Of a DNA stretch of 64,000 bases, positions 1-64,000 are shown piece by piece; position 1 is the stretch's first letter, and each line of letters starts with the position of its first letter. The DNA comes from Nitrospira sp. (GTDB taxonomy: Bacteria > Nitrospirota > Nitrospiria > Nitrospirales > Nitrospiraceae). Both the position numbers and the translations under genes were made by a program. The notes below the pieces were generated by a model. That model was not told where the DNA came from. It saw nothing but the letters and a program-made list of their open reading frames with translations, and did no database searches. The DNA lies in assembly GCA_024760545.1 (NCBI GenBank), contig CP060501.1, positions 1,091,501-1,155,500 of the forward strand, read 5' to 3'.

Positions 1-145
1 TTGGAGAAAGAGAAATAATCGGTGTGAATGCTCTTTTGTAGATGCCGACGTATCTATCGAGACAAGGTTACTCAAATAAGTGATGAGAAGGTGGGGCATG
101 TGATGCTCGTGGACGTTGAATGGAATGCCCCTTGGAGCAGCCGCG

Positions 146-493
146 ATGATTGAGGACAAACTGGCGGGTATCAATTACAAAAAGTTGAAGGCTAAGTGTT
201 TGGAAATGATGATGAGAGTCTTTTGGGTTTCTCATGAAGATGCAGAAGCGATCTATTGCCAAGTGATGAAAGAACAAGCATCTGGGCCACTGGCAGAGGC
301 ATCGACCTGGACGACAGAGAGGCCGGTGAAGAAAGGCTGGTATTGGCATCGTCGTTCCGACAAAGAACAACCATCAATTGTGCTCATCAACAATTATGAT
401 GATAAAGGATTCTCGATGTTCACTGCAGGAAACATTGAGCGATGGCCGATTCCTAACGGTGAATGGATAGGTCCCCTGAAGCCAACGCCATAA
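146..493 (+). CDS. hypothetical protein, C-terminal GWYW segment
   Basis: I do not recognise a named family. The translation is about 115 residues, soluble, with no signal peptide or membrane span. The second half has a Trp-rich pattern (GWYWHR, then ERWPIPNGEWIGPL) like small phage- or plasmid-type proteins with a repeated Trp/Gly core. I chose ATG 146 because GGAG lies about 8 bases upstream. The frame stays open back to a TTG at 116, so a slightly longer product is possible. It stands alone: the next gene begins about 200 bases downstream. No function is proposed. Confidence 0.55.
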   Translation: MIEDKLAGINYKKLKAKCLEMMMRVFWVSHEDAEAIYCQVMKEQASGPLAEASTWTTERPVKKGWYWHRRSDKEQPSIVLINNYDDKGFSMFTAGNIERWPIPNGEWIGPLKPTP

Positions 494-694
494 AAGTAAC
501 GGCCGCCGAGAAATCGGGAGCACGAGCCTGGAGAATGTCAACCAGACTCCTCACTCTCGAACTGGGGGCCGTATCGCGCAACGCAAGGGTATCGAGCGAT
601 CTTGGGGAGAAGCGCCTGGCATTGACCAATGCACAGCCCGAGAAAGTTGCACAATCAGGCTGAAGAAACACTGGGAAAAGAGAAATAACAACCC

Positions 695-1225
695 ATGCTG
701 GAACTCGGAAATTATGGTTTGCACGGTCCAGGGATGCTGGTCTACTTCATCCCGAGCTTTGTCGCCGTGGCGCGCAACCACGACAAGCGTTTTCCGATCT
801 TCGCCCTCAATCTAGTTTTGGGCTGGACAGTGATCGGATGGATAGGCGCCCTGGTGTGGTCGTTGATGCGACAGGTGAAAGGATTGGAACGGAATTCAGC
901 TGCTCCGTCGCGGTTGTCTACACTCCAGAATCTGAAGTCATATCTGGCAGTGCACGCAAAGGGTCGCGCCATGCTGGAGTATCCCGTGCATCGGCATCAG
1001 TATAAGGACCGCACAATCCAATTGTATGCGAACAAACGCGAAGATGACCAATGGACGTGTAGCTATTTGGTCAGTGAGAAATTCCGCCAAACACCGTGGG
1101 TCGAAAACACCGCCTGCCCTAACGGCCCATTCGCGTCTCGCCACGAAGCCGAAGCAGCGGGGCTGAACCAGGCGCAACAGATCATCGATTCAATAGTTCC
1201 TCATCCCTGCCCCGCCACCACTTAG
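695..1225 (+). CDS. superinfection immunity family membrane protein
   Basis: The first 55 residues match the superinfection immunity fold (the family of the phage T4 Imm protein). A hydrophobic stretch contains YFIPSFVAVARNH, followed by NLVLGWTVIGWIGALVWSL, giving two predicted membrane spans. In chromosomal bacteria this domain usually caps proteins of unknown role and need not mean phage immunity. The remaining ~110 residues are soluble and unrecognised, with conserved-looking Tyr/Trp positions. Start is ATG 695, with a purine-rich but not consensus site upstream; ATG 734 is an in-frame alternative just before the first span. No phage genes adjoin it. Confidence 0.65.
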   Translation: MLELGNYGLHGPGMLVYFIPSFVAVARNHDKRFPIFALNLVLGWTVIGWIGALVWSLMRQVKGLERNSAAPSRLSTLQNLKSYLAVHAKGRAMLEYPVHRHQYKDRTIQLYANKREDDQWTCSYLVSEKFRQTPWVENTACPNGPFASRHEAEAAGLNQAQQIIDSIVPHPCPATT

Positions 1226-1490
1226 CTCGCCCTCCTGCGCAACAAGCCGAAGGATCACTGAAAGAAGATCGGGCCTGGAATCGCAGGCCTGTCGCCAGTG
1301 GGCGCATCGACCCCGCCACGGTGGGCCCATTGCGTTTTAGCCTCACCATCGTAATCGACCCGCATATTGATGGAGGTCGTCGCTCCATCTTCGGTGTATC
1401 ACCAGCCACGATCCGCCGTGGTGATAACATCGCAGGAAAACCGTGTGGCTAGATAGAACCGACGACAATCGGCCAATTACCGACCTCGGT

Positions 1491-1658
1491 CTACAACATC
1501 GCCCCAATCTCCTGTTCGGCACTGCAAGATTGGAGCAGCAGGAGAATACCAACAAAGAGGGTAATGATCACGGGCCAGATCATCGAGAGCGCACCGAGTA
1601 CTAAAATAACCGTGCCCCCCGCCAACGCCTGCTGAACGAGCGCGCTCTTGACTCTCAT
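1491..1658 (-). CDS. small hydrophobic membrane protein (DUF3096-like)
   Basis: A 55-residue protein made almost entirely of two short hydrophobic segments (VILVLGALSMIWP and ITLFVGILLLLQ). The size and the Gly-Ala-Leu-x-x-Ile-x-Pro turn resemble the small two-span DUF3096 family, but that match is by eye. ATG 1658 is preceded by a perfect AGGAGG at ideal spacing on the minus strand, which is the main evidence that it is real. It lies just downstream of the PsiE-family gene on the same strand, within a group of small envelope proteins. Function unknown. Confidence 0.6.
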   Translation of the reverse strand: MRVKSALVQQALAGGTVILVLGALSMIWPVIITLFVGILLLLQSCSAEQEIGAML

Positions 1659-1724
1659 CTTAACCTCCTCTCTCAACTAAAGCCGTGAATCCAGGAGACG
1701 GCTATGGCCATCTCTCGCTCAGTC

Positions 1725-2345
1725 TCATGTGTATTCTTTCTTGAACTTGACGAGCGGTCCGTCGATCTCCCGCCGAGACGACGCTGCGCTCTCGCCCTTG
1801 CGATCAGGTCCCTGAGTCACTTCAGTCCGTTCCGTCATGGCCGGGAGGGATGCCCGCCGCGAGACATAGATGGCGACAATCAAGACCACGACGACGAGCA
1901 CATTCGCCCCAAGATCCATGAGATAGCGGTTGAACACCACATCGGTGAGTTCATTCATATACGAAATTTGAGCTCCGGTGGTCAGAATGCGCCGCGTTGA
2001 CGCGATCACGCAGATATACAGAAACGGTTCCAGGGTAATCACTCTGGTCTTTACGAAATTGATGGTGGTCCTGAACAGCTCCAACAAGATGATGACCAAT
2101 AAGAGATCATGCACCAGGCCGAGGACCGCGAGCACCGCGTCGGATCCCACTCCACTCATGAAGGCATACCAGGCACGGACAAACAGCACGACGCTGACGG
2201 CCAGGAAACTCACTCCTGTCGTGACGTAGCCGAGCCCGTCCAGGGTCTCCATCACTTTGACCGCCTTATCGCCGAGGACCCCGTCCAAGAAGGACCATCG
2301 AGTTGTCGGGCTTCGGCTGCTCGTTGCGATCGTACCGTCCATCAT
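1725..2345 (-). CDS. phosphate-starvation-inducible PsiE family membrane protein
   Basis: About 206 residues with four predicted membrane spans between residues 35 and 165, then a charged cytoplasmic tail. The spacing of spans and the charged motif between spans 2 and 3 (ELFRTTINFVKTR, then LEPFLYICVIASTRRIL) are typical of PsiE-family proteins. The family takes its name from the E. coli phosphate-starvation gene, but its biochemical role is unknown. Two adjacent ATGs (2345 and 2342) follow a GGGG-rich site; 2342 has the better spacing. It sits among small envelope genes on the same strand, and I see no Pho-box. Confidence 0.75.
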   Translation of the reverse strand: MMDGTIATSSRSPTTRWSFLDGVLGDKAVKVMETLDGLGYVTTGVSFLAVSVVLFVRAWYAFMSGVGSDAVLAVLGLVHDLLLVIILLELFRTTINFVKTRVITLEPFLYICVIASTRRILTTGAQISYMNELTDVVFNRYLMDLGANVLVVVVLIVAIYVSRRASLPAMTERTEVTQGPDRKGESAASSRREIDGPLVKFKKEYT

Positions 2346-2464
2346 TTCCCCTTCTGTGCTGTTCGGTGTCCTGTTCTCGCAAAAGAACTACTGCTCACCA
2401 TAGACGAACACCGCTCTCTGCCAACTACATGCGCCCGACTTTGGCCACGAGTCTGATTGACCGA

Positions 2465-2563
2465 TCAAGAGCGTCTATTTGCCTCTTCCTCTGGGATCGA
2501 GGCCCAAATCGTGATGCCCCACAACAACACGACAATCGCAACGAGGCTATAAATCTGATACAT
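2465..2563 (-). CDS. single-span small membrane protein, 32-33 aa
   Basis: A short gene easily missed by length cut-offs. From ATG 2563 the product starts MYQIYSLVAIVVLLWGITIW and ends in a charged tail, PEEEANRRS, before TGA. It has one predicted membrane helix with an acidic/basic C-terminus. An excellent GGAGGT lies 7 bases before ATG 2563; an in-frame ATG at 2569 is too close to the site. Architecture resembles tiny accessory subunits such as KdpF or CcoQ, but there is no sequence basis for either. It lies between the PsiE gene and an exported protein gene, all on the minus strand. Confidence 0.6.
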   Translation of the reverse strand: MYQIYSLVAIVVLLWGITIWASIPEEEANRRS

Positions 2564-2657
2564 GTTCATCACCTCCGGTTTGAGATCCCTTCGGATGTGC
2601 TCGTGTGCCTCTGTTCACCCATCCCCTCCTCCATCAGGTGCAAGTTAGAATATCCAT

Positions 2658-2978
2658 TCACAATTTCGGTGCCAATCGGATCTCGTTCCTCGTTTGCTCT
2701 GCACCGGCACAACTTTGCTCAGCCAACACGCGTTGCCCGGCACTGGCCGACTCCGGGATTCTGGCCTGACACGCCTTGAGCGTATCCTCCGCTGCTCCGG
2801 AGGCCACAACAGCACGTTCTCCTATCGGAACGGCACGCGCTTGTGTTGGAGGGACAACCATGGATCCTTTCATGTGCGAATCTTCGGCTTGCACAGATGA
2901 TGTTGACGGTATGGATAATGCTGCGAGCAGCACCACCATCCAAATAACCGCACCTTTTGTCGTGGTCGTTCTCATCAT
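2658..2978 (-). CDS. exported hypothetical protein, two-cysteine domain
   Basis: About 106 residues starting with MMRTTTTKGAVIWMVVLLAAL, a clear Sec signal peptide with likely cleavage after VQA. The mature part is short and polar. It ends in a compact domain with two cysteines (LKACQARIP and AEQSCAGAEQ) that could form a disulfide in the periplasm. GGAGGA precedes the paired ATGs at 2978/2975, so the upstream extension of the frame is not used. No enzymatic motif is visible. It is the promoter-proximal gene of the small minus-strand group. Confidence 0.6.
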   Translation of the reverse strand: MMRTTTTKGAVIWMVVLLAALSIPSTSSVQAEDSHMKGSMVVPPTQARAVPIGERAVVASGAAEDTLKACQARIPESASAGQRVLAEQSCAGAEQTRNEIRLAPKL

Positions 2979-3549
2979 GATTCCTCCTCTCTCATTGTCG
3001 GCGCCCCATGCACCCCAGGTGCAGAAGACACCAACCCTCTGACATGCGCGGTTGGCCATGCAATGCTGGACTCGATGACGGTCGTGCTTCGAAGAAACGG
3101 AGGCAAAGACTGAGGAATCAGACGCGCGGGAGTGGGAGGGAATGCGCGAGAGATGGGACAGTCGACGTCGTTCTGGACGTCATGGTATCACCCTACAGAC
3201 CCCCGCCATTTGCTGTCAATGCGTTAAAGAAGAGCGGGCCATATAACGCCTTGATTCTATGGTGGTATATTTATTTGTCTGGGGGAAGATAATCAATCGA
3301 TCAGAGAGGCGGCCGGCCCTATGCAGCGTGTTTCATTTGTTCGTGCGCAGAACGCGGAGGAGTTCACTATCCGCCGGAGCTTTGCCCTTTCGATTCTCGT
3401 CGTACCGGAATTCTCTTAACATGAGACGGTCTCACAATCGCTGAACATGGCAACAATCACTAAAATTGTCACCAACCTGAGTCTTTCGCCCTACGGCCGA
3501 GGCCATCTTAACATTCTCCCATTTGGGAAGTTTATGCGATAATCCCTCC
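2979..3549. other. 571-bp intergenic region between divergent genes
   Basis: No convincing gene on either strand. It separates the minus-strand small-protein group from the plus-strand KimA-like permease and should carry both promoters. I found no confident -35/-10 pair. A short inverted repeat, TGAGAC-G-GTCTCA, occurs near 3422-3434. I looked for a c-di-AMP (ydaO-type) leader, as kimA has in Firmicutes, and saw no such structure. Confidence 0.4.
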
Positions 3550-5364
3550 ATGATCCTGAAACGCTGGCTCGTCGGAGATCCGCTCAAGACTGCTCAAGCA
3601 AGGCACGAACGGCTATCGAAAACGATCGCCCTTGCCATCTTCTCATCGAATGCCATTTCCTCCGTCGCTTATGGGACCGAAGAAATCCTGCTCGTGCTCA
3701 TGCTCGCCGGAACTGCCGCAGTCGCCTGGTCGATCCCGGTCAGTCTGGCCATTCTTTTCTTGATCTTGGTCTTGACCATCTCCTATCGCCAGATCATTTA
3801 TGAATATCCGCAGGGGGGCGGTGCATACGTGGTTGCCCGATCCAACCTGGGCGATATACCGGCCCTGGTGGCTGCGGCGGCCCTGATGATCGATTATGTC
3901 TTGACTGTGGCCGTCAGCGTGGCGGCAGGCATCGCGGCACTCACGTCGGCCATCCCGAGTCTGTTCATCCATCGCGAAGCCTTGGGCCTTGTCGCCATTC
4001 TCTTCATGATCGTGATGAATCTGCGCGGGGTTCGCGAATCAGGAAAGTTCTTCGCCGTCCCAACCTATTTTGCCATTGGAGCGCTGGGCCTCCTTGTCAT
4101 CGTGGGTACAGTTCGGTCCCTCTCCTACTCCGGATCCCCTCCCCCTCCGACACACCCTATGGAAACAGAAACTCTTACCCTATTCTTAGTGCTTCGAGCC
4201 TTTGCTGTAGGCTGTTCGACGGTCACTGGCATGGAAGTCATTTCAAACGGGGTAAGAGCCTTTCGAGCCCCGGAATCCCAAAATGCCGCAATCACCATGG
4301 TCTGGATGTCCACGATCCTGGCATCGCTGTTCATGGGGATCAGCTGGATGGCCTATCACTACGGCATCCTGGCCAAGGTGGATGAAACGGTAGTCTCGCA
4401 ATTGGCTCGCGTCACGTTCGGCACTGGGCTCATCTATTATGCGGTTCAGATCGGCACTATGGCATTGTTGGTGCTGGCGGCGAACAGCGCCTTCGCAGGC
4501 TTCCCGAACCTGGCGTCGATCCTGGCGCGGGACGGATTCATGCCCCATCAGATGGCCACGTTCGGTGATCGCCTGGTCTTCTCAAACGGTATCATCATTC
4601 TCGGAGTCTTCGCCTGCCTCTTGCTTGTCGTATTTGAAGGGGATACTCACGCGCTGATTCCATTGTATGCCATCGGCGTGTTCATGTCGTTCACCCTCTC
4701 CCAAGCCGGCATGGTGAAACGGTGGCTCGTCAAGAAAGGCCCGCACTGGCAGACCAAACTGATCGTCAATGGGGCCGGCGCCCTGACTACCGGTATCGCG
4801 ACCATCATCATCGCCAGCACCAAGTTCACGCAGGGCGCCTGGATCGTGTTCCTGCTCATCGCCGTCCTTCTTCTGATGTTTCAAGGGATTCGCTCGCACT
4901 ACAAGGCCGTCACGGAGCAGATCGCACTGGACCGTCGAGGGGAACGGCCTCCATTGCCCCGTCGCAATATCGTGATCATCCCGATCAGCGGCTTGAATCG
5001 CGCCGTCGTCCGAGCATTGGACTATGCCAGAAGTCGACCTGGTGAGGTTCGTGCCGTCTATGTGGACCTTGACCAGGAAGAAAGCGCCAAGGTCAAGATT
5101 CAGTGGGCCCAATGGGGTGGTGGGGTCAATTTGATCGCTCTGTCTTCCCCTTACCGCTCAATCCTGGGATCGCTGCTCGATTACATCGAGGAAGTACTGG
5201 AGAAAGACCCGAACACCTGGGTGACCGTCGTGATCCCGGAGATTCTTCCTGCCAGGTGGTGGCAGAATATCCTGCACAATCAGCGGGCGCTGATGCTCAA
5301 AGCCGCACTGCTCTTCAAAGACCGCGTCATTCTCACCGATGTCCCGTACCACCTGACAAGGTGA
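3550..5364 (+). CDS. KimA-like potassium/amino-acid permease (APC/KUP superfamily)
   Basis: A ~604-residue polytopic inner-membrane protein with about 12 spans and a C-terminal cytoplasmic domain of ~130 residues. The N-terminus (LKRWLVGDPLKTAQ, LSSVAYGTEEILLVLM) and the motif SYRQIIYEYPQGGGAYVVA are very close to what I know of Bacillus KimA (YdaO), a high-affinity proton-coupled K+ importer. I therefore favour potassium uptake over amino-acid transport, as an inference by homology. Frame opens at TTG 3523, but ATG 3550 aligns with the family N-terminus. Its stop overlaps the next gene in a GTGA arrangement, suggesting translational coupling. Confidence 0.7.
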   Translation: MILKRWLVGDPLKTAQARHERLSKTIALAIFSSNAISSVAYGTEEILLVLMLAGTAAVAWSIPVSLAILFLILVLTISYRQIIYEYPQGGGAYVVARSNLGDIPALVAAAALMIDYVLTVAVSVAAGIAALTSAIPSLFIHREALGLVAILFMIVMNLRGVRESGKFFAVPTYFAIGALGLLVIVGTVRSLSYSGSPPPPTHPMETETLTLFLVLRAFAVGCSTVTGMEVISNGVRAFRAPESQNAAITMVWMSTILASLFMGISWMAYHYGILAKVDETVVSQLARVTFGTGLIYYAVQIGTMALLVLAANSAFAGFPNLASILARDGFMPHQMATFGDRLVFSNGIIILGVFACLLLVVFEGDTHALIPLYAIGVFMSFTLSQAGMVKRWLVKKGPHWQTKLIVNGAGALTTGIATIIIASTKFTQGAWIVFLLIAVLLLMFQGIRSHYKAVTEQIALDRRGERPPLPRRNIVIIPISGLNRAVVRALDYARSRPGEVRAVYVDLDQEESAKVKIQWAQWGGGVNLIALSSPYRSILGSLLDYIEEVLEKDPNTWVTVVIPEILPARWWQNILHNQRALMLKAALLFKDRVILTDVPYHLTR

Positions 5365-6446
5365 GTGTGGGTCATAGAAAGCTTAACGTGAACTGCCATC
5401 AGGTTGAGAGCAACCTCTTCTCTCCCCTTCTCGTCAAACTATTCATCTTCACGCTTTACTTTTGTTTCCTGACTGGACAGTCGTTCGCCTTCAATATCGC
5501 GTGGCCGAAGGAAGGGTCCACGGTCACGTCAGGAAGCACTGTTACGGCCCGTGTGGATTTGGGAAAAGACATGGGTCTCGTCAAGGTCCGCTATTATTGG
5601 TACGGCGAGCAGGACGACACACTGGTCGAACAGGATGATTCGACGGCCACCGGTTCGATCGTGGCGCCCGTGGCCATGATTGGACTGCCTGAACAGGACC
5701 CCGCCTTTGGCGGTCCGCTGAAAGTGCCTCACGACGGCATCGGACCGATGCGATTATTGGCCGTGGCCGAAATCTCCCGCGGGCGGTTGGGCACGCGATC
5801 GATTTTCGACGAGGTGATCGTAAATGTGGAACCGACTGCCGCCCTCACTGCCATTGATTTTGAGACGGATAAACCTTTGCAACTGGGACGGGCAGGACAA
5901 TCCTCCGCGTTCGGCCACGTCGATTCGCTGGGCAAGGTTTTTGAACTCCCGGTTGTCGGCGATTTCGCCGACGGCGTCACCCGGGGTATCAGCACACCGG
6001 CCAGCGGCACCAGCTACACATCATCCAATGACAAAGTCATTAAGATTGTGAAGGCCGGCCTGCTTCAGATTGTCGGCAATGGAAAGACCACCATCACCGT
6101 CACCAATCGAGGCAAACAAGGCTCTCTTGACGTGGACGTGAATGTGAACGATGAACCAAACGACCCGCCGATCGCCGACGCTGGGACGAACAAGTCGGTC
6201 AAGGCCGGCTCCAGAGTGAAACTGAGCGGCCTCAAAAGCCGCGACCCGGAGGGCGAGGCCTTGTACTATAGTTGGAGCCAAGTACGCGGCAGCAAAGTCT
6301 CCCTCCTTGATGCCAACAACTCAGAGGCCTCCTTCCTAGCACCGTTGGTTTCAGAACCACGTACCTACCGCTTCAAACTACGGGTGACGGATAAAAAGGG
6401 AGCGGATAGCTTGCCGGCCTTTGTGGATGTGACGGTGGAACCGTAG
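5361..6446 (+). CDS. exported protein with Ig-like (Big2 and PKD/REJ-type) domains
   Basis: Start is inferred as GTG 5361, whose bases overlap the TGA of the permease gene (GTGA). A hydrophobic signal peptide follows (FSPLLVKLFIFTLYFCFL). The mature protein has an N-terminal beta-rich domain, a Big2-like domain (the SSNDKVIKIVKAGLLQIVG region) and a C-terminal PKD/REJ-type domain starting PPIADAGTNKSVKAGSRVKL, with the classic DPEGEALYYSWSQ strand. Such domains mediate adhesion or assembly at the cell surface. No anchor or enzyme domain is visible. Coupling to an ion transporter gene may be incidental. GTG 5388 is an alternative start. Confidence 0.7.
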   Translation: MSVGHRKLNVNCHQVESNLFSPLLVKLFIFTLYFCFLTGQSFAFNIAWPKEGSTVTSGSTVTARVDLGKDMGLVKVRYYWYGEQDDTLVEQDDSTATGSIVAPVAMIGLPEQDPAFGGPLKVPHDGIGPMRLLAVAEISRGRLGTRSIFDEVIVNVEPTAALTAIDFETDKPLQLGRAGQSSAFGHVDSLGKVFELPVVGDFADGVTRGISTPASGTSYTSSNDKVIKIVKAGLLQIVGNGKTTITVTNRGKQGSLDVDVNVNDEPNDPPIADAGTNKSVKAGSRVKLSGLKSRDPEGEALYYSWSQVRGSKVSLLDANNSEASFLAPLVSEPRTYRFKLRVTDKKGADSLPAFVDVTVEP

Positions 6447-6462
6447 TAATAGCTTCAGTCTC

Positions 6463-6497
6463 TAGGCGGCCCCGATGAACCACCACCATGCCGCCTA
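6463..6497. terminator. possible hairpin between convergent genes
   Basis: TAGGCGGC (6463-6470) is exactly complementary to GCCGCCTA (6490-6497), with a 19-base loop. It lies between the plus-strand exported Ig-like gene and the minus-strand HExxH gene and covers the stop codon of the latter. No clear U-run follows on either strand, so terminator function is weakly supported. Confidence 0.3.
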
Positions 6498-8078
6498 CGC
6501 CTTGCTGAGCTTCACCGGTCCGTAGGTTTGGCGGGCTTGCTGGAGCTCTTTGATATGTTTCCGTAGTGTCGGGCCGAACTTGGAACGATCCACATCGCGC
6601 TTGAATCGCTTGCTCTCTCGCTCGACGTGATTGATGGCTTCCTCCAGCTGTCCGACTAAGCGCTGACCTGAACCGGTGAGCCACCCGAGATGATGATCGG
6701 CATAGTGCAGGTCTTGTAGCGAGTAGCGGACGGACTCGACCTCCTCCAAGCAACGAAATCGCGCTCGTTGCAGGTCTCGCCGGGTGAGCCCCGCGCTCTT
6801 CCATCTTTTTGCCCCGTCTCGCCCTGCGGACCAGGACACGAGCCGCTCGAACAAGAGCGCACCCATGGTAAACGTGAACGTGGCATGAAGAATACCGCGT
6901 AGCGGGCGAAGGCTCCGCCGCCAAGGCGAATAGAAGATCTGCTGATTATGGTCGCCCAAAAACATGACATGCTTGCGCAGCAGGAGATTCAAATGGTGAT
7001 GGCTATTCTCATGAACGAGATCGTCGATCAAATCCAGATTGCCGCGGTCGAAACAGTTGATGAAGGACAGCCCAGGCCGATGCCGATAGCTGAAACTGAC
7101 CACGCCCTTTGCCCGGAGTGGAACAATCCGCGAGGTCAATAGTGCCAACACTTCATGGCCTTCCGGCCAAGCGCACTGGATGGTCCGCCAGGCGCCGGCG
7201 ATGCGCTCCACCTGTCGCCGTGCCGTGAGCTTCATTGTCTTCGGCTGGCGATCCTTTCCGTAGACAAGGGATGGGCCGACGGTGATTGGGTTGTTCTCGT
7301 TTTGGATGGCAACCACAGGTGAATGGTAGGTCCACTCCCATCGCCCCTTTTCTCCCCATCTCGACCAGATTGAGGATACGGTCTTTCCGACCTTCACAGT
7401 GATGCCGGTCGGCTCCACTCGAAACGTGACGCGTCCCGGCGACTGCCGCAATGCGCGTTGAACCTGGGACGGCGCTGAACACCATGCTCCATCGAGGTCA
7501 CCAGCGAGCGTTCCCGCGACTTCGCCACGCTCAAAATGATCGGTCAGCGATCCCGACACATCCCATGGTCCCATCCTCTTCTGGCCACACCATTTGAGCA
7601 ACGACGCCGGGTCAAACCACAAGGACTCCTGGGTCAATTCCTGGGCCAACCGACGACACAGAGCGAACAACCGCTTTTCAAGTCCACCGACATGAGGTCG
7701 CCCGGTCGGGAAGAGATCGTCAAGATAGCCATGTTCAAAAAACTTCTCCTGACATTCGTCATATAACTGCGCCGCAAAATCGGGTCGATCCTGCTCCATC
7801 TTCAATTGCCCGAGCACATCGAGGAGATAGACCAGATCATTGAGTGTTTCGATCCACCCGACAACTTTCCAGCTGGAATAGGTCTCTAACTTGAGGCTTG
7901 AATGAAGGACGTCGAAGAACCCGGTGGGAAGCCAGAACTCTCTCGCCAGATCGGAATAGTCGGCATGCAGTTCTTGGCACAGCTCGATGAGCAACCGCCG
8001 CATCGACAGACGAAACTCATCTCTTAATTGCGCGAGCGGCTGCGGATCAAGAAGGAGCATACCGGGACGACTACGCAA
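6495..8078 (-). CDS. HExxH-motif putative 2-oxoglutarate-dependent peptide hydroxylase
   Basis: The diagnostic region is LVHENSHHHLNLLL followed by a segment with IFYSPWRRSLRPLRGILHATF. This HExxH plus PWR...RPLRG pattern is that of the aKG-HExxH-type peptide beta-hydroxylase family (often annotated as HEXXH motif-containing putative peptide modification protein), known from RiPP clusters. His and Glu of HExxH are presumed metal ligands. The ~340 residues before it are helical and unrecognised. I chose TTG 8078 because GGGGAG lies ~6 bases upstream; the frame stays open to 8321, but that extension is Cys/Arg/Ser-rich and unlike coding sequence. No RiPP precursor or transporter is adjacent, so the substrate is unknown. 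Confidence 0.65.
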   Translation of the reverse strand: MRSRPGMLLLDPQPLAQLRDEFRLSMRRLLIELCQELHADYSDLAREFWLPTGFFDVLHSSLKLETYSSWKVVGWIETLNDLVYLLDVLGQLKMEQDRPDFAAQLYDECQEKFFEHGYLDDLFPTGRPHVGGLEKRLFALCRRLAQELTQESLWFDPASLLKWCGQKRMGPWDVSGSLTDHFERGEVAGTLAGDLDGAWCSAPSQVQRALRQSPGRVTFRVEPTGITVKVGKTVSSIWSRWGEKGRWEWTYHSPVVAIQNENNPITVGPSLVYGKDRQPKTMKLTARRQVERIAGAWRTIQCAWPEGHEVLALLTSRIVPLRAKGVVSFSYRHRPGLSFINCFDRGNLDLIDDLVHENSHHHLNLLLRKHVMFLGDHNQQIFYSPWRRSLRPLRGILHATFTFTMGALLFERLVSWSAGRDGAKRWKSAGLTRRDLQRARFRCLEEVESVRYSLQDLHYADHHLGWLTGSGQRLVGQLEEAINHVERESKRFKRDVDRSKFGPTLRKHIKELQQARQTYGPVKLSKA

Positions 8079-8327
8079 GTAATGCTCCCCAGACTCTAGC
8101 GTAATAAGAAGTCGGGCGCAACTTCGAGCTCTGCATCGATACGACCCGCTCTGAATGGACGCAATGCCGATGACAAACAGTTGGTCCCGCTCTTGCGGCT
8201 TCTCACTCCACATCGTACAGTGTCCGCTACAACACTTACCCGTACCAATTACACTTGTGCCCGGGCTGCTCGTATGAGACACCATGCGAGTAGGCCGCAA
8301 CCTACAGAACGGCGTTGGCATTGACTC

Positions 8328-9773
8328 ATGACCCTCAACTCTTCCGACCTGTCACAGATAGTACAGGAGCTTTCTAGGTCGTTACTCGGAGGATGGATTC
8401 AGAAAATTCATCAGCCGACAACTTGTACGTTGGTGCTCGACATTCGAGTACCCGGACAGACACATCGGCTGCTTATCTCATCCGAACCGGAAGCTGCTCG
8501 TCTTCATCTCACCGACCGCTCACTACCCAATCCCTCGACACCTCCGCCATTCTGTCAATTTCTTAGAGCTCACTTCCAAGGAGCGAGGGTCGACGATCTT
8601 CGTCAGATTTCGAATGATCGTATCGTTGAACTCCAGATCACAGGCAAGGGAGGGGCCGGGACGATCGTGTGTGAATTAACCGGGAAAAGGGCCAACGTAC
8701 TGGTCCTCGATGCCGAACGACGAGTGCTGAGGGACCTGCTCCACCAGCAAGCTCTTGTCGGACAACCCTATGCGTTGCCGGCAGCACACACGACCGGACG
8801 GGAACACGCACCTGCCAGATTCACCGGAGCTGCCGGCTCCCTGTTCCCGATTTCAAAGGAAATCGATGCCTACTACCAGCGCCAGGATGCCGCACGAGAG
8901 ATTGCTCAGGCCAAGGATGTACGCGTGCGATTCCTCAAGAAAACACTCAAGAAAGAGCTGCGATTGATTGAGGCCTGGCGGGGTGATCTGTCAAAAGCGA
9001 ATACCTATCGAGACTATGCCCGGTATGGAGAATTGATCAAAGCCAACCTCAGCTCAATCAAGAAAGGGACTGATCATATTGAGGTGACAGACTACTTCGA
9101 TGACAAGTTACCCGATATATCCATTCCGCTTGATCCTACGAAATCGGCCCAGCGCAACATGGATGAATACTTTCGGAAGCATCGCAAATATCTCGCTGCC
9201 GAGCGCGAGCTCAAACCGCGCATCGAACGGGCGGAGCAGCAGGTACATACACTTCGTGACGAGCTCAAAGAGACCGAGCTAGGAACTTGGACGCCTGCCC
9301 CCAGAGTTCCTACCCGCCCTGCCTCCGGCACCATTGCTTACCCGACTTCTGATAGATGTCGCTCAGCCAATGACCGGCGAGGCCCCTTTCGGCGGTTTAC
9401 GTCGACGGACGGACTCCCGATCTTCGTCGGACGCAACGCCCGGGAGAATGATGAATTGACGTTCGGCCTGGCCAAGAGTGAGGATCTCTGGTTACATGCC
9501 CGCGGCACACCCGGCTCTCATGTCGTCGTGAGACTCGCCAAAGGCACTGAGCCCCCACCCGAAACCCTTCGCGACGCGGCAACCTTGGCCCTCCTCTATA
9601 GCGATTTGAAGAAGAGCGGCAAGGGCGATGTCATCTATACACGCCGCAAATGGGTCAGGAAAGCAAAGGGCCAGGCAGCCGGCGCCGTGAACGTCACCCA
9701 AGAGCGATCACTCCACATCAGTCTTGATCCGGTGCGGCTTGCGGCGCTCAAGAGCCGAGGACTTCAAGAGTAA
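8328..9773 (+). CDS. rqcH: NFACT-family ribosome quality control protein (RqcH/FbpA-like)
   Basis: The 481-residue protein begins with an NFACT-N type domain (DLSQIVQELSRSLLGG, TLVLDIRVPG), has a helical, charged central coiled coil (about residues 190-320) and ends with the NFACT-R module (PIFVGRNARENDELTF, LWLHARGTPGSHVV). Bacterial RqcH binds stalled 50S subunits and recruits tRNA-Ala to add alanine tails that mark nascent chains for degradation. It is shorter than the ~570 residues of the Bacillus protein, chiefly in the coiled-coil region. Start ATG 8328 has no strong Shine-Dalgarno site. It diverges from the HExxH gene. Confidence 0.85.
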   Translation: MTLNSSDLSQIVQELSRSLLGGWIQKIHQPTTCTLVLDIRVPGQTHRLLISSEPEAARLHLTDRSLPNPSTPPPFCQFLRAHFQGARVDDLRQISNDRIVELQITGKGGAGTIVCELTGKRANVLVLDAERRVLRDLLHQQALVGQPYALPAAHTTGREHAPARFTGAAGSLFPISKEIDAYYQRQDAAREIAQAKDVRVRFLKKTLKKELRLIEAWRGDLSKANTYRDYARYGELIKANLSSIKKGTDHIEVTDYFDDKLPDISIPLDPTKSAQRNMDEYFRKHRKYLAAERELKPRIERAEQQVHTLRDELKETELGTWTPAPRVPTRPASGTIAYPTSDRCRSANDRRGPFRRFTSTDGLPIFVGRNARENDELTFGLAKSEDLWLHARGTPGSHVVVRLAKGTEPPPETLRDAATLALLYSDLKKSGKGDVIYTRRKWVRKAKGQAAGAVNVTQERSLHISLDPVRLAALKSRGLQE

Positions 9774-9908
9774 TCACGCCTTTCTCGCACTGATGCGAGC
9801 CTCAGCAGGACCTCCATCCTAACCTTAGGTTGGATTACGTGCACAAATACAAGTTTCTCTCGCCCCTTAGAGCGTTCTGAACTATGATGCGAGCAGGAGG
9901 ACCCACAC

Positions 9909-10415
9909 ATGGAGGGTCAGCGGGCCGACAGGCCATCAGAAGCTTCATCGACCATCTTGGTCGTCGACGACGAATTGTCGATCGTCAAACTCTGCAAGGC
10001 TTTGCTTGAAGGAGCGGGGTTTCACGTGATCGAAGCGGAAGGCAGTTCCGAAGCCCTAAAGATTTGCACGCAGCATGAGGGGCCGATTGATCTCTTGCTG
10101 ACGGACCTTGTCTTACCCCCTCCGGACTTTCAGCTTTCCTCTGCGTCCAACCAATTTCCACACGTCAACGGCCATCAGCTGGCCATTCGCGCCGCGACGA
10201 TCCGGAACGGCCTCCGCATCATCCTGATGTCAGGAAACCCTGATAAAGAGCTGGCCAGTCATGGGATTACACGAGGAGCGTTACCGTTTCTCGCCAAACC
10301 GTTCGGAAAAGATGAGTTGGTGACCTTGGTGCGGGAGGTACTCGCACAACCGGCATCAGCACCCAATCTCGCGGAGCAGGGCAAAGCGGCGAACGACGTC
10401 GACTGGTTCGGCTAA
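9909..10415 (+). CDS. single-domain response regulator with an insertion
   Basis: A stand-alone CheY-like receiver domain. Acidic pair D20/D21 in ILVVDDE, phospho-acceptor D66 in LLLTDLVLP, Ser in LMSGNPD and Lys in LAKPFG are all present. Between the phosphorylation site and the next helix there is an unusual ~17-residue insertion rich in Pro, Ser and Phe (PDFQLSSASNQFPHV). There is no output domain, so it would act by protein-protein contact or phosphotransfer. AGGAGG sits 8 bases before ATG 9909. No kinase is adjacent; the nearest kinase in the window is at 51.6 kb, so its partner is unknown. Confidence 0.85.
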   Translation: MEGQRADRPSEASSTILVVDDELSIVKLCKALLEGAGFHVIEAEGSSEALKICTQHEGPIDLLLTDLVLPPPDFQLSSASNQFPHVNGHQLAIRAATIRNGLRIILMSGNPDKELASHGITRGALPFLAKPFGKDELVTLVREVLAQPASAPNLAEQGKAANDVDWFG

Positions 10416-10454
10416 ACCGGAAAAAGGTTGTGGCCTTCTATGTCTGCTAAGAGA

Positions 10455-11117
10455 CTAGGCATGCTCTGTCATGAACCATCCGGCGATCGACAATCGGCGA
10501 TGCCGGCCCGCCATGGTATCCACACGACAGACCCGATGGAATCGAGGCACGGTGAACATCACAAGCGACCCGGGGCGGGGCTCGATACAATACATTGGGA
10601 CAAGGTTGACGGAACCGTCAGCACGATCTACTCGTCGCTCGTAAATGATTAATTCTCCGCCCCAATCGGGCTTCCATTCTTCGTGAAAATACGTGACGAC
10701 TGCAATGCGGCGCTGCAGCCTTCTGCGGCCCTCGACAAGACGCCCCTGATCCGTGTCATCATGAGTCAAGAGACAATCCCCTGCAGCATACGAATAGTAA
10801 CTGAATCCCACGTGACGTCCGACGATGTTCGGGAAAGACTCGATACACTCTCGAATGCAGGGAAGCTGTAACCGCGAGAGAAACCGCTCACCCTCCAGCG
10901 AGCCGATTTCAGCCTTTGCCCAGTTGCCGGAATTGGGAAAATCGTCCCGAACGTTCGGCAGATCGGAGAGACTTTTCCAGGCCGCCTGGTTCATCCCTTC
11001 ACGAAAGAATCGTCGTTCCTCCGCAGACCAAAAGTTCTCCACGACCACGACCGGACATCTCTGGAAGGAGAATGAGCGTAAATCGGTGATCTCTATCGTC
11101 GATTGAGCAACATTCAT
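10455..11117 (-). CDS. 2OG-Fe(II) oxygenase family protein
   Basis: A 220-residue protein with the double-stranded beta-helix signature of iron/2-oxoglutarate oxygenases. H119-x-D121 lies in LLTHDDTDQG, a distal H194 in VPRFHRVCRV, and Arg 207/208 in AGRHRRLSIAGWF is placed to bind the 2OG carboxylate. The segment WGGELIIYE is typical of prolyl-4-hydroxylase-like members. The substrate cannot be read from the sequence: it could be a protein side chain or a small molecule. It is monocistronic, with the RRM gene and its terminator upstream on the same strand. Start ATG 11117 has only a weak ribosome site. Confidence 0.75.
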   Translation of the reverse strand: MNVAQSTIEITDLRSFSFQRCPVVVVENFWSAEERRFFREGMNQAAWKSLSDLPNVRDDFPNSGNWAKAEIGSLEGERFLSRLQLPCIRECIESFPNIVGRHVGFSYYSYAAGDCLLTHDDTDQGRLVEGRRRLQRRIAVVTYFHEEWKPDWGGELIIYERRVDRADGSVNLVPMYCIEPRPGSLVMFTVPRFHRVCRVDTMAGRHRRLSIAGWFMTEHA

Positions 11118-11197
11118 ATCTTGTCACGGTCCCAGCGACCGGGCGTATTCATTATCGGCTCCGATCTAGTATCCTCCTGCCCAGTTCGCAAAGAAAG

Positions 11198-11228
11198 AAG
11201 GGGTTGCCACTCTCGATGGCAACCCCTT
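11198..11228 (-). terminator. rho-independent terminator of the RRM gene
   Basis: A perfect 12-bp stem (AAGGGGTTGCCA with TGGCAACCCCTT) with a 7-base loop. On the minus strand it is followed by a T-rich run (TTCTTTCTTT). It lies 27 bases beyond the stop of the RNA-binding protein gene. Confidence 0.85.
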
Positions 11229-11255
11229 CAGTAGACTGCACACTGAACCGATCAA

Positions 11256-11591
11256 TTACCAGCGATCGCGCTTTCCTCCCCCTCCGCTTCGGCCACCGCC
11301 TCCGCCGAATCCACCACGACCACCACCGCCACCGGTGCGCGGTTCCTGGGGGCGCGCTTCATTGACAGTTAGAGTCCGGCCACCCATCTCCGATCCATTG
11401 AGGGCCGTAATCGCAGCTTGAGCTTCAGCATCCGAAGACATCTCCACAAAGCCGAATCCACGGGATTGGCCGGTGAACTTGTCCGTAATGATCCGCGCCG
11501 AGGCCACTGCGCCATGGACCGCGAATAAATCACTCAATTGCTGCTCGGTCGCCGAATAGGGCAACCCACCGACATAAATCTTCGAACCCAT
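11256..11591 (-). CDS. glycine-rich RRM RNA-binding protein
   Basis: The 111-residue protein has one RNA-recognition motif followed by a Gly/Arg tail. RNP2 is KIYVGGLPY near the N-terminus; RNP1 is SRGFGFVEM around residues 44-52. The tail GGGGGRGGFGGGGGRSGG is typical of bacterial and cyanobacterial Rbp proteins, which are often cold-responsive RNA chaperones. ATG 11591 is preceded by AAAGGAGG. A 39-codon leader ORF ends right at that ribosome site, and a strong terminator follows the gene, so it is probably an independent, post-transcriptionally controlled unit. Confidence 0.9.
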   Translation of the reverse strand: MGSKIYVGGLPYSATEQQLSDLFAVHGAVASARIITDKFTGQSRGFGFVEMSSDAEAQAAITALNGSEMGGRTLTVNEARPQEPRTGGGGGRGGFGGGGGRSGGGGKRDRW

Positions 11592-11604
11592 CGGGGTTCC
11601 TCCT

Positions 11605-11724
11605 TTAGAATAATGACATTGTCTTGAGCACGAGGAACGGGGAAGGAGCGGGCCGAAGACGCGATCGATGCAGCGACTTAGGTCTGACTTCCGACGAGAT
11701 TCCCGGACAAGGCAACATCGGCAT
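11605..11724 (-). CDS. possible 39-codon leader ORF upstream of the RRM gene
   Basis: On the minus strand a GAGGAGG lies 6 bases before ATG 11724, opening a 39-codon frame (begins MPMLPCPGISSEV, ends KTMSLF). Its TAA immediately abuts the AGGAGG (11599-11604) of the RNA-binding protein gene. The strong ribosome site and the stop-to-site geometry suggest a leader peptide or translational coupling. The Pro/Ser/Arg-rich composition does not look like a folded protein, so a purely regulatory role, or chance, is possible. Confidence 0.4.
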   Translation of the reverse strand: MPMLPCPGISSEVRPKSLHRSRLRPAPSPFLVLKTMSLF

Positions 11725-11816
11725 TGTGGGCCTCCTCTCATAGACACTTGGTATCGCGAGGCCCGGGGCGATCCAAGTCAGGCATACACTAGCACAGCGA
11801 TCTGTGGATTACAACC

Positions 11817-12608
11817 TTACTCCCCAACTCGGACCAGAAGTCCTTGGTCTTTACAGTACGCAATGGTGCGATAAAACCAGGCGATGACACCCACCAGCAA
11901 CACACCGTTGAGCCCAACGGCCCAGACAAGATTTGAAAACGGAGCACTGCCTGTGCTCAAGACCGCCCGCATGCCCTCAAAAATGTGCGCGGCCGGGTTC
12001 GCCCATGCAATCCCCTTGAGCCACGTCGGAAGCACTTCCATGGGATAGAAGACGCAGGAGATCGGCTGAAACAAAAATACCATGCTCCAAGCGAGCACTT
12101 CAGCTTCTTGCCCGAATCTCATGATAAGTGAGGTCGTGAACACGCCGATAATCCACCCGGTGACCACGAGGTTCAGCACAAATGGAACAAGCCATACCCC
12201 GATCATCAAGACGTTATAAGAATAGAAGGCGACCGCACATACGCCCATGACGATCGAAACGACCGTAACCTTCAGCACACTCATCGCCATCGTCGCAGCC
12301 AAGAACTCGCTGGGCTTCAGGGGACTGGCAAATAGATTCATGAGGTTGCGCGCCCAGAGCTCCTCGAGGAAGGTGATGGTGATCCCCTGCTGAGCGCGAA
12401 ACAGCATGTCCCAAAGAATCAGGGCTCCCAGGAAAAACGTGACGAATCCAGGAACCTGGCTTTGGTATCGACTGAGATAGAGCGTGATGAATCCCCAGAT
12501 GACGAGATCCAAGAACGGCCAGTAAAAAATTTCCATAATCCGCGGTAAACTGCGGCGGTAAAGATACAAATGCCTGATCATCAATGCCGTGACGCGATGC
12601 AGCTTCAT
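11817..12608 (-). CDS. ABC-2 type transporter permease
   Basis: A 263-residue inner-membrane protein with six predicted spans and the ABC-2 fold. The motif before the last spans (FLFQPISCVFYPMEVLPTWL, then ANPAAHIFEGMRAVL) is the usual ABC-2 signature, as in NodJ/DrrB-type exporters. It is the last gene of a three-gene unit with the ATPase and a His/Cys-tailed membrane protein; each junction overlaps by 4 bases (ATGA type). The exported substrate cannot be inferred from the permease. Confidence 0.85.
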   Translation of the reverse strand: MKLHRVTALMIRHLYLYRRSLPRIMEIFYWPFLDLVIWGFITLYLSRYQSQVPGFVTFFLGALILWDMLFRAQQGITITFLEELWARNLMNLFASPLKPSEFLAATMAMSVLKVTVVSIVMGVCAVAFYSYNVLMIGVWLVPFVLNLVVTGWIIGVFTTSLIMRFGQEAEVLAWSMVFLFQPISCVFYPMEVLPTWLKGIAWANPAAHIFEGMRAVLSTGSAPFSNLVWAVGLNGVLLVGVIAWFYRTIAYCKDQGLLVRVGE

Positions 12609-13015
12609 CGACAGGTCTCATGATCGTGCTCATGGTCGCAACCGCCGCAACCTTGATGTGTTCCCAGGATGTCCCCCATGAGATATCGAATCCCTTCAAT
12701 CAGGTGCGTACCGGCTAGTTTTCCATCAGGCATCCGTCTCAAGCCGAGGGCCAACAACACCATCGGTACTCCCGTCAGGCCAATCCCGAACCACAATTTC
12801 TCACGCCCGGTTCCGCTCTCCCACCACACGAGCCCGACCAGCAGGAACATCGGCACAAGGCCTCCCATCAGACTCTTCAATACAACCCCCCATCCACAGG
12901 TACCTCGGCTCAATCCGATCACCCCGATAGCAAGCCAAAAGAATCCCCAGGTAGCGCTGACGACAAGCCCCCCCGCAAGGAACCCCACGCAAAGGTCGAC
13001 GACTGTCTGCGTCAT
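12605..13015 (-). CDS. small membrane protein with His/Cys-rich metal-binding-like tail
   Basis: 136 residues with three to four hydrophobic segments over the first ~95 residues and a short C-terminal tail, GCGGCDHEHDHETCR. The tail has three Cys, three His and several acids in 15 residues, which suggests soft-metal binding. Placement between an ABC ATPase and its permease, with 4-base overlaps at both ends, implies it is a component or accessory of that transporter. I do not recognise a named family. A metal-sensing or metal-exporting role is inference from the tail alone. Confidence 0.7.
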   Translation of the reverse strand: MTQTVVDLCVGFLAGGLVVSATWGFFWLAIGVIGLSRGTCGWGVVLKSLMGGLVPMFLLVGLVWWESGTGREKLWFGIGLTGVPMVLLALGLRRMPDGKLAGTHLIEGIRYLMGDILGTHQGCGGCDHEHDHETCR

Positions 13016-13767
13016 GATGGCAACAGGCTGTTCGATTCCCGTGCAAGCTTCAAAAAGACCTCCTCCAAGTCGGCTTTGCCGAACCGTGAAACGATGGCCT
13101 GTGCCGTCCCTTCAGCCACAAGCCGTCCGCGTTGAAGAAAAATAATGCGATCCGACATTTCCTCCATCTCCCGCATATTGTGCGAGGTATAGAGGATGCT
13201 CAAGCCGGATGAACGCCGCTCTTCTTTCAGCAAGGACCTGATTTTGTAGGCGATGTCGGGATCCAAACTGGCAGTCGGTTCATCGAGAAAGAGAATGCGA
13301 GGCTCCGTGAGAAAAGCCTTTGCCAACGTCAGTCTCGTCATCTGGCCGGACGACAACTTGCGGGTCACTTTGTGCCGAAATTCACCCATCTCCAGTTTTT
13401 TGACGATATGGTCCACCCGACGAACGATATCGGACAATCCATAGAGCCGCGCCACCACATACAGATTTTCCTCGACGGTCAGTGATTGAGGCATCGCAAT
13501 ATACGTGGAGGAGAAGTTGACCTGCTGCAAAACCGCCTCCCGATGAGCCGAAAGATCCAAGCCGAACGCTTCGATCACTCCCGCCGTAGGTGTGACCAAC
13601 CCCAATAGCATCTGAATCGTGGTGGTCTTGCCGGCTCCGTTCGGCCCCAATAATCCAAGAATTTCGCCAGGTCTGATCTCAAAGGAGACTCCATCTACCG
13701 CCGTGAAATCCCCAAATCGCTTCGTCAGGTTCGACACTTTCAGCACGGGAGTCGTCATGAGGCTCAT
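13012..13767 (-). CDS. ABC transporter ATP-binding protein
   Basis: The 251-residue nucleotide-binding subunit has all motifs: Walker A GPNGAGKTT, Q-loop around the YIAMPQSL segment, signature LSSGQMTRLTLAKAF, Walker B ILFLDEPTAS, and the switch His in TSHNM. The type pairs with ABC-2 permeases in export systems. Start could be ATG 13767 or the in-frame ATG four codons later. It is the first gene of a translationally coupled three-gene unit and lies directly downstream of the multihaem cytochrome gene on the same strand. Confidence 0.9.
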   Translation of the reverse strand: MSLMTTPVLKVSNLTKRFGDFTAVDGVSFEIRPGEILGLLGPNGAGKTTTIQMLLGLVTPTAGVIEAFGLDLSAHREAVLQQVNFSSTYIAMPQSLTVEENLYVVARLYGLSDIVRRVDHIVKKLEMGEFRHKVTRKLSSGQMTRLTLAKAFLTEPRILFLDEPTASLDPDIAYKIRSLLKEERRSSGLSILYTSHNMREMEEMSDRIIFLQRGRLVAEGTAQAIVSRFGKADLEEVFLKLARESNSLLPS

Positions 13768-13779
13768 CGCGCCGTTCGG

Positions 13780-14490
13780 TTAATTGAACAACAAGGTGCC
13801 ACTGATCCGATCCGGGATGTGGCAAGTCTCGCACTTTCGGTTCAGCACCTTACCGCGATATTCTGTTTTCCCATCGTGACAGCGGAAACAGTCATTGAGG
13901 CCCCTCACACGAAGGTGAGTTCCCTCCGGATGGGTCGGATACCAAGGTTTGCTGTCAGTGGACACATGGCCTCGAGGTATGACGATGGGATAGCCCTTGA
14001 TCGGTTCATCATGCACCACACCGGCATGACAGGTCGTACACCCTTCCTCCTGTCCACGAGCCTGGAACGCCTCCATGTGTTGTCGATGGCCCATAATCAG
14101 CCCCACCTCTCTCACCGGTTGGGGGAGATCGCGCGGCGCCATCTCGGACTCTCGAAGGATATGGCGATGGCAGCTGAGACAGACTCCTGAATCCACTTTT
14201 GCCTGAAGATTGTGCGCATCGGTCGGCGTCCCGAACAAATAAATGGCCGCGTCTGTGGCGCCTGCCCAGACCTTATCGTGCAACCACCCATCGAGACCGG
14301 GCCTCACATGGCACGCAACACAGCTCACGTCTTTATGGGAGGATTTGGCCCAGCTCTCATAGGAAGGCGCGATGGTGTGACATCCGGCGCAGAACTTCGG
14401 CTGATCTGTATACGGCGTCGCAATTCCAACCAGAGCCGCAGCTCCGGCAACGAGGCTCAGGACCAGCGTGGCCTTAGACTTCCAGTTCAT
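13780..14490 (-). CDS. six-haem NapC/NirT-type cytochrome c
   Basis: The 236-residue protein starts with an uncleaved-looking membrane anchor (about residues 7-25) and carries six CxxCH haem sites: C34, C57, C104, C151, C201 and C220 (CAGCH, CVACH, CLSCH, CTTCH, CFRCH, CETCH). NapC/NirT proteins pass electrons from quinol to periplasmic reductases; most have four or five haems, so six is at the upper end. The start overlaps the end of mobB by 17 bases. Which periplasmic partner it serves cannot be read here. Nitrogen- or iron-linked electron transfer is plausible for the inferred organism. Confidence 0.85.
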   Translation of the reverse strand: MNWKSKATLVLSLVAGAAALVGIATPYTDQPKFCAGCHTIAPSYESWAKSSHKDVSCVACHVRPGLDGWLHDKVWAGATDAAIYLFGTPTDAHNLQAKVDSGVCLSCHRHILRESEMAPRDLPQPVREVGLIMGHRQHMEAFQARGQEEGCTTCHAGVVHDEPIKGYPIVIPRGHVSTDSKPWYPTHPEGTHLRVRGLNDCFRCHDGKTEYRGKVLNRKCETCHIPDRISGTLLFN

Positions 14491-14992
14491 GCTCCCGGCG
14501 TCTAAGGGGGAATTGCTCGATCAAGAGGGCAGCGACACCGGCCACATCGTCGAGATGCAGCACCGGCACCGGCAGATCCATTGGTTTATCGGTGACCACT
14601 GCCAGCAGGCCGTCCGCAGAATAGGCGATCTCACCGAGTTGATCGCGGACAATCATGACTTTCGGGTAGCCCTCGCTCTTCCACCCTTCCGCGATGATCA
14701 AATCATACGAGCTATCCAAGAACCGGTCTCGGACTTCCTCCACCTTCATCTGCTCAGAGACGTCGGCAAACAGGGCAAGACTCCCTTTCGACACGACCAC
14801 CACACTGCTGGCGCCGGCACGTTTATGGCGCCAGCTATCTTTTCCCTCCGTGTCGAGATCAAACCCATGACCCGCGTGTTTCACCGTCGCGACACGGTAC
14901 CCGGCCTTCACCAACTCGGGGATGACTCGTTCGATCAAGGTGGTTTTGCCGCTGTTCGAACGGCCGATAAACGAAACGATGGGAATGGACAT
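14474..14992 (-). CDS. mobB: molybdopterin-guanine dinucleotide biosynthesis protein MobB
   Basis: A P-loop GTPase of about 172 residues. Near the N-terminus it has IVSFIGRSNSGKTTLIERV (Walker A), followed by VATVKHAGHGFDLDTEGKDSWRHKRAG, the typical MobB segment. MobB assists MobA in converting molybdopterin to the MGD cofactor used by DMSO-reductase-family enzymes such as nitrite oxidoreductase and nitrate reductase. ATG 14992 fits the family N-terminus; the frame stays open to 15022. It lies just downstream of moeA, forming a cofactor pair. Confidence 0.9.
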   Translation of the reverse strand: MSIPIVSFIGRSNSGKTTLIERVIPELVKAGYRVATVKHAGHGFDLDTEGKDSWRHKRAGASSVVVVSKGSLALFADVSEQMKVEEVRDRFLDSSYDLIIAEGWKSEGYPKVMIVRDQLGEIAYSADGLLAVVTDKPMDLPVPVLHLDDVAGVAALLIEQFPLRRREHELEV

Positions 14993-15088
14993 AGGAATCA
15001 ATCGTCGCGCCTCAATCGTCATTCATCCAACCGCCGTGATTGATCACCGGCTCTGTGGACTCACAACCGATGAGGTCTGACCGCCTTT

Positions 15089-16387
15089 CTAACAACAAGA
15101 GACGCCGTGTGCGCCGGCATGCACATGCGAGGTCGTGCTGAGCCACGCGTCACCGCTTAACAACTGAACCGTTACTTCATCACCTGGATTCAATCGCTCG
15201 ACATCTACGGGTACGTCGATGAGACAGTTGGCTTTCACCATCGACGTGAGAATACCTGATCCTTGATCTCCGGTCGTGCGGACTTTGAAGACGCCTTCTT
15301 CTCTGGTGAGGATCCCGCGTAAAAAGTGACGGCGATCACCGCGCTTGGAGAATGTCTCCTGGAAAACTGCCTGCACGACCGGACGGCCGTATCCTCGACA
15401 TCCGCTCATCTTCAGCAGGGCAGGCCGAACCAACTGCTCGAAGGTTACCATCGAGGAGACCGGATTGCCCGGGAGACCAAAAGCGAGCTTGCCCTGAATT
15501 TTTCCGAAGGCCAATGGCTGACCCGGCTTGATCGCAAGCTTCCAAAAATTCATCTCGGCGCCGAGTTCAGAAAACACCGCTTTTGTGAAGTCATAATCGC
15601 CCATGGACACGCCACCGGACAAGACGAGAATATCCGCGTTCAACCCTTGAGAAATTTTTTCCTTGAGCGCCGTCGGCGTATCACGGGCAATGCCGAGCAA
15701 CAATGGAACCCCGCCGGCTTCTTGCACAGCCGCAGCAATACCGTAACTATTCGAATTGATGATCTTCTCTTCACTGAACCGCTCATCCAAATCTGCCAAC
15801 TCGTCACCGGTTGAAAGGATCGCAACCCGAGGCCGCTGGTGGACAAACACGAATGACTTCGCGAGGATTGCCAGCATCCCCGCTTCACCGGGACGAATTC
15901 TGGTCCCTTTCGCGATGATGCATTCCCCTTTCTTGACATCCTCACCCTGAGGTCTGATGTTGGCACCATGTGATTCCGTCTTGAACACGCGAACCGAATC
16001 AGGTGTATGTTCAGTATCTTCGACCTTCAGAACTGTGTCAGCCCCTCGGGGAAGCGGCGCCCCGGTCATGATCCGAATTGCCTGACCCGAACCGACCGTT
16101 TTCGACGGCATCATCCCGGCCGGCACATCTTCAATGACCGAGAGAGTCACCGGTTTCTGTATCGAGTGCTCCGGCTTGATATCCTCCCATCTGACAGCGA
16201 ACCCGTCCATGGCTGAATTGTCCCATGGAGGATTGTCTCGCTCAGCAACGATGTCCTCACCGAGCACACGGCCCAACGCATCAAGAATCGAGATTTTTTC
16301 AAGCCCCAATACCGGCGCCGCATCGAGCACGACCTGTTGTGCGTCGTGCAATTGAGTCAGTCCGGTCATCGCATCGGCAGCCTTCAC
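15089..16387 (-). CDS. moeA: molybdopterin molybdenumtransferase MoeA
   Basis: 432 residues with the MoeA domain order. The N-terminal region has LDALGRVLGEDIVAE and DNSAMDGFAVR, the substrate motif is MTGAPLPRGADTVLKVED, and the MoCF domain has LSGGVSMGDYDF and FGLPGNPVSSMV. MoeA inserts molybdate into adenylylated molybdopterin. Its ATG overlaps the stop of the mrp gene, so the two are coupled. The C-terminus ends in a His/Cys-containing tail (HVHAGAHGVSCC), longer than usual and possibly metal-binding. Context with mobB and tatC fits maturation of molybdoenzymes for export. Confidence 0.92.
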   Translation of the reverse strand: MKAADAMTGLTQLHDAQQVVLDAAPVLGLEKISILDALGRVLGEDIVAERDNPPWDNSAMDGFAVRWEDIKPEHSIQKPVTLSVIEDVPAGMMPSKTVGSGQAIRIMTGAPLPRGADTVLKVEDTEHTPDSVRVFKTESHGANIRPQGEDVKKGECIIAKGTRIRPGEAGMLAILAKSFVFVHQRPRVAILSTGDELADLDERFSEEKIINSNSYGIAAAVQEAGGVPLLLGIARDTPTALKEKISQGLNADILVLSGGVSMGDYDFTKAVFSELGAEMNFWKLAIKPGQPLAFGKIQGKLAFGLPGNPVSSMVTFEQLVRPALLKMSGCRGYGRPVVQAVFQETFSKRGDRRHFLRGILTREEGVFKVRTTGDQGSGILTSMVKANCLIDVPVDVERLNPGDEVTVQLLSGDAWLSTTSHVHAGAHGVSCC

Positions 16388-17349
16388 TGGGTGACTCCCT
16401 TCAACAATCCCATACCGGATCGTCCCGGTTTAGGCAACGACCCGCCCTTCTTACAGAACGCTTCAATCTGATTGGCGATTCGGTGGTATGCTTCAGCCGT
16501 CGGTGTGTCGGAGTTGAACATGGCAAAAGGCTCGCCCGCGTCCGACTGCGTCACCACATCCGGATCGAGCGGGATCCGACCCAAAAACGGAACCCCCATG
16601 TCCAGCGCGGAGGCCTCCCCTCCACCCTTGCGGAACACATCGATCTGGGCGTGGCAGTGAGGACACTCCAACCCGCTCATGTTTTCCACGATGCCGACGA
16701 TCGGCACTTCGCTGTCCTTACAGAAGGTCACGGACTTCCGTGAATCGAGCAGCGCCACCTCTTGCGGAGTCGTGACGATGACGGCGCCGCTGACATTGCC
16801 GAGTAGGTCGATCGTCGTGACCGATTCGTTTCCGGTCCCCGGGGGAAGATCGATCAAGAGAAAGTTCAGGTCTTGCCAGTCTACCCCACCCAGCAGTTGA
16901 TTGATGAATTCGTACTTATAGGCATCGCGCCAAATGATGGGATCATCCGAGTTCTGCAGCAAAAACGACATCGAGGCAATCTTCAAATTGTAGGCTTGGA
17001 AGGGAATAATTCCACCGGAGGTGCTGATCTTGAGCTTCTGACCTTCAGCCCCGACCATTTTCGGGATGTTGGGGCCATGAATATCCATGTCGCAGATCCC
17101 GACATGCCATCCTTTAAGCGCAAGGCTGACGGCGATGTTCGTGGTACAGGTACTCTTCCCTACGCCGCCCTTATTGCTCATGATCAGCACTTTGTATTCG
17201 ATACGCTCCATCCGCTTGGCGACCAGCCAGCGACTATGTCCCTCCTTATCCTTTTGGCACCTCTCGTTTTCGTCGCAGATAGCGCAGGCCCACATATACG
17301 TGCAGGCATCCCCATTTCCACTGTTGATCACATTGAGTTCACGTGCCAT
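16384..17349 (-). CDS. mrp: Mrp/NBP35-family Fe-S cluster carrier ATPase
   Basis: A deviant P-loop KGGVGKST lies near residue 60, followed by DMDIHGPNIPKMVG, IDLPPGTGNE and the CPHCH metal-binding pair, all standard for Mrp/ApbC/Nbp35 proteins, which assemble and transfer Fe-S clusters. An extra N-terminal segment has several cysteines (CTYMWACAICDENERCQK), like the N-terminal cluster site of Nbp35-type proteins. It is placed between tatC and moeA on the minus strand, consistent with supplying Fe-S clusters to exported molybdoenzymes. Confidence 0.88.
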   Translation of the reverse strand: MARELNVINSGNGDACTYMWACAICDENERCQKDKEGHSRWLVAKRMERIEYKVLIMSNKGGVGKSTCTTNIAVSLALKGWHVGICDMDIHGPNIPKMVGAEGQKLKISTSGGIIPFQAYNLKIASMSFLLQNSDDPIIWRDAYKYEFINQLLGGVDWQDLNFLLIDLPPGTGNESVTTIDLLGNVSGAVIVTTPQEVALLDSRKSVTFCKDSEVPIVGIVENMSGLECPHCHAQIDVFRKGGGEASALDMGVPFLGRIPLDPDVVTQSDAGEPFAMFNSDTPTAEAYHRIANQIEAFCKKGGSLPKPGRSGMGLLKGVTQ

Positions 17350-17392
17350 AGAATTCTTTCCGGCGACTATATGATGTCCTTCGCCCGTACGA

Positions 17393-18364
17393 CTAGTGGT
17401 GACGACCTCCAGGAACGTTCACATAATCATCGCCCGAGGATTTCGGCATCGCCATACCAGAGGCTGCTCCCCCGGCCCCAGCAACAGCCATCGCGACCGT
17501 TGGAACACCAGGTTGACTCCCTTCGGCGGGCGCTTTCTTGCCAAACACCTTAGCGCCAAAGATGCCGACCCAGTAAAGCAGGAACATGGGACCGGCCATA
17601 AGAGTTTGATTGAACGGGTCAGGCGTGGGAGTCAGGATCGCCGAGATGACGAACGATCCTAACAAGGCCCACTTCCAGTATTGTATTAGGAATGGCGCAT
17701 CGACCCAGCCCAGCTTGGCCATAAGGGTGATCGCCAACGGCACCTCAAAGATGAGTCCAAAAACCATCAAGAACCAGAGGGCAAATCCGACGTATTGCGC
17801 GATCGAGATCTGAGGTACAAATCCGGCGTTGACGCCATACGAAATTAAGAAATTCAAGGCAAATGGAAGCACGAAGAAAAATGAAAATCCTGCCCCGGCG
17901 TAGAACGCCAGCGTGCTGACACACACAAACGGCCCGACGAATCGACGTTCCTGAGCGTGAAGTCCTGGAACCACGAATCGCCAGATCTCAAATAAGAGAT
18001 ACGGCATGGCGATCACGACGGCACACAATCCCGCCACCTTGACGTTCTGCCAGAGGGCCTCCGCCGGCGCGAGGAAGACAAAAGGCACGGTCGGCAAATC
18101 AGTAGGTTCCCAGGTCAATTTGCTTGGCACGAACATGTTCTGGAGCGGAACGCGCAACCATTTGACCAACGCATCGGCATACAGAAATGTCCCCATGAAG
18201 ATGACCGCCATGGCGATCACCGCACGGGTGAGCCGGACCTGGAACTCCACGAGGTGCTCCATGACCGGCATCTTTTTGTCTTCCAGCGGCTTGAAAACCG
18301 AGTCTTGCAGCCACCGGTTCAGCTTGTTCAGCACAGGCCCTCGCAACGATGAGAACCCGTCCAA
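17393..18364 (-). CDS. tatC: Sec-independent protein translocase TatC
   Basis: The six-span TatC core is recognised by MEHLVEFQVRLTRAVIA near the N-terminus, FEIWRFVVPGLHAQERR in the middle, and the segment ending ILTPTPDPFNQTLMAGP. It is 323 residues because of an N-terminal extension of ~33 residues and a C-terminal Ala/Gly/Pro-rich tail of ~50, both longer than in E. coli TatC. TatC is the receptor for twin-arginine signals and exports folded cofactor-containing proteins. No tatA is in the window. It lies between the HtrA gene and mrp. Confidence 0.93.
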   Translation of the reverse strand: MDGFSSLRGPVLNKLNRWLQDSVFKPLEDKKMPVMEHLVEFQVRLTRAVIAMAVIFMGTFLYADALVKWLRVPLQNMFVPSKLTWEPTDLPTVPFVFLAPAEALWQNVKVAGLCAVVIAMPYLLFEIWRFVVPGLHAQERRFVGPFVCVSTLAFYAGAGFSFFFVLPFALNFLISYGVNAGFVPQISIAQYVGFALWFLMVFGLIFEVPLAITLMAKLGWVDAPFLIQYWKWALLGSFVISAILTPTPDPFNQTLMAGPMFLLYWVGIFGAKVFGKKAPAEGSQPGVPTVAMAVAGAGGAASGMAMPKSSGDDYVNVPGGRHH

Positions 18365-18431
18365 CCGACGATCTGACGATCGCGGTTGTGGATTTCAACA
18401 GATCGACAGATCAACCCGTCCGACCTTTCTT

Positions 18432-19943
18432 CTACTTGGGATTAATGGCCACGAACAGGCTGTTCCCTTGTCGATTGACCAGCAACACCGCGAGCTCGTC
18501 TTTCTTGATCTTCTCCGCGGCCTTCTGATAATCGCTGATCGTCTTGACTGTCTCGTGATTGATCTCTTGAATGACGTCACCGCGCTGCAGCCCGGCCGCC
18601 TCTGCCTGTCCACCCGGTTCAACCGATATGATAACCACTCCGACGGTTTTCGCGGAAATGTTCAGTTGGCTCATCAGCGCATTGTCTAACGTTTGCACAC
18701 GAAGTGACGCCAACACATTATCCGGGGGCTTGATCAGCTCTCCCGACTCCTTGGGCGGCCCCGGCTCCTTCTTGGCCAGCATTTCGTCCGATGGACGTTC
18801 AGCAACCTTCACCGCGATCAGCTGTTCCTTGCCTTCTCGTACAACCTTGACCTGCGCGTCCTTTCCGACCACCGTTCTCGCCACCAGGTTACGCAGCTGA
18901 CTGACGCTCTGCACCTCTTTACCGTTGAACGCCACCACCACATCGCCCCGTCTGATTCCGGCGGCATGGGAAGGACCATTTTCATTGACATCGCTGATCA
19001 GCACACCCTTCCGCTGCTCCGGAAGTTTGAACGACTTGGCCAGCGCCGGTGTAATCTCCTGAATCGCGACCCCCATCCATCCGCGTACGACCTTGCCCGT
19101 TCGCTGGAGACTGTCCACGATATCAAGCGCAATGCTGCTGGGAATGGCGAATCCGATTCCTTCCGATCCGCCGGTTCGAGAAAAGATCGCCGTGTTGATG
19201 CCGATCAGATCCCCGTTCATGTTGACGAGCGCTCCGCCTGAATTTCCAGGATTGATCGCCGCGTCGGTCTGGATGAAATCTTCATAGTCGGCGATCCCAA
19301 CATTGCCACGCCCCAGCGCACTGATGATTCCGAGCGTGACAGTTGAGCTCAGGCCGAATGGGCTTCCAACGGCCAACACAAGGTCGCCGACCTGTAGCTT
19401 TTCGTATTCAGCCCACTTGAGTGACGGCAAATCCTTCGCTTCAATCTTGACCACCGCTAAATCCGTCTTTGGATCGGTGCCGACGACCTTCGCGGCAAAC
19501 TCGCGCCGGTCGCTCAGCGTCACGGTAATCTGCGTGGCTCCTTCAACGACGTGATTATTGGTCACGATGAAGCCGTTTGAATCCAAGATGACCCCGGAAC
19601 CTGCACTCTGATCTGGGCGACCATGCGGTGCGGGCGGACCGTGAGGGCTCGGGGGAGGTGTCGGTAATTCTCCCCCGCCCGGCTCATCCCCTGGAGGAGG
19701 TGTCCCGAAAGGACTGGGTGGCGGAGTTCCACCACGGCGCCGGCTGCCCTCTCCACCGCCGGTCACGGCGATATTCACAACAGCTGGAGTCGTCTTTTTC
19801 ACAATCTCCGAAAAGCCTTGAGCCCAGGCGGGAGGTACCCCGGCGGCTGAAGTCGGGGACACGTTTCCGCCGCCGACAAAACCGCACACTATCAGTCCGC
19901 TACCGATGAGCACTTTCGTCGCTTGTTGACGCCAATTGGTCAT
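18432..19943 (-). CDS. degP: DegP/HtrA (Do-like) periplasmic serine protease
   Basis: A signal peptide (residues 1-34), then a Pro/Gly-rich linker (about 70-112), a trypsin-like domain and two PDZ domains. The triad is H131 in [10 protein letters not shown]161 in KTDLAVVK and S235 in NPGNSGGAL. The 503-residue length matches Do-family proteins. It degrades or refolds damaged periplasmic proteins. GGAGGA precedes ATG 19943, and a small hairpin lies just upstream in the leader. I cannot tell DegP from DegQ by sequence alone. The proline-rich linker before the protease domain is longer than in E. coli. Confidence 0.93.
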
Positions 19944-19964
19944 AACCGAATTCCTCCAGGATGA

Positions 19965-19981
19965 GACTCTCCCTGAGAGTC
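19965..19981 (-). other. short hairpin in the degP leader
   Basis: GACTCTC-CCT-GAGAGTC, a perfect 7-bp stem with a 3-base loop, lies a few bases 5' of the ribosome binding site of the protease gene. It could affect translation; this is inference only. Confidence 0.35.
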
Positions 19982-20223
19982 CTATTGGAAATGAGCATCT
20001 GCACCGACTCGAACACTACATATTACACCACTCTTTCAACAGGCTTCAAAGAGGAAAAGTCCGCTCCACAAGAGCGTGAAGTGGATCAAAGACACGCTCG
20101 ATCCAATTCCTCGGTGCGGGAATGGCTTCGCCCCATACTGCACCGGCGGTCCGGTTGCTTTCATGCGGTCCTTCCAGTACGGTGACGCACGGCCAGAGCG
20201 CGATCATCATCATAGGCCAGGCA

Positions 20224-21618
20224 GTGATCCCCGAGAAACAGCTCAATCATAAAGGCTTTGTGGCAGGCGCATGGCTAGGTTGCACTCTGCTCTTTCTGGG
20301 CGCCTGTGCCGGCCACCTGGAGAATGCCAGATCGGCGGTTGGTGGCCAAGAAGTCACCCTCGATTCAACCCAACCAAATCCGTCAACCTTGCCTGCGTCC
20401 TCAACTTCAGCCTCGTCTCTCGCAGAACAGCCTCGTTCTGCGGCGTTGCCACCGTCAGCACTTCGATTCAAGGCGATGATCCTCGACGAAAACAGCAATC
20501 TGATTCTTGAAGGTGGCGAACATGTGCGAGTGCGTCTGGATGTCATCAATACCGGAATACACCTGATTGAAAACGCTTCCGCCTCGCTGACGGGAACTCC
20601 GGCGGTCATTGAGCAGTTTCCTACCACCCGCTTGGAAATTCCACCTCTGCCACCCGGCCAAACGAAATCTCTGGAATTTGTCGCGACCTTACCCCTTCTG
20701 ACCCAACCACTGCATACCGAGATTCACGTCCACGTGGCGGAAGGAGATAGATCGGCAGCTCCCTCGCAGACCCTTTTGTTTACGGTCGCGCCGACAAGAC
20801 CCGGATCCGACGATATCGATCAGCTTCCGACAGAAGCTTCGAGTCTTCAGCGCCGGCACACTTATCTCATTTCTATCGGACTCAGCTCCTATCTCGACCG
20901 TCGAATACTATCTCGCAAGTATGCCTCACGAGATGCAGAGATGGTCGCCAGGTATTTTCAGACTTTCGGTGGGGTCCCATCATCTAACATCCATCTCCTG
21001 GTTGATTGGAAGGCGTTTCATTCACATATGGAGAAGGCGTTCTCCGGCTGGCTCCGTTCGCAACCAACGAGCGATGCCGTCGTGATTGTCTATTTCTCCG
21101 GACACGCCATGGTCTCCCAGACCGGGGAAGTCATGCTGATCCCATACGACGGTGCCGCAGCAGCCACAACACTCTACCCGCTCAAGGCGGTTGAGTCAGT
21201 CCTTGCTAAGCTGAACCCCAAGCAGGCCATTCTCATTTTTGACGGGAAAGTGTCTCAACTTCAGAGCGGTTCCGAGATGAAGGTCACCCCTCGATGGGAT
21301 TTGACTGGCGGCAATACCATTCGGTTGATCGCTGGTGAGGGACTGAGTCCCGGGCTCGACGACGACAGCCATCAGCATGGACTCTTCACCTATTACCTGT
21401 TACGAGGACTTCGTGGAGAGGCGGATTCGAACCGAAATGGGGAAGTGACACTCGGAGAGATCACCGACTACGTGCGACAAAAAGCTACTTGGGCGTCCAA
21501 ATCGCAGTTTGACTCGGCGCAGCGCCCACAGATCATTCCCGCGCTGAAGCCGGGCGATTCAGCCGCCTTGCTCGTACTGACCGCACTTCCTTCCCTCACC
21601 GCTTCCGAAATGCCATAA
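20224..21618 (+). CDS. caspase-fold (C14-like) lipoprotein lacking the catalytic Cys
   Basis: The N-terminus has a lipoprotein signal with lipobox LGAC (TLLFLGACAG). A beta-rich region follows (about 70-200), then a C-terminal caspase-like domain (from RRHTYLISIGLSSYLDRR) with the expected pattern: SRDAEMVARYFQTF and His in VVIVYFSGHA. At the position where metacaspases have DxCxSG, the protein reads ILIFDGKVSQL, so Asp is kept but the nucleophilic Cys is gone. It is therefore probably a pseudo-protease or binding protein at the outer membrane. GTG 20224 gives a signal peptide with a basic N-region; the frame extends to 20122 and a GTG at 20260 is an alternative. Confidence 0.7.
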   Translation: MIPEKQLNHKGFVAGAWLGCTLLFLGACAGHLENARSAVGGQEVTLDSTQPNPSTLPASSTSASSLAEQPRSAALPPSALRFKAMILDENSNLILEGGEHVRVRLDVINTGIHLIENASASLTGTPAVIEQFPTTRLEIPPLPPGQTKSLEFVATLPLLTQPLHTEIHVHVAEGDRSAAPSQTLLFTVAPTRPGSDDIDQLPTEASSLQRRHTYLISIGLSSYLDRRILSRKYASRDAEMVARYFQTFGGVPSSNIHLLVDWKAFHSHMEKAFSGWLRSQPTSDAVVIVYFSGHAMVSQTGEVMLIPYDGAAAATTLYPLKAVESVLAKLNPKQAILIFDGKVSQLQSGSEMKVTPRWDLTGGNTIRLIAGEGLSPGLDDDSHQHGLFTYYLLRGLRGEADSNRNGEVTLGEITDYVRQKATWASKSQFDSAQRPQIIPALKPGDSAALLVLTALPSLTASEMP

Positions 21619-21732
21619 TCCGCGCGATTCCTGACGTTTCACCGGCAAGTGGATCCTCAGCAGCGCTCGCTACCCATTCCCATATTCACGGAGCCTATAT
21701 AGGCAATGGCCGTCGCGGTCGGTTCGCGGCAA

Positions 21733-21768
21733 AAAAGAGGGTGGGGAGTTGCCTCCCCACCCTCTTTT
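21733..21768. terminator. bidirectional terminator, 16-bp perfect stem
   Basis: AAAAGAGGGTGGGGAG pairs perfectly with CTCCCCACCCTCTTTT around a TTGC loop. A-run and T-run flanks make it work in both directions. It lies between the convergent caspase-like gene and the repeat-protein gene. Nearly the same hairpin recurs at 23951-23978. Confidence 0.9.
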
Positions 21769-21807
21769 GATCTGTAGCAAGTCTCAGTGCCCTGCAGAGT
21801 GTCGCCT

Positions 21808-23643
21808 CTATTGGTTTGCCACCTGCAGGTGAATACTCCCCGTTTCAGTCAGCGCAGGATTGATGGTCACTGTGTATGGTTCTGCTGAAGCCAGGGTCAC
21901 CGGGTTGAGAGTAAAGCTCGATGCTGAACTCGTCATCCCAGCTTGCAGGATACCATTCGGGCTATAGAGATTGACTGTCACGTTGCCGAGATTATTGTTC
22001 GTGACCTTGATCGTGGCCTGTTGATTCGCGGCACCGGTAAACGTATAGCGCCCATTCTGGCCCGCGCGGCTGACCGTGATCGGCCGAGGAGCCGCATTCA
22101 CCTTGAGCGAATCCGAAACCTCGCTCGAAAGAGTCAAGGTCATTTTGCCAGTGTAGCTGCCGACAGGATCAACGAGAACCGTGTACGTGCCGGTGGTCGG
22201 CAAAGGATTTTGATCTGCGAGGCCCCCGCCCGCCGTACCCACAGCCGTTGAGGCAAGAATGGTCCCATCGGATGTCAGAAGCGTGACCGCGGTGGATGTA
22301 ATACTCACCCCCGTCAGCCCGAGATTCACCCATTGTCCGGCGTTGCCATTGAACGTGTACCGCGCCGTCTGGCCCGCCTTGTTCAGGCTGACCGGCACTG
22401 AGGCTCCATCGATTGCGATCGTACCCGTGACGGGAGAGGAAAGGGCGAGGGTCATACTGCCGGTGTAGTTACTAACCGGCTCGACCGCAATGGTATACGT
22501 CCCCGTCACTGGCAGAGCCGTCAACGGATCAAGACTGCCGCCACTTGGACCAACGGTGGTCGCTTCCCACTTGCTGCCATCCGGTTTCAGAATGGACACA
22601 GCAGTCATGGGAATTGACACCCCGGTCAGACCGAGATTCACCCATTGCCCTTCCGTCCCGTTAAATGTATAGCGTGCCCGTTGACCCGGCACCGTCAGGT
22701 TCGGTGTCACGGTTCCTTGGTCAACCGCGAGGGTGCCGGTCAGTTCTGGAGCGTTATACAGCGCGAGCTTGAGCTTCCCGGTATAACTCAGGTCCGATTC
22801 AATCAGGACAGCATAGGTTCCGGAAGCCGGAAGAACCTGCCCCGGAATCATAGTGCCACCACCCGCAGAGACAAATGAGACCGGCTTACCCAATAAACTC
22901 CCGTCCGGACCAACAATAGAGACATATCCGCTCCGGATTGTCACCTCACTCAACTGCAAACTCACCGATTGGCCACTTTGTCCCGAGAATTTATAGCGGG
23001 CCTTCTGCCCAGTCCGATCAATACCGACTGTTACAGCTGAACCATGAGGGACGATATCACCGCTAAGCTCGCTTGAAACCGAGATCTTGAAACTCCCCGT
23101 ATACGTACTGAGCGGGTCGATGAATATTGTATAGGTTCCGGTCACCGGCAATTCTTCAAGATCGACGCTTGCGCCGTTCATCTCACTGGAAGAGATCGTG
23201 GCCGCCGAATCGGTTGAAAACTGGTACGCTGGCATGGAGGTATGCACCGTTGTCAGTGAGGAGACGGGCCGCTCGCCCATCGTCGCATAATAGTTCTTCA
23301 CTGCGGAGACATGTCTGGGCATCACCCCGCCATCAGGCCGATAGACTGAAACGTAAAACTGTGTGAGCGTGACACCGCTGAAGCCGATATTGATCCGCTG
23401 GCCGGCTGTGCCGTCGAAGACCAGCAAGCCGTTCTTATTCGGAGTGGCAATTTTTACTGTGGCTGGTTCCCCATTGACTGCGATGCGACCGTTGTATTCA
23501 ATGTCCGCGGCCGCGACGCCTGGCGGCGTGGCACTATCGCCGCCATAACTGATACCGATGGGTAGGAGAGCTGCCACGACAATCGCGAGCGCGGCTGTCG
23601 TAATCCCTGATCGACGGTTCACCCACTGTGAGAGGCTGCACAT
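21808..23643 (-). CDS. exported protein of five PPC-like beta-sandwich repeats
   Basis: A signal peptide of ~35 residues, then five tandem modules of ~110 residues. Each runs through a segment like GQTARYTFNGNAGQWVNLGL, a hydrophobic strand ending in PDG or SDG, a Gly-rich turn and LPxTGTYTVLVDPxxxYTG. This is the pattern of pre-peptidase C-terminal-like domains. Modules 3 and 4 are almost the same at protein level and clearly similar at DNA level, implying recent duplication. No protease domain is fused. A surface or matrix structural role is inferred. AGGAGG precedes ATG 23643. Confidence 0.75.
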   Translation of the reverse strand: MCSLSQWVNRRSGITTAALAIVVAALLPIGISYGGDSATPPGVAAADIEYNGRIAVNGEPATVKIATPNKNGLLVFDGTAGQRINIGFSGVTLTQFYVSVYRPDGGVMPRHVSAVKNYYATMGERPVSSLTTVHTSMPAYQFSTDSAATISSSEMNGASVDLEELPVTGTYTIFIDPLSTYTGSFKISVSSELSGDIVPHGSAVTVGIDRTGQKARYKFSGQSGQSVSLQLSEVTIRSGYVSIVGPDGSLLGKPVSFVSAGGGTMIPGQVLPASGTYAVLIESDLSYTGKLKLALYNAPELTGTLAVDQGTVTPNLTVPGQRARYTFNGTEGQWVNLGLTGVSIPMTAVSILKPDGSKWEATTVGPSGGSLDPLTALPVTGTYTIAVEPVSNYTGSMTLALSSPVTGTIAIDGASVPVSLNKAGQTARYTFNGNAGQWVNLGLTGVSITSTAVTLLTSDGTILASTAVGTAGGGLADQNPLPTTGTYTVLVDPVGSYTGKMTLTLSSEVSDSLKVNAAPRPITVSRAGQNGRYTFTGAANQQATIKVTNNNLGNVTVNLYSPNGILQAGMTSSASSFTLNPVTLASAEPYTVTINPALTETGSIHLQVANQ

Positions 23644-23950
23644 AGTCATCCTCCTATTGCAATATGAAAACCGACGGCTCGTTGTGGTTCTCACCTCGCT
23701 TGAGTACCAATCGCCACCCTGACCTGACGGGCGGACTTTACCCTTTTTTGTGTCCGCGGCGCAATCCCCTAGAGCGCTTTTTACTCTGATAACCTATACG
23801 CTCCCCCCTTTGGGGGGTGCAAACCACTGAACCACGGAGCGAGTGTTCCAGAACGCGAAGAGGTATGGACTTGTAGTGATGTTGAACGGTTGGAACCAGT
23901 CTTGAGGCGACGGTGAGAGGCACCGTCGGGCAGAGGGATAACGAATAAAA
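23644..23950. other. intergenic region upstream of the repeat protein, with hairpins
   Basis: No convincing gene. On the minus strand it forms the leader of the repeat-protein gene. It contains CCCCCC-TTT-GGGGGG (23803-23817) and an A-rich loop closed by GCGGAC/GTCCGC around 23733-23762. I compared it by eye with c-di-GMP, fluoride and cobalamin riboswitches and saw no match. Confidence 0.35.
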
Positions 23951-23978
23951 AAGGGTGGGGAGCCGCCTCCCCACCCTT
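23951..23978. terminator. strong terminator hairpin downstream of cytochrome c
   Basis: AAGGGTGGGGAG and CTCCCCACCCTT form a perfect 12-bp stem around a CCGC loop, with A-rich flank on one side and TTCTTAT on the other. It lies 35 bases past the cytochrome c stop. The core is the same as in the hairpin at 21733-21768. Confidence 0.85.
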
Positions 23979-24013
23979 CTTATGATTCTCTCGGACCTTC
24001 CGGACAACGACTC

Positions 24014-24460
24014 TTATTCGCCCTTGCAGAAGCTCCGCTCATAATTGATGATCGTCCAGGCTTCTTCCTCGGTGATTGCAGCCGGGATTAAAGAAACCAT
24101 TCCCGTTCCAGGGCTGCCGTTCTTAATCACCCAGAAGAGCTCGCCATCTTTCCGTTTCTTGTGGAACTTGCAGTTGGTGAAGTCCCGTGGGCTGGGATTC
24201 AAAATCTTGCCGGCTTCGCCCTGGCCATCTCCGGCTTTACCATGACAGTTGAAGCAGGTCCCCTTCCCCTCGTACAATGCCTTGCCTTTGGCGATGCTTT
24301 CTGGGCTGGAGGCAACCGGATTCTTCATGCCCTTGGCATCTGCCGCTTGATCGGGCGGAACGCGAGGCTTCAAAGGATCTTTCTCCTCAGCCCCAACTAC
24401 CGAGACCGAGAGGAATACAACTGCTGCGGTAATTCCTAAAAACTTGGACAAATACCCCAT
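24014..24460 (-). CDS. periplasmic class I c-type cytochrome
   Basis: 148 residues: a signal peptide cleaved near VVGAEE, then a monohaem cytochrome c domain. The haem site is CFNCH in GKGTCFNCHGKAGDGQGEAG, and the likely distal Met ligand is in GTGMVSLIP. Two more cysteines (FTNCKFH and RSFCKGE) could form a disulfide. It is a soluble periplasmic electron carrier; partner unknown. ATG 24460 has AGGAGG at 7 bases. It is a single gene with its own strong terminator. Confidence 0.9.
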   Translation of the reverse strand: MGYLSKFLGITAAVVFLSVSVVGAEEKDPLKPRVPPDQAADAKGMKNPVASSPESIAKGKALYEGKGTCFNCHGKAGDGQGEAGKILNPSPRDFTNCKFHKKRKDGELFWVIKNGSPGTGMVSLIPAAITEEEAWTIINYERSFCKGE

Positions 24461-24841
24461 CACACATCCTCCTTTGTGTTTAACCTACCGACATCAAATT
24501 CAGCTCCAAATATCTATTTGCATGCGCAACGTTCGGAAGTCAGGTAAAACCGCTGGACTATACCAACGCCCTTGAATTCCTGTCAAGAAAACAACTATCT
24601 CATATCTACTGTATTCATAGTCTCTTGGTCTGAGGAAGATCAAACCTCATGCCAACATGAACTCAAAAAGAGGCAAGAAAAGGTTGGCATTTATGCGATG
24701 ACCGCAATCCCATTCCAGGCTTTCATCCATTTCGTGACACCTTTGGGCCTCACCGACATCATCCATGCCTCATGGGCAGACGCGTGAAATCAACGGGGGA
24801 TTCATTTACTGGCTAGAATAAGGAATACGCTCGAGAGAGGA
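24461..24841. other. intergenic region with an 8-bp inverted repeat
   Basis: No supported gene. The minus-strand promoter of the cytochrome gene should lie here. ATGCCAAC (24649-24656) and GTTGGCAT (24683-24690) form an inverted repeat with a 26-base spacer that could be a weak terminator for rodZ or an operator. A 71-codon plus-strand frame (24572-24787) lacks a ribosome site and looks like chance. Confidence 0.35.
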
Positions 24842-25771
24842 CTACCGCTTCAACACAATGTCGCGGGCAACTTTTCCGCTCGGCCCGAACGGCTTTTGAG
24901 GCTTCCCGTTTAACTCGGCCTTCACCCCTCCGGCGTTCCCAAGGGTGAGGATGAATTGGTCCTGCCCCTTCCAGTGAGCCCTTTCGCCCGGCCGAAGCAA
25001 CGATTCCTGAGGACTCCCGTTGTCGATCTGCACAACGACCCAGCTCAACTCCGTCGCTTCAAGGTCCAAGACCAGCTGCCCATCGCCTTGACCCTCGATT
25101 GCATTCAATGAAATTCCACCCAATGGGCCATCGCTGCCGGGAGAAGCAGTCGATACCGACGAAACGATTTCTGGTTCCGGTCTGGAAGCCGCAACGACGG
25201 GTGGAGCCGCTTCGTGGCGCTGCGGAGCTTCGGTCACTGCCTTTGGCGCGACAGCAGGCATTTCGCTTGGCTTCGGAATCTCCGCCGGACGCTCAGGCTC
25301 GCGGATGATCGATTCTGCAGCATCTTTCGCCGGTGGGGTCGTTCGTTTGGCCACCGGAGCCGGCTCAGGCACGCCCCGCCGAAATACAGAAGATTGCTCT
25401 CGGCTTAAGAGAAAGATCAGGGTCAATACGGCGATCCCGATTGCAATAGTCACCGCTTTGCGATTGGCCTGACGCTTCCGATCCTCCTCGACCTGTCTTA
25501 CCTTGAGCCGTTCACGCTCATCCTGTTTCTCGTAAAAGGAACCGGCCGATTGGATAAACCGGTGAATCGCATCTTCTTCATCCAATCCGAGCGATCTGGC
25601 GTAGGAACGCACAAAACCTCGAGCAAATACTTGGTCGGGCAACTTGGCGAAATTGCCGTCCTCCAGGGCTTTGACGAAATCCGTGCGAATCCTGGTTTTT
25701 GACGCGACTTCGTCTACGGTCAACCCTTTGGTCTCCCGGACTTGCCTAAAGAATTCGCCCACCGACTCCAT
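24842..25771 (-). CDS. RodZ-like helix-turn-helix membrane protein
   Basis: The N-terminal Xre-like HTH of the RodZ type (FFRQVRETKGLTVDEVASKTRIR, residues ~6-75) is followed by a basic stretch and a single span (VTIAIGIAVLTLIFLL, around 125-143). A Pro/Ala/Glu-rich periplasmic linker and a C-terminal beta domain of the DUF4115 type (LVLDLEATELSWVVVQIDNG, LGNAGGVKAELNGK) complete it. RodZ links MreB to the elongasome and controls rod shape. It is the last gene of a long minus-strand run, 7 bases after the TPR lipoprotein gene. No mreB is nearby. Confidence 0.85.
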   Translation of the reverse strand: MESVGEFFRQVRETKGLTVDEVASKTRIRTDFVKALEDGNFAKLPDQVFARGFVRSYARSLGLDEEDAIHRFIQSAGSFYEKQDERERLKVRQVEEDRKRQANRKAVTIAIGIAVLTLIFLLSREQSSVFRRGVPEPAPVAKRTTPPAKDAAESIIREPERPAEIPKPSEMPAVAPKAVTEAPQRHEAAPPVVAASRPEPEIVSSVSTASPGSDGPLGGISLNAIEGQGDGQLVLDLEATELSWVVVQIDNGSPQESLLRPGERAHWKGQDQFILTLGNAGGVKAELNGKPQKPFGPSGKVARDIVLKR

Positions 25772-25778
25772 AAGTCTC

Positions 25779-26459
25779 CTACTTCAATCGGGTCAAGAGT
25801 TCCGATGCGGCCGCCGCAAACTCCCCGCCTTTATCCAAAGTCGCAACTTTTTTCAGTACCTCGCGGGCTCGCGTCGTATAGCCCAGCTTATAGTATACTC
25901 GACCGAGTTCCAAATGAGTCATCGCCGGCGGCACACTGGGGGGACTGGCCGATGTTGCATCCTCCAACGCTTCCATGGATCCCTGAAGATCACCCTGGTG
26001 GGCAAGCGCGCGGCCGAGGTGAAATCGAGCTAAATCCGGCGTAGGGTAGAGTGGATTCGCCAGTGCCAGCCGGTAGGACTTGATGGCCTCCTCCCAGTGG
26101 TTTTGATTGGCCAAGACTTGCCCCAGATAGGTATGCGCCTCGGAATAGTTGTCATCGATCTTGATGGCTGCGCGAAATTGTTCTTCGGCGTTGGACAGCT
26201 TGCCTTGAAGCGCATAGACGTGTCCGAGCGCATACCGGGCTTCCTTGTTGTCCGGATTCAGTTGAACGGACTTTTGGAATGAGACAAAGGCCTTCTGGCG
26301 ATCTCCTGGGAGACTGGCCACACCTTCCTGGTAATATCCTTGTGATTTCCGCAACGCTTCTTTGTCGGTCGCACAACCTCCCAAAATACTGATGAGTCCT
26401 AACCACACCAGTGTGGAGCATCCTCGCGGCCAATGAAACCGGCGGTTCGTCCTGTTCAT
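25779..26459 (-). CDS. PilF/PilW-like TPR lipoprotein
   Basis: A lipoprotein signal with lipobox LGGC at about residue 28, followed by roughly five TPR motifs (YYQEGVASL, ARYALGHVYALQGK, AHTYLGQVLANQNHWEEAIKSY, ARFHLGRALAHQGD, THLELGRVYYKLG). Length (226) and arrangement match PilF/PilW pilotins of type IV pili. No other pilus gene is in the window, so a general envelope scaffold role is equally possible. The start overlaps the end of the PfkB kinase gene by 4 bases. Confidence 0.75.
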   Translation of the reverse strand: MNRTNRRFHWPRGCSTLVWLGLISILGGCATDKEALRKSQGYYQEGVASLPGDRQKAFVSFQKSVQLNPDNKEARYALGHVYALQGKLSNAEEQFRAAIKIDDNYSEAHTYLGQVLANQNHWEEAIKSYRLALANPLYPTPDLARFHLGRALAHQGDLQGSMEALEDATSASPPSVPPAMTHLELGRVYYKLGYTTRAREVLKKVATLDKGGEFAAAASELLTRLK

Positions 26460-27370
26460 TGAACATCCTCGAAGTGCGTTAACCGCTTGAACTCGGCAAA
26501 CCGAGCCTGAATCTCTTTGTAATCCAGGATTCGCAATCGGTCAAGACTAAAGGCTTCTACTGTAAATGAGGCCATGACGCTTCCAAAGATGATTGCCTGT
26601 TTCATGGCTTCAGGCGAGTGATTTCCGGTCGCCGCCAAGTAGCCCAAAAATCCGCCGGCGAAGGTATCTCCGGCACCGGTCGGATCGCGCACGTCCTCGA
26701 GCGGAAATGCCGGAGCGCCGAAGACCTGCCTTTCGTTGAACATGAGCACGCCATATTCTCCGCGTTTCACGATGAGATGCTTGGGCCCTCGCGAAAGCAC
26801 GAGCTTCGCCACTTTCACCAGATTGGAATCCTGGCCCAGCGCCCGAGCCTCACCGTCGTTGATGATCAGCACATCGACCTTCTCCAGCACCTTCCAAAGC
26901 GCCTCACGCTGGCCGTTGATCCAGAAATTCATCGTATCGCAGGCCACCAGCGCGGGACGTTTCACTTTGTTCAAGACATCCAACTGAAGCTCCGGGTGGA
27001 TGTTTCCCAGGAACAACACATCCGGCGCGCGATAGGCGTCAGGAATCTGAGGACGAAACGTCTCGAACACATTGAGCTGGGTATCCAAGGTATGCGCTTC
27101 GTTCAGCTGATGGGTATACTCACCCTTCCAACGAAAGGTCGCCCCTGGGCGCCGTTCCAGACCCGTGAGATCGATTCCTCGGCTTTTGAGAAACGCAATA
27201 TGCTGCTGAGGGAAGTCCTCTCCGACCACGGCAATGAGCGCCACCGAGGTGAAGAAGCTGGCCGCCGTCGAGAAATACGTAGCCGACCCCCCAAGAATTT
27301 CAGTTCCCTCGCCGAACGGAGTTTTGACCGTATCAAGCGCAACCGATCCAACAACCAACAGTTTCCCCAT
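26456..27370 (-). CDS. PfkB-family sugar/nucleoside kinase
   Basis: 304 residues of the ribokinase fold. The N-terminal motif VGSVALDTVKTPFGEGTEILGGSA places substrate-binding residues, and DPTGAGDTFAGGFLGYLA is the C-terminal PfkB signature with the catalytic Asp. The gene follows mtnP by two bases. PfkB members next to methylthioadenosine phosphorylase could phosphorylate adenosine or a related purine-salvage product. That is inferred from position only; ribokinase-type activity is possible. Confidence 0.8.
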   Translation of the reverse strand: MGKLLVVGSVALDTVKTPFGEGTEILGGSATYFSTAASFFTSVALIAVVGEDFPQQHIAFLKSRGIDLTGLERRPGATFRWKGEYTHQLNEAHTLDTQLNVFETFRPQIPDAYRAPDVLFLGNIHPELQLDVLNKVKRPALVACDTMNFWINGQREALWKVLEKVDVLIINDGEARALGQDSNLVKVAKLVLSRGPKHLIVKRGEYGVLMFNERQVFGAPAFPLEDVRDPTGAGDTFAGGFLGYLAATGNHSPEAMKQAIIFGSVMASFTVEAFSLDRLRILDYKEIQARFAEFKRLTHFEDVQ

Positions 27371-27372
27371 GA

Positions 27373-28272
27373 CTAACAGGCTCCTTTCTTAGGTGTCAGC
27401 GCTCGGTCGACAAGCACGGCGAGTTTCCTCCGAACCGCTGCAGGGATTCGTTTCGGCGCCGTCAGAATGGCATTGTCCAATGCCCGATGACAGGGACACT
27501 CGATCGGATTGACGAACGACGGCATTGCCGAGCGGAGGATGTATTTGGCCAAGGCCACGTTGCGATGAAGGGTGGCCAACACGGCTTCCACCGTCACGGC
27601 TTCTTCCGTCTCATGCCAGCAGTCATAGTCGGTGACCAGCGCCAACGTCGCATAACAGATCTCCGCCTCGCGGGCCAGCTTCGCTTCCGGCATGTTGGTC
27701 ATACCGATCACATCGACCCCCCACTGCCGGTAGAGCCGTGATTCCGCTTTAGTCGAAAACTGCGGACCTTCCATGCAGAGATAGGTCCCGCCGCGATGCA
27801 GTTTGGCACCCGCTCGCTCTCCAGAGGAGTGGAGAGCCTGGGCCAGCTCAGCACAAATCGGGTCACCGAAGGCGACATGCGCGACGATCCCACTATCAAA
27901 ATACGTCGACACGCGCCGTTTGGTGAGATCGACAAACTGATCCGGGAGCACCACGTCGCCCGGCCGGATCGACTCTTTCATACTGCCTACTGCGCTGACT
28001 GAAATGATATGAGACACACCCAAAGACTTGAGCGCAAAGATGTTTGCACGATAGTTGATTTCGCTCGGATTCAAGACATGCCCACGCCCATGCCGGGAGA
28101 GAAACGCCACCCGAATCCCCTCGAGTGTCCCGACCGTGATCGTGTCCGAAGGCGGCCCGAACGGCGTACGGACACGGATGGACCGAGGTGACTTGAGCCC
28201 CTCAATGTCATAGAGACCGCTCCCCCCAATGACACCGACCATAGCCCGCTCAACCGTTTTTTTTCTCTTCAT
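27373..28272 (-). CDS. mtnP: S-methyl-5'-thioadenosine phosphorylase
   Basis: The N-terminal motif VGVIGGSGLYDIEGL is typical of MTAP/PNP family 2, followed by the phosphate-binding FLSRHGRGHVLNPSEINYRANI, the CMEGPQFSTKAESRLYR region, and MTNMPEAKLAREAEICYA, which holds the nucleoside-contact residues. It cleaves methylthioadenosine, a by-product of polyamine and other SAM-dependent synthesis, to adenine and methylthioribose-1-phosphate. ATG 28272 has AAAGGA upstream. It lies between miaA and a PfkB kinase in a tight operon. Confidence 0.9.
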   Translation of the reverse strand: MKRKKTVERAMVGVIGGSGLYDIEGLKSPRSIRVRTPFGPPSDTITVGTLEGIRVAFLSRHGRGHVLNPSEINYRANIFALKSLGVSHIISVSAVGSMKESIRPGDVVLPDQFVDLTKRRVSTYFDSGIVAHVAFGDPICAELAQALHSSGERAGAKLHRGGTYLCMEGPQFSTKAESRLYRQWGVDVIGMTNMPEAKLAREAEICYATLALVTDYDCWHETEEAVTVEAVLATLHRNVALAKYILRSAMPSFVNPIECPCHRALDNAILTAPKRIPAAVRRKLAVLVDRALTPKKGAC

Positions 28273-28295
28273 GCAGATCCTTTTCCCCACGTCGA

Positions 28296-29294
28296 CTACT
28301 GCGACACCGCGGGCTGCTCCTGACGCCCAAGGGTTCCCAGAAATCGCTCAATATGCGCGGTTACTCGCTCGGCGGTTCGCTCATACGACTCGTCCTCTTT
28401 GATTGACAACCACACAACCCCCGATTCCTTTCGAAACCAGGTCATCTGTCGTTTCGCAAAGCGTCTGGTATCGCGCTTGAATCGACGCACCATTTCCGCG
28501 TAATCAGACTCGTTTGCCAGAAAGGCTCCCACCTGGCGATACCCCAGACCTTTCATCGCCCCAAGTTCTCGCCCGTATCCACTGTCGAGCAATGACCGAG
28601 TCTCTTCTACCATTCCATGAGTCAGCTGCCAATCAATTCGTTCTTCAATCCTTCGATAGAGCGCCTCTGCGGTTCGCTGAAGGCCTATGAGAAAAGCGGA
28701 AAAGGGCATCTCTTGAAATTGGTGTTCATCATGCATGGCGGACATTGGGCGTCCTGACAATCGGTACACTTCCAATGCCCGAATGACTTTGGATTCGTCA
28801 TTCGGGTGCAACCGCGCCGCAGTCTGAGGATCGACACGCATCAACTCCGCGTAGAGGCCGTCGCGGCCCCGTTCTTCCTTCAACTTCTTGAGGTCTGCTC
28901 TCACCAGCGGGTCTGCCTGGGGCGCTGGACACAATCCCCTTACCAACGTTCTGATGTATAACCCCGTTCCACCGACAATGAATGGCAGCCTGTTGGCCGC
29001 ATATAGCCGGTCGATTTCTTCCAGCGCGGCACGCCGATACCAGCCTGCGTTGAACGTTTGACCGGGATCGACCAAATCGATGAGCCGGTGCGGCACACCC
29101 TGACGTTCTTCGGTGGTGGGCTTGTCCGTTCCAATGTCCATCCCCCGATACACTTGACGTGAATCTGCCGCCAGCACCTCAGTATCGAAATGTTTGGCCA
29201 CCTGCGTCGCGATCCGGCTCTTTCCGACGGCTGTCGGACCGAGAAGCACGACTAAGGGACGGTGGCGACGCACAAGTTCCGAAAGCATGTTCAC
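28296..29294 (-). CDS. miaA: tRNA dimethylallyltransferase MiaA
   Basis: A P-loop near the N-terminus (VVLLGPTAVGKSRIA), the DSRQVYRGMDIGTDKP motif, the HRLIDLVDPGQTFNAGWYR segment and the C-terminal RDTRRFAKRQMTWFRKE are all diagnostic of MiaA. The enzyme adds dimethylallyl to A37 of tRNAs reading UNN codons. 332 residues is slightly above the E. coli length. It lies between mutL and mtnP on the minus strand, as in many genomes where miaA follows mutL. Confidence 0.95.
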   Translation of the reverse strand: MNMLSELVRRHRPLVVLLGPTAVGKSRIATQVAKHFDTEVLAADSRQVYRGMDIGTDKPTTEERQGVPHRLIDLVDPGQTFNAGWYRRAALEEIDRLYAANRLPFIVGGTGLYIRTLVRGLCPAPQADPLVRADLKKLKEERGRDGLYAELMRVDPQTAARLHPNDESKVIRALEVYRLSGRPMSAMHDEHQFQEMPFSAFLIGLQRTAEALYRRIEERIDWQLTHGMVEETRSLLDSGYGRELGAMKGLGYRQVGAFLANESDYAEMVRRFKRDTRRFAKRQMTWFRKESGVVWLSIKEDESYERTAERVTAHIERFLGTLGRQEQPAVSQ

Positions 29295-29381
29295 GTAAAG
29301 GCCGGCGAAAATAGATCGGACGAGGCCACCGCTCTCAACCCTCCGTCCATCACCCTTTCTCCTCAGACTGTCTACGATGGT

Positions 29382-31160
29382 CTACCAGCCAACTCGCCCA
29401 AACATTTTCTCCAAATCATCGGTGCTGAGCCGGAATGAAGTCCTTCGTCCATGAGGGCAAGTTGTGATCTCCCCTTCCGCATGCCATTCCTCAACCAGGG
29501 CTTTGATTTCATCCAATTTCATCGGGCGGCCGGCTCGGACGGCGCCGTGGCAGGCCAACGATGCCAGCACCGACCGAACTCTTACCTCCAGACTGGGAAC
29601 ACTGTTCCATTGATTCAGATCGTCGACGAGGTCTTGCAGAAACGCTCCCGGATCGACTCGGCCAATGCCTACCGGGATCGACCGGATCAAGACCGTTGAG
29701 GCGCCGAACGGTTCGATCTCTAGTCCCAACTTCTCCAGATCATGCTGATACCGCTGGACCAGCGCAGCATGAGACGGGGACAGTTCCAGCGAATCCGGAA
29801 TGAGGAGAGGCTGAGCCTGTATTCCCCGCGTGGTCCACGCGCGATACAGTCGTTCAAACAGGACCCGCTCGTGGGCCGTATGTTGATCAACCACCGTCAA
29901 ATCGTTCCCGACCTGTGCGATCAAGAACGTGCGGTTGATCTGCCCCAACGCAATCACCTCAGCCGAAGGGGCTCGGACATAAGGCTCCGCGGCTTCGCTC
30001 ACAAAGGCCAATTGAGCTTCAGACTCGGATCTCGTGCGGTTCGCTTCATCCGTCTCACGGAACTCGCCTGCATGCGAAGGCTCTACAGCCGAAACCATGG
30101 TGTATGGGGTGGACCGCTCCAATGACCGAGCCTCCTCGGATTCGTTCGTCGGTTCTCCACCACTCAACCTCTGGCGAACAGCTCGTCGAACGAGTTGATG
30201 TATCGTTTCGTTGTCCGAGAATCGTACCTCTCGTTTTGTGGGATGGACGTTCACATCGAGACGGTCCGGATCGACATCCAAAAAAAGCACAAATCGCGGA
30301 TGACACCCTTTGGCAAGAAACGATCCGTACCCTTCACCGACGGCATGGGACACCGCCGGGCTACGCACCGGACGATAGTTCACAAACAGCTCTTGCGGGA
30401 TGCGCGAGGACTTTGCATGGACCGCATCGACAATATATCCGCTGACGGTCGCCCCAGGGAGCGTGGCCTTGATCCAGAGGCTCTGATCGAGAAACGGTTG
30501 TCGATAGACTTGAGCGATCCGATCCTGCTCCGACGAGGCAGCCGGATAGTTGAAAATCTCTTCCGTGTTATGCGTCAAGCGAAACTGGATGGACGGCCAG
30601 GCCAGCGAGGCCTGCTGCACCACCCGGCTGATATGTGAAAATTCGGTGGAGATGGACTTCAAAAATTTCTTGCGAGCCGGCTGATTGTAGAACAGGTCCG
30701 CCACTTCAATTCTTGTCCCGGTCACCGGAGGAGCATCGGCAATGTCCCCGACGATTCCCCCCATGACTTCCAACTCGGTTCCCATCTCGGCGGAACGAGT
30801 CGCGGTCAGAAGACGGACCCGTGACACGGCGGCAATGCTCGGCAAGGCTTCCCCTCGAAAACCCATCGTGCGGATGGACCAGAGATCTTGATCCGACCGA
30901 AGCTTGCTCGTGGCATGCCGCAGAAAAGCTTGTGGCGCATCGTCAGGGCTCATCCCCTCGCCATCATCGATCACGCGGATCAACGAAAGACCTCCGTCCT
31001 TCACGTCAATCGTGATCGACCGGCTACCGGCATCGATGCTGTTTTCGAGAAGCTCTTTGACGACGGCCGCGGGGCGTTCAACCACTTCTCCGGCTGCAAT
31101 GCGACCGACGACTTCTTCCGACAGAATGGAAATCTTGCCACTGCCGCCAGTTCTCAGCAC
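29382..31160 (-). CDS. mutL: DNA mismatch repair protein MutL
   Basis: The N-terminal GHKL ATPase is clear: IAAGEVVERPAAVVKELLENSIDAG, IDDGEGMSPDD, RHATSKL, GFRGEALPSIAAVS. The transducer domain has NVHPTKREVRF. The C-terminal dimerisation domain (about 400-592) includes LIAQVGNDLTVVDQHTAHERVLFE. I did not see the DQHAxxExxxYE endonuclease motif in full (it reads DQHTAHERVLFE). CPHGRRTSF near the C-terminus is part of the metal-site region, so nicking activity is likely but unproven. Located upstream of miaA. Confidence 0.95.
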   Translation of the reverse strand: MLRTGGSGKISILSEEVVGRIAAGEVVERPAAVVKELLENSIDAGSRSITIDVKDGGLSLIRVIDDGEGMSPDDAPQAFLRHATSKLRSDQDLWSIRTMGFRGEALPSIAAVSRVRLLTATRSAEMGTELEVMGGIVGDIADAPPVTGTRIEVADLFYNQPARKKFLKSISTEFSHISRVVQQASLAWPSIQFRLTHNTEEIFNYPAASSEQDRIAQVYRQPFLDQSLWIKATLPGATVSGYIVDAVHAKSSRIPQELFVNYRPVRSPAVSHAVGEGYGSFLAKGCHPRFVLFLDVDPDRLDVNVHPTKREVRFSDNETIHQLVRRAVRQRLSGGEPTNESEEARSLERSTPYTMVSAVEPSHAGEFRETDEANRTRSESEAQLAFVSEAAEPYVRAPSAEVIALGQINRTFLIAQVGNDLTVVDQHTAHERVLFERLYRAWTTRGIQAQPLLIPDSLELSPSHAALVQRYQHDLEKLGLEIEPFGASTVLIRSIPVGIGRVDPGAFLQDLVDDLNQWNSVPSLEVRVRSVLASLACHGAVRAGRPMKLDEIKALVEEWHAEGEITTCPHGRRTSFRLSTDDLEKMFGRVGW

Positions 31161-31223
31161 GGCACAACGCTCCTCATGAGTGATGAGTCGGTGACGAGGC
31201 AGGGCATCAGGCCGCGGCGTCGG

Positions 31224-31985
31224 TCATCGGAGATCGGCCAACTTGTTCTTCGCCAGTTTGGATTCGTCCGACGAGGGGAACTCTTCGAGCACACGCTTCA
31301 GATTCTTTCTCGACTTCGCAAGGTCGCCGGTCTCGGCCGTCGCCAGACCCAGCTTGTACAGCGCGGCGGGCACTTTTTCGTTTCCAGGGTATTCCGCCAC
31401 CAGATAATCGAATGTCTGGATGGCCCGACCATAGTCCTTCATATTGTAATACGACTCGCCCAACCAATATTGGGCATTCGGAGTCAGCGAAGTCCCGGGA
31501 AAGTCTTTGATGAACCGCTGAAACCCCGCTACCGAAAGCTCATACTTCCCGTTGAGATAATCGTTATACGCCAGATTGAATGCGGAGGTCGGCGTAATTC
31601 CCAACGCCGTCGCCATCGGTTCCGCCGATTGTGTCGGTTTGACCGGCTTCGATGCGCGCGGCTCACCCGAAGAATCCAGCCTAGCCGACAATTGACTCGA
31701 CGTTTCTTCAAGCTTTGCAAGTCGATGTTCCATCCGTTGAAAGCGAGCCGCCAAATCATCGATTCGCGGCTTCGTCGCCTCCGAATCCTTGCTCCGCTCC
31801 ATCGCCTCCACTCGACGGATCACAGTATCCACCCGTTGATGGTCCTGGTCCTGGGTTCGCGAGATCGTCGAGAGCTGATCGCGAATTTCCATAAAGTCCG
31901 CATGTTTGGCACAACCGGCGAGAACCACAGCCGACACCATCAGCCCCCATGTCACGGAACCGGACAGCACTGTACGGACACGCAT
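31224..31985 (-). CDS. cpoB: Tol-Pal system protein CpoB (YbgF), first paralogue
   Basis: 253 residues: a signal with lipobox-like LAGC, an N-terminal coiled coil (about 30-100) and a C-terminal TPR domain typical of CpoB/YbgF (FNLAYNDYLNGKYELSVAGFQRFIKDFPGT, AQYWLGESYYNMKDYGRAIQTFDYLV). CpoB coordinates Tol-Pal constriction of the outer membrane with septal peptidoglycan synthesis. It is immediately downstream of a longer CpoB-like gene, five bases apart, in the tol operon. Confidence 0.88.
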   Translation of the reverse strand: MRVRTVLSGSVTWGLMVSAVVLAGCAKHADFMEIRDQLSTISRTQDQDHQRVDTVIRRVEAMERSKDSEATKPRIDDLAARFQRMEHRLAKLEETSSQLSARLDSSGEPRASKPVKPTQSAEPMATALGITPTSAFNLAYNDYLNGKYELSVAGFQRFIKDFPGTSLTPNAQYWLGESYYNMKDYGRAIQTFDYLVAEYPGNEKVPAALYKLGLATAETGDLAKSRKNLKRVLEEFPSSDESKLAKNKLADLR

Positions 31986-31989
31986 GGTG

Positions 31990-33390
31990 TTACCGCACCT
32001 CTTTGAGTTGAGCCAGTTTGTCCGACGCTTTTCCCGCTTCGCTGCTTTTCGGGTACAGCGTGACCACTTGCTTGAATGCCGACGATGCCCGCTTCTTGTC
32101 CTTCAACGCCAAATAAGCAAACCCCTTTTTCAGGATCGCGGCGGGTACCTTCTCACTGCTGGGATAGTCGATCTCCACCTTGTCGTACGCATCGATTGCT
32201 TTCTGAAAATCCTTCTTCCCGAAGTACGATTCGCCCAGCCAAAAGCGGGCATTCGGGGCGAGGGTGGAGTTCGGATACTCGGAGAGAAAGCCGGTGAATC
32301 CTTGACGGGCTCCTTCCAGATCTCCCTCTCTAAACAAAGTCAGCAGTCGTTCATAGCGCACCCGATCAGGAGGATCGGCGCTGGCCTGCGTGGTTTCGAA
32401 CGTCGGTGATTCTTGAGGCGGCACAATCGTCGTCACGCCTGCGGTGGCCTCCGGTCCACCGGATGAAGCCGACGCCTGGCCGCCTTCCGGTGTGGTCTCA
32501 TTCGGGCCCGGCGTCGATCGCTGAGCCGGCTTGGCGCCTTGTTGCCGAGGAGCGGGCTTATTCGAAATCTGCTCCACGGCCTTCAGAAGCGAGTCGATCC
32601 GGCTGTCTTGCTCGTCAAGACGGGCGGTCATTTTTTGCCCGACGGCTTCCAGCGCCTTCGTCACAGAGAGCACGCTTCTGTTGACTTCCTCCGCATGAAT
32701 GGCCGTGGTCTTTGAATCGCCGTCGAGCTTCGCCGCGACGTTCTTCGTGGCCTGTTCTTCCTCACCCACACGATCATTGAGGCCGGTCAATGCTTCTCGA
32801 AATCCGGTCAGCGCCTGATTAAATTGGGCAAACTTTTGTGAGACCTGCTCGATCCTATTGTGATTTTCCGTCGCTTCTTTTCGTTGTTCATCAAGTTTCA
32901 CGTCTACCCGCTTGGCGAGACCTTCATTGGTACGCTGGACGACTTCGATGATGTCCTTCTTCATGGCCTCCATGGTCTTGGACATTTCATCCAGTCTGGC
33001 CGAAAACTTGGTATCCTGAGTCTCGAAACTCTTTTGCACCCACAGATGGCGCGTGCTGCCGTCGGTTTCAAGCTTGGCCGCCAGTTGCTCCAACTTCTTC
33101 GTCTGCTGCTCCAGCTGCGCCGACCGATGCTTGAGGTCCTCCTGTCTGGCCTGAAGCTCTTGTGTTTGGTGCAGAACCTTTTCCAGCTCTCCCCGCAGTT
33201 GCGGCAGCTCGTATTCTCGGAGAGTCGTAATCTCCTGACCTTGCCGAGCTCTGGTCTGTGAGAGCTGCTGCTGAAGAACTTTTTCGGTCTGTTTCAGGTC
33301 AGCCTGCTGTGCGACACAGCCCGACAAGACGGCCCCTACCGTTGCGATGCTGAGGATCACACCGTGCGTGGCTCGCCGTTGAGGTTTCAT
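31990..33390 (-). CDS. long CpoB-like lipoprotein, second paralogue
   Basis: A lipoprotein signal (lipobox LSGC), then an unusually long coiled coil of ~240 residues rich in Gln, Glu and Lys, a Pro/Thr/Ser linker, and a CpoB-type TPR end (YERLLTLFREGDLEGARQGFTGFLSEYP, ARFWLGESYFGKKDFQKAIDAYDKV). At ~466 residues it is nearly twice the usual CpoB length. It shares the C-terminal repeat architecture with the neighbouring gene, so the two arose by duplication. Start ATG 33390 is preceded by a GGAGAAAAG site; ATG 33396 is an alternative. Confidence 0.8.
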   Translation of the reverse strand: MKPQRRATHGVILSIATVGAVLSGCVAQQADLKQTEKVLQQQLSQTRARQGQEITTLREYELPQLRGELEKVLHQTQELQARQEDLKHRSAQLEQQTKKLEQLAAKLETDGSTRHLWVQKSFETQDTKFSARLDEMSKTMEAMKKDIIEVVQRTNEGLAKRVDVKLDEQRKEATENHNRIEQVSQKFAQFNQALTGFREALTGLNDRVGEEEQATKNVAAKLDGDSKTTAIHAEEVNRSVLSVTKALEAVGQKMTARLDEQDSRIDSLLKAVEQISNKPAPRQQGAKPAQRSTPGPNETTPEGGQASASSGGPEATAGVTTIVPPQESPTFETTQASADPPDRVRYERLLTLFREGDLEGARQGFTGFLSEYPNSTLAPNARFWLGESYFGKKDFQKAIDAYDKVEIDYPSSEKVPAAILKKGFAYLALKDKKRASSAFKQVVTLYPKSSEAGKASDKLAQLKEVR

Positions 33391-33453
33391 ATCCAATTTC
33401 TTTTCTCCGACCGATTCACGAGAGGCGAAGCCGCCTATGCGGCGACACCCTTC

Positions 33454-34161
33454 CTACTTCCCCGTCTTGACGACGAGATGACCGCGGCGATTCTGCGAAT
33501 AACAGGATTCGGCATGCTCATTACAGAATGGCCGTTCCTTCCCGTAGGAGATGACCGATAAGTGATTGGAGGCCACACCCAGCTCAACCAGATAGTTCCG
33601 AACTGCTTTTGCGCGTTTCTCACCCAATACCAAATTATAGGCTGAGGTGCCCCGTTCGTCACAATGTCCTTCGATTTTCAGTTGCACGCTCGGATTCGAT
33701 TTGGCCCATTCCGCATCACCGGACAACGCTTGGCGTCCTTCATCCGTTATTGAAAAACTATCGTAAGCGAAAAAGACATCCCGCAGTCCGGCTGCCGCCG
33801 ATGCCGCCTGCTCGGCACGCATTTCGTCCAACTGGCGAGCGGCGGTCCCGGGATCGGATTTCGCCACCAAGGTATTCCCGGAGCTGCCGGTATTCCCGTT
33901 ATTGCCGCCGAGCCGTTCCTCGGAAGGATTGCGATCCAATCCGCGTAGACTGCTCGAATCCTCACGGCCGGAAAGGGACGTATCGGGAAAGCTCGAGCCG
34001 GTTCCTTCCTTGGCCATGCCTCCTTTGGCCATGTCTTCCTGTAACGACTGGGTCCCTCCTCCCGATTGAACCGCCTTTTTCGAACACGCAGGGGTACCTA
34101 GTACAAGGACCCCAAGAATCAATGGCAAGTAGCTGGCTGATAACTTTTTCATTGGATTCAT
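33454..34161 (-). CDS. pal: peptidoglycan-associated lipoprotein Pal (OmpA family)
   Basis: A lipoprotein signal ending GTPAC, a Gly/Asn/Ser-rich linker (about 30-110), then the OmpA C-terminal domain (VFFAYDSFSITDEGRQALS, LKIEGHCDERGTSAYNLVLGEKRA, SVISYGKERPFC). Asp and Arg that bind meso-DAP in peptidoglycan are present in the CDERGTSAYN motif. It links the outer membrane to the wall and to TolB. GAGG lies five bases before ATG 34161; ATG 34152 is also possible. Linker length is above that of E. coli Pal. Confidence 0.92.
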   Translation of the reverse strand: MNPMKKLSASYLPLILGVLVLGTPACSKKAVQSGGGTQSLQEDMAKGGMAKEGTGSSFPDTSLSGREDSSSLRGLDRNPSEERLGGNNGNTGSSGNTLVAKSDPGTAARQLDEMRAEQAASAAAGLRDVFFAYDSFSITDEGRQALSGDAEWAKSNPSVQLKIEGHCDERGTSAYNLVLGEKRAKAVRNYLVELGVASNHLSVISYGKERPFCNEHAESCYSQNRRGHLVVKTGK

Positions 34162-34230
34162 TCCCTCCTCATAAGATGTCCTCTCCTTCATACAGCGGAG
34201 GACGATTATCGTCAATGCCTCATCAAAAAA

Positions 34231-35571
34231 TCACGAAGCCGGCGACCATGTCGGCGCGCTGTTGTGAGTGCCCGTGAACGTAATGCGCTCGAAATCCTTG
34301 CCATCCGCATTGATCATGTAGATCTGGCTCTTTCCGTCCGCCGTCGAACTGAACACGAGATGGCGCCCATCCGGAGACCAGGAGGGAGAATCGTCCACGC
34401 CCGGTCCCGTCGTGAGCTGTACATGCTTCTGGCCGTCCGGTGTGATCAAACACAGTTTGTATTCTTTCTTGGAGGTCCGGCACACATAGGCGATCCAATT
34501 CCCTCGAGGCGACCACGCCGGCGCGGCATTATAGTCACCATCAAACGTCAATCGACGCACGTTGGATCCATCCGCACTCATGAGAAAAATTTGCGGGCCT
34601 CCGCTCCGATCCGACGTAAAGGCGAGCTCACGACCGGAAGGAGACCAGGAAGGAGAGAGATCTCCGGCGGCGTTCGTCGTCAGTCGTTGAACGGCTTTTG
34701 TGCGGGGATCCAAGCGGTACAGCTCAGCGTTTCCTTCATGGCTTGAAGAATAGGCCAGCGCATTTCCATCCGGAGAGAGAGCCGGCGTGATGTTCAACCC
34801 TCCCTGCGCAACCAGCGTCCAGCGCTTTCCAGTGGCAAGCTCAATCATGTCGATATTTTGAGCGTTTCGATTGCGGTACGCGGTGAAGACCAAGAATCGG
34901 CGATCCGGCGACCAGCGTGGCATCAGGTTCAAGAAGCCGTCCGCCGTCAGCTGACGCGGCTCATACCCATCGTAATCCATCACGAATAATTCGCGGGCCG
35001 ATCCTTGCTCCGAGACGTAGGCGATCTTCGTCCTGGCAATTCCCGGCTCACCCGTATACCGGAAGACCAACTCATCCGCAAATCGATGCGCCATAAGCCG
35101 GACGACCGACGTGGAGCCGACGTATCGTTTGCCACCCACCACTTCATCGGTGCCGGCATCATACACGTACCCATCCATGTTGACATCCGGGTCCTTGTTT
35201 CCGTTCTTCATCCCCGCCTTGCCCCACACGATGACGGACACCCCGTTCTCCGCAGCTTGCTTGAAGGACGGATCAGGCTCTGCTCCCGATTGACTGACTT
35301 TAATGCCCAGGCTCGACAAATCGACAAGAGAAAACACGAGTGAGCGTCGCACATCCGCCTTGAGTACCTCTTCGATGCGTGTGCCCAGTTTGACACGCCC
35401 TTCAGGCGACTCCGATCCGCCGATATTATCGATCCCGGCGACTCCCAACGGAATCTTCTGAAAATCCGGTCTTGTGGCTTCAAGAAATACGTCCGCGGCA
35501 CCGGATTCGATGATCCATACCAGACCGGCCAATGCACAAAAACCGACGATCACGAGAGCTCGAAACGTCAT
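34231..35571 (-). CDS. tolB: Tol-Pal system beta-propeller protein TolB
   Basis: A signal peptide (residues 1-25), the N-terminal TolB domain (about 30-165) and a six-blade propeller with repeated signatures such as TADGFLNLMPRWSPDRRFLVFTA, LSPSWSPSGRELAFTSDRSG and DSPSWSPDGRHLVFSS. 446 residues is the usual length. TolB in the periplasm binds Pal and, through its N-terminus, TolA. It lies between tolA and pal with short gaps, as in the classical tol operon. Confidence 0.95.
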   Translation of the reverse strand: MTFRALVIVGFCALAGLVWIIESGAADVFLEATRPDFQKIPLGVAGIDNIGGSESPEGRVKLGTRIEEVLKADVRRSLVFSLVDLSSLGIKVSQSGAEPDPSFKQAAENGVSVIVWGKAGMKNGNKDPDVNMDGYVYDAGTDEVVGGKRYVGSTSVVRLMAHRFADELVFRYTGEPGIARTKIAYVSEQGSARELFVMDYDGYEPRQLTADGFLNLMPRWSPDRRFLVFTAYRNRNAQNIDMIELATGKRWTLVAQGGLNITPALSPDGNALAYSSSHEGNAELYRLDPRTKAVQRLTTNAAGDLSPSWSPSGRELAFTSDRSGGPQIFLMSADGSNVRRLTFDGDYNAAPAWSPRGNWIAYVCRTSKKEYKLCLITPDGQKHVQLTTGPGVDDSPSWSPDGRHLVFSSTADGKSQIYMINADGKDFERITFTGTHNSAPTWSPAS

Positions 35572-35574
35572 AGG

Positions 35575-36618
35575 TTATCCTTGAGGTTCACCGACGGTAA
35601 AAGTGAAATGCGCGTCGAAATAGGCATCCGTGATGTCCGGCGGGAATACAGGCAAGGGAACCGCGTTGAGCACAGCCCGTTTTCCGGCCAAGTCATAATA
35701 TTCATTTCCGGAGGACCGTTCGATCGATACCCCGGTCACCGACCCATTTCGATGCAGTCTGAATTGCACAATGACGACATAGGCCTGCCCGGTCACATCC
35801 ACCGGAGGGGCGCTCCAGAAGCCACTGATGCGTTGACGGACCAGCCCCAGATACGCGTTGGACCCCGGAGCCATCCCCGGAACCTTGAGCGTGGTGTCGA
35901 CAGTTTTAATGCTCACCGCTTTCGCCTCCACTTGGGGCGCGGGCTTCGGCGGCACGTCAGCGGGAGCTGTTGCCTTGGGAGGTTCGAGCTTCCTGATCTT
36001 CTTGAGTTCTTCGTCCAATTCTTTCGCGACATCTTCCGTCAAGGATGAAGACGGCGCGGGAACGACCGGTTTTCTCTCCGTCGCTTCCCTTGTCTCCGCA
36101 ACGACCGGCACATCGGGCAGTTTCATGGCCGGCAGCTTCTTAGGTTTGTCCTCTGGACTGATGTCCCCCAACCTCGGAGCGTCGGGCGGCAATTCAATGT
36201 CTTTCATGACATCGCGCATGATGTCATTTGACGGCTTTGCGGGAGCCACCGGAGGAGGAATCGGCGCTGCTTTCACAGGCGGTGCCGGCGACGGCGCTGC
36301 TTTGACTGGTGGTGCAGGCTTGGAGCGCTCAATGGGCTTGGGCTGCTCAACCGGTTTGGGTCGCTCTACCTCTTTTTTACTCGGCGGACTCTTCTCGGGT
36401 TCAACGGTCTTTACCGGAGGCGTCTGGAGATTCGCGAGGGATATTTCAATGGAAGCCAGAGGCCGCTCACCATGTTGAGGCAGTCGTATCCACCCGACAA
36501 CGGCCAGTATTCCCACATGGAGCACCAGAGAAACGACGACGGCACCGGCCAAGCGACGAGTCAGCGTCGCCTGCCATTCATCATCCGCTAACATGCCGGC
36601 TGATGTCCAAGCCTGCAC
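35575..36618 (-). CDS. tolA: TolA/TonB-like energy-transducing protein
   Basis: One N-terminal span (VVVSLVLHVGILAVVGWI), then a long Pro/Lys/Ala/Glu-rich linker and a C-terminal TonB/TolA-type domain (YLGLVRQRISGFWSAPPVDV, YVVIVQFRLHRNGSVTGVSIERSSGNEYYD). It couples the TolQR motor to TolB-Pal. GTG 36618, with AAGG six bases upstream, is my preferred start; the frame extends to 36666, overlapping tolR, and ATG 36594 also precedes the span. Gene order Q-R-A-B-pal confirms the role. Confidence 0.85.
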   Translation of the reverse strand: MQAWTSAGMLADDEWQATLTRRLAGAVVVSLVLHVGILAVVGWIRLPQHGERPLASIEISLANLQTPPVKTVEPEKSPPSKKEVERPKPVEQPKPIERSKPAPPVKAAPSPAPPVKAAPIPPPVAPAKPSNDIMRDVMKDIELPPDAPRLGDISPEDKPKKLPAMKLPDVPVVAETREATERKPVVPAPSSSLTEDVAKELDEELKKIRKLEPPKATAPADVPPKPAPQVEAKAVSIKTVDTTLKVPGMAPGSNAYLGLVRQRISGFWSAPPVDVTGQAYVVIVQFRLHRNGSVTGVSIERSSGNEYYDLAGKRAVLNAVPLPVFPPDITDAYFDAHFTFTVGEPQG

Positions 36619-36631
36619 CGTGAACCTTATC

Positions 36632-37075
36632 CTACTGGTTATGTGGAGGGGACGATGGACCCTCAACTCGTTCAGGTCCCGTCGGGTCAGTTACCATACC
36701 GAGTTTCTCGATACCGGCTTTCTTGACGCCATCCATCACCTGAACCACAATGCCATACGGCACGTCGCGATCGGCGCGCAGATACAGTGAGACATCCGCA
36801 TGCTCTTCTTTCAACACACGCAGCTTTCGCTCGAGTTGAGCCACACTCACTTGATCTTTGTCGAGGTAGAGGCGCTGGTCCTTCTCGATCGTCAGCACCG
36901 CCCGGATCTCCGGCTTGATGGTGTTCGACGCTGAAGTCGGCAGCTTGATGTCCATTCCCCGATAGAGCATCGGCGCGGTGACCATGAAGATCACCAGCAG
37001 CACGAGCACGACATCCACGAGCGGAATCACGTTGATCTCCGCCAAGAATCGACGTTGTCGCGTCTCGAAAATCAT
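36632..37075 (-). CDS. tolR: TolR/ExbD biopolymer transport protein
   Basis: 147 residues: a single N-terminal span with the essential Asp ([21 protein letters not shown]) and a periplasmic domain with the ExbD/TolR pattern ([39 protein letters not shown]). It forms the proton channel with TolQ. The start overlaps the tolQ stop by 4 bases, indicating translational coupling. Confidence 0.93.
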
Positions 37076-37773
37076 CCCTTCGCCCCAACGGGAACCTGAG
37101 CGACAGGTCTGGTTTGGGCTGGGACCAAGGCCAGGAGTTCCACCACGACGGAATCCATGTGCAATGCGGTTCGCCTGATGCGGGTGAGAAAATAATTATA
37201 GGCGATGACGGCAGGAATCGCGGCGAACAATCCGGCGGCGGTCGCAATCAACGCTTCCGAAACCCCCGGCGCAACGGCCGCAATACTGGCCGTGCCTTGT
37301 GTGCCGATTTCCCGGAATGAGTCGATAATGCCCATGACGGTTCCCAAGAGGCCCACGAATGGGCTTATGTTCCCGGTGGTCGCCAGAAACGGCAGATACG
37401 ACTCCAGTTTGGAAATCTGACCTTGGGCCAGATGTGCCGCCGTCCGTTCCATCACATGCCGATCAAAAGCCATGGAGCCGGTGTCATTCAGTTCGGTGGG
37501 GATATGGCCCAATCGCTGGACGACGGTATGAAAAATTTTCGCACAGGGGCTTCCGGCCGTTTGTTGCGCGTGCCGTGTGACTTCCTCGACATCTCTTGCC
37601 CGAAGCAATACGGCCATGAAACGGCGGTCCTTTGCCTCGGCCGCACGAAACGTCGCCCATTTATAGAAAATGATCGCCCATGAAATGATGGAAAAGCAGA
37701 CCAGAATCAGCAGAACCACCTTCGAGACAATCCCGAGCGACGCAATAATTCCCAGTGGACCGGCTTGAAACAT
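37072..37773 (-). CDS. tolQ: TolQ/ExbB/MotA-family proton channel subunit
   Basis: Three spans in the usual TolQ positions, the conserved Glu/Thr/Pro loop [25 protein letters not shown], and [20 protein letters not shown] before the cytoplasmic end. Length 233 is typical. It is the promoter-proximal gene of the tol operon. GAGGAGG is present but ~15 bases from ATG 37773, and the space between holds a perfect 12-bp palindrome (37776-37787). Confidence 0.95.
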
Positions 37774-37775
37774 AC

Positions 37776-37787
37776 GAGTCTAGACTC
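37776..37787. promoter_or_regulatory. 12-bp palindrome in tolQ translation start region
   Basis: GAGTCTAGACTC is a perfect palindrome lying 2 bases upstream of the tolQ start codon, between it and the only good ribosome binding site. It could be an operator or an mRNA hairpin that spaces the site, or it may be chance. Confidence 0.3.
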
Positions 37788-37846
37788 TCCCTCCTCAGCG
37801 CTCAACGCTTCTTGGTAAAGTGGATTGTACCAAACACTGGGGAAAA

Positions 37847-37924
37847 TGGCGGGGCCGACGGGATTTGAACCCGCGACCTCCAGATTGACAATCTGGCGTC
37901 CTAACCAGGCTGAACGACGGCCCC
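37847..37924 (-). tRNA. tRNA-Asp (anticodon GTC)
   Basis: The minus strand folds as a cloverleaf: acceptor GGGGCCG/CGGCCCC, anticodon stem CCAGA/TCTGG with loop TTGTCAA (anticodon GTC), TPsiC arm CGGGTTCAAATCCCG. Discriminator G is followed by an encoded CCA. It lies ~130 bases downstream of tRNA-Val and is probably cotranscribed with it. Confidence 0.95.
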
Positions 37925-38057
37925 GTAAAGTCTCTCAATAGCGGAACAACAGCAGGACAAGTGGATATCGTTGGTCGCCGCTCAACTCCCGAGTGTAGGA
38001 ATCGGATCCTTCGTTACGGAAGTGCTCTTCCTGTCGCTGCTTACCAGAGTCTTCCAA

Positions 38058-38133
38058 TGGTAGGCGGAACAGGGATTGAACCTGTGACCTCTGCCTTGTA
38101 AGGGCAGCGCTCTCCCAACTGAGCTATCCGCCC
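38058..38133 (-). tRNA. tRNA-Val (anticodon TAC)
   Basis: A minus-strand cloverleaf with acceptor GGGCGGA, D arm TAGCTCAGTTGGGAGAGC, anticodon stem CTGCC/GGCAG with loop CTTACAA (anticodon TAC), TPsiC arm CAGGTTCAATCCCTG and an encoded CCA end. A consensus-like promoter lies about 24 bases upstream. Confidence 0.96.
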
Positions 38134-38156
38134 GATTTTCTTGGCAACGTCCGCGG

Positions 38157-38185
38157 AGCGTACCAAGTCCGCATCTCCTTGTCAA
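38157..38185 (-). promoter_or_regulatory. sigma-70 type promoter of the tRNA-Val/tRNA-Asp unit
   Basis: On the minus strand TTGACA (38180-38185), 17 bases, then TACGCT (38157-38162). The -35 is perfect and the spacing ideal; transcription would start near 38150, ~17 bases before tRNA-Val. Confidence 0.7.
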
Positions 38186-38241
38186 CCAGGATGCGCATAG
38201 CTCGTGCTGCTTTCTTTGCCATAGACGACACCATTTCATTC

Positions 38242-39249
38242 CTATGGTTTCCTCACCTTCTCTGAGTCAGTTCGTCGGCGACTGATCTGCCGCGGGAAAA
38301 ATTGCCGATGGACTTGCTTAAGCCGGCTACGCTCCACATGCGTATAGATTTGGGTCGTCTCGATATCCGCATGTCCCAGCATCGATTGAACGGCTCGGAG
38401 GTCGGCCCCGCCTTCCAGGAGATGCGTCGCAAACGAATGCCGGAGCATATGCGGCGAAATCGGCTTGGAAATACCCGCGCGTCGCGCGCGGTGTAGAAGA
38501 AGCTTCCAACACGCCTGCCTCGTGAGTCCCTGCCCACGCCTGCTGACGAAGAGGGCACGGGACGATCGCCGTTTGAGCAGGGCTGGTCGTACCTGCTCGA
38601 GGTACTCAACTAATAGCTCCCGCGCTGTCTGTCCCACCGGCACGACTCGTTCCTTAGCGCCTTTCCCCATCACCCTGAGGCAGCCGAGAGTCATATCGAT
38701 CTGGGAGAGATGCAGCCCCACGAGTTCTGAAACGCGCAGACCCGATGCATACAGCAATTCCAGCATGGCACGGTCACGTTGGTCCTCAAGGCGATCCCGC
38801 GCGGGCAACTCCAGCAACGCCGTCACTTCCTGATGCGTCAGCGTCCTCGGCAATCGGACCGGGCGACGCGCCGCCGTCACATCACGAACTGGGCTTGCGT
38901 CCACGATTTTTTCTCGAACCAGAAACCGATACCATCCTCGAATCGCCGAGAGTATGCGGGCAACCGATGATGCCGCAAGCGCGTCCTGTTTGAGGACCGC
39001 CAGGAACGACCGCACAGTATGCGGTGGAATGGAATCCTTCATGCTGAATTGATGCTCCCGCAGATACTCCTGCAATCGGAGGAGGTCCCGCCGGTAAGCC
39101 TCCAGCGTATTGGTTGCCAACCTTCCTTCAACCCTCAGCTGGCAGAGATATCGTTCGACCAGAGGATCCAATAATGGTGGTGAAGAGTGAGCCATAGCCA
39201 TCGGATAATGGACTATAGCCAAGTCACTTGCTCGGTACAATGACGCCAC
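38242..39249 (-). CDS. xerD: tyrosine recombinase XerD/XerC
   Basis: The N-terminal core-binding SAM-like domain (LVERYLCQLRVEGRLATNTLEAYRRDL) is followed by a catalytic domain with all active residues: Arg in ASGLRVSELVGL, Lys in GKGAKERVVPV, HxxR in HMLRHSFATHLL, His in LGHADIETTQ and the Tyr nucleophile in IYTHV. It resolves chromosome dimers at dif with a partner Xer. GTG 39249 has AAGGAG seven bases upstream; an inner ATG at 39201 is possible. There is no dif-like site or integrated element nearby, so it is housekeeping rather than a mobile integrase. Confidence 0.92.
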   Translation of the reverse strand: MASLYRASDLAIVHYPMAMAHSSPPLLDPLVERYLCQLRVEGRLATNTLEAYRRDLLRLQEYLREHQFSMKDSIPPHTVRSFLAVLKQDALAASSVARILSAIRGWYRFLVREKIVDASPVRDVTAARRPVRLPRTLTHQEVTALLELPARDRLEDQRDRAMLELLYASGLRVSELVGLHLSQIDMTLGCLRVMGKGAKERVVPVGQTARELLVEYLEQVRPALLKRRSSRALFVSRRGQGLTRQACWKLLLHRARRAGISKPISPHMLRHSFATHLLEGGADLRAVQSMLGHADIETTQIYTHVERSRLKQVHRQFFPRQISRRRTDSEKVRKP

Positions 39250-39319
39250 GGTAGTTCTCCTTGACAGGTCGCACCCTTTCCGATACTAGTCACGTACGGC
39301 CTACCACGGGCCGAACGTA

Positions 39320-41290
39320 ATGCTCGCCTACTCGTATAACCCTTTCCCCGTTTCAGCCAAGCCGCCGCTGATGGTCATCATCGCGCTTGCGGCGATGCTC
39401 GGTATTACTCTGCTATCAGCTGGATGGAGTGAAGCGGCGGATCCCGCTAAGAATCTTTCTCCTATTCCGCCGATCTTGAATCAGGCCAAACAACTGATTG
39501 AAAAAGGCGATCCCGAGTCCGCCGCCTCCACCTTGCGTCGATTCTTGACCACGACTCCACCGCCTGAACACCTCGATGACACCTACCTGCTGCTCGGCGC
39601 AGCCCTCTACGGCATGAAGGACTACGGCGAGGCGCTCCGCTATCTCAACCAGCTCCAGACAGAGTTCCCTGAATCCGAGCTTGTAGATCGAGGCAAGCTG
39701 CTGCTGGCCCGGACCCACGTGGCAATGGGCAATATCGACTTGGCCCTGCCATTACTGGCCCAGGTACGGACGACGACGCTGGACGAAACCACCAGGCATG
39801 AGGCTCAGCAACTGACTGCGGAAGCATTCGCTCAAAAGAAAGAATATGTCCGGGCCATCCACACATTACTGGAGGGAATGGCAGGCAGTTCGGGGGAACA
39901 GGTCAAGGAAACGCGGGAGCAGATTCGTCAATTTATCTCCGAGAAGTTGGACAAGAAAGGGCTGGCCCGAGTACGGGACGGATACCCGCGCTCTTATCCG
40001 GGTGACCTCGCGTCGATCCGTCTCATTGAGTATTACACCGGACGCGGCGAAGACCATTTAGCGGAACGGGAGATTCGACAATTCCTGGCCTCATTTCCAG
40101 GCCATCCTTATAGCCCAAAGGCCAGCGAGACCCTGGACCTCTTGAGGGCCAGATTGAAAGCCAATCAGTATTTCCTCGCGGCGGTCCTCCCACTGTCTGG
40201 AAACCTGTCCGTGTTTGCGAACGACGTCTTGGAAGGTATTCAGCTCGCAGTGGAACGGGCCCGCGAGCAGCCCGGTACTCCAACCGTTGGGTTGCTCGTG
40301 AAAGATCATGATGCCGACCGGCAGGGATTTTTAGATGATCTCTCAGAGCTGCTGAACGACGATCGTCCGCTCGCCGTCATCGGGCCCATGTTGTCAAAGA
40401 ATCTGCCGGTCATGGCAGAAATGGCGCAAAGGACGAGAGTGCCCTTGATCACACCGGCGGCAACGCTCCCGAACGTCCGCCGATTGGGCACCTATCTGTT
40501 CAGCACGTCGCTGACCTACGCGATGCAAGCCCAGCGTATCGCCGCGTATGCCGCGAAAGAACGAGACTATCGACGGTTCTGCATTCTCCACCCTGACACA
40601 GTCTACGGGCGGGAACTGGCCCGCCTCTTCATTCAGGAAGTGCGTCAGCGCGACGGCGAAATCATCGCGATCGAAACTTTCAAGGAAGGGGAAACCGATT
40701 TCGGACCTCAAATCCAGCGGCTCAAGGCCGAGGACCTGAAAAAGTATGGGCTGGCCATTCCGGTGGATGTGCCGCGTCTACCCGGCAAACCGATCAGCCG
40801 AACAGAAAAGCGCGTCCTTTATACTCCGGGATTCGACGCCATCTTCATCCCGAGTCGCTCTCATGAGATCGGCCTCATCGCCGCCCAGCTGGCCTATCAC
40901 GACATTAAAGCTCCTCTATTGGGCACGAACGGCTGGAACTCGCAGGATTTCGCCCGCACCGCCGATCGAACGGTCGACGGCGCCACATTCGTCGACGGCT
41001 TCTTCGTCGACAGTCCGACCCCTGCCGTGCAGGAGTTCGTCCAGCGATACCAGAAGCGTTTCCAAACCACCCCTTCCCTCTTTACGATGCAGGGATATGA
41101 TGCGGCTCGAATCGTGATCGAAGGAATCCGTCACGGTGCAACCTCCGGCGAAGCCCTCCAAGAATTCTTGATGACGCAGCACAACCTGCCGACACTTGCC
41201 GGTCCCGCCAGTTTCGGACCGGACGGCACCCTGCACCGACCGCTCTTTCTTCTGCAGGTCAAACAGGGTAAGTTTGTACAATTGGACTGA
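39320..41290 (+). CDS. LpoA-like penicillin-binding protein activator / periplasmic binding protein
   Basis: 656 residues: a hydrophobic signal (LMVIIALAAMLGITLLS), an N-terminal TPR region (about 50-270; TYLLLGAALYGMKDYGEALRYL) and a C-terminal type I periplasmic-binding domain (from YFLAAVLPLSGNLSVFANDVLEGIQLAVE through TYLFSTSLTYAMQAQRIAAYA and IFIPSRSHEIGLIAAQL). This TPR plus Peripla_BP_6 architecture is that of LpoA, the activator of PBP1A. There is no obvious lipobox, so it may be soluble or anchored. An amino-acid ABC-receptor role is less likely because no permease adjoins it. Confidence 0.75.
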   Translation: MLAYSYNPFPVSAKPPLMVIIALAAMLGITLLSAGWSEAADPAKNLSPIPPILNQAKQLIEKGDPESAASTLRRFLTTTPPPEHLDDTYLLLGAALYGMKDYGEALRYLNQLQTEFPESELVDRGKLLLARTHVAMGNIDLALPLLAQVRTTTLDETTRHEAQQLTAEAFAQKKEYVRAIHTLLEGMAGSSGEQVKETREQIRQFISEKLDKKGLARVRDGYPRSYPGDLASIRLIEYYTGRGEDHLAEREIRQFLASFPGHPYSPKASETLDLLRARLKANQYFLAAVLPLSGNLSVFANDVLEGIQLAVERAREQPGTPTVGLLVKDHDADRQGFLDDLSELLNDDRPLAVIGPMLSKNLPVMAEMAQRTRVPLITPAATLPNVRRLGTYLFSTSLTYAMQAQRIAAYAAKERDYRRFCILHPDTVYGRELARLFIQEVRQRDGEIIAIETFKEGETDFGPQIQRLKAEDLKKYGLAIPVDVPRLPGKPISRTEKRVLYTPGFDAIFIPSRSHEIGLIAAQLAYHDIKAPLLGTNGWNSQDFARTADRTVDGATFVDGFFVDSPTPAVQEFVQRYQKRFQTTPSLFTMQGYDAARIVIEGIRHGATSGEALQEFLMTQHNLPTLAGPASFGPDGTLHRPLFLLQVKQGKFVQLD

Positions 41291-41299
41291 CGAATTTCC

Positions 41300-42040
41300 A
41301 TGAACTCCCTCTCACACATCATCCACACGATCTCGTATATGGCGCTCCCTCTGCTGTTCGCGATGGTGCTCCATGAATACGCACACGGATGGATGGCAGA
41401 GAAGTGCGGCGATTCGACCGCGAAAAATGAGGGTCGGCTCACCATCAACCCCCTGGCTCACATTGATCCCTTCGGGACCGTCATTCTGCCCTTGATCTGT
41501 TTGGTGTTACCCGGAAGCTTTCTGCTGGGCTGGGCAAAGCCGGTTCCGATCGACCCTCGGAATATGCATCGACCTCGGCGGGATATGGCGCTTGTCGCCG
41601 CGGCAGGTCCGGGGATGAATCTGCTGCTGGCAGTCGCAAGTGCCTTGCTCTTGGCCTTGCTGCTGACCATCGAACCAACCTTATCCCTCAGAAATGCATC
41701 TGAGGCTGATGCGTCATCGAGCCTCCTCGCCACCATGATCTTGCGTCCGATTGCCGTCATGGCGCTGTATTCTGTGTTGATCAACGTCTTTCTCGCGCTG
41801 TTCAACCTGCTTCCGATCCCGCCGCTCGACGGTGGCCGGATTTTGACGGCGCTGCTCCCTGCCAAACCGGCCATGGCATTGGCACGATTGGAGCCCTATG
41901 GGATGCTCATCTTGGTGGGCCTAATCGTATTTGACAAGGAATTACACGTCATCCATACGATTACCGGCACCTTCGCCTCAGGTGTGTCCGGGACGATTCT
42001 GTCGACCGCGCTCGGCCTCCGCCCAGGAGGTGCGGAATGA
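41300..42040 (+). CDS. site-2 protease family (M50) membrane metalloprotease
   Basis: A polytopic protein of 246 residues with the zinc site HEYAHG in the first span region and NLLPIPPLDGGRIL, the second ligand Asp motif of M50 proteases, near residue 180. NPLAHIDPFGTVILP is the usual companion motif of the short bacterial M50B group. Members cleave membrane-bound regulators, but this short group has no PDZ domain and its substrates are mostly unknown. Its stop overlaps the trpS start by 4 bases. Confidence 0.88.
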   Translation: MNSLSHIIHTISYMALPLLFAMVLHEYAHGWMAEKCGDSTAKNEGRLTINPLAHIDPFGTVILPLICLVLPGSFLLGWAKPVPIDPRNMHRPRRDMALVAAAGPGMNLLLAVASALLLALLLTIEPTLSLRNASEADASSSLLATMILRPIAVMALYSVLINVFLALFNLLPIPPLDGGRILTALLPAKPAMALARLEPYGMLILVGLIVFDKELHVIHTITGTFASGVSGTILSTALGLRPGGAE

Positions 42041-43029
42041 CGGCGCCACGGAGCCGCGTGCTCAGCGGCATGCAGCCCAGTGGCCTCATGCATCTCGGGA
42101 ATTACCTCGGAGCCTTGGAGAATTGGAAGGCGCTACAGGCACAATACGACTGCTACTTTTTTGTCGCCGATTGGCACGCCCTGTCGACCAACTATGCCGA
42201 CACAAGCCGCATTCGCATGTTTGTTCGGGAAATGTTGATCGATTGGCTGGCCGGCGGCATCGACCCGGATCGGTCTACGATCTTTATCCAGTCGCGTATT
42301 CCCGAACATGCCATCTTGCACCTGCTGCTCTCCATGATGACTCCAATCTCATGGCTCGAACGTAATCCGACCTATAAAGAGAAGCAGGACGAGATCAAAG
42401 AGAAAGATCTCACCACCTATGGCTTTCTCGGTTACCCGGTCCTGCAGGCTGCCGATATCCTCTTGTACAAACCGGATTTTGTGCCGGTAGGGAAAGATCA
42501 ACTCCCTCATCTCGAATTGACAAGGGAGATCGCTCGGCGGTTCAACGACATCTACAAAGCACCCGTGTTCCCCGAACCGAAGGAACATCTGACCAAGTTC
42601 CCCAAAGTAGTCGGCACCGATGGCCGAAAAATGAGCAAGAGTTACCACAATACAATCAACCTGTCGGACCCGGAGCCGGTTGTCCGGCAAAAGCTCAAGA
42701 CCATGGTGACTGATCCCGCCCGCGTAAGACGCACCGATCCCGGCAATCCAGACCTCTGTCCTGTTTATGAATTTCACAATATCTATTCTTCACAGGCGGT
42801 CAAAGACCAGGTGAACCGAGAATGCCGGACCGCCGCGATCGGCTGCATCGACTGCAAGAAACTCGTGGCGGACCGTATGGTGGAACAGTTGATGCCGATC
42901 TGGGACGCTCGCGCCAAGCTGACTCAGCATCCATCCCGCGTTGACGAGATTGTCGAAGCCGGCAGCAAGCGGGCTTCCGCGGTCGCCCAGGCGACTTTGC
43001 GCGAAGTGAACGAGTCTATGAAGATCTAG
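42037..43029 (+). CDS. trpS: tryptophan--tRNA ligase
   Basis: A class I synthetase of 330 residues. The HIGH-like motif is in SGLMHLGNYLGALENW, and KMSKS appears as GRKMSKSYHNTI. ADWHALSTNY and GYPVLQAADILLYKPDFVPVGKDQLPHLELTREIARRF are typical TrpRS segments (the latter read as separate pieces). AGGAGG precedes ATG 42037. It is translationally coupled to the upstream protease gene, an arrangement seen in several phyla. Confidence 0.95.
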   Translation: MTAPRSRVLSGMQPSGLMHLGNYLGALENWKALQAQYDCYFFVADWHALSTNYADTSRIRMFVREMLIDWLAGGIDPDRSTIFIQSRIPEHAILHLLLSMMTPISWLERNPTYKEKQDEIKEKDLTTYGFLGYPVLQAADILLYKPDFVPVGKDQLPHLELTREIARRFNDIYKAPVFPEPKEHLTKFPKVVGTDGRKMSKSYHNTINLSDPEPVVRQKLKTMVTDPARVRRTDPGNPDLCPVYEFHNIYSSQAVKDQVNRECRTAAIGCIDCKKLVADRMVEQLMPIWDARAKLTQHPSRVDEIVEAGSKRASAVAQATLREVNESMKI

Positions 43030-43142
43030 CCAAGTCTTTCTCGTCTCGAACCTCCTCCTGCAAGATTTGCGAATCCACTAGAAGAACACCCGAGACAGTG
43101 GAAAAATGCCTCGCAGGGCATCTATCAGCGGGAGAAATCGCT

Positions 43143-43568
43143 ATGGCTTGCAGGACGATTGAGGTCAAAATCATAAAGAGTGCACTGCTTGTGGGACTGG
43201 TCTCGCTCACCGGGTGCGGCTCCTGGTGGCACGGCGACCATCAGTCCGTCACCATTTTCACGACGCCGCTGGATGCAGAGGTTGTCGTCGATGACCGCGT
43301 CCACTTGCTCGCACCAGGAACCGTCTCTTTGAGCCGAAAAGGCGACCATCAGGCCATCATCACCAAAGAGGGGTACGAGCCGAAGACCATGGCCCTCACG
43401 AGAACCTGGTCGTGGTGGGTTCTTGGCGATATCTTCGGCTGCGTCATCATCTTCTCACCTTCGTGCATTTCAACCGACAAAGACAACGGCGGGTATTACA
43501 TCTTCGCCGACAAGGTTTACGTCACGTTGGAGCCGAAATCGGCCGCGGCACTCCCTTCTAATCAATGA
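43143..43568 (+). CDS. PEGA-domain lipoprotein
   Basis: 141 residues with a lipoprotein signal (lipobox LTGC) and a PEGA-like beta domain (VTIFTTPLDAEVVVDDRVHLLAPGTVSLSRKG, then AIITKEGYEPKT). A short hydrophobic segment follows (WWVLGDIFGCVIIFSPSCI), as in many Nitrospirota and delta-group relatives. PEGA domains are small surface or periplasmic beta modules of no fixed function. ATG 43143 has GGGAGA upstream. Single gene, not coupled to trpS. Confidence 0.7.
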   Translation: MACRTIEVKIIKSALLVGLVSLTGCGSWWHGDHQSVTIFTTPLDAEVVVDDRVHLLAPGTVSLSRKGDHQAIITKEGYEPKTMALTRTWSWWVLGDIFGCVIIFSPSCISTDKDNGGYYIFADKVYVTLEPKSAAALPSNQ

Positions 43569-43625
43569 GACGGCACTGAGCCATCGGGACGTTACTCGCT
43601 CGTAAAACCTTAGTCAGCCAGAGAT

Positions 43626-44276
43626 TCAGCCTCTCGCTCTCGTAGCAATCACATTGAGCCATCTTCCCTTGCGTTCTTGATTGTTCACGACTCGCATCGA
43701 TAGCACCGTCCATCCTGCTCGACAGAGTGTCCTTGCGAGTTCGTCTTTTCTCCAGCGCGCAAAATACCGGCCCGGCATCCAACCTGTCCGTTTGACGCGG
43801 CTGAGGCGTCCATATGTCAGCGTCGCGGCAAAGAAACCCTCTGGTCTCACAAGACGGTGAAGCGTAACCAACACATCCGTCATGCTTCTCTTCGGTAGGT
43901 GAATCAATGAGGCCGCCGCCCAAATTCCGTCAATGCTGTCGGCTCGAATGGGAAGCGCTCTGATGTCCGCGAGGACAAGCGGCACGAACGGGGATTGCCT
44001 TGTCGCAAACTGCAACAAGGGCATGGTTCGATCCAGACCGATGACTCGGTGCCCTTGCTTCGTGAGATACCGGGCGTCTTGACCAGCACCGCAACCCAGG
44101 TCGAGGAGCACACCTTGTCTAGGAAGGAATGTTAACCACTCAGTCAACAGGGGTGGCCGCTTGTATCTCCTCTTTCCCCAATGTTTCAGGAAACGCTCGG
44201 CATCCTTCTCATAAGTCTGAAGGGTCTGCGAGATTTCAGAACTTGTGGTATGGTGCTGCGGCCGACGGACAGACAT
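43626..44276 (-). CDS. class I SAM-dependent methyltransferase
   Basis: 216 residues of the Methyltransf_11/25 type. Motif I is VLLDLGCGAGQDARYLTKQG, motif II acidic residue in VIGLDRTMPLL, then VLADIRALPIRADSIDGIWAAASLIHLPK. This reads as a small-molecule or lipid methyltransferase, but the acceptor is unknown. It is divergent from the small exported protein at 44293, with start regions only 16 bases apart. Confidence 0.85.
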   Translation of the reverse strand: MSVRRPQHHTTSSEISQTLQTYEKDAERFLKHWGKRRYKRPPLLTEWLTFLPRQGVLLDLGCGAGQDARYLTKQGHRVIGLDRTMPLLQFATRQSPFVPLVLADIRALPIRADSIDGIWAAASLIHLPKRSMTDVLVTLHRLVRPEGFFAATLTYGRLSRVKRTGWMPGRYFARWRKDELARTLCRAGWTVLSMRVVNNQERKGRWLNVIATRARG

Positions 44277-44292
44277 TCCGATGGAGAAACGA

Positions 44293-44601
44293 ATGATTCA
44301 CTCGTGGCGATACTGGTCGGTTCTGATCATCAACCTGGCCGTTCTACCTTCGATTTCTTCTGCCGCCGATCCACCCTGCGACAAGTACCCGCCGGCCAAA
44401 CAGCCACGCTGTGCCGAAATCTGGAAAGAGCTCAACAAAGAAGACGGACCGATCATCGCGCAGTTCGGACTCGATCAGCAAAAGCGGCGCGACGAAGGAA
44501 AGATCACCGCCCAGCAACATCTCGCCGAGAACATGATCTTCATCAAACAATCCACTGAAAAGCGGCTTGAGCGACTCAAGGAACGCCTCGCCAAAGAATA
44601 G
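44293..44601 (+). CDS. small exported coiled-coil protein
   Basis: About 102 residues: a signal peptide (WRYWSVLIINLAVLPSISSAA) and a mature helical, highly charged domain with two cysteines near its start (PPCDKYPPAKQPRCAEIW) and a coiled-coil C-terminus (STEKRLERLKERLAKE). I recognise no family. GGAG lies six bases before ATG 44293, which I prefer over ATG 44281. Divergent from the methyltransferase gene. A periplasmic chaperone-like role is conceivable but unsupported. Confidence 0.6.
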   Translation: MIHSWRYWSVLIINLAVLPSISSAADPPCDKYPPAKQPRCAEIWKELNKEDGPIIAQFGLDQQKRRDEGKITAQQHLAENMIFIKQSTEKRLERLKERLAKE

Positions 44602-44749
44602 CGCAGCGATTGAAAATGCCGCTTGCGTTGTTCTCGTATCACTTAGAGGGCTTACCGTACAGCCCAACGTACAATTCGCCGCTTCGTTCGCTGCGGCCTA
44701 GGAGGACGACCTTTTTCAATCGCTGCGCATCTTGCAACAACCTGAGACA

Positions 44750-45256
44750 TTACAGCTCCGTTTCTTTTTCTTTTTCCGGAACCTTCCCGGCTGATTCGAG
44801 CAGATCACGCCCGACGAGAATCGGCGCATTGAAATGTATCGCCAGGGCGATTGAGTCGGATGACCGGCTGTCGAACACTTTGACCTGATCGTTGAGCGAG
44901 ACAGTGAGTGCTCCAAAGTACACACCGCCTCGCAACGTGATGACCGTCTGGGTCACCTTCCCACCATAGGCCTCCAGGATCGCGCGCATCAGATCGTGCG
45001 ACATCGGACGAGGCAATTGTTCCCCATTCAACACACCTTGAATCGAGAGAGCCACCGTCACATCAACGAAAATTGGAATGGTGCGGCCTTCGGCCTGCAG
45101 CAACACGACCGGACCGTGATCCGAGACACGAACCTTGACCTCGGTAATCGTGATTGGATCAGGACGAGCGGTTGGTGGCTCATCCGTCAGGGCAAGCGCA
45201 TGAACCGGCACGAGACAGAGCAGCGTAACAAGTACCAGCAGCCTGTATGGAGCCAT
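44750..45256 (-). CDS. exported bifunctional-nuclease (BFN/DUF151) domain protein
   Basis: A signal peptide (MAPYRLLVLVTLLCLVPVHA) is followed by the BFN domain: VVLLQAEGRTIPIFVDVTVAL, RPMSHDLMRAILEAYGGKV, VYFGALTVSLNDQVKVFDSR and SDSIALAIHFNAPILVG. Most bacterial BFN-domain proteins are cytoplasmic; a signal peptide makes this one unusual. Nuclease activity was shown for the plant homologue, but for bacterial members it is an extrapolation. GGGAGGG precedes ATG 45256. 17 bases downstream of the MBL hydrolase gene. Confidence 0.82.
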   Translation of the reverse strand: MAPYRLLVLVTLLCLVPVHALALTDEPPTARPDPITITEVKVRVSDHGPVVLLQAEGRTIPIFVDVTVALSIQGVLNGEQLPRPMSHDLMRAILEAYGGKVTQTVITLRGGVYFGALTVSLNDQVKVFDSRSSDSIALAIHFNAPILVGRDLLESAGKVPEKEKETEL

Positions 45257-45273
45257 GGTCCCTCCCCGTCCTG

Positions 45274-45912
45274 TCATGCACGGACAAACTGATTCGTCTC
45301 CTTTTCGACGCCGATTTCAGTTTCCGGCCCGTGTCCGGTCACCACGGTTGTGGCTTCGTCGAGCGTATAGAGTCGCTCGCGAATCGATTCCTCGATGGCC
45401 TCAAAGTTGCCGCCCCATAAATCGGTCCGGCCGATACTTCCCCGAAAGAGCGTATCGCCGGCCAGCACGAGTTGTTCATTCGGCACATGAAAACTCATCG
45501 ACCCGGGCGTATGGCCCGGCGTGTGAATCGCCACGATCGGGATCTGACCCAGCATGACCTGTTCCTCATCTTGAAGCCAATGGTCCGGAGGCAGCGCCGG
45601 GACATAAGAAACCCCGAACACGCGACATTGCAATTCCAGATTTTTCCACAGATCGAGATCACCCTGGTGCAGGCAAATCGTCGCGCCGGTCGCCTTCTTG
45701 ATTTCGCTGGACGCTAAAAAGTGGTCGAGATGGGCGTGCGTATGGAGGATGTGACTGACGGTGAAACCCAGTTTCTGCACCTCATGGAGAATTCGCTCCG
45801 GCGCCCCACCGGGATCGATGACAACGGCTTGCTTCGTGATCGGATCGCCGATGATCGAACAGTTACAGCCAAGCGGAGGGACGGAGAAGGTTTTCCGAAG
45901 CAGTGAAGGCAT
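45274..45912 (-). CDS. MBL-fold hydrolase (YcbL/glyoxalase II-like)
   Basis: 212 residues with the metal motif HTHAHLDH, then His in AIHTPGHTPGSMSFHV and LVLAGDTLFRGSIGRTDLWGG, the signature of the small glyoxalase II-like group (GloC/YcbL). These hydrolyse S-lactoylglutathione or similar thioesters in the cytoplasm. The substrate is not certain because the lineage may use another thiol. Upstream of the BFN protein, same strand. Confidence 0.85.
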   Translation of the reverse strand: MPSLLRKTFSVPPLGCNCSIIGDPITKQAVVIDPGGAPERILHEVQKLGFTVSHILHTHAHLDHFLASSEIKKATGATICLHQGDLDLWKNLELQCRVFGVSYVPALPPDHWLQDEEQVMLGQIPIVAIHTPGHTPGSMSFHVPNEQLVLAGDTLFRGSIGRTDLWGGNFEAIEESIRERLYTLDEATTVVTGHGPETEIGVEKETNQFVRA

Positions 45913-46096
45913 CACTGAGGCATGCTACAGCTGGACGGCACTGCGGTGCAAGCTAGTGACATTCATGATGCTGCCGCAGTTCTCATCGTAAAGAACATAC
46001 CGCTGAGGAGGCGGAAGGATCAAACACTCGAATCCCACGTGGACAAGTCGGGCTAAAGCGTGGATAATCCCCGCACTTTATTCGGAGGACACTCGC

Positions 46097-46828
46097 GTGA
46101 AAGACGACATGTCTGTGCCCCAGTGGTCATTGCGGATCGGATCCATATTGGTCTTGGCCATCTCGGGATGCGCCCCGGACGACAGTCCCTTTCGCGCCGA
46201 GAACGACGCCCTCAAGAAGCAAATCACCAAACAAGAATCCCTTCTCGGCTCACTGCAGGACGGGAATAAGGTGATGCAACAGCAAATCGACCTGCTCAAT
46301 CAGGAACTCCGTGACGCGCGGCACACGACCGAGAGCGCCAAGACCGAGACCAAACAGCTCACCGAGCAACTGGAACTGCAACTGGCGCAAACCAAACGCA
46401 TGAGCGCGGAAGTCCAACGCACCACGGCGGCCCAAGCCGCTCAATCGCTCAATATCGATGAGAAGGGGGCACAAGTCGATACCTTACCTCGACCCATGAC
46501 GACCGTTGCAAAGGCTATTGAGGAGACACTCACGCGGAACGGCTATCAACTCAAGCTGAGCGCCAAGACCGATCAACGGACGGCCTATGTTACGGCACGC
46601 AAGGTGTCGACCCCGACTTCACTCGAAGTGGCCGGCTTTCGGAATCAATATGTCATCTCCCTCCAGGCTCTTCCCGCCAATGTCACCAAACTCAGCGTGA
46701 AAGCGGAATTTGAAAAACTCGCGCAGGGCGGGCGTATCTTGACTGTCAGTGCTGAGGAAACCAGTGAAATCGAGCGCCGTCTGATCGGGGAAATCAACAA
46801 GGCGCTCGAAGCGCCAAGCAAAACATAG
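46097..46828 (+). CDS. coiled-coil lipoprotein of unknown function
   Basis: GTG 46097 follows CGGAGGA. The lipoprotein signal ends in LAISGC. A coiled coil of ~70 residues follows (residues 35-110, Lys/Gln/Glu-rich). The C-terminal ~120 residues form an alpha/beta domain that begins MTTVAKAIEETLTRNGYQLKL and ends with the charged region SEIERRLIGEINKAL. The architecture suggests an envelope-anchored protein. I recognise no family, and the adjacent AAA+ gene is independent. Confidence 0.65.
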   Translation: MKDDMSVPQWSLRIGSILVLAISGCAPDDSPFRAENDALKKQITKQESLLGSLQDGNKVMQQQIDLLNQELRDARHTTESAKTETKQLTEQLELQLAQTKRMSAEVQRTTAAQAAQSLNIDEKGAQVDTLPRPMTTVAKAIEETLTRNGYQLKLSAKTDQRTAYVTARKVSTPTSLEVAGFRNQYVISLQALPANVTKLSVKAEFEKLAQGGRILTVSAEETSEIERRLIGEINKALEAPSKT

Positions 46829-46981
46829 GGTTCCGTCTTCTAGGTTGATACCCCGCAAGAGCTCCACTTCAACGATGGGTTCATCAGGCAAGATCTACTT
46901 GTACCTTCGTCCGCCCAACATCCGGTGACATTCACCGGTTTTCTTGGCCCGGCCGATACCTCGTGCTAGCATTTCCACGCC

Positions 46982-48541
46982 ATGGCCTTGTCGACCAGCG
47001 TGCACGATCTCCGCACCCTGATCCGTTCCTCCCACCCTCTTGTCGTCATCGAAACGGTGGAAGAAGAACGGGTACTGGCTTTGCTCCAATCGGTCACGGC
47101 ACAAGAGCGCATGCCGCTCTTTGAGTGGTCCGTCACGAGAGGGCTCACCCGCGCCGACGAAGCCCCGACCCTCAGCAAGTTGACCGCCACTCCATTGGCG
47201 GTTCTTCAACATCTTCATGGCCTCACCGTGGAGGCGGTATTCTGGCTCAAGGATCTCGCGCCGCACCTTCAAGACCCAGCCGTATGCCGTCAGCTTCGAG
47301 AGGTTGCAGCAGCGTACAGCCGATCTCGTGCGACCTGTGTGCTCACCGGCCAACCCATCGCGCTGCCGTTGGACCTTGAAAAACTTGCCGTGCGGCTCGA
47401 TCTGAAGTTGCCGGATCGAGCAGAACTCCAGTCCATGTTGCGCGGTCTCCTCCAATCGCTCGGCCCTCGAACCACACCTCGCGCCCGTTCGACGACCCTT
47501 GCGCAAAGCATCCTTAGTTCAATCAGCGAGGCCAGGGCGGCAGACAAGGGACCCACCACCCAGGAGTCTGACGCAATTCTCCGTGCCCTACAGGGCTTGA
47601 CCCTCCATCAAGCGCGCCAAGTCATCGCTCAATGCATCGTCGAGCGCGGCACCCTCTCTGCCGAAGATGTACAGACCATCCTCAAGCGTAAGGTTCAGGC
47701 AATCAAGGATGGCGGCTTGTTGGAATATTATCCTTTGGAGGACAATCGGTTTGAGTTGGGGGGATTCACCAGTCTGAAGTCCTGGCTGGAACGCGCCCAA
47801 GTCGGATTTACCGCCGAAGCCAAATCGCTCAACCTCACACCCCCTCGCGGCATTATGCTGGTCGGTGTGCCGGGCTGCGGCAAGTCGCTTGCCGCGAAGG
47901 CGATCGCACGCGAGTGGAAGCTTCCGCTCCTGAAACTCGATGCAGGTCGGTTGTTCGACAAGTTCGTCGGCGAATCGGAAAAGAATTTCCGTAAGGCGAT
48001 TGAGATGGCGGAGTCCTTGTCCCCGATCGTCCTGTGGATCGATGAAATCGAGAAAGCCATGGTGGCCGGCGGAGGAAGCGGCGAAGCCGACGCGGGCTTG
48101 AGCCGCCGACTCTTCGGCGCCTTCCTCACCTGGCTGCAGGAAAAGAAGCAGGACGTGTTTGTCGTCGCCACGGCCAATGATCTGTCCTCGCTGCCACCCG
48201 AACTCCTTCGCAAGGGCCGGTTCGATGAAATCTTTTTCGTCGACCTGCCGGACGACGCCGAACGCGAAGCCATCTGGAAAATTCACCTCGGGCTGCGCAG
48301 GCAAGACAGCAAGAAGTTCGACCTCGGCAAGATTGTCAGTGCCAGCGACGGCTTTAGCGGCTCGGAAATCGAACAAGCAGTGGTGGCGGCTCTCTATCGG
48401 GCTCTCCATCAGAAAACGCCGCTCACAACCGACCTACTGGTCGAAGAATTGACCCACACCATCCCGCTCTCCGTCACCAGGCGCGAAGACATCGATGCGC
48501 TTCGACAGACGGCCAAAGACCGATTCGTGAACGTGCGGTAA
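46982..48541 (+). CDS. Ycf46-like AAA+ ATPase
   Basis: 519 residues. The N-terminal half (about 1-250) is the non-catalytic domain of Ycf46-type proteins (ALSTSVHDLRTLIRSSHPLVVIET, VEAVFWLKDLAPHLQDPAV). The C-terminal half is an AAA+ module with Walker A GVPGCGKSLAAKA, Walker B IVLWIDEIEKA, sensor 1 VVATANDLSSLPPELLRKGRFDE and the arginine finger region. Cyanobacterial Ycf46 is linked to CO2 use; its role elsewhere is unknown. The next gene starts 6 bases after its stop, suggesting an operon. Confidence 0.88.
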   Translation: MALSTSVHDLRTLIRSSHPLVVIETVEEERVLALLQSVTAQERMPLFEWSVTRGLTRADEAPTLSKLTATPLAVLQHLHGLTVEAVFWLKDLAPHLQDPAVCRQLREVAAAYSRSRATCVLTGQPIALPLDLEKLAVRLDLKLPDRAELQSMLRGLLQSLGPRTTPRARSTTLAQSILSSISEARAADKGPTTQESDAILRALQGLTLHQARQVIAQCIVERGTLSAEDVQTILKRKVQAIKDGGLLEYYPLEDNRFELGGFTSLKSWLERAQVGFTAEAKSLNLTPPRGIMLVGVPGCGKSLAAKAIAREWKLPLLKLDAGRLFDKFVGESEKNFRKAIEMAESLSPIVLWIDEIEKAMVAGGGSGEADAGLSRRLFGAFLTWLQEKKQDVFVVATANDLSSLPPELLRKGRFDEIFFVDLPDDAEREAIWKIHLGLRRQDSKKFDLGKIVSASDGFSGSEIEQAVVAALYRALHQKTPLTTDLLVEELTHTIPLSVTRREDIDALRQTAKDRFVNVR

Positions 48542-48547
48542 CCGCAA

Positions 48548-49375
48548 ATGCGATTCCTGTTCATCATGGCCACAATCGCGATTGCCACCCTCGTGGGCTG
48601 CACCAGGCCGGCCCAGAAGCCGGACCGGAACGCCTTTGAACCACCGACACCGGCGGATAGCACTGCGCCGCCGGAATCCTCTATATCGGTCCAGCGCACA
48701 GCACCAGCCATGCCGGCCCCGGAGCATCCCCCCTTGCTCCTGAGGACATCGCTTCCCAGCCGATCCGCCATCGTTCAGTCCGCTGCAAGACTGGTCGGCG
48801 CACGAACGATCACAAGCCAAGGCAGGCGCATCGCTTACGACTGCGCCGGAGTAGCGCGCGCGATCTTCCTGGAACATGGCATCGATCTATATCGTGGACC
48901 TATCGATGATCAGAAAGGGAATGGCGTCCGGCTTATCTACAATCATGTGCGTCAACATGGTGTTGTGCATCAAGGGTCGGATGTCCACCCGGGCGACCTC
49001 GTATTTTTCGATAACACATGGGATTTCAATGGCGACGGTAAGCTGAACGATCCGCTCACCCATGTAGGCGTCGTCGAGCACTCGGACCGCGACGGCACCG
49101 TGGTCTTCATCAGTCGAGTCGCCGACGCGATCGCGCGCTACCGAATGAATCTGAGTCAACCTCACATTCACAAGACCGCTGACGGCCACGTATTGAACGA
49201 CTATATACGGCGGAAGCACCCGACCGACCCCGACAATGCGGCTCGATTGACCGGTGAGCTCTTCTCCTTCTACGGAAGCCTCTTAGATCCTCAGCGAAGC
49301 ACCTCCTTGGCCGACACCTTCACTGGGAATCAGAGCAGGCAGCGGGCTTCCGTCTCGGCGGTACCCGAACGATGA
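48548..49375 (+). CDS. NlpC/P60-like lipoprotein (peptidoglycan hydrolase-like)
   Basis: A lipoprotein signal (lipobox LVGC), a Pro-rich linker, and a C-terminal papain-like domain. The likely nucleophile is Cys in RIAYDCAGVARAIF, and His is in DPLTHVGVVEHSD. A DFNGDGKLNDP segment (EF-hand-like Ca loop) sits inside the domain. This is typical of a broad NlpC/P60 or CHAP relative acting on peptidoglycan. The third residue of the triad is not obvious. Probably cotranscribed with the Ycf46-like gene. Confidence 0.72.
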   Translation: MRFLFIMATIAIATLVGCTRPAQKPDRNAFEPPTPADSTAPPESSISVQRTAPAMPAPEHPPLLLRTSLPSRSAIVQSAARLVGARTITSQGRRIAYDCAGVARAIFLEHGIDLYRGPIDDQKGNGVRLIYNHVRQHGVVHQGSDVHPGDLVFFDNTWDFNGDGKLNDPLTHVGVVEHSDRDGTVVFISRVADAIARYRMNLSQPHIHKTADGHVLNDYIRRKHPTDPDNAARLTGELFSFYGSLLDPQRSTSLADTFTGNQSRQRASVSAVPER

Positions 49376-49576
49376 CGCCAATCGCCGGACCGTCTTATGA
49401 CAATCCAACTCCACGGAAAAGGCCAGGATTTGCCAGCCGAAGAGAAACAGCACGATGATCTGGCTCACCACTACAGAACAAGCGCATGGTATCCGATAAG
49501 GGACATATCAAGGCGTCAATCATATGAGGACCGGCACTGAGTCCCAATTCTTCCATTGACCTGGTAAGATTATTCT

Positions 49577-50008
49577 ATGGCTACCTCATCTAAACAAACA
49601 CATGTCCGAGAAACTAACCCGCTCCGTCGAACTCTCACGGATGTTCGGCATGGTCTGCTGGGCCTGCATAAGGCTTTGATCGTAGCGGAGCAGCTGACCT
49701 ATGAGCGGATCTATGGGCGCGTGGACTCCACGGGCCAACTCCTACAACTGGTGATGAACGATCCGTGGTTTACTTGGCTGCATCCGCTTTCCAACATGGT
49801 CGTTCGCATCGACGAGTTGCTGGATGGAGGCGAGCGGCTGACGGTCGACGATGTCGCCATGCTGTTGACCGAGGTGCGCGCGTTGATTCGCCCCTCGGAA
49901 ATGGGCGATGGGTACGAGCGGAGTTACTATGAAGCGTTGCAGCGCGCCCCCGACGTCGTCCTCGCTCACTGCGAGATGAAGAAGTTGCTGACACTGCCAT
50001 CGCTGTAG
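49577..50008 (+). CDS. conserved hypothetical helical protein
   Basis: 143 residues, soluble and strongly helical, with no signal peptide. The central part (TDVRHGLLGLHKALIVAEQLTYERIYG) and WFTWLHPLSNMVVRIDELLDGGE look like a conserved single domain. I do not recognise a characterised family. It is isolated; 201 bases upstream and ~250 downstream carry no gene. Confidence 0.6.
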   Translation: MATSSKQTHVRETNPLRRTLTDVRHGLLGLHKALIVAEQLTYERIYGRVDSTGQLLQLVMNDPWFTWLHPLSNMVVRIDELLDGGERLTVDDVAMLLTEVRALIRPSEMGDGYERSYYEALQRAPDVVLAHCEMKKLLTLPSL

Positions 50009-50256
50009 AACCCATCACCACTCCAAGCCGTGAAAAATGAGGGCGGCCGGCTGATAAGGGGCGTCCTGTTACCCTGAGCAGGTCGCCTTTCTTGTTGTCG
50101 CTTTCACCCTGCCGGCACTGAGCCACCTTGTTCCCCACCTCACAATTCTCTGATAAAGCTATTGAGCAAGATTGCTACAATCTGGCAAAGATGCCTCATC
50201 CATGCGATCGACTTTTCAGAGAGATACATAGGTTTGCCCTTTGCCTGATAAGGAGC

Positions 50257-50919
50257 ATGAGCACAGCTCACTCGATAAGAAAGAAGATGACGTTCATCAC
50301 ACCCCGACCGATGCTTGCTCTAGCGCTTGTTCTTCTTCTCTCCCCTCATTCGGCTTTCGCCGAAGTTCGTTCTGTCGACGTCCTCGTCACGGTCATAAAA
50401 GACAGAGTCGTCGCCCTGCCGGGAGGAGGAAGTCCTGTTGAGGAAGCATTAGGAGTCAATGAAACTGTCGTCGCAACGGCGGCACGAGGGCCAGCCGGTT
50501 TTGCGCAGACGTCCCGCAGACTCTTGGGATTTTCTTCTGGTTTACGCCGATGGACTGAGGTGCAGTTGGGTGTCGAGGAGCAGGTCGAGCGGCATCATGT
50601 GCTACCGCGTCTGCTTTTCGTTCAGACCAACCGGCGAGTTCATGGGTTTCAAGAAAGCCGAGGTCATTGGTTCAGCGAGGCGCTGGGACCGAACGAACTC
50701 GTGAAGCAAGTCCAGGGTCGAGGCCATGTGGTCATCGCGATTACCTCCGAGCGAGCGCTGGCATTTTCCGCTTTCACGGGAGGATTCTTCACCGTGCGTT
50801 GGACGGCGAATGAACAGGTGCAAGCGGTGGATCAGACAAATGACGCCGCGATGGTTCGCACCTCAGCCCGGCACCTGACATTTCGTTCCCAAACAGGCGG
50901 ATGGGCGGAGATGAGGTAA
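50257..50919 (+). CDS. exported beta-repeat (propeller-like) protein
   Basis: A signal peptide (PMLALALVLLLSPHSAFA) is followed by four degenerate repeats of ~45 residues, each with a hxF strand, a Gly, an aromatic-x-Glu and a turn with (N/E)E-x-V: LLGFSSGLRRWTEVQLG, VHGFQESRGHWFSEALG, ALAFSAFTGGFFTVRWT, HLTFRSQTGGWAEMR. This suggests a small propeller or beta-solenoid. ATG 50257 and ATG 50287 are both possible; the frame also extends upstream to 50128. Function unknown. Confidence 0.6.
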   Translation: MSTAHSIRKKMTFITPRPMLALALVLLLSPHSAFAEVRSVDVLVTVIKDRVVALPGGGSPVEEALGVNETVVATAARGPAGFAQTSRRLLGFSSGLRRWTEVQLGVEEQVERHHVLPRLLFVQTNRRVHGFQESRGHWFSEALGPNELVKQVQGRGHVVIAITSERALAFSAFTGGFFTVRWTANEQVQAVDQTNDAAMVRTSARHLTFRSQTGGWAEMR

Positions 50920-50960
50920 AGACCCGTCTACTTCCTCGGTCATGACGAATGTTCCCCACA

Positions 50961-51398
50961 TCACAAGCGGTCTTCATCAAGTTCGATGACATCAGCCCAG
51001 GTGGTCACAAGTGGGAGTGTCTCAACCCGCACACCACGCTTGGTCGCAATATCTCTCAATCGGCCTTCAAGTCGCAGACGGGCTGCCTCATCCTTCGGGC
51101 AGGAGGCCAGCAGTCCTTGGGACCATTGCGCAACCTCCTGATCGGAGACCTTGCGGCCGTTGGCCTTTACCCAGGTGAGCAAGTCTTCATCCGTCCCACC
51201 GGCTAAAACCTGCTGCTCAAATACCTTCGCATCGATGCCCAGAAAATCGGTCAAATATTTATCGAACCCAACCGTGATGTAGTTGTAATCCTGAATATGC
51301 CCGCCGTTGCGTAGACGAATCTTGTCGATAAATCGCCCCAAGTGGGCGATGCCGCCAAGAAGAGCTTTCGGGCTGCGGGGATACATTTCATGGGGCAT
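50961..51398 (-). CDS. DUF5069-family protein
   Basis: 145 residues. The pattern YPRSPKALLGGIAHLGRFIDKIRLRN, then HIQDYNYITVGFDKYLTDFLGID, matches the DUF5069 family common in Planctomycetes, Verrucomicrobia and Nitrospirota; its function is unknown. There is no signal peptide and it is predicted cytoplasmic. GGAGA precedes ATG 51398 by 9 bases. Convergent with the propeller-like protein. Confidence 0.8.
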   Translation of the reverse strand: MPHEMYPRSPKALLGGIAHLGRFIDKIRLRNGGHIQDYNYITVGFDKYLTDFLGIDAKVFEQQVLAGGTDEDLLTWVKANGRKVSDQEVAQWSQGLLASCPKDEAARLRLEGRLRDIATKRGVRVETLPLVTTWADVIELDEDRL

Positions 51399-51507
51399 CG
51401 ATTAGTTCTCCGATTTGAATGATTGCAGCACGATACAAATATAAAACCCGTAAAGTCTAGTCAGATTGCCCCTCCCCTTGACACTTCCTGTGTCTTGCCG
51501 AAGTCCA

Positions 51508-51536
51508 TTGACGTGATAATCGTAACGGCATACCTT
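51508..51536 (+). promoter_or_regulatory. candidate promoter of the kinase/TrxR-like operon
   Basis: TTGACG (51508-51513), 17 bases, TACCTT (51531-51536), about 50 bases before the kinase start codon. A second TTGACA occurs at 51478 without a good -10. Spacing is ideal but the -10 is only moderate. Confidence 0.35.
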
Positions 51537-51588
51537 ACCGGAGTCTCAATCTTCCGATACACCTTGCGGGAAAGTTCGTGAGAACCAT

Positions 51589-53019
51589 ATGAATCCAGCT
51601 GACCTACAAAAACTCCCGTTGTTCGCGGGCCTTACCCCAGAAGAGACTAGCTGTCTCGAACAAGGCGAGGAGCTACAGGTGCCGGCCGGTGAGATCATCG
51701 CCAGAGAGGGGGATTCCGCGACCGCGTTTTACGTGATTCTCGAAGGAGAGATTCGCGTCAGCAAGACCTACAGCGGTCAAGAAGTGGTGATGGCGGTCCA
51801 TACGGCCGGAAAGTTTTTCGGTGAAGTGTCATTGCTGTTGGACATCCCGTACTTCGTCGATGCCCAGACGCGAATTCCCTGCCGGCTCTTGCGATATTCA
51901 AAAGAACAGTTCTGGTTATTGATGCGCCTGTGCCCATCGGTAGCGAAGGAAATCTTGCGGACCATGGCGGCGCGGCTTCGAGGGCTGGAGGGGTTTTCCC
52001 AACAACGGGAAAAGCTCGTCTCGCTTGGGACCATGGCGGCCGGCCTCGCCCATGAACTCAACAATCCGGCTGCGGCGGCACGTCGCGCCGCTGCCGACCT
52101 GCTCAGCGTCGCAGGCGGCTTTCCAGCCCTCGCCTGCCGCCTGAATCAGCGGCAGCTCTCAACGGGACAGTCCGAGGCGGTCGCGCAGATTCAGCGCGAC
52201 ATCGCCACACGTCCTCAACCCACAACGCCGTTGGATCCCCTGACCCGGAACGATCGAGAGGAGGAGGTGCTGACGTGGCTTGAACGGCACCACATCGCCG
52301 ACGCATGGAAACTGGCCAGTATCTTGGTCGGTACGGGACTGGATCGAGCGTGGCTCGAAGGGATCAGCAAGCAGTTTCCCGAGGAGGCGATGGGCGATGT
52401 GCTGAGATGGATGACGGGAACCCTGTCGCTACAGGAGTTGACTCAACAGGTCGAACGTAGCACCAGCCGCATCGCGGAATTGGTGAACGCGGTGAAGGCT
52501 TATTCGTACGAAGGCCGCGCCCCGCTGCAGGAGATCGACATCCACGAAGGGCTCGAGAGCACGCTGACTATGCTGTCCCATAAGCTGAAAGGCGTCACAC
52601 TGGAACGGGAGTACGATCGTTCGCTTCCCCCGATTCCCGCGTATGGAAACGAGCTGAATCAGGTGTGGACGAATCTCATCGATAACGCGACCGATGCGGT
52701 GAACGGAAAAGGGAACGTGAGAATCCGCACGCGTCGCGAGGATCATCAAGTGCTTGTGGAGATCCACGACAACGGATCGGGCATCCCCGAAGATGTTCGG
52801 CCTCACCTCTTTGAACCGTTCTTCACGACGAAAGGCGTCGGGAAGGGGACCGGCCTCGGACTGATCATCAGCTATCGCATCGTGGCGGACCGCCATGGCG
52901 GAGAGATCGAATTTGAATCGAAGCCGGGACACACGGTATTCCTCGTCCGCTTGCCGATGACGCGCAAACCGCCGGCGGCCGGCCCCGGACAGAGCGATCC
53001 GTCCAGGGAAAAGGCCTGA
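51589..53019 (+). CDS. cyclic-nucleotide-domain sensor histidine kinase
   Basis: The N-terminal cNMP-binding (CRP-like) domain (residues ~10-130; ATAFYVILEGEIRVSKTYSGQ, GKFFGEVSLL) is fused to a histidine kinase without membrane spans. Phospho-acceptor H155 is in AAGLAHELNNP. HATPase motifs are N-box NLIDNATDAV, G1 DNGSGIP and G2 GKGTGLGL. It is a soluble kinase sensing a small cytoplasmic ligand. The next gene starts 2 bases after its stop and encodes a receiver-domain protein, the likely cognate partner. Confidence 0.9.
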   Translation: MNPADLQKLPLFAGLTPEETSCLEQGEELQVPAGEIIAREGDSATAFYVILEGEIRVSKTYSGQEVVMAVHTAGKFFGEVSLLLDIPYFVDAQTRIPCRLLRYSKEQFWLLMRLCPSVAKEILRTMAARLRGLEGFSQQREKLVSLGTMAAGLAHELNNPAAAARRAAADLLSVAGGFPALACRLNQRQLSTGQSEAVAQIQRDIATRPQPTTPLDPLTRNDREEEVLTWLERHHIADAWKLASILVGTGLDRAWLEGISKQFPEEAMGDVLRWMTGTLSLQELTQQVERSTSRIAELVNAVKAYSYEGRAPLQEIDIHEGLESTLTMLSHKLKGVTLEREYDRSLPPIPAYGNELNQVWTNLIDNATDAVNGKGNVRIRTRREDHQVLVEIHDNGSGIPEDVRPHLFEPFFTTKGVGKGTGLGLIISYRIVADRHGGEIEFESKPGHTVFLVRLPMTRKPPAAGPGQSDPSREKA

Positions 53020-53021
53020 GC

Positions 53022-54680
53022 ATGAAACCGTTTCTTGTCACGGTAGATGACGATCCCGAAGTTTCACGTGCGGTCGAGCGCGACCTCCGCCGCAACTATG
53101 GTGAACAGTACCGAGTCCTCCGTGCTGAATCGGGAGCCGACGCGCTCGCCTCACTGAAACAGCTCAAACTCCGAAATGAGGCGGTTGCCTTGTTTTTGGT
53201 GGATCAGCGGATGCCTCAGATGACGGGAGTTGAATTTCTCGCACAGGCCATCCCGCTCTACCCCAACGCGAAGCGAGCCTTACTGACCGCCTATGCCGAT
53301 ACAGATGCGGCCATTCGAGCGATTAATGACGCGCAAGTCGATTACTATTTGCTGAAGCCATGGCACCCTCCGGAGGAACGCTTGTATCCGGTCATCGACG
53401 ACCTCTTGGACGACTGGCATGCCTCGTTCAAGGCCCCGTTCCAAGGAATCCGGGTGTTGGGCCACCGCTGGTCGCCTCACACGCATCAGATCAAGGAATT
53501 CCTGGCGAGAAATCAGGTTCCCTATCAGTGGCTGGATGTCGAGAAGGAGACCGAAGCGGAGTCTCTGCTTCAGTCCGTCCATGCCGGCCACGATCAACTC
53601 CCGGTGGTCGTGTTCCCCGACGGATCGTTCCTGATTCATCCGACCACGCTCCAGGTGGCGGAGAAAGTCGGCTTTCGGATGAAAGCCGAACAACCCCTCT
53701 ATGACCTCATCGTCATTGGAGCCGGACCAGCCGGATTAGCCGCCGCCGTCTATGGCGGATCCGAAGGGCTCAAGACGGTACTGATCGAACGTGAAGCACC
53801 GGGTGGGCAGGCCGGCATGAGCTCTCGGATTGAGAATTACCTGGGCTTCCCAGCCGGTCTCAGCGGCCAGGATCTCGCGCGACGCGCCTTGACGCAAGCG
53901 CAACGCTTCGGCGTCGAATTGCTGAATCCGCAGGAAGCCGTCAGTGTGCGTGTGGCCGGCCCAGCGCGGATCGTCGCGCTTGCCGATGGCAGCGAGCTCA
54001 ACGGAAAAACCGTCCTCATTACAACCGGTGTTTCCTATCGCACGCTGAACGTACCGGGAATGGCTCAGCTGACCGGTGCGGGGATCTATTATGGTGCCGG
54101 GATGACGGAAGCGTTTTCGTCAAAGGGGGAGGATGTCTATATCATCGGCGGCGCGAATTCAGCCGGCCAGGCGGCCGTATACTTTGCGCGCCATGCCCGT
54201 CAGGTAACGATGCTGGTCCGTGGCGACTCACTGACCGCCACAATGTCCTATTACCTGATCGAGCGCCTCAAGGAAACGCCGAACATCGTCGTCGAAACCA
54301 GCGTGGAGGTGACCGAGGTCCAAGGCACGTCCCGGCTCGAGTCGCTGGTTCTCCAACATGCCAAGACCAAAGACTGCCGCACGGTGCCGGCACAGTCCCT
54401 GTTCATTCTCATCGGCGCCCAACCGCATACCGACTGGCTAGGAGAAAGCGTCCTCCGCGATGAACACGGGTTTATCTTATCCGGTCCGGATTTAGTGCGG
54501 GACGGCTGTTTGCCCCCGACCTGGCCGCTCGAGCGAGCGCCGTACTTATTCGAAACCAGTGTGCCGGGAATCTTCGTGGCAGGCGATGCGCGACATGGCT
54601 CGATCAAGCGGGTCGCATCCGGGGTCGGTGAAGGCACTATCGCAGAAAAGATGATCGAGCGCTATCTGGATGAAGTTTAG
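53022..54680 (+). CDS. response regulator-glutaredoxin-like-thioredoxin reductase-like fusion
   Basis: Three parts. A receiver domain (1-125) has D9/D10/D11, phospho-acceptor D61 and K112. A glutaredoxin-fold segment (about 142-222) reads GHRWSPHTHQIKEFL, where a CxxC would be expected but none occurs. A thioredoxin-reductase-like FAD/NAD domain starts at DLIVIGAGPAGLAAAVYGG. The TrxR redox Cys pair is also missing: residues 356-361 read IYYGAG where CATC normally lies. It therefore probably binds FAD and NAD(P)H but cannot reduce thioredoxin by the standard route. It may be a phospho-regulated redox sensor or a different reductase. Confidence 0.88.
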   Translation: MKPFLVTVDDDPEVSRAVERDLRRNYGEQYRVLRAESGADALASLKQLKLRNEAVALFLVDQRMPQMTGVEFLAQAIPLYPNAKRALLTAYADTDAAIRAINDAQVDYYLLKPWHPPEERLYPVIDDLLDDWHASFKAPFQGIRVLGHRWSPHTHQIKEFLARNQVPYQWLDVEKETEAESLLQSVHAGHDQLPVVVFPDGSFLIHPTTLQVAEKVGFRMKAEQPLYDLIVIGAGPAGLAAAVYGGSEGLKTVLIEREAPGGQAGMSSRIENYLGFPAGLSGQDLARRALTQAQRFGVELLNPQEAVSVRVAGPARIVALADGSELNGKTVLITTGVSYRTLNVPGMAQLTGAGIYYGAGMTEAFSSKGEDVYIIGGANSAGQAAVYFARHARQVTMLVRGDSLTATMSYYLIERLKETPNIVVETSVEVTEVQGTSRLESLVLQHAKTKDCRTVPAQSLFILIGAQPHTDWLGESVLRDEHGFILSGPDLVRDGCLPPTWPLERAPYLFETSVPGIFVAGDARHGSIKRVASGVGEGTIAEKMIERYLDEV

Positions 54681-54691
54681 GAGGGGGCGCC

Positions 54692-55240
54692 ATGGCCAAG
54701 GACCCTGTTCATGCGCCGGCATTCGTCATCACGGAACATGATCACTCGGAGGGGGATGGTGCGGCTCGAATCACGCTCGTGGAATATGGCGACTTCGAAT
54801 GCCCATATAGTCGAGAAGCGGTCAAGACCGTTCAGATTCTACAGCGCGACTTCGGCCATGACTTCCGATTCGTGTTCCGGCATTTTCCGCTGGCGCACAA
54901 GCATCCTCATGCCGTACAGGCCGCCGAGGCCGCGGAAGCAGCCGCCGCACAAGGGAAGTTTTGGCCAATGTATGCCATGTTGTTTGCCCACCAATGGGAA
55001 CTTGAATATCGTGATCTCATGGACTATGCGGGCCAGCTCGAACTCGATAGAGTTCTATTCGGCGAGGGCCTAAAGCAACATCGCTATCTCGATCGCGTCC
55101 GCGCGGACGCGGCCTCGGGTCATCAGTACGGAGTGACGGGAACGCCGACGTTTTTTGTCAATGGCCATCGGCAGGATGGAGCGGACGACGTGCATGCGTT
55201 GTCGGTCGCCATCCGCAAAACGCTCGGCGCATCAGCCTAA
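54692..55240 (+). CDS. cytoplasmic DsbA/thioredoxin-like protein with monothiol CPYS
   Basis: 182 residues of the Thioredoxin_4/DsbA-like fold. The active site is CPYS (C37, in EYGDFECPYSREA), so the resolving Cys is replaced by Ser. Cis-Pro is in VTGTPTFFVNG. No signal peptide, hence cytoplasmic. GGAGG precedes ATG 54692. It follows the TrxR-like fusion by 11 bases and may be its protein partner, transferring oxidation by a monothiol, glutathionylation-like chemistry; this is inference. Confidence 0.82.
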   Translation: MAKDPVHAPAFVITEHDHSEGDGAARITLVEYGDFECPYSREAVKTVQILQRDFGHDFRFVFRHFPLAHKHPHAVQAAEAAEAAAAQGKFWPMYAMLFAHQWELEYRDLMDYAGQLELDRVLFGEGLKQHRYLDRVRADAASGHQYGVTGTPTFFVNGHRQDGADDVHALSVAIRKTLGASA

Positions 55241-55244
55241 CGCC

Positions 55245-56219
55245 ATGCAGCAGGCGCTCGAATTTCTGCTTTCTCACATCGAGATCGTGGTGTTCCTGAC
55301 CGTCCTTGCCGAGCAGATCGGCCTTCCAATCCCCGCCGTCCCGGTCTTGCTCGCCGCCGGAGCCGTCGCAGCGGAAGGGGAAGCACATCTCGCCGTGCTG
55401 ACCGGCCTCTCCGTTGCCGCATGCCTGCTGGGTGATATGGTCTGGTTCGAACTCGGCCTCCATCGCGGACGGCAGACCCTCAGCCTGTTGTGCCGGATTG
55501 CGCTTGAGCCCGACGCCTGCGTCAGACGCACAGAGAATCTTTTTGTCAGGCATGGGATCCGTGCGCTGATCCTGGCCAAGTTCATCCCGGGGTTGAGCAC
55601 GCTGGCGCCCGCGTTGGCAGGCCTCTTCAAAGTCTCGATAGGGCGGTTCTTGCTCTTTAACGGCGCCGGATCGCTGCTCTGGAGCTTTCTGTTTCTTTTT
55701 CTCGGCTATATCTTAAGCGAACAGATCAGCTATCTAGCCGAACAGGTCATGCGGCTCGGGAAAACGGCTGGAATTCTGCTTGCTGTCATCCTTGGCGGAT
55801 ACGTGCTCTATAAGTATCTCCACCGGCAAAAACTGCTGCGGGACCTGCGAGTGGCTCGCATCAGCCCATCGGAGCTCAAGCAACTCATGGACGATGGTCA
55901 TTCGTTGTCCATCGTGGATTTGCGGGGCATCGAGGACCATGTGGCCGATCCCTATACCATCCCGGGCGCCTTGCGAATCTCCGCCGAAGAGCTCGAGCAA
56001 CGCCATGACGACATCCCACGGGACCGGGACGTCATTTTGTTCTGCGCCTGTCCAAACGAAGCGACGTCCGCGAGGATGGCATTGATGCTGAGACGAAAAG
56101 GGGTGACCCGTGTCCGGCCGCTCGTGGGCGGCATCGACGCCTGGCGTGAGTTGGCCTATCCGCTTGAGATAGACGATTCCAAAGTCGGTGTTGTGGTGAC
56201 TACGGAAATACGAACCTGA
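55245..56219 (+). CDS. DedA-family membrane protein fused to a rhodanese domain
   Basis: The N-terminal DedA/VTT domain (residues ~1-200; FLTVLAEQIGLPIPAVPVLLAAGA, ILAKFIPGLSTLAPALAG) has membrane spans and re-entrant helices. A C-terminal rhodanese-like domain (from about 220; LSIVDLRGIEDHVADPYTIPGAL) follows, with Cys in DVILFCACPNEATSARMA. DedA proteins flip polyprenyl phosphates or phospholipids. The fused rhodanese suggests sulfur or redox sensing. ATG 55245 lies 4 bases after the previous stop. It ends the four-gene unit. Confidence 0.87.
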   Translation: MQQALEFLLSHIEIVVFLTVLAEQIGLPIPAVPVLLAAGAVAAEGEAHLAVLTGLSVAACLLGDMVWFELGLHRGRQTLSLLCRIALEPDACVRRTENLFVRHGIRALILAKFIPGLSTLAPALAGLFKVSIGRFLLFNGAGSLLWSFLFLFLGYILSEQISYLAEQVMRLGKTAGILLAVILGGYVLYKYLHRQKLLRDLRVARISPSELKQLMDDGHSLSIVDLRGIEDHVADPYTIPGALRISAEELEQRHDDIPRDRDVILFCACPNEATSARMALMLRRKGVTRVRPLVGGIDAWRELAYPLEIDDSKVGVVVTTEIRT

Positions 56220-56439
56220 TCAGATTGCTCCCTCAGTGATTTTGTCTCATCGCTGTAACGTCCACGTTCCGTCACTCGCGATGCTCTTCCTTATCGGACT
56301 CTCACCGCACTTCTCCTGGATCACGAGTTCATCGATAACCTCAATGCGCGTTCACCTTTTGTCATGCCCCTGTAACATCGGCGTAATTCGAGTTTAACGC
56401 CATAGTGTCATAGTGACGCCTGAACAAGGAGGTCACACC

Positions 56440-56667
56440 ATGATGTTGTCAGAAGATAATGGGCGGCCTATTTATCCGGCCGATCTTCCTGTGACACAGG
56501 CCCTTCGCGCGACACATCGCTCCCCGAGCTGGAAGTTGTTTGACGGGTGGCGCCCACGGCGTAAGAACCGGCAGGCCGGCCTGCTCGGCAGCGGGACGAG
56601 GAGAGGACAAGCGTTGTTAAAGAGGCTGGCGCAACGAGAGGGCACTAATCTGGCGAGAAATCACTAG
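56440..56667 (+). CDS. small basic hypothetical protein
   Basis: About 75 residues, Arg/Lys-rich (WRPRRKNRQAGLLG, GTRRGQALLKRLAQRE), no signal or span. AAGGAGG lies 7 bases before ATG 56440, strong evidence that it is translated. I recognise no family. A hairpin at 56722-56763 follows it. Possibly a nucleic-acid-associated or short stress protein; unproven. Confidence 0.5.
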   Translation: MMLSEDNGRPIYPADLPVTQALRATHRSPSWKLFDGWRPRRKNRQAGLLGSGTRRGQALLKRLAQREGTNLARNH

Positions 56668-56721
56668 CCGAGGCGTTCGGCTCTCGGCCTTGCAATGGGT
56701 TCCATTGACGCAGTGTGTGCT

Positions 56722-56763
56722 CCAATGAGGCAACGGATGAATAAAAGCCGTTGCCTCACTTGG
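56722..56763. terminator. bidirectional hairpin between convergent genes
   Basis: TGAGGCAACGG (56726-56736) and CCGTTGCCTCA (56748-56758) form a perfect 11-bp stem, extended by CCAA/TTGG. It lies between the small basic protein and the Rh50 gene, which converge. No strong U-run. Confidence 0.6.
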
Positions 56764-56840
56764 AAAACACAGGGTAACGGCCTCTCCCGCTTCACCTACC
56801 GGCAGTCTCGTGACAAGCTGCCAAATGAGATGAAGCTGAG

Positions 56841-58145
56841 TTAGGCAATCGGTCTTGGTTCTTCCCTTCCGGAATGTATTTGTGCCGCCGTCCGAGTGAG
56901 CAGTGCCTTCTGCAGTGCCTCGATATCGGCCTTTGCTCCCAGCGCCAGCTCTTCAACCTTTCGTTCACTTTCCGGACCCGGCACATGGGAAAACTCATGG
57001 CTGTCTTCATAAGCCTGTTCCGTCGTGCCGGTCGCTCTGATCAGTGCACCGGTAATGAACCCTCCGATCAATGCGATCATCAGAGTAAGAGCGATTCCGG
57101 TCAGTTGTACACCGGCGACGCCGGGAACAACGAAGATCGCCGTGAGTCCACCCAGAAGCCCGGGCATCCCGTGTAGATTGTGCACGCCGCAGGTATCCAC
57201 AAGCTTGATCTTAGATTCCAGCATGGGCTGAATGAACACGTAGCCGATGACCGACAGGGTACCTGCGCAGACACCGATGGTGAACGCGCCTCCGGCCCCG
57301 ACGAGATTGCAGGTCGAGCCGATGGACACCCCACCGGCCAGTGCCGCATTGGCCATATCCACCATCGAAGTTTTTCCTTTATGGAAATAGGTGCTCAGAA
57401 AATACGTGGCGAGCGTCGCGCCGCTCAGGGCCAGGATCGTATTCACGATGGTTTGCGGCATTTGCTCGAACGGCACGATCGCCGTCGCAAAACTCGGCCA
57501 GAATAACCACAGCACCATTGACCCAAGCATGCCAAAACGATCAGACGTGGGATCGGACTCGATCGGCTGGCTCCGCTGTTGGGCGGTCGTAATGACCAGA
57601 GAGGCAGCTAACCCGAAATATGCGCCGAATGCATGAATGACGATCGATCCCGCGGAATCTTGAAACCCCTTCGTAAGCCCCGAGCCATTGTCCAACACCA
57701 GGTATTCGTTCAGCGCATAAATGGGCACCAGGAGCAGCGCGAGTATCGCATACTGAAACACGCGTAGCCTTCCAAGCACGGCCCCCATCGCGATCAGGGC
57801 GGTCGCCACGGAAAATTCGGCCAGCATCAGCGTTTCCACCGAATGCGCCTTCAACCCATGCCCGACCAGACCGTTGGCCCGTAGAAACATATACAGCGGC
57901 AATCCGGTCGCCACGACCAGATAGGTGCCCGTTGTTGCCCCGAATCCATACCTCCGGACGAACACCATGAGAAATCCGAATCCGACCACCAACATGGCCA
58001 GGATGTGGATCGAGTAATTGTACTGTGCGACCAGACGCGCTTCATTGATTCCGCCCGCGGGCTCTTCGGCGCTGACCCAGCCGGTGAGACACAAGAGAAA
58101 CAGGCTTGCTGCGCTCAGCACCTTCAAACAGAAGCTGTTCTGCAT
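56841..58145 (-). CDS. Rh-family (Rh50-type) ammonia channel
   Basis: 434 residues with an N-terminal signal-like segment and about 11 spans. It is Rh rather than Amt by several signatures: VGFGFLMVFVRRYGFGA near the N-terminus, SIVIHAFGAYFGLAAS (first pore His H171), MLGSMVLWLFWPSFATAI, MVDMANAALAGGVSIGSTC and DTCGVHNLHGMPGLLGG (H322, H325 region). Rh proteins conduct neutral NH3 (or facilitate NH3/CO2) and are typical of ammonia oxidisers such as Nitrosomonas; they have been reported for comammox clade A Nitrospira. ATG 58145 has AAGGAGG. Downstream of, and on the same strand as, the guanidinase-like gene. Confidence 0.9.
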   Translation of the reverse strand: MQNSFCLKVLSAASLFLLCLTGWVSAEEPAGGINEARLVAQYNYSIHILAMLVVGFGFLMVFVRRYGFGATTGTYLVVATGLPLYMFLRANGLVGHGLKAHSVETLMLAEFSVATALIAMGAVLGRLRVFQYAILALLLVPIYALNEYLVLDNGSGLTKGFQDSAGSIVIHAFGAYFGLAASLVITTAQQRSQPIESDPTSDRFGMLGSMVLWLFWPSFATAIVPFEQMPQTIVNTILALSGATLATYFLSTYFHKGKTSMVDMANAALAGGVSIGSTCNLVGAGGAFTIGVCAGTLSVIGYVFIQPMLESKIKLVDTCGVHNLHGMPGLLGGLTAIFVVPGVAGVQLTGIALTLMIALIGGFITGALIRATGTTEQAYEDSHEFSHVPGPESERKVEELALGAKADIEALQKALLTRTAAQIHSGREEPRPIA

Positions 58146-58191
58146 TGAGTCCTCCTTGGACAATAGGAGTAATGGGGGCTATTGGGGTCGC

Positions 58192-58222
58192 AGTGTACCC
58201 CACTTGCAAGCGCCCTTGTCAA
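58192..58222 (-). promoter_or_regulatory. candidate promoter of the Rh50 gene
   Basis: On the minus strand TTGACA (58217-58222) is followed after 19 bases by TACACT (58192-58197). The -35 is perfect; spacing is long. It would give the channel its own promoter in addition to read-through from the guanidinase gene. Confidence 0.4.
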
Positions 58223-58297
58223 ACCCCACCAAAGGTTTGTTCTAGGGGCTCCATCATCCGAGCAACGGTATCAATCAGTGAGGAGAGGGCTTTGCGG

Positions 58298-58405
58298 ATG
58301 GGGATCTGGAAGAAACTCCTGCAGTTGATTGACTATACCATTAGAAGCGGAAGAACTCTCTCGACACGTCCTGATCGTTATCCACGCCGGCCCATAAGCA
58401 ATTGA
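58298..58405 (+). CDS. possible 35-aa ORF between guanidinase and Rh50 genes
   Basis: A plus-strand frame starting MGIWKKLLQLIDYTIRS and ending RPISN, with GGAGAGG upstream at poor (~10 base) spacing. It runs antisense to the flanking genes and its end overlaps the terminator hairpin. Could be a small peptide or chance. Confidence 0.25.
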   Translation: MGIWKKLLQLIDYTIRSGRTLSTRPDRYPRRPISN

Positions 58406-58420
58406 TTTGCTTGGGCCGGC
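58386..58420 (-). terminator. hairpin after the guanidinase-like gene
   Basis: GCCGGCCC and GGGCCGGC (8 bp) plus AAGCAA/TTGCTT close a stem with a 2-base bulge, 13 bases past the stop codon at 58433. No U-run, so it may be an attenuator or RNA-stabilising stem. Confidence 0.5.
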
Positions 58421-58432
58421 TTGTCTCGTTCC

Positions 58433-59581
58433 TCACCGTTTCTTTCTCGCTGCCAGGTGTCCGGATCGCACCTGACATGCCAAGACATCGCAGATCACCC
58501 GCGTGGCCATGAGACTCGTGATCTCAGCAGCGTCGTAGGGCGGTGAACATTCCACGATCTCCATCCCTGCCAGCGGCTTCGCGTCCGCGATAATTTGGAG
58601 GAACTTCAAGACTTCGCGAGGTAAAAATCCCCCCGGCTCCGGCCAGCCTGTTCCGGGGACAAAGGCCGCATCCAAGCAATCCACGTCGAAACTGAGCCAG
58701 ACGGCATCGACCCCATCCCATGCCACCTCCAGCGCCTGTTTGGCGGCGTTCTCGATTCCCATCTCCACGCAATCCGTGACGGTCATAATGCTCGTTTGGC
58801 GATCACGGCCGCTCTTCACGCCCGGCCTCGGCGACTGCCAGCCACCGATCCCGATTTGCACCAGATTCTTGGCGGGAACGTTGGGGATATTCGTCGCGTG
58901 AAACCAAGGCGTCGTGTGCATGCGCTCATCGAGATCGGTATCCTGCGTGTCCACATGCCGGTCGAAATGGATGATGCCGAGCTTCTTACCGTTCAGATGC
59001 TGAGCCACTCCCCTCACCGTCGCGAAGCCCAACGAATGGTCTCCTCCCAACACCACGGGAAACGCGCCGCTGGAATAGACATGGCCGACCCCTTTGCTGA
59101 CTTGGTCGAATGTCTTTTCGATGTTGGCGGGGATGGTAAAGACGTCGCCGAGATCGCACATAGACATCGATTCTCGCAGATCCACGCCGAGTTCGAAGCT
59201 ATAGGTCCCGTACAACGCCGAGATCTTGCGAATACCCTGAGGTCCGAACCGGGTGCCGGAGCGGTAGGTCGTGCCGCCGTCGAACGGCGCACCGAGAATG
59301 GCGACGTCGTACTCGCCGCACTTCCGAACGTCTTCCACATAGGGCGACTTCACGAACGTGTTGATTCCGGCGAAATGCGGAAGCTCGCCACGGCTGAACG
59401 TGGGAATCCGGCGATCGACGATCGAATCAGCAGCGGGAAGACCCAATTGAAGGCCGCGCGCTATTTCCTCTTCGTGTTTGGTGGTCGGAAGCAGTGCTTC
59501 CGCCTCGACGGCATACTTTGCCTCAGGACCATATCGATCATGAAGGGGAACTTCGCCGCGATACTTTCGCTCCTTCGCCAT
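58433..59581 (-). CDS. ureohydrolase, guanidine hydrolase (GdmH)-like rather than agmatinase
   Basis: 382 residues; agmatinases are usually ~300. The extra length is an N-terminal extension of ~80 residues, as in the Ni2+-dependent guanidine hydrolase GdmH of Synechocystis (~390 residues). Ureohydrolase metal ligands are H182 (GGDHS), D207, H209 and D211 (HFDRHVDT), D299 and D301 (SFDVD). The segment DTQDTDLDERMHTTPWFHAT and the match FVPGTGWPEPGG are as I recall for GdmH-type proteins, which have Arg/Thr changes around the metal site. It would convert guanidine to urea and ammonium. AAGGAGG precedes ATG 59581. Agmatinase activity is the alternative. Confidence 0.8.
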   Translation of the reverse strand: MAKERKYRGEVPLHDRYGPEAKYAVEAEALLPTTKHEEEIARGLQLGLPAADSIVDRRIPTFSRGELPHFAGINTFVKSPYVEDVRKCGEYDVAILGAPFDGGTTYRSGTRFGPQGIRKISALYGTYSFELGVDLRESMSMCDLGDVFTIPANIEKTFDQVSKGVGHVYSSGAFPVVLGGDHSLGFATVRGVAQHLNGKKLGIIHFDRHVDTQDTDLDERMHTTPWFHATNIPNVPAKNLVQIGIGGWQSPRPGVKSGRDRQTSIMTVTDCVEMGIENAAKQALEVAWDGVDAVWLSFDVDCLDAAFVPGTGWPEPGGFLPREVLKFLQIIADAKPLAGMEIVECSPPYDAAEITSLMATRVICDVLACQVRSGHLAARKKR

Positions 59582-59845
59582 GAAGATACCTCCTTGCTGA
59601 GATGTTTCACACAAACAGAATGGACAGAATACCCATTTACATGGTGGAAATCAGCAACGAATTGCGCGTGCCCAACGTGAGGACCATTCATCGCTTGACG
59701 GAGATGATGTCCCATCCAGCGGACCATCATCACGGTCTCCCGCCGATAAACCTCCCGCGCTTTTTTCAACCATCGAGGCGATGACACACCGCTTTTTACG
59801 GCCCGCTAGACAGCAGTGCTGTCCCGAGTATAATGACAACAGTTC

Positions 59846-60817
59846 ATGTGTATGATCAGACTTCTGGCCCTGCTCCTCAGCCTCATATTGCCGTTCCCAT
59901 ATCCAACTTCCTCGTGGGCTGAAGCGGGTTATGAGGAGAGCCTCAAACAGTTGGCGGAAGGGGTGACAGAAAAATCCGCCAAAGCCAAAAAGCAGCGGCT
60001 CGCGATTCTCGACTTTACCGATTCCACCGGAGAGCCCACTCCGATAGGACGGTTCATTGCCGAGGAGCTCGGGACACAGATCATGGTGGGCGGGGAGCTA
60101 ACGGTGGTTGACCGCACGCTCACATACTCGACACTGAAAAAGCAGAACGTGGATCACTTCGACTCGGCTGATACGAAAGTCCTACGGCGCGCGGCCAAAG
60201 CGATACGCGCCGACGTATTTGTGAAGGGTATGGCAATCGAGACTCCCGAGGGCCTGCAGGTCTCCGTGAAGCTCATCAGCCCGTCGAACGCCCACCCGGT
60301 CGGCGCTGCGCGCGGAACCATTCCAAAAGCCGGTCCCCTGAGTGCCTTTTTCAAGAAGGAGGAGCCGGCGCCACAACCACTCGTGATCATCGAGAGTCCG
60401 AAAGAGTCGGCGCCGCCGGCTGGGCTCGGAACGCACCGGAACGAACACTACGAGTTGGTCGTGACTTCGATCGAAAAGCAGGACGGGCGAACGAAGGTGG
60501 ACGTGACCATAGAAAATCATTCTCCGCGCGATCTAAAACTCCTGTGTCACTTGCAGGACACACTGCTGAAGGACGATCATGGAACCGCCTGGCATCAAGG
60601 CGTCGAGGAGAATCGGGAAGGACTCTGTACGCGCGGGCTTGAACTCTTCTCTCGCCGAAAGGAACGGACTGTGCTCACGTTCACCGGCTCTCCGCATGTC
60701 TCGGTCGCTCAGTTCACGTTGCACTTCCACGAGAAATTGCCGAGACGGGACGCTTCCTTCGTGATCGATGGGCTAAAAGTCGGATCATCGTCAGAACCAG
60801 CGCAAGCTGTACCGTAG
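59846..60817 (+). CDS. exported FlgO-like / CsgG-like protein
   Basis: 323 residues: a signal peptide (MIRLLALLLSLILPF, cleaved near SWA), then an alpha/beta domain of the FlgO type (RLAILDFTDSTGEPTPIGRFIAEELGTQIM, ELTVVDRTLTYSTLKKQNV, AKAIRADVFVKGMAIETPEG), and a C-terminal beta domain (from YELVVTSIEKQDGRTKVDV). FlgO proteins are outer-membrane components near the flagellum; no flagellar genes are present here, so a generic envelope role is likely. ATG 59846 or ATG 59852. Divergent from the guanidinase gene; 7 bases upstream of thiD. Confidence 0.75.
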   Translation: MCMIRLLALLLSLILPFPYPTSSWAEAGYEESLKQLAEGVTEKSAKAKKQRLAILDFTDSTGEPTPIGRFIAEELGTQIMVGGELTVVDRTLTYSTLKKQNVDHFDSADTKVLRRAAKAIRADVFVKGMAIETPEGLQVSVKLISPSNAHPVGAARGTIPKAGPLSAFFKKEEPAPQPLVIIESPKESAPPAGLGTHRNEHYELVVTSIEKQDGRTKVDVTIENHSPRDLKLLCHLQDTLLKDDHGTAWHQGVEENREGLCTRGLELFSRRKERTVLTFTGSPHVSVAQFTLHFHEKLPRRDASFVIDGLKVGSSSEPAQAVP

Positions 60818-60824
60818 AGGGTAT

Positions 60825-61625
60825 ATGTCGAATACGTTAAAACAAGTGCTGACCATTGCTGGTTCAGACTCCGGAGGAGGAGCGGGAATCCAAGCCGACA
60901 TCAAAGCCATGTCCGCCAACGGCGTCTTCGCCATGTCGGTGATTACAGCCATCACGGCTCAGAACACCGAAGAAGTGACGGATATCTTCGAACTGCCGTC
61001 CGCAATCATCGCGGCTCAGATCGACGCGATCTTCGATGATTTCGAGGTCGCCGCCGTGAAGACCGGGATGTTGTCTTCTGCTGCCGTCGTCGACGTCATC
61101 GTGAAAATGCTGACCCCCCAACACGTGGCCAATCTGGTTGTCGATCCGGTGATGATTTCCAAGAGCGGCCATCCTCTTTTGAGACCGGATGCAGTCGAGG
61201 CCGTCAAGACGACACTGCTTCCGCTCGCCTTGGTCGTGACCCCGAACGTGCATGAGGCACAACAACTTTCCGGGATCGAAATTACATCTTTGGCGGACGC
61301 CCGGCGAGCGGCCAAGGTGATTCATGGCTTCGGCTGCAAGCATGTGCTGATCAAAGGCGGTCATCTCCTCAATGAACGGGCAACCGATCTGCTCTATGAC
61401 GGGAGATTTTTCAACGTCCTGAAGGGGGAGTTCATTGAGACCCGACATACCCATGGCACAGGGTGTACGTTCGCCTCCGCATTGGCCGCTCATCTTGCCC
61501 AAGGGCGGTCCGTCTTAGACGCGGCGCAGACCGCGAAGTCCTACGTCACCGAGGCGATCCGGCATGGATTAGCGATCGGCCATGGCCAAGGCCCGACCGA
61601 TCATTTTTATTTCCTGGAGCGATAG
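60825..61625 (+). CDS. thiD: hydroxymethylpyrimidine/phosphomethylpyrimidine kinase ThiD
   Basis: 266 residues of the ribokinase fold. The N-terminal motif LTIAGSDSGGGAGIQADIKAM and the C-terminal HTHGTGCTFASALAAHLAQG (anion hole/catalytic Asp region as in ThiD) are diagnostic. It phosphorylates HMP to HMP-PP for thiamine synthesis. A GAGGG site precedes ATG 60825. Follows the FlgO-like gene by 7 bases, probably cotranscribed. No other thi gene or TPP riboswitch is in the window. Confidence 0.93.
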   Translation: MSNTLKQVLTIAGSDSGGGAGIQADIKAMSANGVFAMSVITAITAQNTEEVTDIFELPSAIIAAQIDAIFDDFEVAAVKTGMLSSAAVVDVIVKMLTPQHVANLVVDPVMISKSGHPLLRPDAVEAVKTTLLPLALVVTPNVHEAQQLSGIEITSLADARRAAKVIHGFGCKHVLIKGGHLLNERATDLLYDGRFFNVLKGEFIETRHTHGTGCTFASALAAHLAQGRSVLDAAQTAKSYVTEAIRHGLAIGHGQGPTDHFYFLER

Positions 61626-61635
61626 GTTCAGGACA

Positions 61636-62961
61636 ATGTTCGCACGAAGCTATCATCCACTTACGTTTTGCTTCATCGGTTTTGGCTGGCTGGCGCTCGC
61701 TTCGATCCTCGGGTTGGCGATGCTGGTCGGACTGGTCGGAGGCACTCCACTGCCGCCATGGGTGCGGGCGCTCCACGTCCACGCAGTGCTGGTCGGCGGG
61801 GTAACCCAGATCATGCTTGGCGGATTTCTCTTGCTTGTTTCACCACTACACTCAGTCGATCGAAGAGAATCGGCATCCCATCCCCTCACGCTCTGGGCCA
61901 TGAACGGCGGTGTAATCGGAATGCTCGTCGGTTTCTGGCTGCATCAAGACATGGTCGTGGGCGGCGCCGGATTCGTGGTCATCGCCGCATTCTTGTCCGT
62001 CATACACACGATCTGGGGTCGGGTGCGCGAGACGTGGACGGCTTCGTTTGGATATTCATGTTATTACACGCTCTCCCTCCTCGCCCTAGTCAGTGGATCA
62101 GCCTTTGGGGAAATCGCAGCATTTGGGCTCATGCCGGAATCTTACGGCTATGTGCGGCTCGCGCATATTCATCTTGTTGTGCTCGGTTTTGTAGTCTTGG
62201 CCATTATCGGGATGACGCACCGCATCCTGTCGACGGTCTGGAATACTCCGCTCGTGAGACCCTGGCTTGCACAGGCAGTGATGGTCATGATGTCGATCGG
62301 TGTGACTGTTTTGATCGGCGGATTTCTGAACTCGTCCGTCCTTGTTGAAATGGCCGCCGGCGCTATCCTCTTCATTGGGGGAACGCTTCTAATCGGCGAC
62401 TTGTTCAGTGCATGGCGTTCCTCAACCCATGGCGGCAGCGCCGCCTCGGACCATCTCTTGATCAGTGGCTTCTTTCTCCTGTTCACCATCATTCTGGGTG
62501 TGCTTGTCGGAGCCAATAACCTATCCAGTCCCCAAACGTTGCCTTATGGCAAACTGCACTTGATCGCCTATACACATGTGACATTCGTCGGCTTCGTCGT
62601 GAACGCCGTCATGGGCGCCTTCTCACACCTCGTTCCCGTTACCTTGGCAGCCCGTCGCATCTCTAACAGCAAGAAACGCGGCCCATATCTTGAGCACCTC
62701 ACCGCAATCATGAATCGATGGAGAACCGTCCAAATCGCCGCCCTTTGCCTAGGAACCATGGGACTCGGCATCCTGGCGGCGCTGGCCTGGAATGTGCCGC
62801 TGAGCTCCATCTACATTCGAGTGACGATTTGGTCTTGTCTTGGCCTCATCTTGACCAGTTTCGTGATCTTCTCGGCCAAATTGACCGCGGTCGTGGCCAA
62901 ACAACCAGAGGCTCTCGTCACCCCGCACGTTTCTCCCGAGGAGTTGAAGCTCACGGCCTAA
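61636..62961 (+). CDS. 12-span membrane protein resembling haem-copper oxidase subunit I
   Basis: 441 residues with about 12 spans. Several His occur in membrane positions: ALHVHAVLVGG, RLAHIHLVVLGFVVLAIIGMTHRIL, LHLIAYTHVTFVGFVVNAV and AFSHLVP. This resembles cytochrome oxidase/NO reductase subunit I or the NnrS family, which bind haem with such His. The canonical HPEVY/HH copper-site pattern is not visible, so oxygen or NO reduction is unproven. AGGA precedes ATG 61636, 10 bases after thiD. It might be a haem protein or sensor. Confidence 0.55.
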   Translation: MFARSYHPLTFCFIGFGWLALASILGLAMLVGLVGGTPLPPWVRALHVHAVLVGGVTQIMLGGFLLLVSPLHSVDRRESASHPLTLWAMNGGVIGMLVGFWLHQDMVVGGAGFVVIAAFLSVIHTIWGRVRETWTASFGYSCYYTLSLLALVSGSAFGEIAAFGLMPESYGYVRLAHIHLVVLGFVVLAIIGMTHRILSTVWNTPLVRPWLAQAVMVMMSIGVTVLIGGFLNSSVLVEMAAGAILFIGGTLLIGDLFSAWRSSTHGGSAASDHLLISGFFLLFTIILGVLVGANNLSSPQTLPYGKLHLIAYTHVTFVGFVVNAVMGAFSHLVPVTLAARRISNSKKRGPYLEHLTAIMNRWRTVQIAALCLGTMGLGILAALAWNVPLSSIYIRVTIWSCLGLILTSFVIFSAKLTAVVAKQPEALVTPHVSPEELKLTA

Positions 62962-63034
62962 CCATTCAGATTCGCCGACCTTCACGCTGACCGCTCAAGC
63001 CGACTCTGATACAATCGCTCCCGTGGAAGAACGA

Positions 63035-63790
63035 ATGTCATTTCCCGGTCCTCACGGACATCGAATAGCGTCCATTTTGACCGAGCCGAGCGGCGGGACC
63101 GATAAAATCGCCATCCTGTGTCACGGATTTTTGTCATCGAAAACCAGCTCGACAAACAACGCACTGACACGACTGCTCATCGGCCACGGTATCGCCACCT
63201 TCCGTTTTGACTTTTTTGGACAAGCGGAAAGCGAGGGTTCATTCGATCAGATCACCGTTACCCTAGCGGTCGAACAAGCACACGCAGCCGTGGATCTCAT
63301 GAAACAGAGGGGATATCGCCGCATCGGCCTGATGGGATCCAGCTTCGGCGGTCTTGTCTCGATTCTGGCGGCTTCACAACGGACAGACCTGGCTTGCCTT
63401 GCCCTCAAATGTCCGGTCGTCGATTTTGCGGAAGAGCTACGGCTGGAGTTCGGAGAGGAAGGAATGGCGCAATGGAAGACGACCGACACCATCCCCAACA
63501 TCATGGGGGGGCCTGATGCGATTAAGCTTCGCTATGCCTTTTATGAAGACTGCCTCCGGCAGATTGCCTACGATCCCGCGCAATCCATTACCGCTCCGAC
63601 CGTCATCGTGCAAGGTGACCACGATGAACATGTCCCCCTGCACCAAAGCCGCCGACTCTATGAGGCGCTCCGGGTCAAGAAGCACCTTGAGATGCTGCAG
63701 GGAGCCGACCATCAGTTTACGAAGGGGGCGGACTTCATGCGGATGACGAATGTGATAGCTGACTGGTTGAACAGCTATCTCACCGGATAG
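63035..63790 (+). CDS. alpha/beta hydrolase
   Basis: 251 residues. HGF oxyanion region in ILCHGFLSSKTSST, nucleophile Ser in GLMGSSFGGLVS (GxSxG), Asp in VIVQGDHDEHVP and His in QGADHQFTKGAD complete the triad. It is an esterase/thioesterase-like enzyme of the YqiA/serine aminopeptidase S33 type. Substrate unknown. ATG 63035 has GGAAG upstream; GTG 63023 is possible. Convergent with the partial MBL gene. Confidence 0.85.
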   Translation: MSFPGPHGHRIASILTEPSGGTDKIAILCHGFLSSKTSSTNNALTRLLIGHGIATFRFDFFGQAESEGSFDQITVTLAVEQAHAAVDLMKQRGYRRIGLMGSSFGGLVSILAASQRTDLACLALKCPVVDFAEELRLEFGEEGMAQWKTTDTIPNIMGGPDAIKLRYAFYEDCLRQIAYDPAQSITAPTVIVQGDHDEHVPLHQSRRLYEALRVKKHLEMLQGADHQFTKGADFMRMTNVIADWLNSYLTG

Positions 63791-63840
63791 GAGATCGGGA
63801 TGCTGAAGCTAGCCAACCAGAGTAAAAATCTTGCGTGAGA

Positions 63841-64000
63841 TTATACCGTGATGATCTGACCTTCCTCTAGAAACGCCACCCATTGGATACCCAGCCGGCT
63901 AATTTGCTCTTCAATCTGGTTACGAAATTCGGGCTTCATGTGATAGGCGTAGATGGGCAGTTCGGGACGCTCGAGTTTTTGAAACTCTTTGAGGAACAGC
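63841..64000 (-). CDS. C-terminal end of an MBL-fold phosphodiesterase-like protein (partial)
   Basis: Only the last ~52 residues are in the window (reading LFLKEFQKLERPELPIYAYH at the edge, ending LEEGQIITV, stop TAA at 63841). The pattern LERPELPIYAYHMKPEF...RFLEEGQ is typical of the C-terminus of MBL-fold hydrolases of the 3',5'-cyclic-nucleotide phosphodiesterase type. The metal motif lies outside the window, so the call is tentative. If right, it could tie to the cNMP-domain kinase at 51.6 kb. Confidence 0.6.
   Translation of the reverse strand, partial: LFLKEFQKLERPELPIYAYHMKPEFRNQIEEQISRLGIQWVAFLEEGQIITV

Follow-up and report, generated by a model that had tools for sequence, protein, structure and literature searches.

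Do a ureohydrolase gene and the ammonia channel gene next to it in a Nitrospira genome form a dedicated pair, or are they neighbors for another reason? The question is raised by a 64,000-nt stretch of DNA (the window), in which a sequence-only reading had placed a 382-residue ureohydrolase and an Rh50 channel in order on the minus strand and proposed that they act as one module. Both open reading frames are confirmed (Table 1). The account that we consider probable is that gdmH would encode a guanidinase, as judged by homology, and would survive here from an old rh50-gdmH-thiD arrangement, with the guanidine riboswitch serving another operon and the two genes being neighbors by descent.

Table 1. 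Features of the gdmH locus, in window coordinates
Feature	Position	Strand	Remarks
Rh50-type ammonia channel	56841..58145	-	434 aa; ATG at 58145; best solved match 3b9w
Strong hairpin between gdmH and rh50	58383..58423	-	Arms 58383-58394 and 58412-58423; no T-run; directly behind the gdmH stop codon
gdmH, predicted guanidinase (Ni-type guanidine hydrolase, ureohydrolase superfamily)	58433..59581	-	382 aa; ATG at 59581
Divergent intergenic region, gdmH to FlgO-like gene	59582..59845	.	Segments conserved in the five gdmH-keeping species
FlgO-domain protein, divergent neighbor	59846..60817	+	Frequent rh50-thiD partner
thiD-like gene (named by inspection)	60825..61625	+	Near rh50 in 32/47 other Rh50 loci

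The predicted guanidinase, the channel and their genome

GdmH aligns with the crystallized N. inopinata guanidinase (9FEK; PMC11410670) over 382 of 382 residues, with 30 differences counted by eye (92% identity). It scores 831 bits against 9FEK and 568 against 7ESR, and the next match, a proclavaminate amidinohydrolase, reaches 179. The segments HFDRHVDT and DERMHTTPWFHAT, quoted earlier as signs of a guanidine hydrolase, are both found in the protein. Thr105, His222, and Trp313 plus Glu344 (N. inopinata numbering) are the published guanidinase criteria (PMC11410670). All four are present in the window protein, and the same residues recur in 33 of the 33 other copies with which the rh50-side form was compared (L041, L043, and L044 were left out). 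Between species, gdmH shows a dN of 0.030-0.036 against a dS of 1.4-2.4 and is under purifying selection. It is the only guanidinase found in the window's species and seemingly a working gene.

Database names read agmatinase for this protein, the NCBIfam agmatinase model gives it 162 bits, near the cut-off of 174, and the N. inopinata enzyme also releases some urea from agmatine (PMC11410670). However, the score does stay under that cut-off, the diagnostic residues are those of guanidinases, and a separate protein that exceeds the cut-off is encoded next to a pyruvoyl arginine decarboxylase. On these grounds and on the structure-match scores, agmatinase identity is rejected, and we regard an agmatinase or guanidino-acid hydrolase as highly improbable. 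Judged by its sequence, the product is closer to characterized guanidinases than to agmatinases, in agreement with the original assignment.

The neighboring channel was described as Rh-type rather than Amt, and the scores concur: 645 bits to 3b9w, aligned over residues 29-415, and 644 bits to 3bhs (an entry named Rh50), against 46 bits to 1xqe (named probable ammonium transporter) and 114 bits for the Amt model, far under its cut-off of 343. Both high-scoring structures presumably come from Nitrosomonas europaea. The channel is the sole PF00909 (Amt/Rh) member found in the genome.

The amo and urea genes for which the sequence-only reading proposed a search elsewhere in the genome are present. 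Two amoA genes score over the cut-off, and an amoC-amoA pair precedes a frame of 419 aa that is amoB-like by inspection; the two amoA genes mark the organism as a predicted ammonia oxidizer. Urease is accompanied by UreG, UrtA, UrtD, and UrtE. Given the two amoA genes, the urease and the separate agmatinase, the proposed guanidine chemistry is sound. The guanidinase would convert guanidine and water to urea and ammonium, urease would split the urea, and the ammonia would enter ammonia oxidation, steps drawn from homology and from published comammox chemistry. The statement that guanidine use has been reported for comammox is likewise correct, as growth of comammox Nitrospira on guanidine was shown in 2024 (Nature), where the model was a triad controlled by a riboswitch (PMC11410670). 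A nickel-loading protein is reported in no comammox genome (PMC11410670).

Control regions and the distant carboxylase operon

The spacer between gdmH and rh50 is ~290 bp long, and both a hairpin and a candidate promoter had been placed in it. The hairpin is real; it is absent from the list of the terminator scan, and folding of 58130-58440 gives z = -2.48, equaled by 1 of 100 shuffles. The promoter is not reproduced. A sigma-70-type scan of 56500-59900 returns no minus-strand site and finds two sites in all (mean of 1.7 in shuffles), the best of which (59807-59834, plus strand, 11/12) faces the divergent FlgO-like/thiD genes. Rfam gives no match in the divergent intergenic region, and none anywhere in 58100-59900 even at E 5, and a hidden or weak riboswitch at gdmH is rejected on this basis. 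Nor is a riboswitch found in the rest of the 64,000-nt window.

The one guanidine-I riboswitch of the genome lies 2.45 Mb from gdmH in contig coordinates and leads a permease-CgdA-CgdB-carboxylase operon; directly upstream of gdmH there is neither a riboswitch nor an APC permease. The riboswitch, the permease and this second, carboxylase-type guanidine operon had escaped the sequence-only reading. Among 175 family genomes, surveyed for riboswitches with strict filters, no other species was seen with both guanidine pathways.

The carboxylase itself is unusual. At the K. lactis 1584 site it has Asp, as guanidine carboxylases (GC) do. At the 1330 site, where Asp is expected of a guanidine carboxylase and Asn of a urea carboxylase, it has Ile719, as does the second assembly of the species. 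Asp occupies this site in 10 of 10 compared guanidine-type carboxylases, and Asn in one that has atzF as a neighbor and lacks UAAP genes. Carboxylase matches occur in 268 plasmid records, of which nine were examined. The protein keeps 59 of 61 GC-typical sites and differs at three sites that are invariant in seven others; two other comammox carboxylases differ at seven and three. With only three such changes, a decaying pseudogene is unsupported, though Ile719 stands out. For allophanate hydrolase, two matches are counted in this genome, and the best among those listed scores 242 bits, under the cut-off of 511; at least one of the 175 family genomes exceeds that cut-off. The 242-bit match adjoins a gatB-like gene (by inspection). 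It is doubtful that the carboxylase serves guanidine use today.

Most likely, the permease would be switched on by guanidine, and hydrolysis would fall to the guanidinase under a promoter of its own. A division of labor, to which we give little weight, would have the riboswitch induce the permease together with a carboxylase/CgdAB system whose specificity changed with the replacement of Asp by Ile; that system would act on another guanidine- or urea-like compound (eg, an N-alkylated one), leaving guanidine to a constitutive rh50-side guanidinase.

The rh50-gdmH-thiD site across relatives

An intact gdmH beside rh50 is seen in six genomes representing five species, among which strand and order do not vary. 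A DUF2130 gene separates the two genes in three of these species, and a fragment of rh50 does so in a fourth (G077). Forty-eight other genomes have an Rh50 match, of which one cut by a contig end (G072) and one from another genus (G005, 50% identity) were left out. No intact gdmH accompanies rh50 at any of the 47 other Rh50 loci; in 17 of them the rh50-thiD gap contains gdmH fragments. All 249 fragment matches fall between rh50 and the FlgO-like/thiD side on the strand of rh50, and a control with 23 reversed queries gives no matches. The best fragment match is weak (E 3e-4 to 4e-3) in four of the 17 loci, and when fragments are typed as rh50-side or triad, the closest type is not always rh50-side. 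Half of the thiD-linked loci (16/32) show no trace of gdmH, which means that in some lineages the gene may never have been present at this site. None of the six genomes with an intact rh50-side copy encodes a full-length guanidinase at another place, whereas 34 of the 46 genomes lacking such a copy do. G077 combines an intact rh50-side gdmH with a truncated riboswitch-side copy; this genome is listed as 6% contaminated, so the two copies could reflect a mixture of strains.

In a GdmH DNA tree of 46 rows (of the copies below ~370 matched residues only L058 was kept, and four actinobacterial rows were filtered out), the intact rh50-side copies form one clade (support 98/94) that lies outside the rest of the comammox guanidinases in the tree. 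Two alternative placements are not rejected by AU tests: union of this clade with the main cluster (26 rows; p 0.218) and with the cluster containing clade B (11 rows; p 0.38). The same five species are not a clade in a tree of neighboring genes (not a genome tree), where four changes are needed, and both splits among them agree between the two trees. One gdmH clade, species that form none, and fragments in the gap together suggest that rh50-gdmH-thiD is an old arrangement of comammox. A recent move of gdmH out of the triad is set aside, given the position of the rh50-side copies outside the others and the fragments in many species. The ancestor of Rh50-bearing comammox Nitrospira probably carried a guanidinase without riboswitch control beside its ammonia channel. 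The rh50-side gene would then have been lost or have decayed in many lineages, most of which have another guanidinase copy, and have stayed intact in the five sampled species.

It is unlikely, in our estimate, that gdmH and rh50 form a pair under common regulation, maintained because Rh50 deals with the ammonia released by guanidine hydrolysis. The constant strand and order across five species would fit such a pair, and the fragments in other species make the linkage old; the module reading is only partly supported. The absence of an intact pair at the 47 other loci speaks against it, as do the intervening DUF2130 gene or rh50 fragment in four of five species, the strong hairpin between the genes in the window, and the persistence of rh50 near thiD at loci from which gdmH has gone or in which it has decayed. 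Moreover, no Rh50 match occurs in the flanks (up to 10 kb) of other Nitrospira gdmH loci among the best 80 of 572 loci. We give an equally small chance to horizontal transfer of a guanidinase from outside into the rh50-thiD gap, either separately in several comammox species or through recombination between them. Guanidinases ~80-85% identical do occur in Actinomycetota and Chloroflexota records (best 80 of 572 loci), and transfer would account for five species that form no clade and for thiD-linked loci without a trace of gdmH. The single clade of intact copies, its splits congruent with those of the neighboring genes, and the fragments, which in 17 of 47 loci share one site and strand, argue otherwise. 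A functional tie between Rh50 and gdmH is possible, as is repeated transfer into the site by recombination. Overall, the linkage looks like an old locus and not a dedicated two-gene unit, and Rh50 and gdmH would be neighbors by descent.

Comparison with known guanidine systems

Two observations are new, as far as we searched. One is the separate branch of guanidinases that occupies the rh50-thiD site, together with gdmH scraps in the same place in many relatives, a sign of an earlier arrangement. The other is the presence of two guanidine pathways in one species, whose carboxylase has an odd residue at its reputed specificity site. With these findings, enrichments could serve to test how the pathways are regulated, how far they are redundant and how one replaces another.

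The published comammox arrangement is a riboswitch-APC permease-gdmH triad (PMC11410670). The window's genome shares this riboswitch class and this permease family, but there they lead CgdA, CgdB, and the carboxylase, with the guanidinase far away. That a guanidinase lacks a riboswitch is no novelty in itself; only 56 of 83 comammox genomes have one (PMC11410670). The guanidine carboxylase pathway comprises GC, CgdAB, and allophanate hydrolase. UAAP1, UAAP2, and the carboxylase occur here in the same order, whereas the Asp/Asn specificity site holds Ile and no allophanate hydrolase over the cut-off is found among the matches listed.

The published Synechocystis PCC 6803 operon (PMC12186494) is controlled by a guanidine-I riboswitch and encodes, besides GdmH, Ni-loading proteins and an ABC transporter; none of these elements is seen beside the window gdmH. 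The enzymes are nevertheless of one family, and residues 19-379 of the window protein align with Synechocystis GdmH (7ESR/7OI1). The channel likewise resembles the bacterial Rh50 structures over most of its length. Compared with the N. inopinata guanidinase (PMC11410670), the window gdmH lacks an adjoining riboswitch or APC permease and falls into a different comammox clade, the one found at the rh50-thiD site, while the two proteins are alike from end to end and share the same diagnostic residues.

Guanidinase and channel genes

The window's genome (4.81 Mb in two contigs) carries both neighbouring genes described by the sequence-only reading, a ureohydrolase gene (gdmH) and an ammonia channel gene (rh50). 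The nearest solved structure to GdmH is 9FEK, with 382/382 residues aligned and 30 differences by eye (92% identity), followed by Synechocystis GdmH; the next family scores far lower. Excerpts of PMC11410670 name 9FEK as the N. inopinata guanidinase, and the diagnostic residues listed there (Thr105, His222, Trp313 and Glu344) are all present. The score falls under the NCBIfam agmatinase cut-off, which argues against an agmatinase. By sequence, the protein is a guanidinase, as proposed, and it would be expected to have that activity. In comparisons with the four further species that share this arrangement, gdmH shows dN of 0.030 to 0.036 and dS of 1.4 to 2.4 (near saturation), and purifying selection acts on the gene. 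Another ureohydrolase of the genome exceeds the agmatinase cut-off and adjoins a pyruvoyl-dependent arginine decarboxylase.

The anticipated hairpin lies directly behind the gdmH stop codon, with 12-nt arms, and the folding of 58130-58440 beats 99/100 shuffles. The promoter placed between the genes was not recovered, as a crude scan returned zero minus-strand sites in 56500-59900. gdmH would be expressed from its own promoter.

The channel is indeed of the Rh50 type and is the sole PF00909 member found in the genome. The amo and urea genes expected elsewhere are also there: two amoA genes, one within amoC-amoA followed by an amoB-like frame (amoB and amoC named by inspection), together with urease gamma, beta and alpha, UreG, UrtA, UrtD and UrtE. 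According to excerpts of PMC11410670 (2024), a nickel-loading protein is absent from every comammox genome.

Coordinates of features in the window, in the main contig of its genome (G000:C1) and in fetched loci (L-handles)
Feature	Position	Strand	Length
gdmH	window 58433-59581	minus	382 aa
rh50	window 56841-58145	minus	434 aa
Response-regulator receiver domain fused to thioredoxin-reductase-like protein; downstream, DsbA-like gene, then DedA-like frame (by inspection)	window 53022-54680
Guanidine riboswitch	C1:3602766-3602870
Second amoC-amoA pair	L087 4307-8089 (G000:C1 about 3592306-3596088)
Site at which other comammox genomes carry a TadA-linked permease	L087 14928-15482
Third DUF1989 protein	G000:C1:1995635-1996129 (L149)
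Tandem scraps of gdmH, FlgO-like gene and rh50 beside longer copies (genome G077)	L163 8298-13750

The rh50-side locus in related genomes

Six genomes of five species (the window's genome and family genomes G117, G115, G077, G111 and G087) have gdmH flanked by rh50 on one side and the FlgO-like/thiD genes on the other. A DUF2130 gene separates gdmH from rh50 in G115, G111 and G087, and an rh50 fragment does so in G077, where the locus looks as if it had been duplicated and then partly decayed. For comparison, 47 additional Rh50 loci were taken from 46 of the 48 other genomes that gave an Rh50 match. Not one of these loci carries an intact gdmH at rh50, and thiD is in view near rh50 in 32. With 23 gdmH genes as queries, fragments were detected at E 0.01 or better in 17 of the 47 loci, including L212, whose contig stops short of thiD. 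All 249 fragment matches (249/249) share the strand of rh50 and map to the gap separating it from the FlgO-like/thiD side; reversed queries gave 0 matches in the 47 loci. The top match covers 151 bp at 83% identity (E 7e-38), and four loci have weak matches only (E 3e-4 to 4e-3). This position of gdmH would therefore be ancestral. Counting against such an old locus, 16 of the 32 thiD-linked loci hold no gdmH fragment, which slightly lowers our overall confidence.

The six intact copies fall into a single clade (98/94) that branches outside the tree's other comammox guanidinases, whose uniting branch is less supported (85/77). Under AU tests, grouping these copies with either the 26-row main cluster (p 0.218) or an 11-row cluster including a Rifle_cladeB-titled record (p 0.38) is not rejected. 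A tree built from four neighbour genes, as opposed to a genome tree, does not recover the five species as a clade and needs four changes; both non-trivial splits among them agree with the gdmH tree. Descent with many losses fits better than recent transfer, as far as a neighbour-gene tree can tell. Two records titled Nitrosospira and Proteobacteria (L018, L042) have guanidinase genes inside comammox clusters; their bins or titles may be wrong.

By hand count, a full-length guanidinase elsewhere is present in 0/6 genomes with an intact rh50-side copy and in 34/46 without one (5 partial, 7 none). G077, an assembly listed as 6% contaminated, combines an intact rh50-side copy with a truncated riboswitch-side copy and a permease stub. 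A 72-75% identical permease behind a TadA-like gene is kept in G111, G115, G087 and G077, and no guanidine-I riboswitch was seen in the first three under strict filters. G142, from another genus (g17), has two guanidinase-permease neighbourhoods on different contigs (L170, L171).

Taken as a whole, a guanidinase at an old rh50-side locus, often lost, is the best explanation, and we consider it fairly probable. The gdmH-rh50 neighbourhood is real and probably old; the proposed nitrogen-acquisition module of two genes is only partly supported, because rh50 stays in position where gdmH has been lost.

Riboswitch and carboxylase operon

No guanidine riboswitch reaches gathering scores in the window, and none appears near gdmH even at E 5. 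The only one in the genome lies close to the second amoC-amoA copy and precedes, in order, an APC permease, CgdA (UAAP1), CgdB (UAAP2) and a 1225-aa urea-carboxylase-type protein. That amoC-amoA pair faces the operon, is followed by an FtsH-like rather than an amoB-like gene (by inspection), and encodes an AmoA identical to the other copy (L088). Adjoining CgdA-CgdB matches occur in 4/175 family genomes (the window's, G117 of the same species, G136 and G147), in 4/4 followed by a carboxylase. G136 and G147 yield no guanidinase at E 1e-60. By these two measures, among 175 genomes, many incomplete, only the window's species has both guanidine pathways. Several comammox genomes (L182-L185, L187, L189) have a second APC permease, 71-75% identical, closely behind a TadA-like deaminase gene; the window's genome has its riboswitch and permease at the corresponding site. 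The third DUF1989 protein lies apart from the operon, and single copies with similar scores occur in other family members.

Excerpts of PMC11410670 describe Asp at K. lactis position 1330 as discriminating guanidine from urea carboxylases; those of the review PMC12186494 give Asp versus Asn. The equivalent residue, located by counting along an alignment to 5i8i, is Ile719 (ATT) in the window's genome. The species' second assembly also has Ile719, in a carboxylase differing at five other residues. Asp occupies the position in 10/10 others compared, including two comammox carboxylases; one urea carboxylase, encoded next to atzF with no UAAP genes, has Asn. Of 61 guanidine-type sites, common to six other guanidine-type carboxylases and not found in the urea carboxylase, 59 are kept. 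Among the matches listed, no allophanate hydrolase exceeds the cut-off in the genome, and the best adjoins a gatB-like gene. Allophanate might break down to urea and then pass through urease.

Relation to published guanidine systems

Among the papers listed by our literature search, none contains both 'guanidinase' and 'Rh50', although Extended Data Fig. 1 of PMC11410670, a neighbourhood figure, may show the arrangement. In the available parts of the sources, guanidine genes were not found in the floodplain nitrifiers of PMC12625717; according to PMC12342949, most comammox genomes have the permease and guanidinase, and two non-comammox genomes carry guanidinase-like genes that lack both transport genes and a riboswitch. 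The excerpts of PMC11410670 count the carboxylase pathway in just two comammox genomes. They also demonstrate that N. inopinata grows on guanidine and describe the triad of guanidine-I riboswitch, APC permease and guanidinase, so the chemistry proposed from sequence was already known. A figure legend there counts the riboswitch in 56/83 comammox genomes, 46/56 of those with the complete triad; riboswitch-free guanidinases, like that of the window, are thus already visible in that count.
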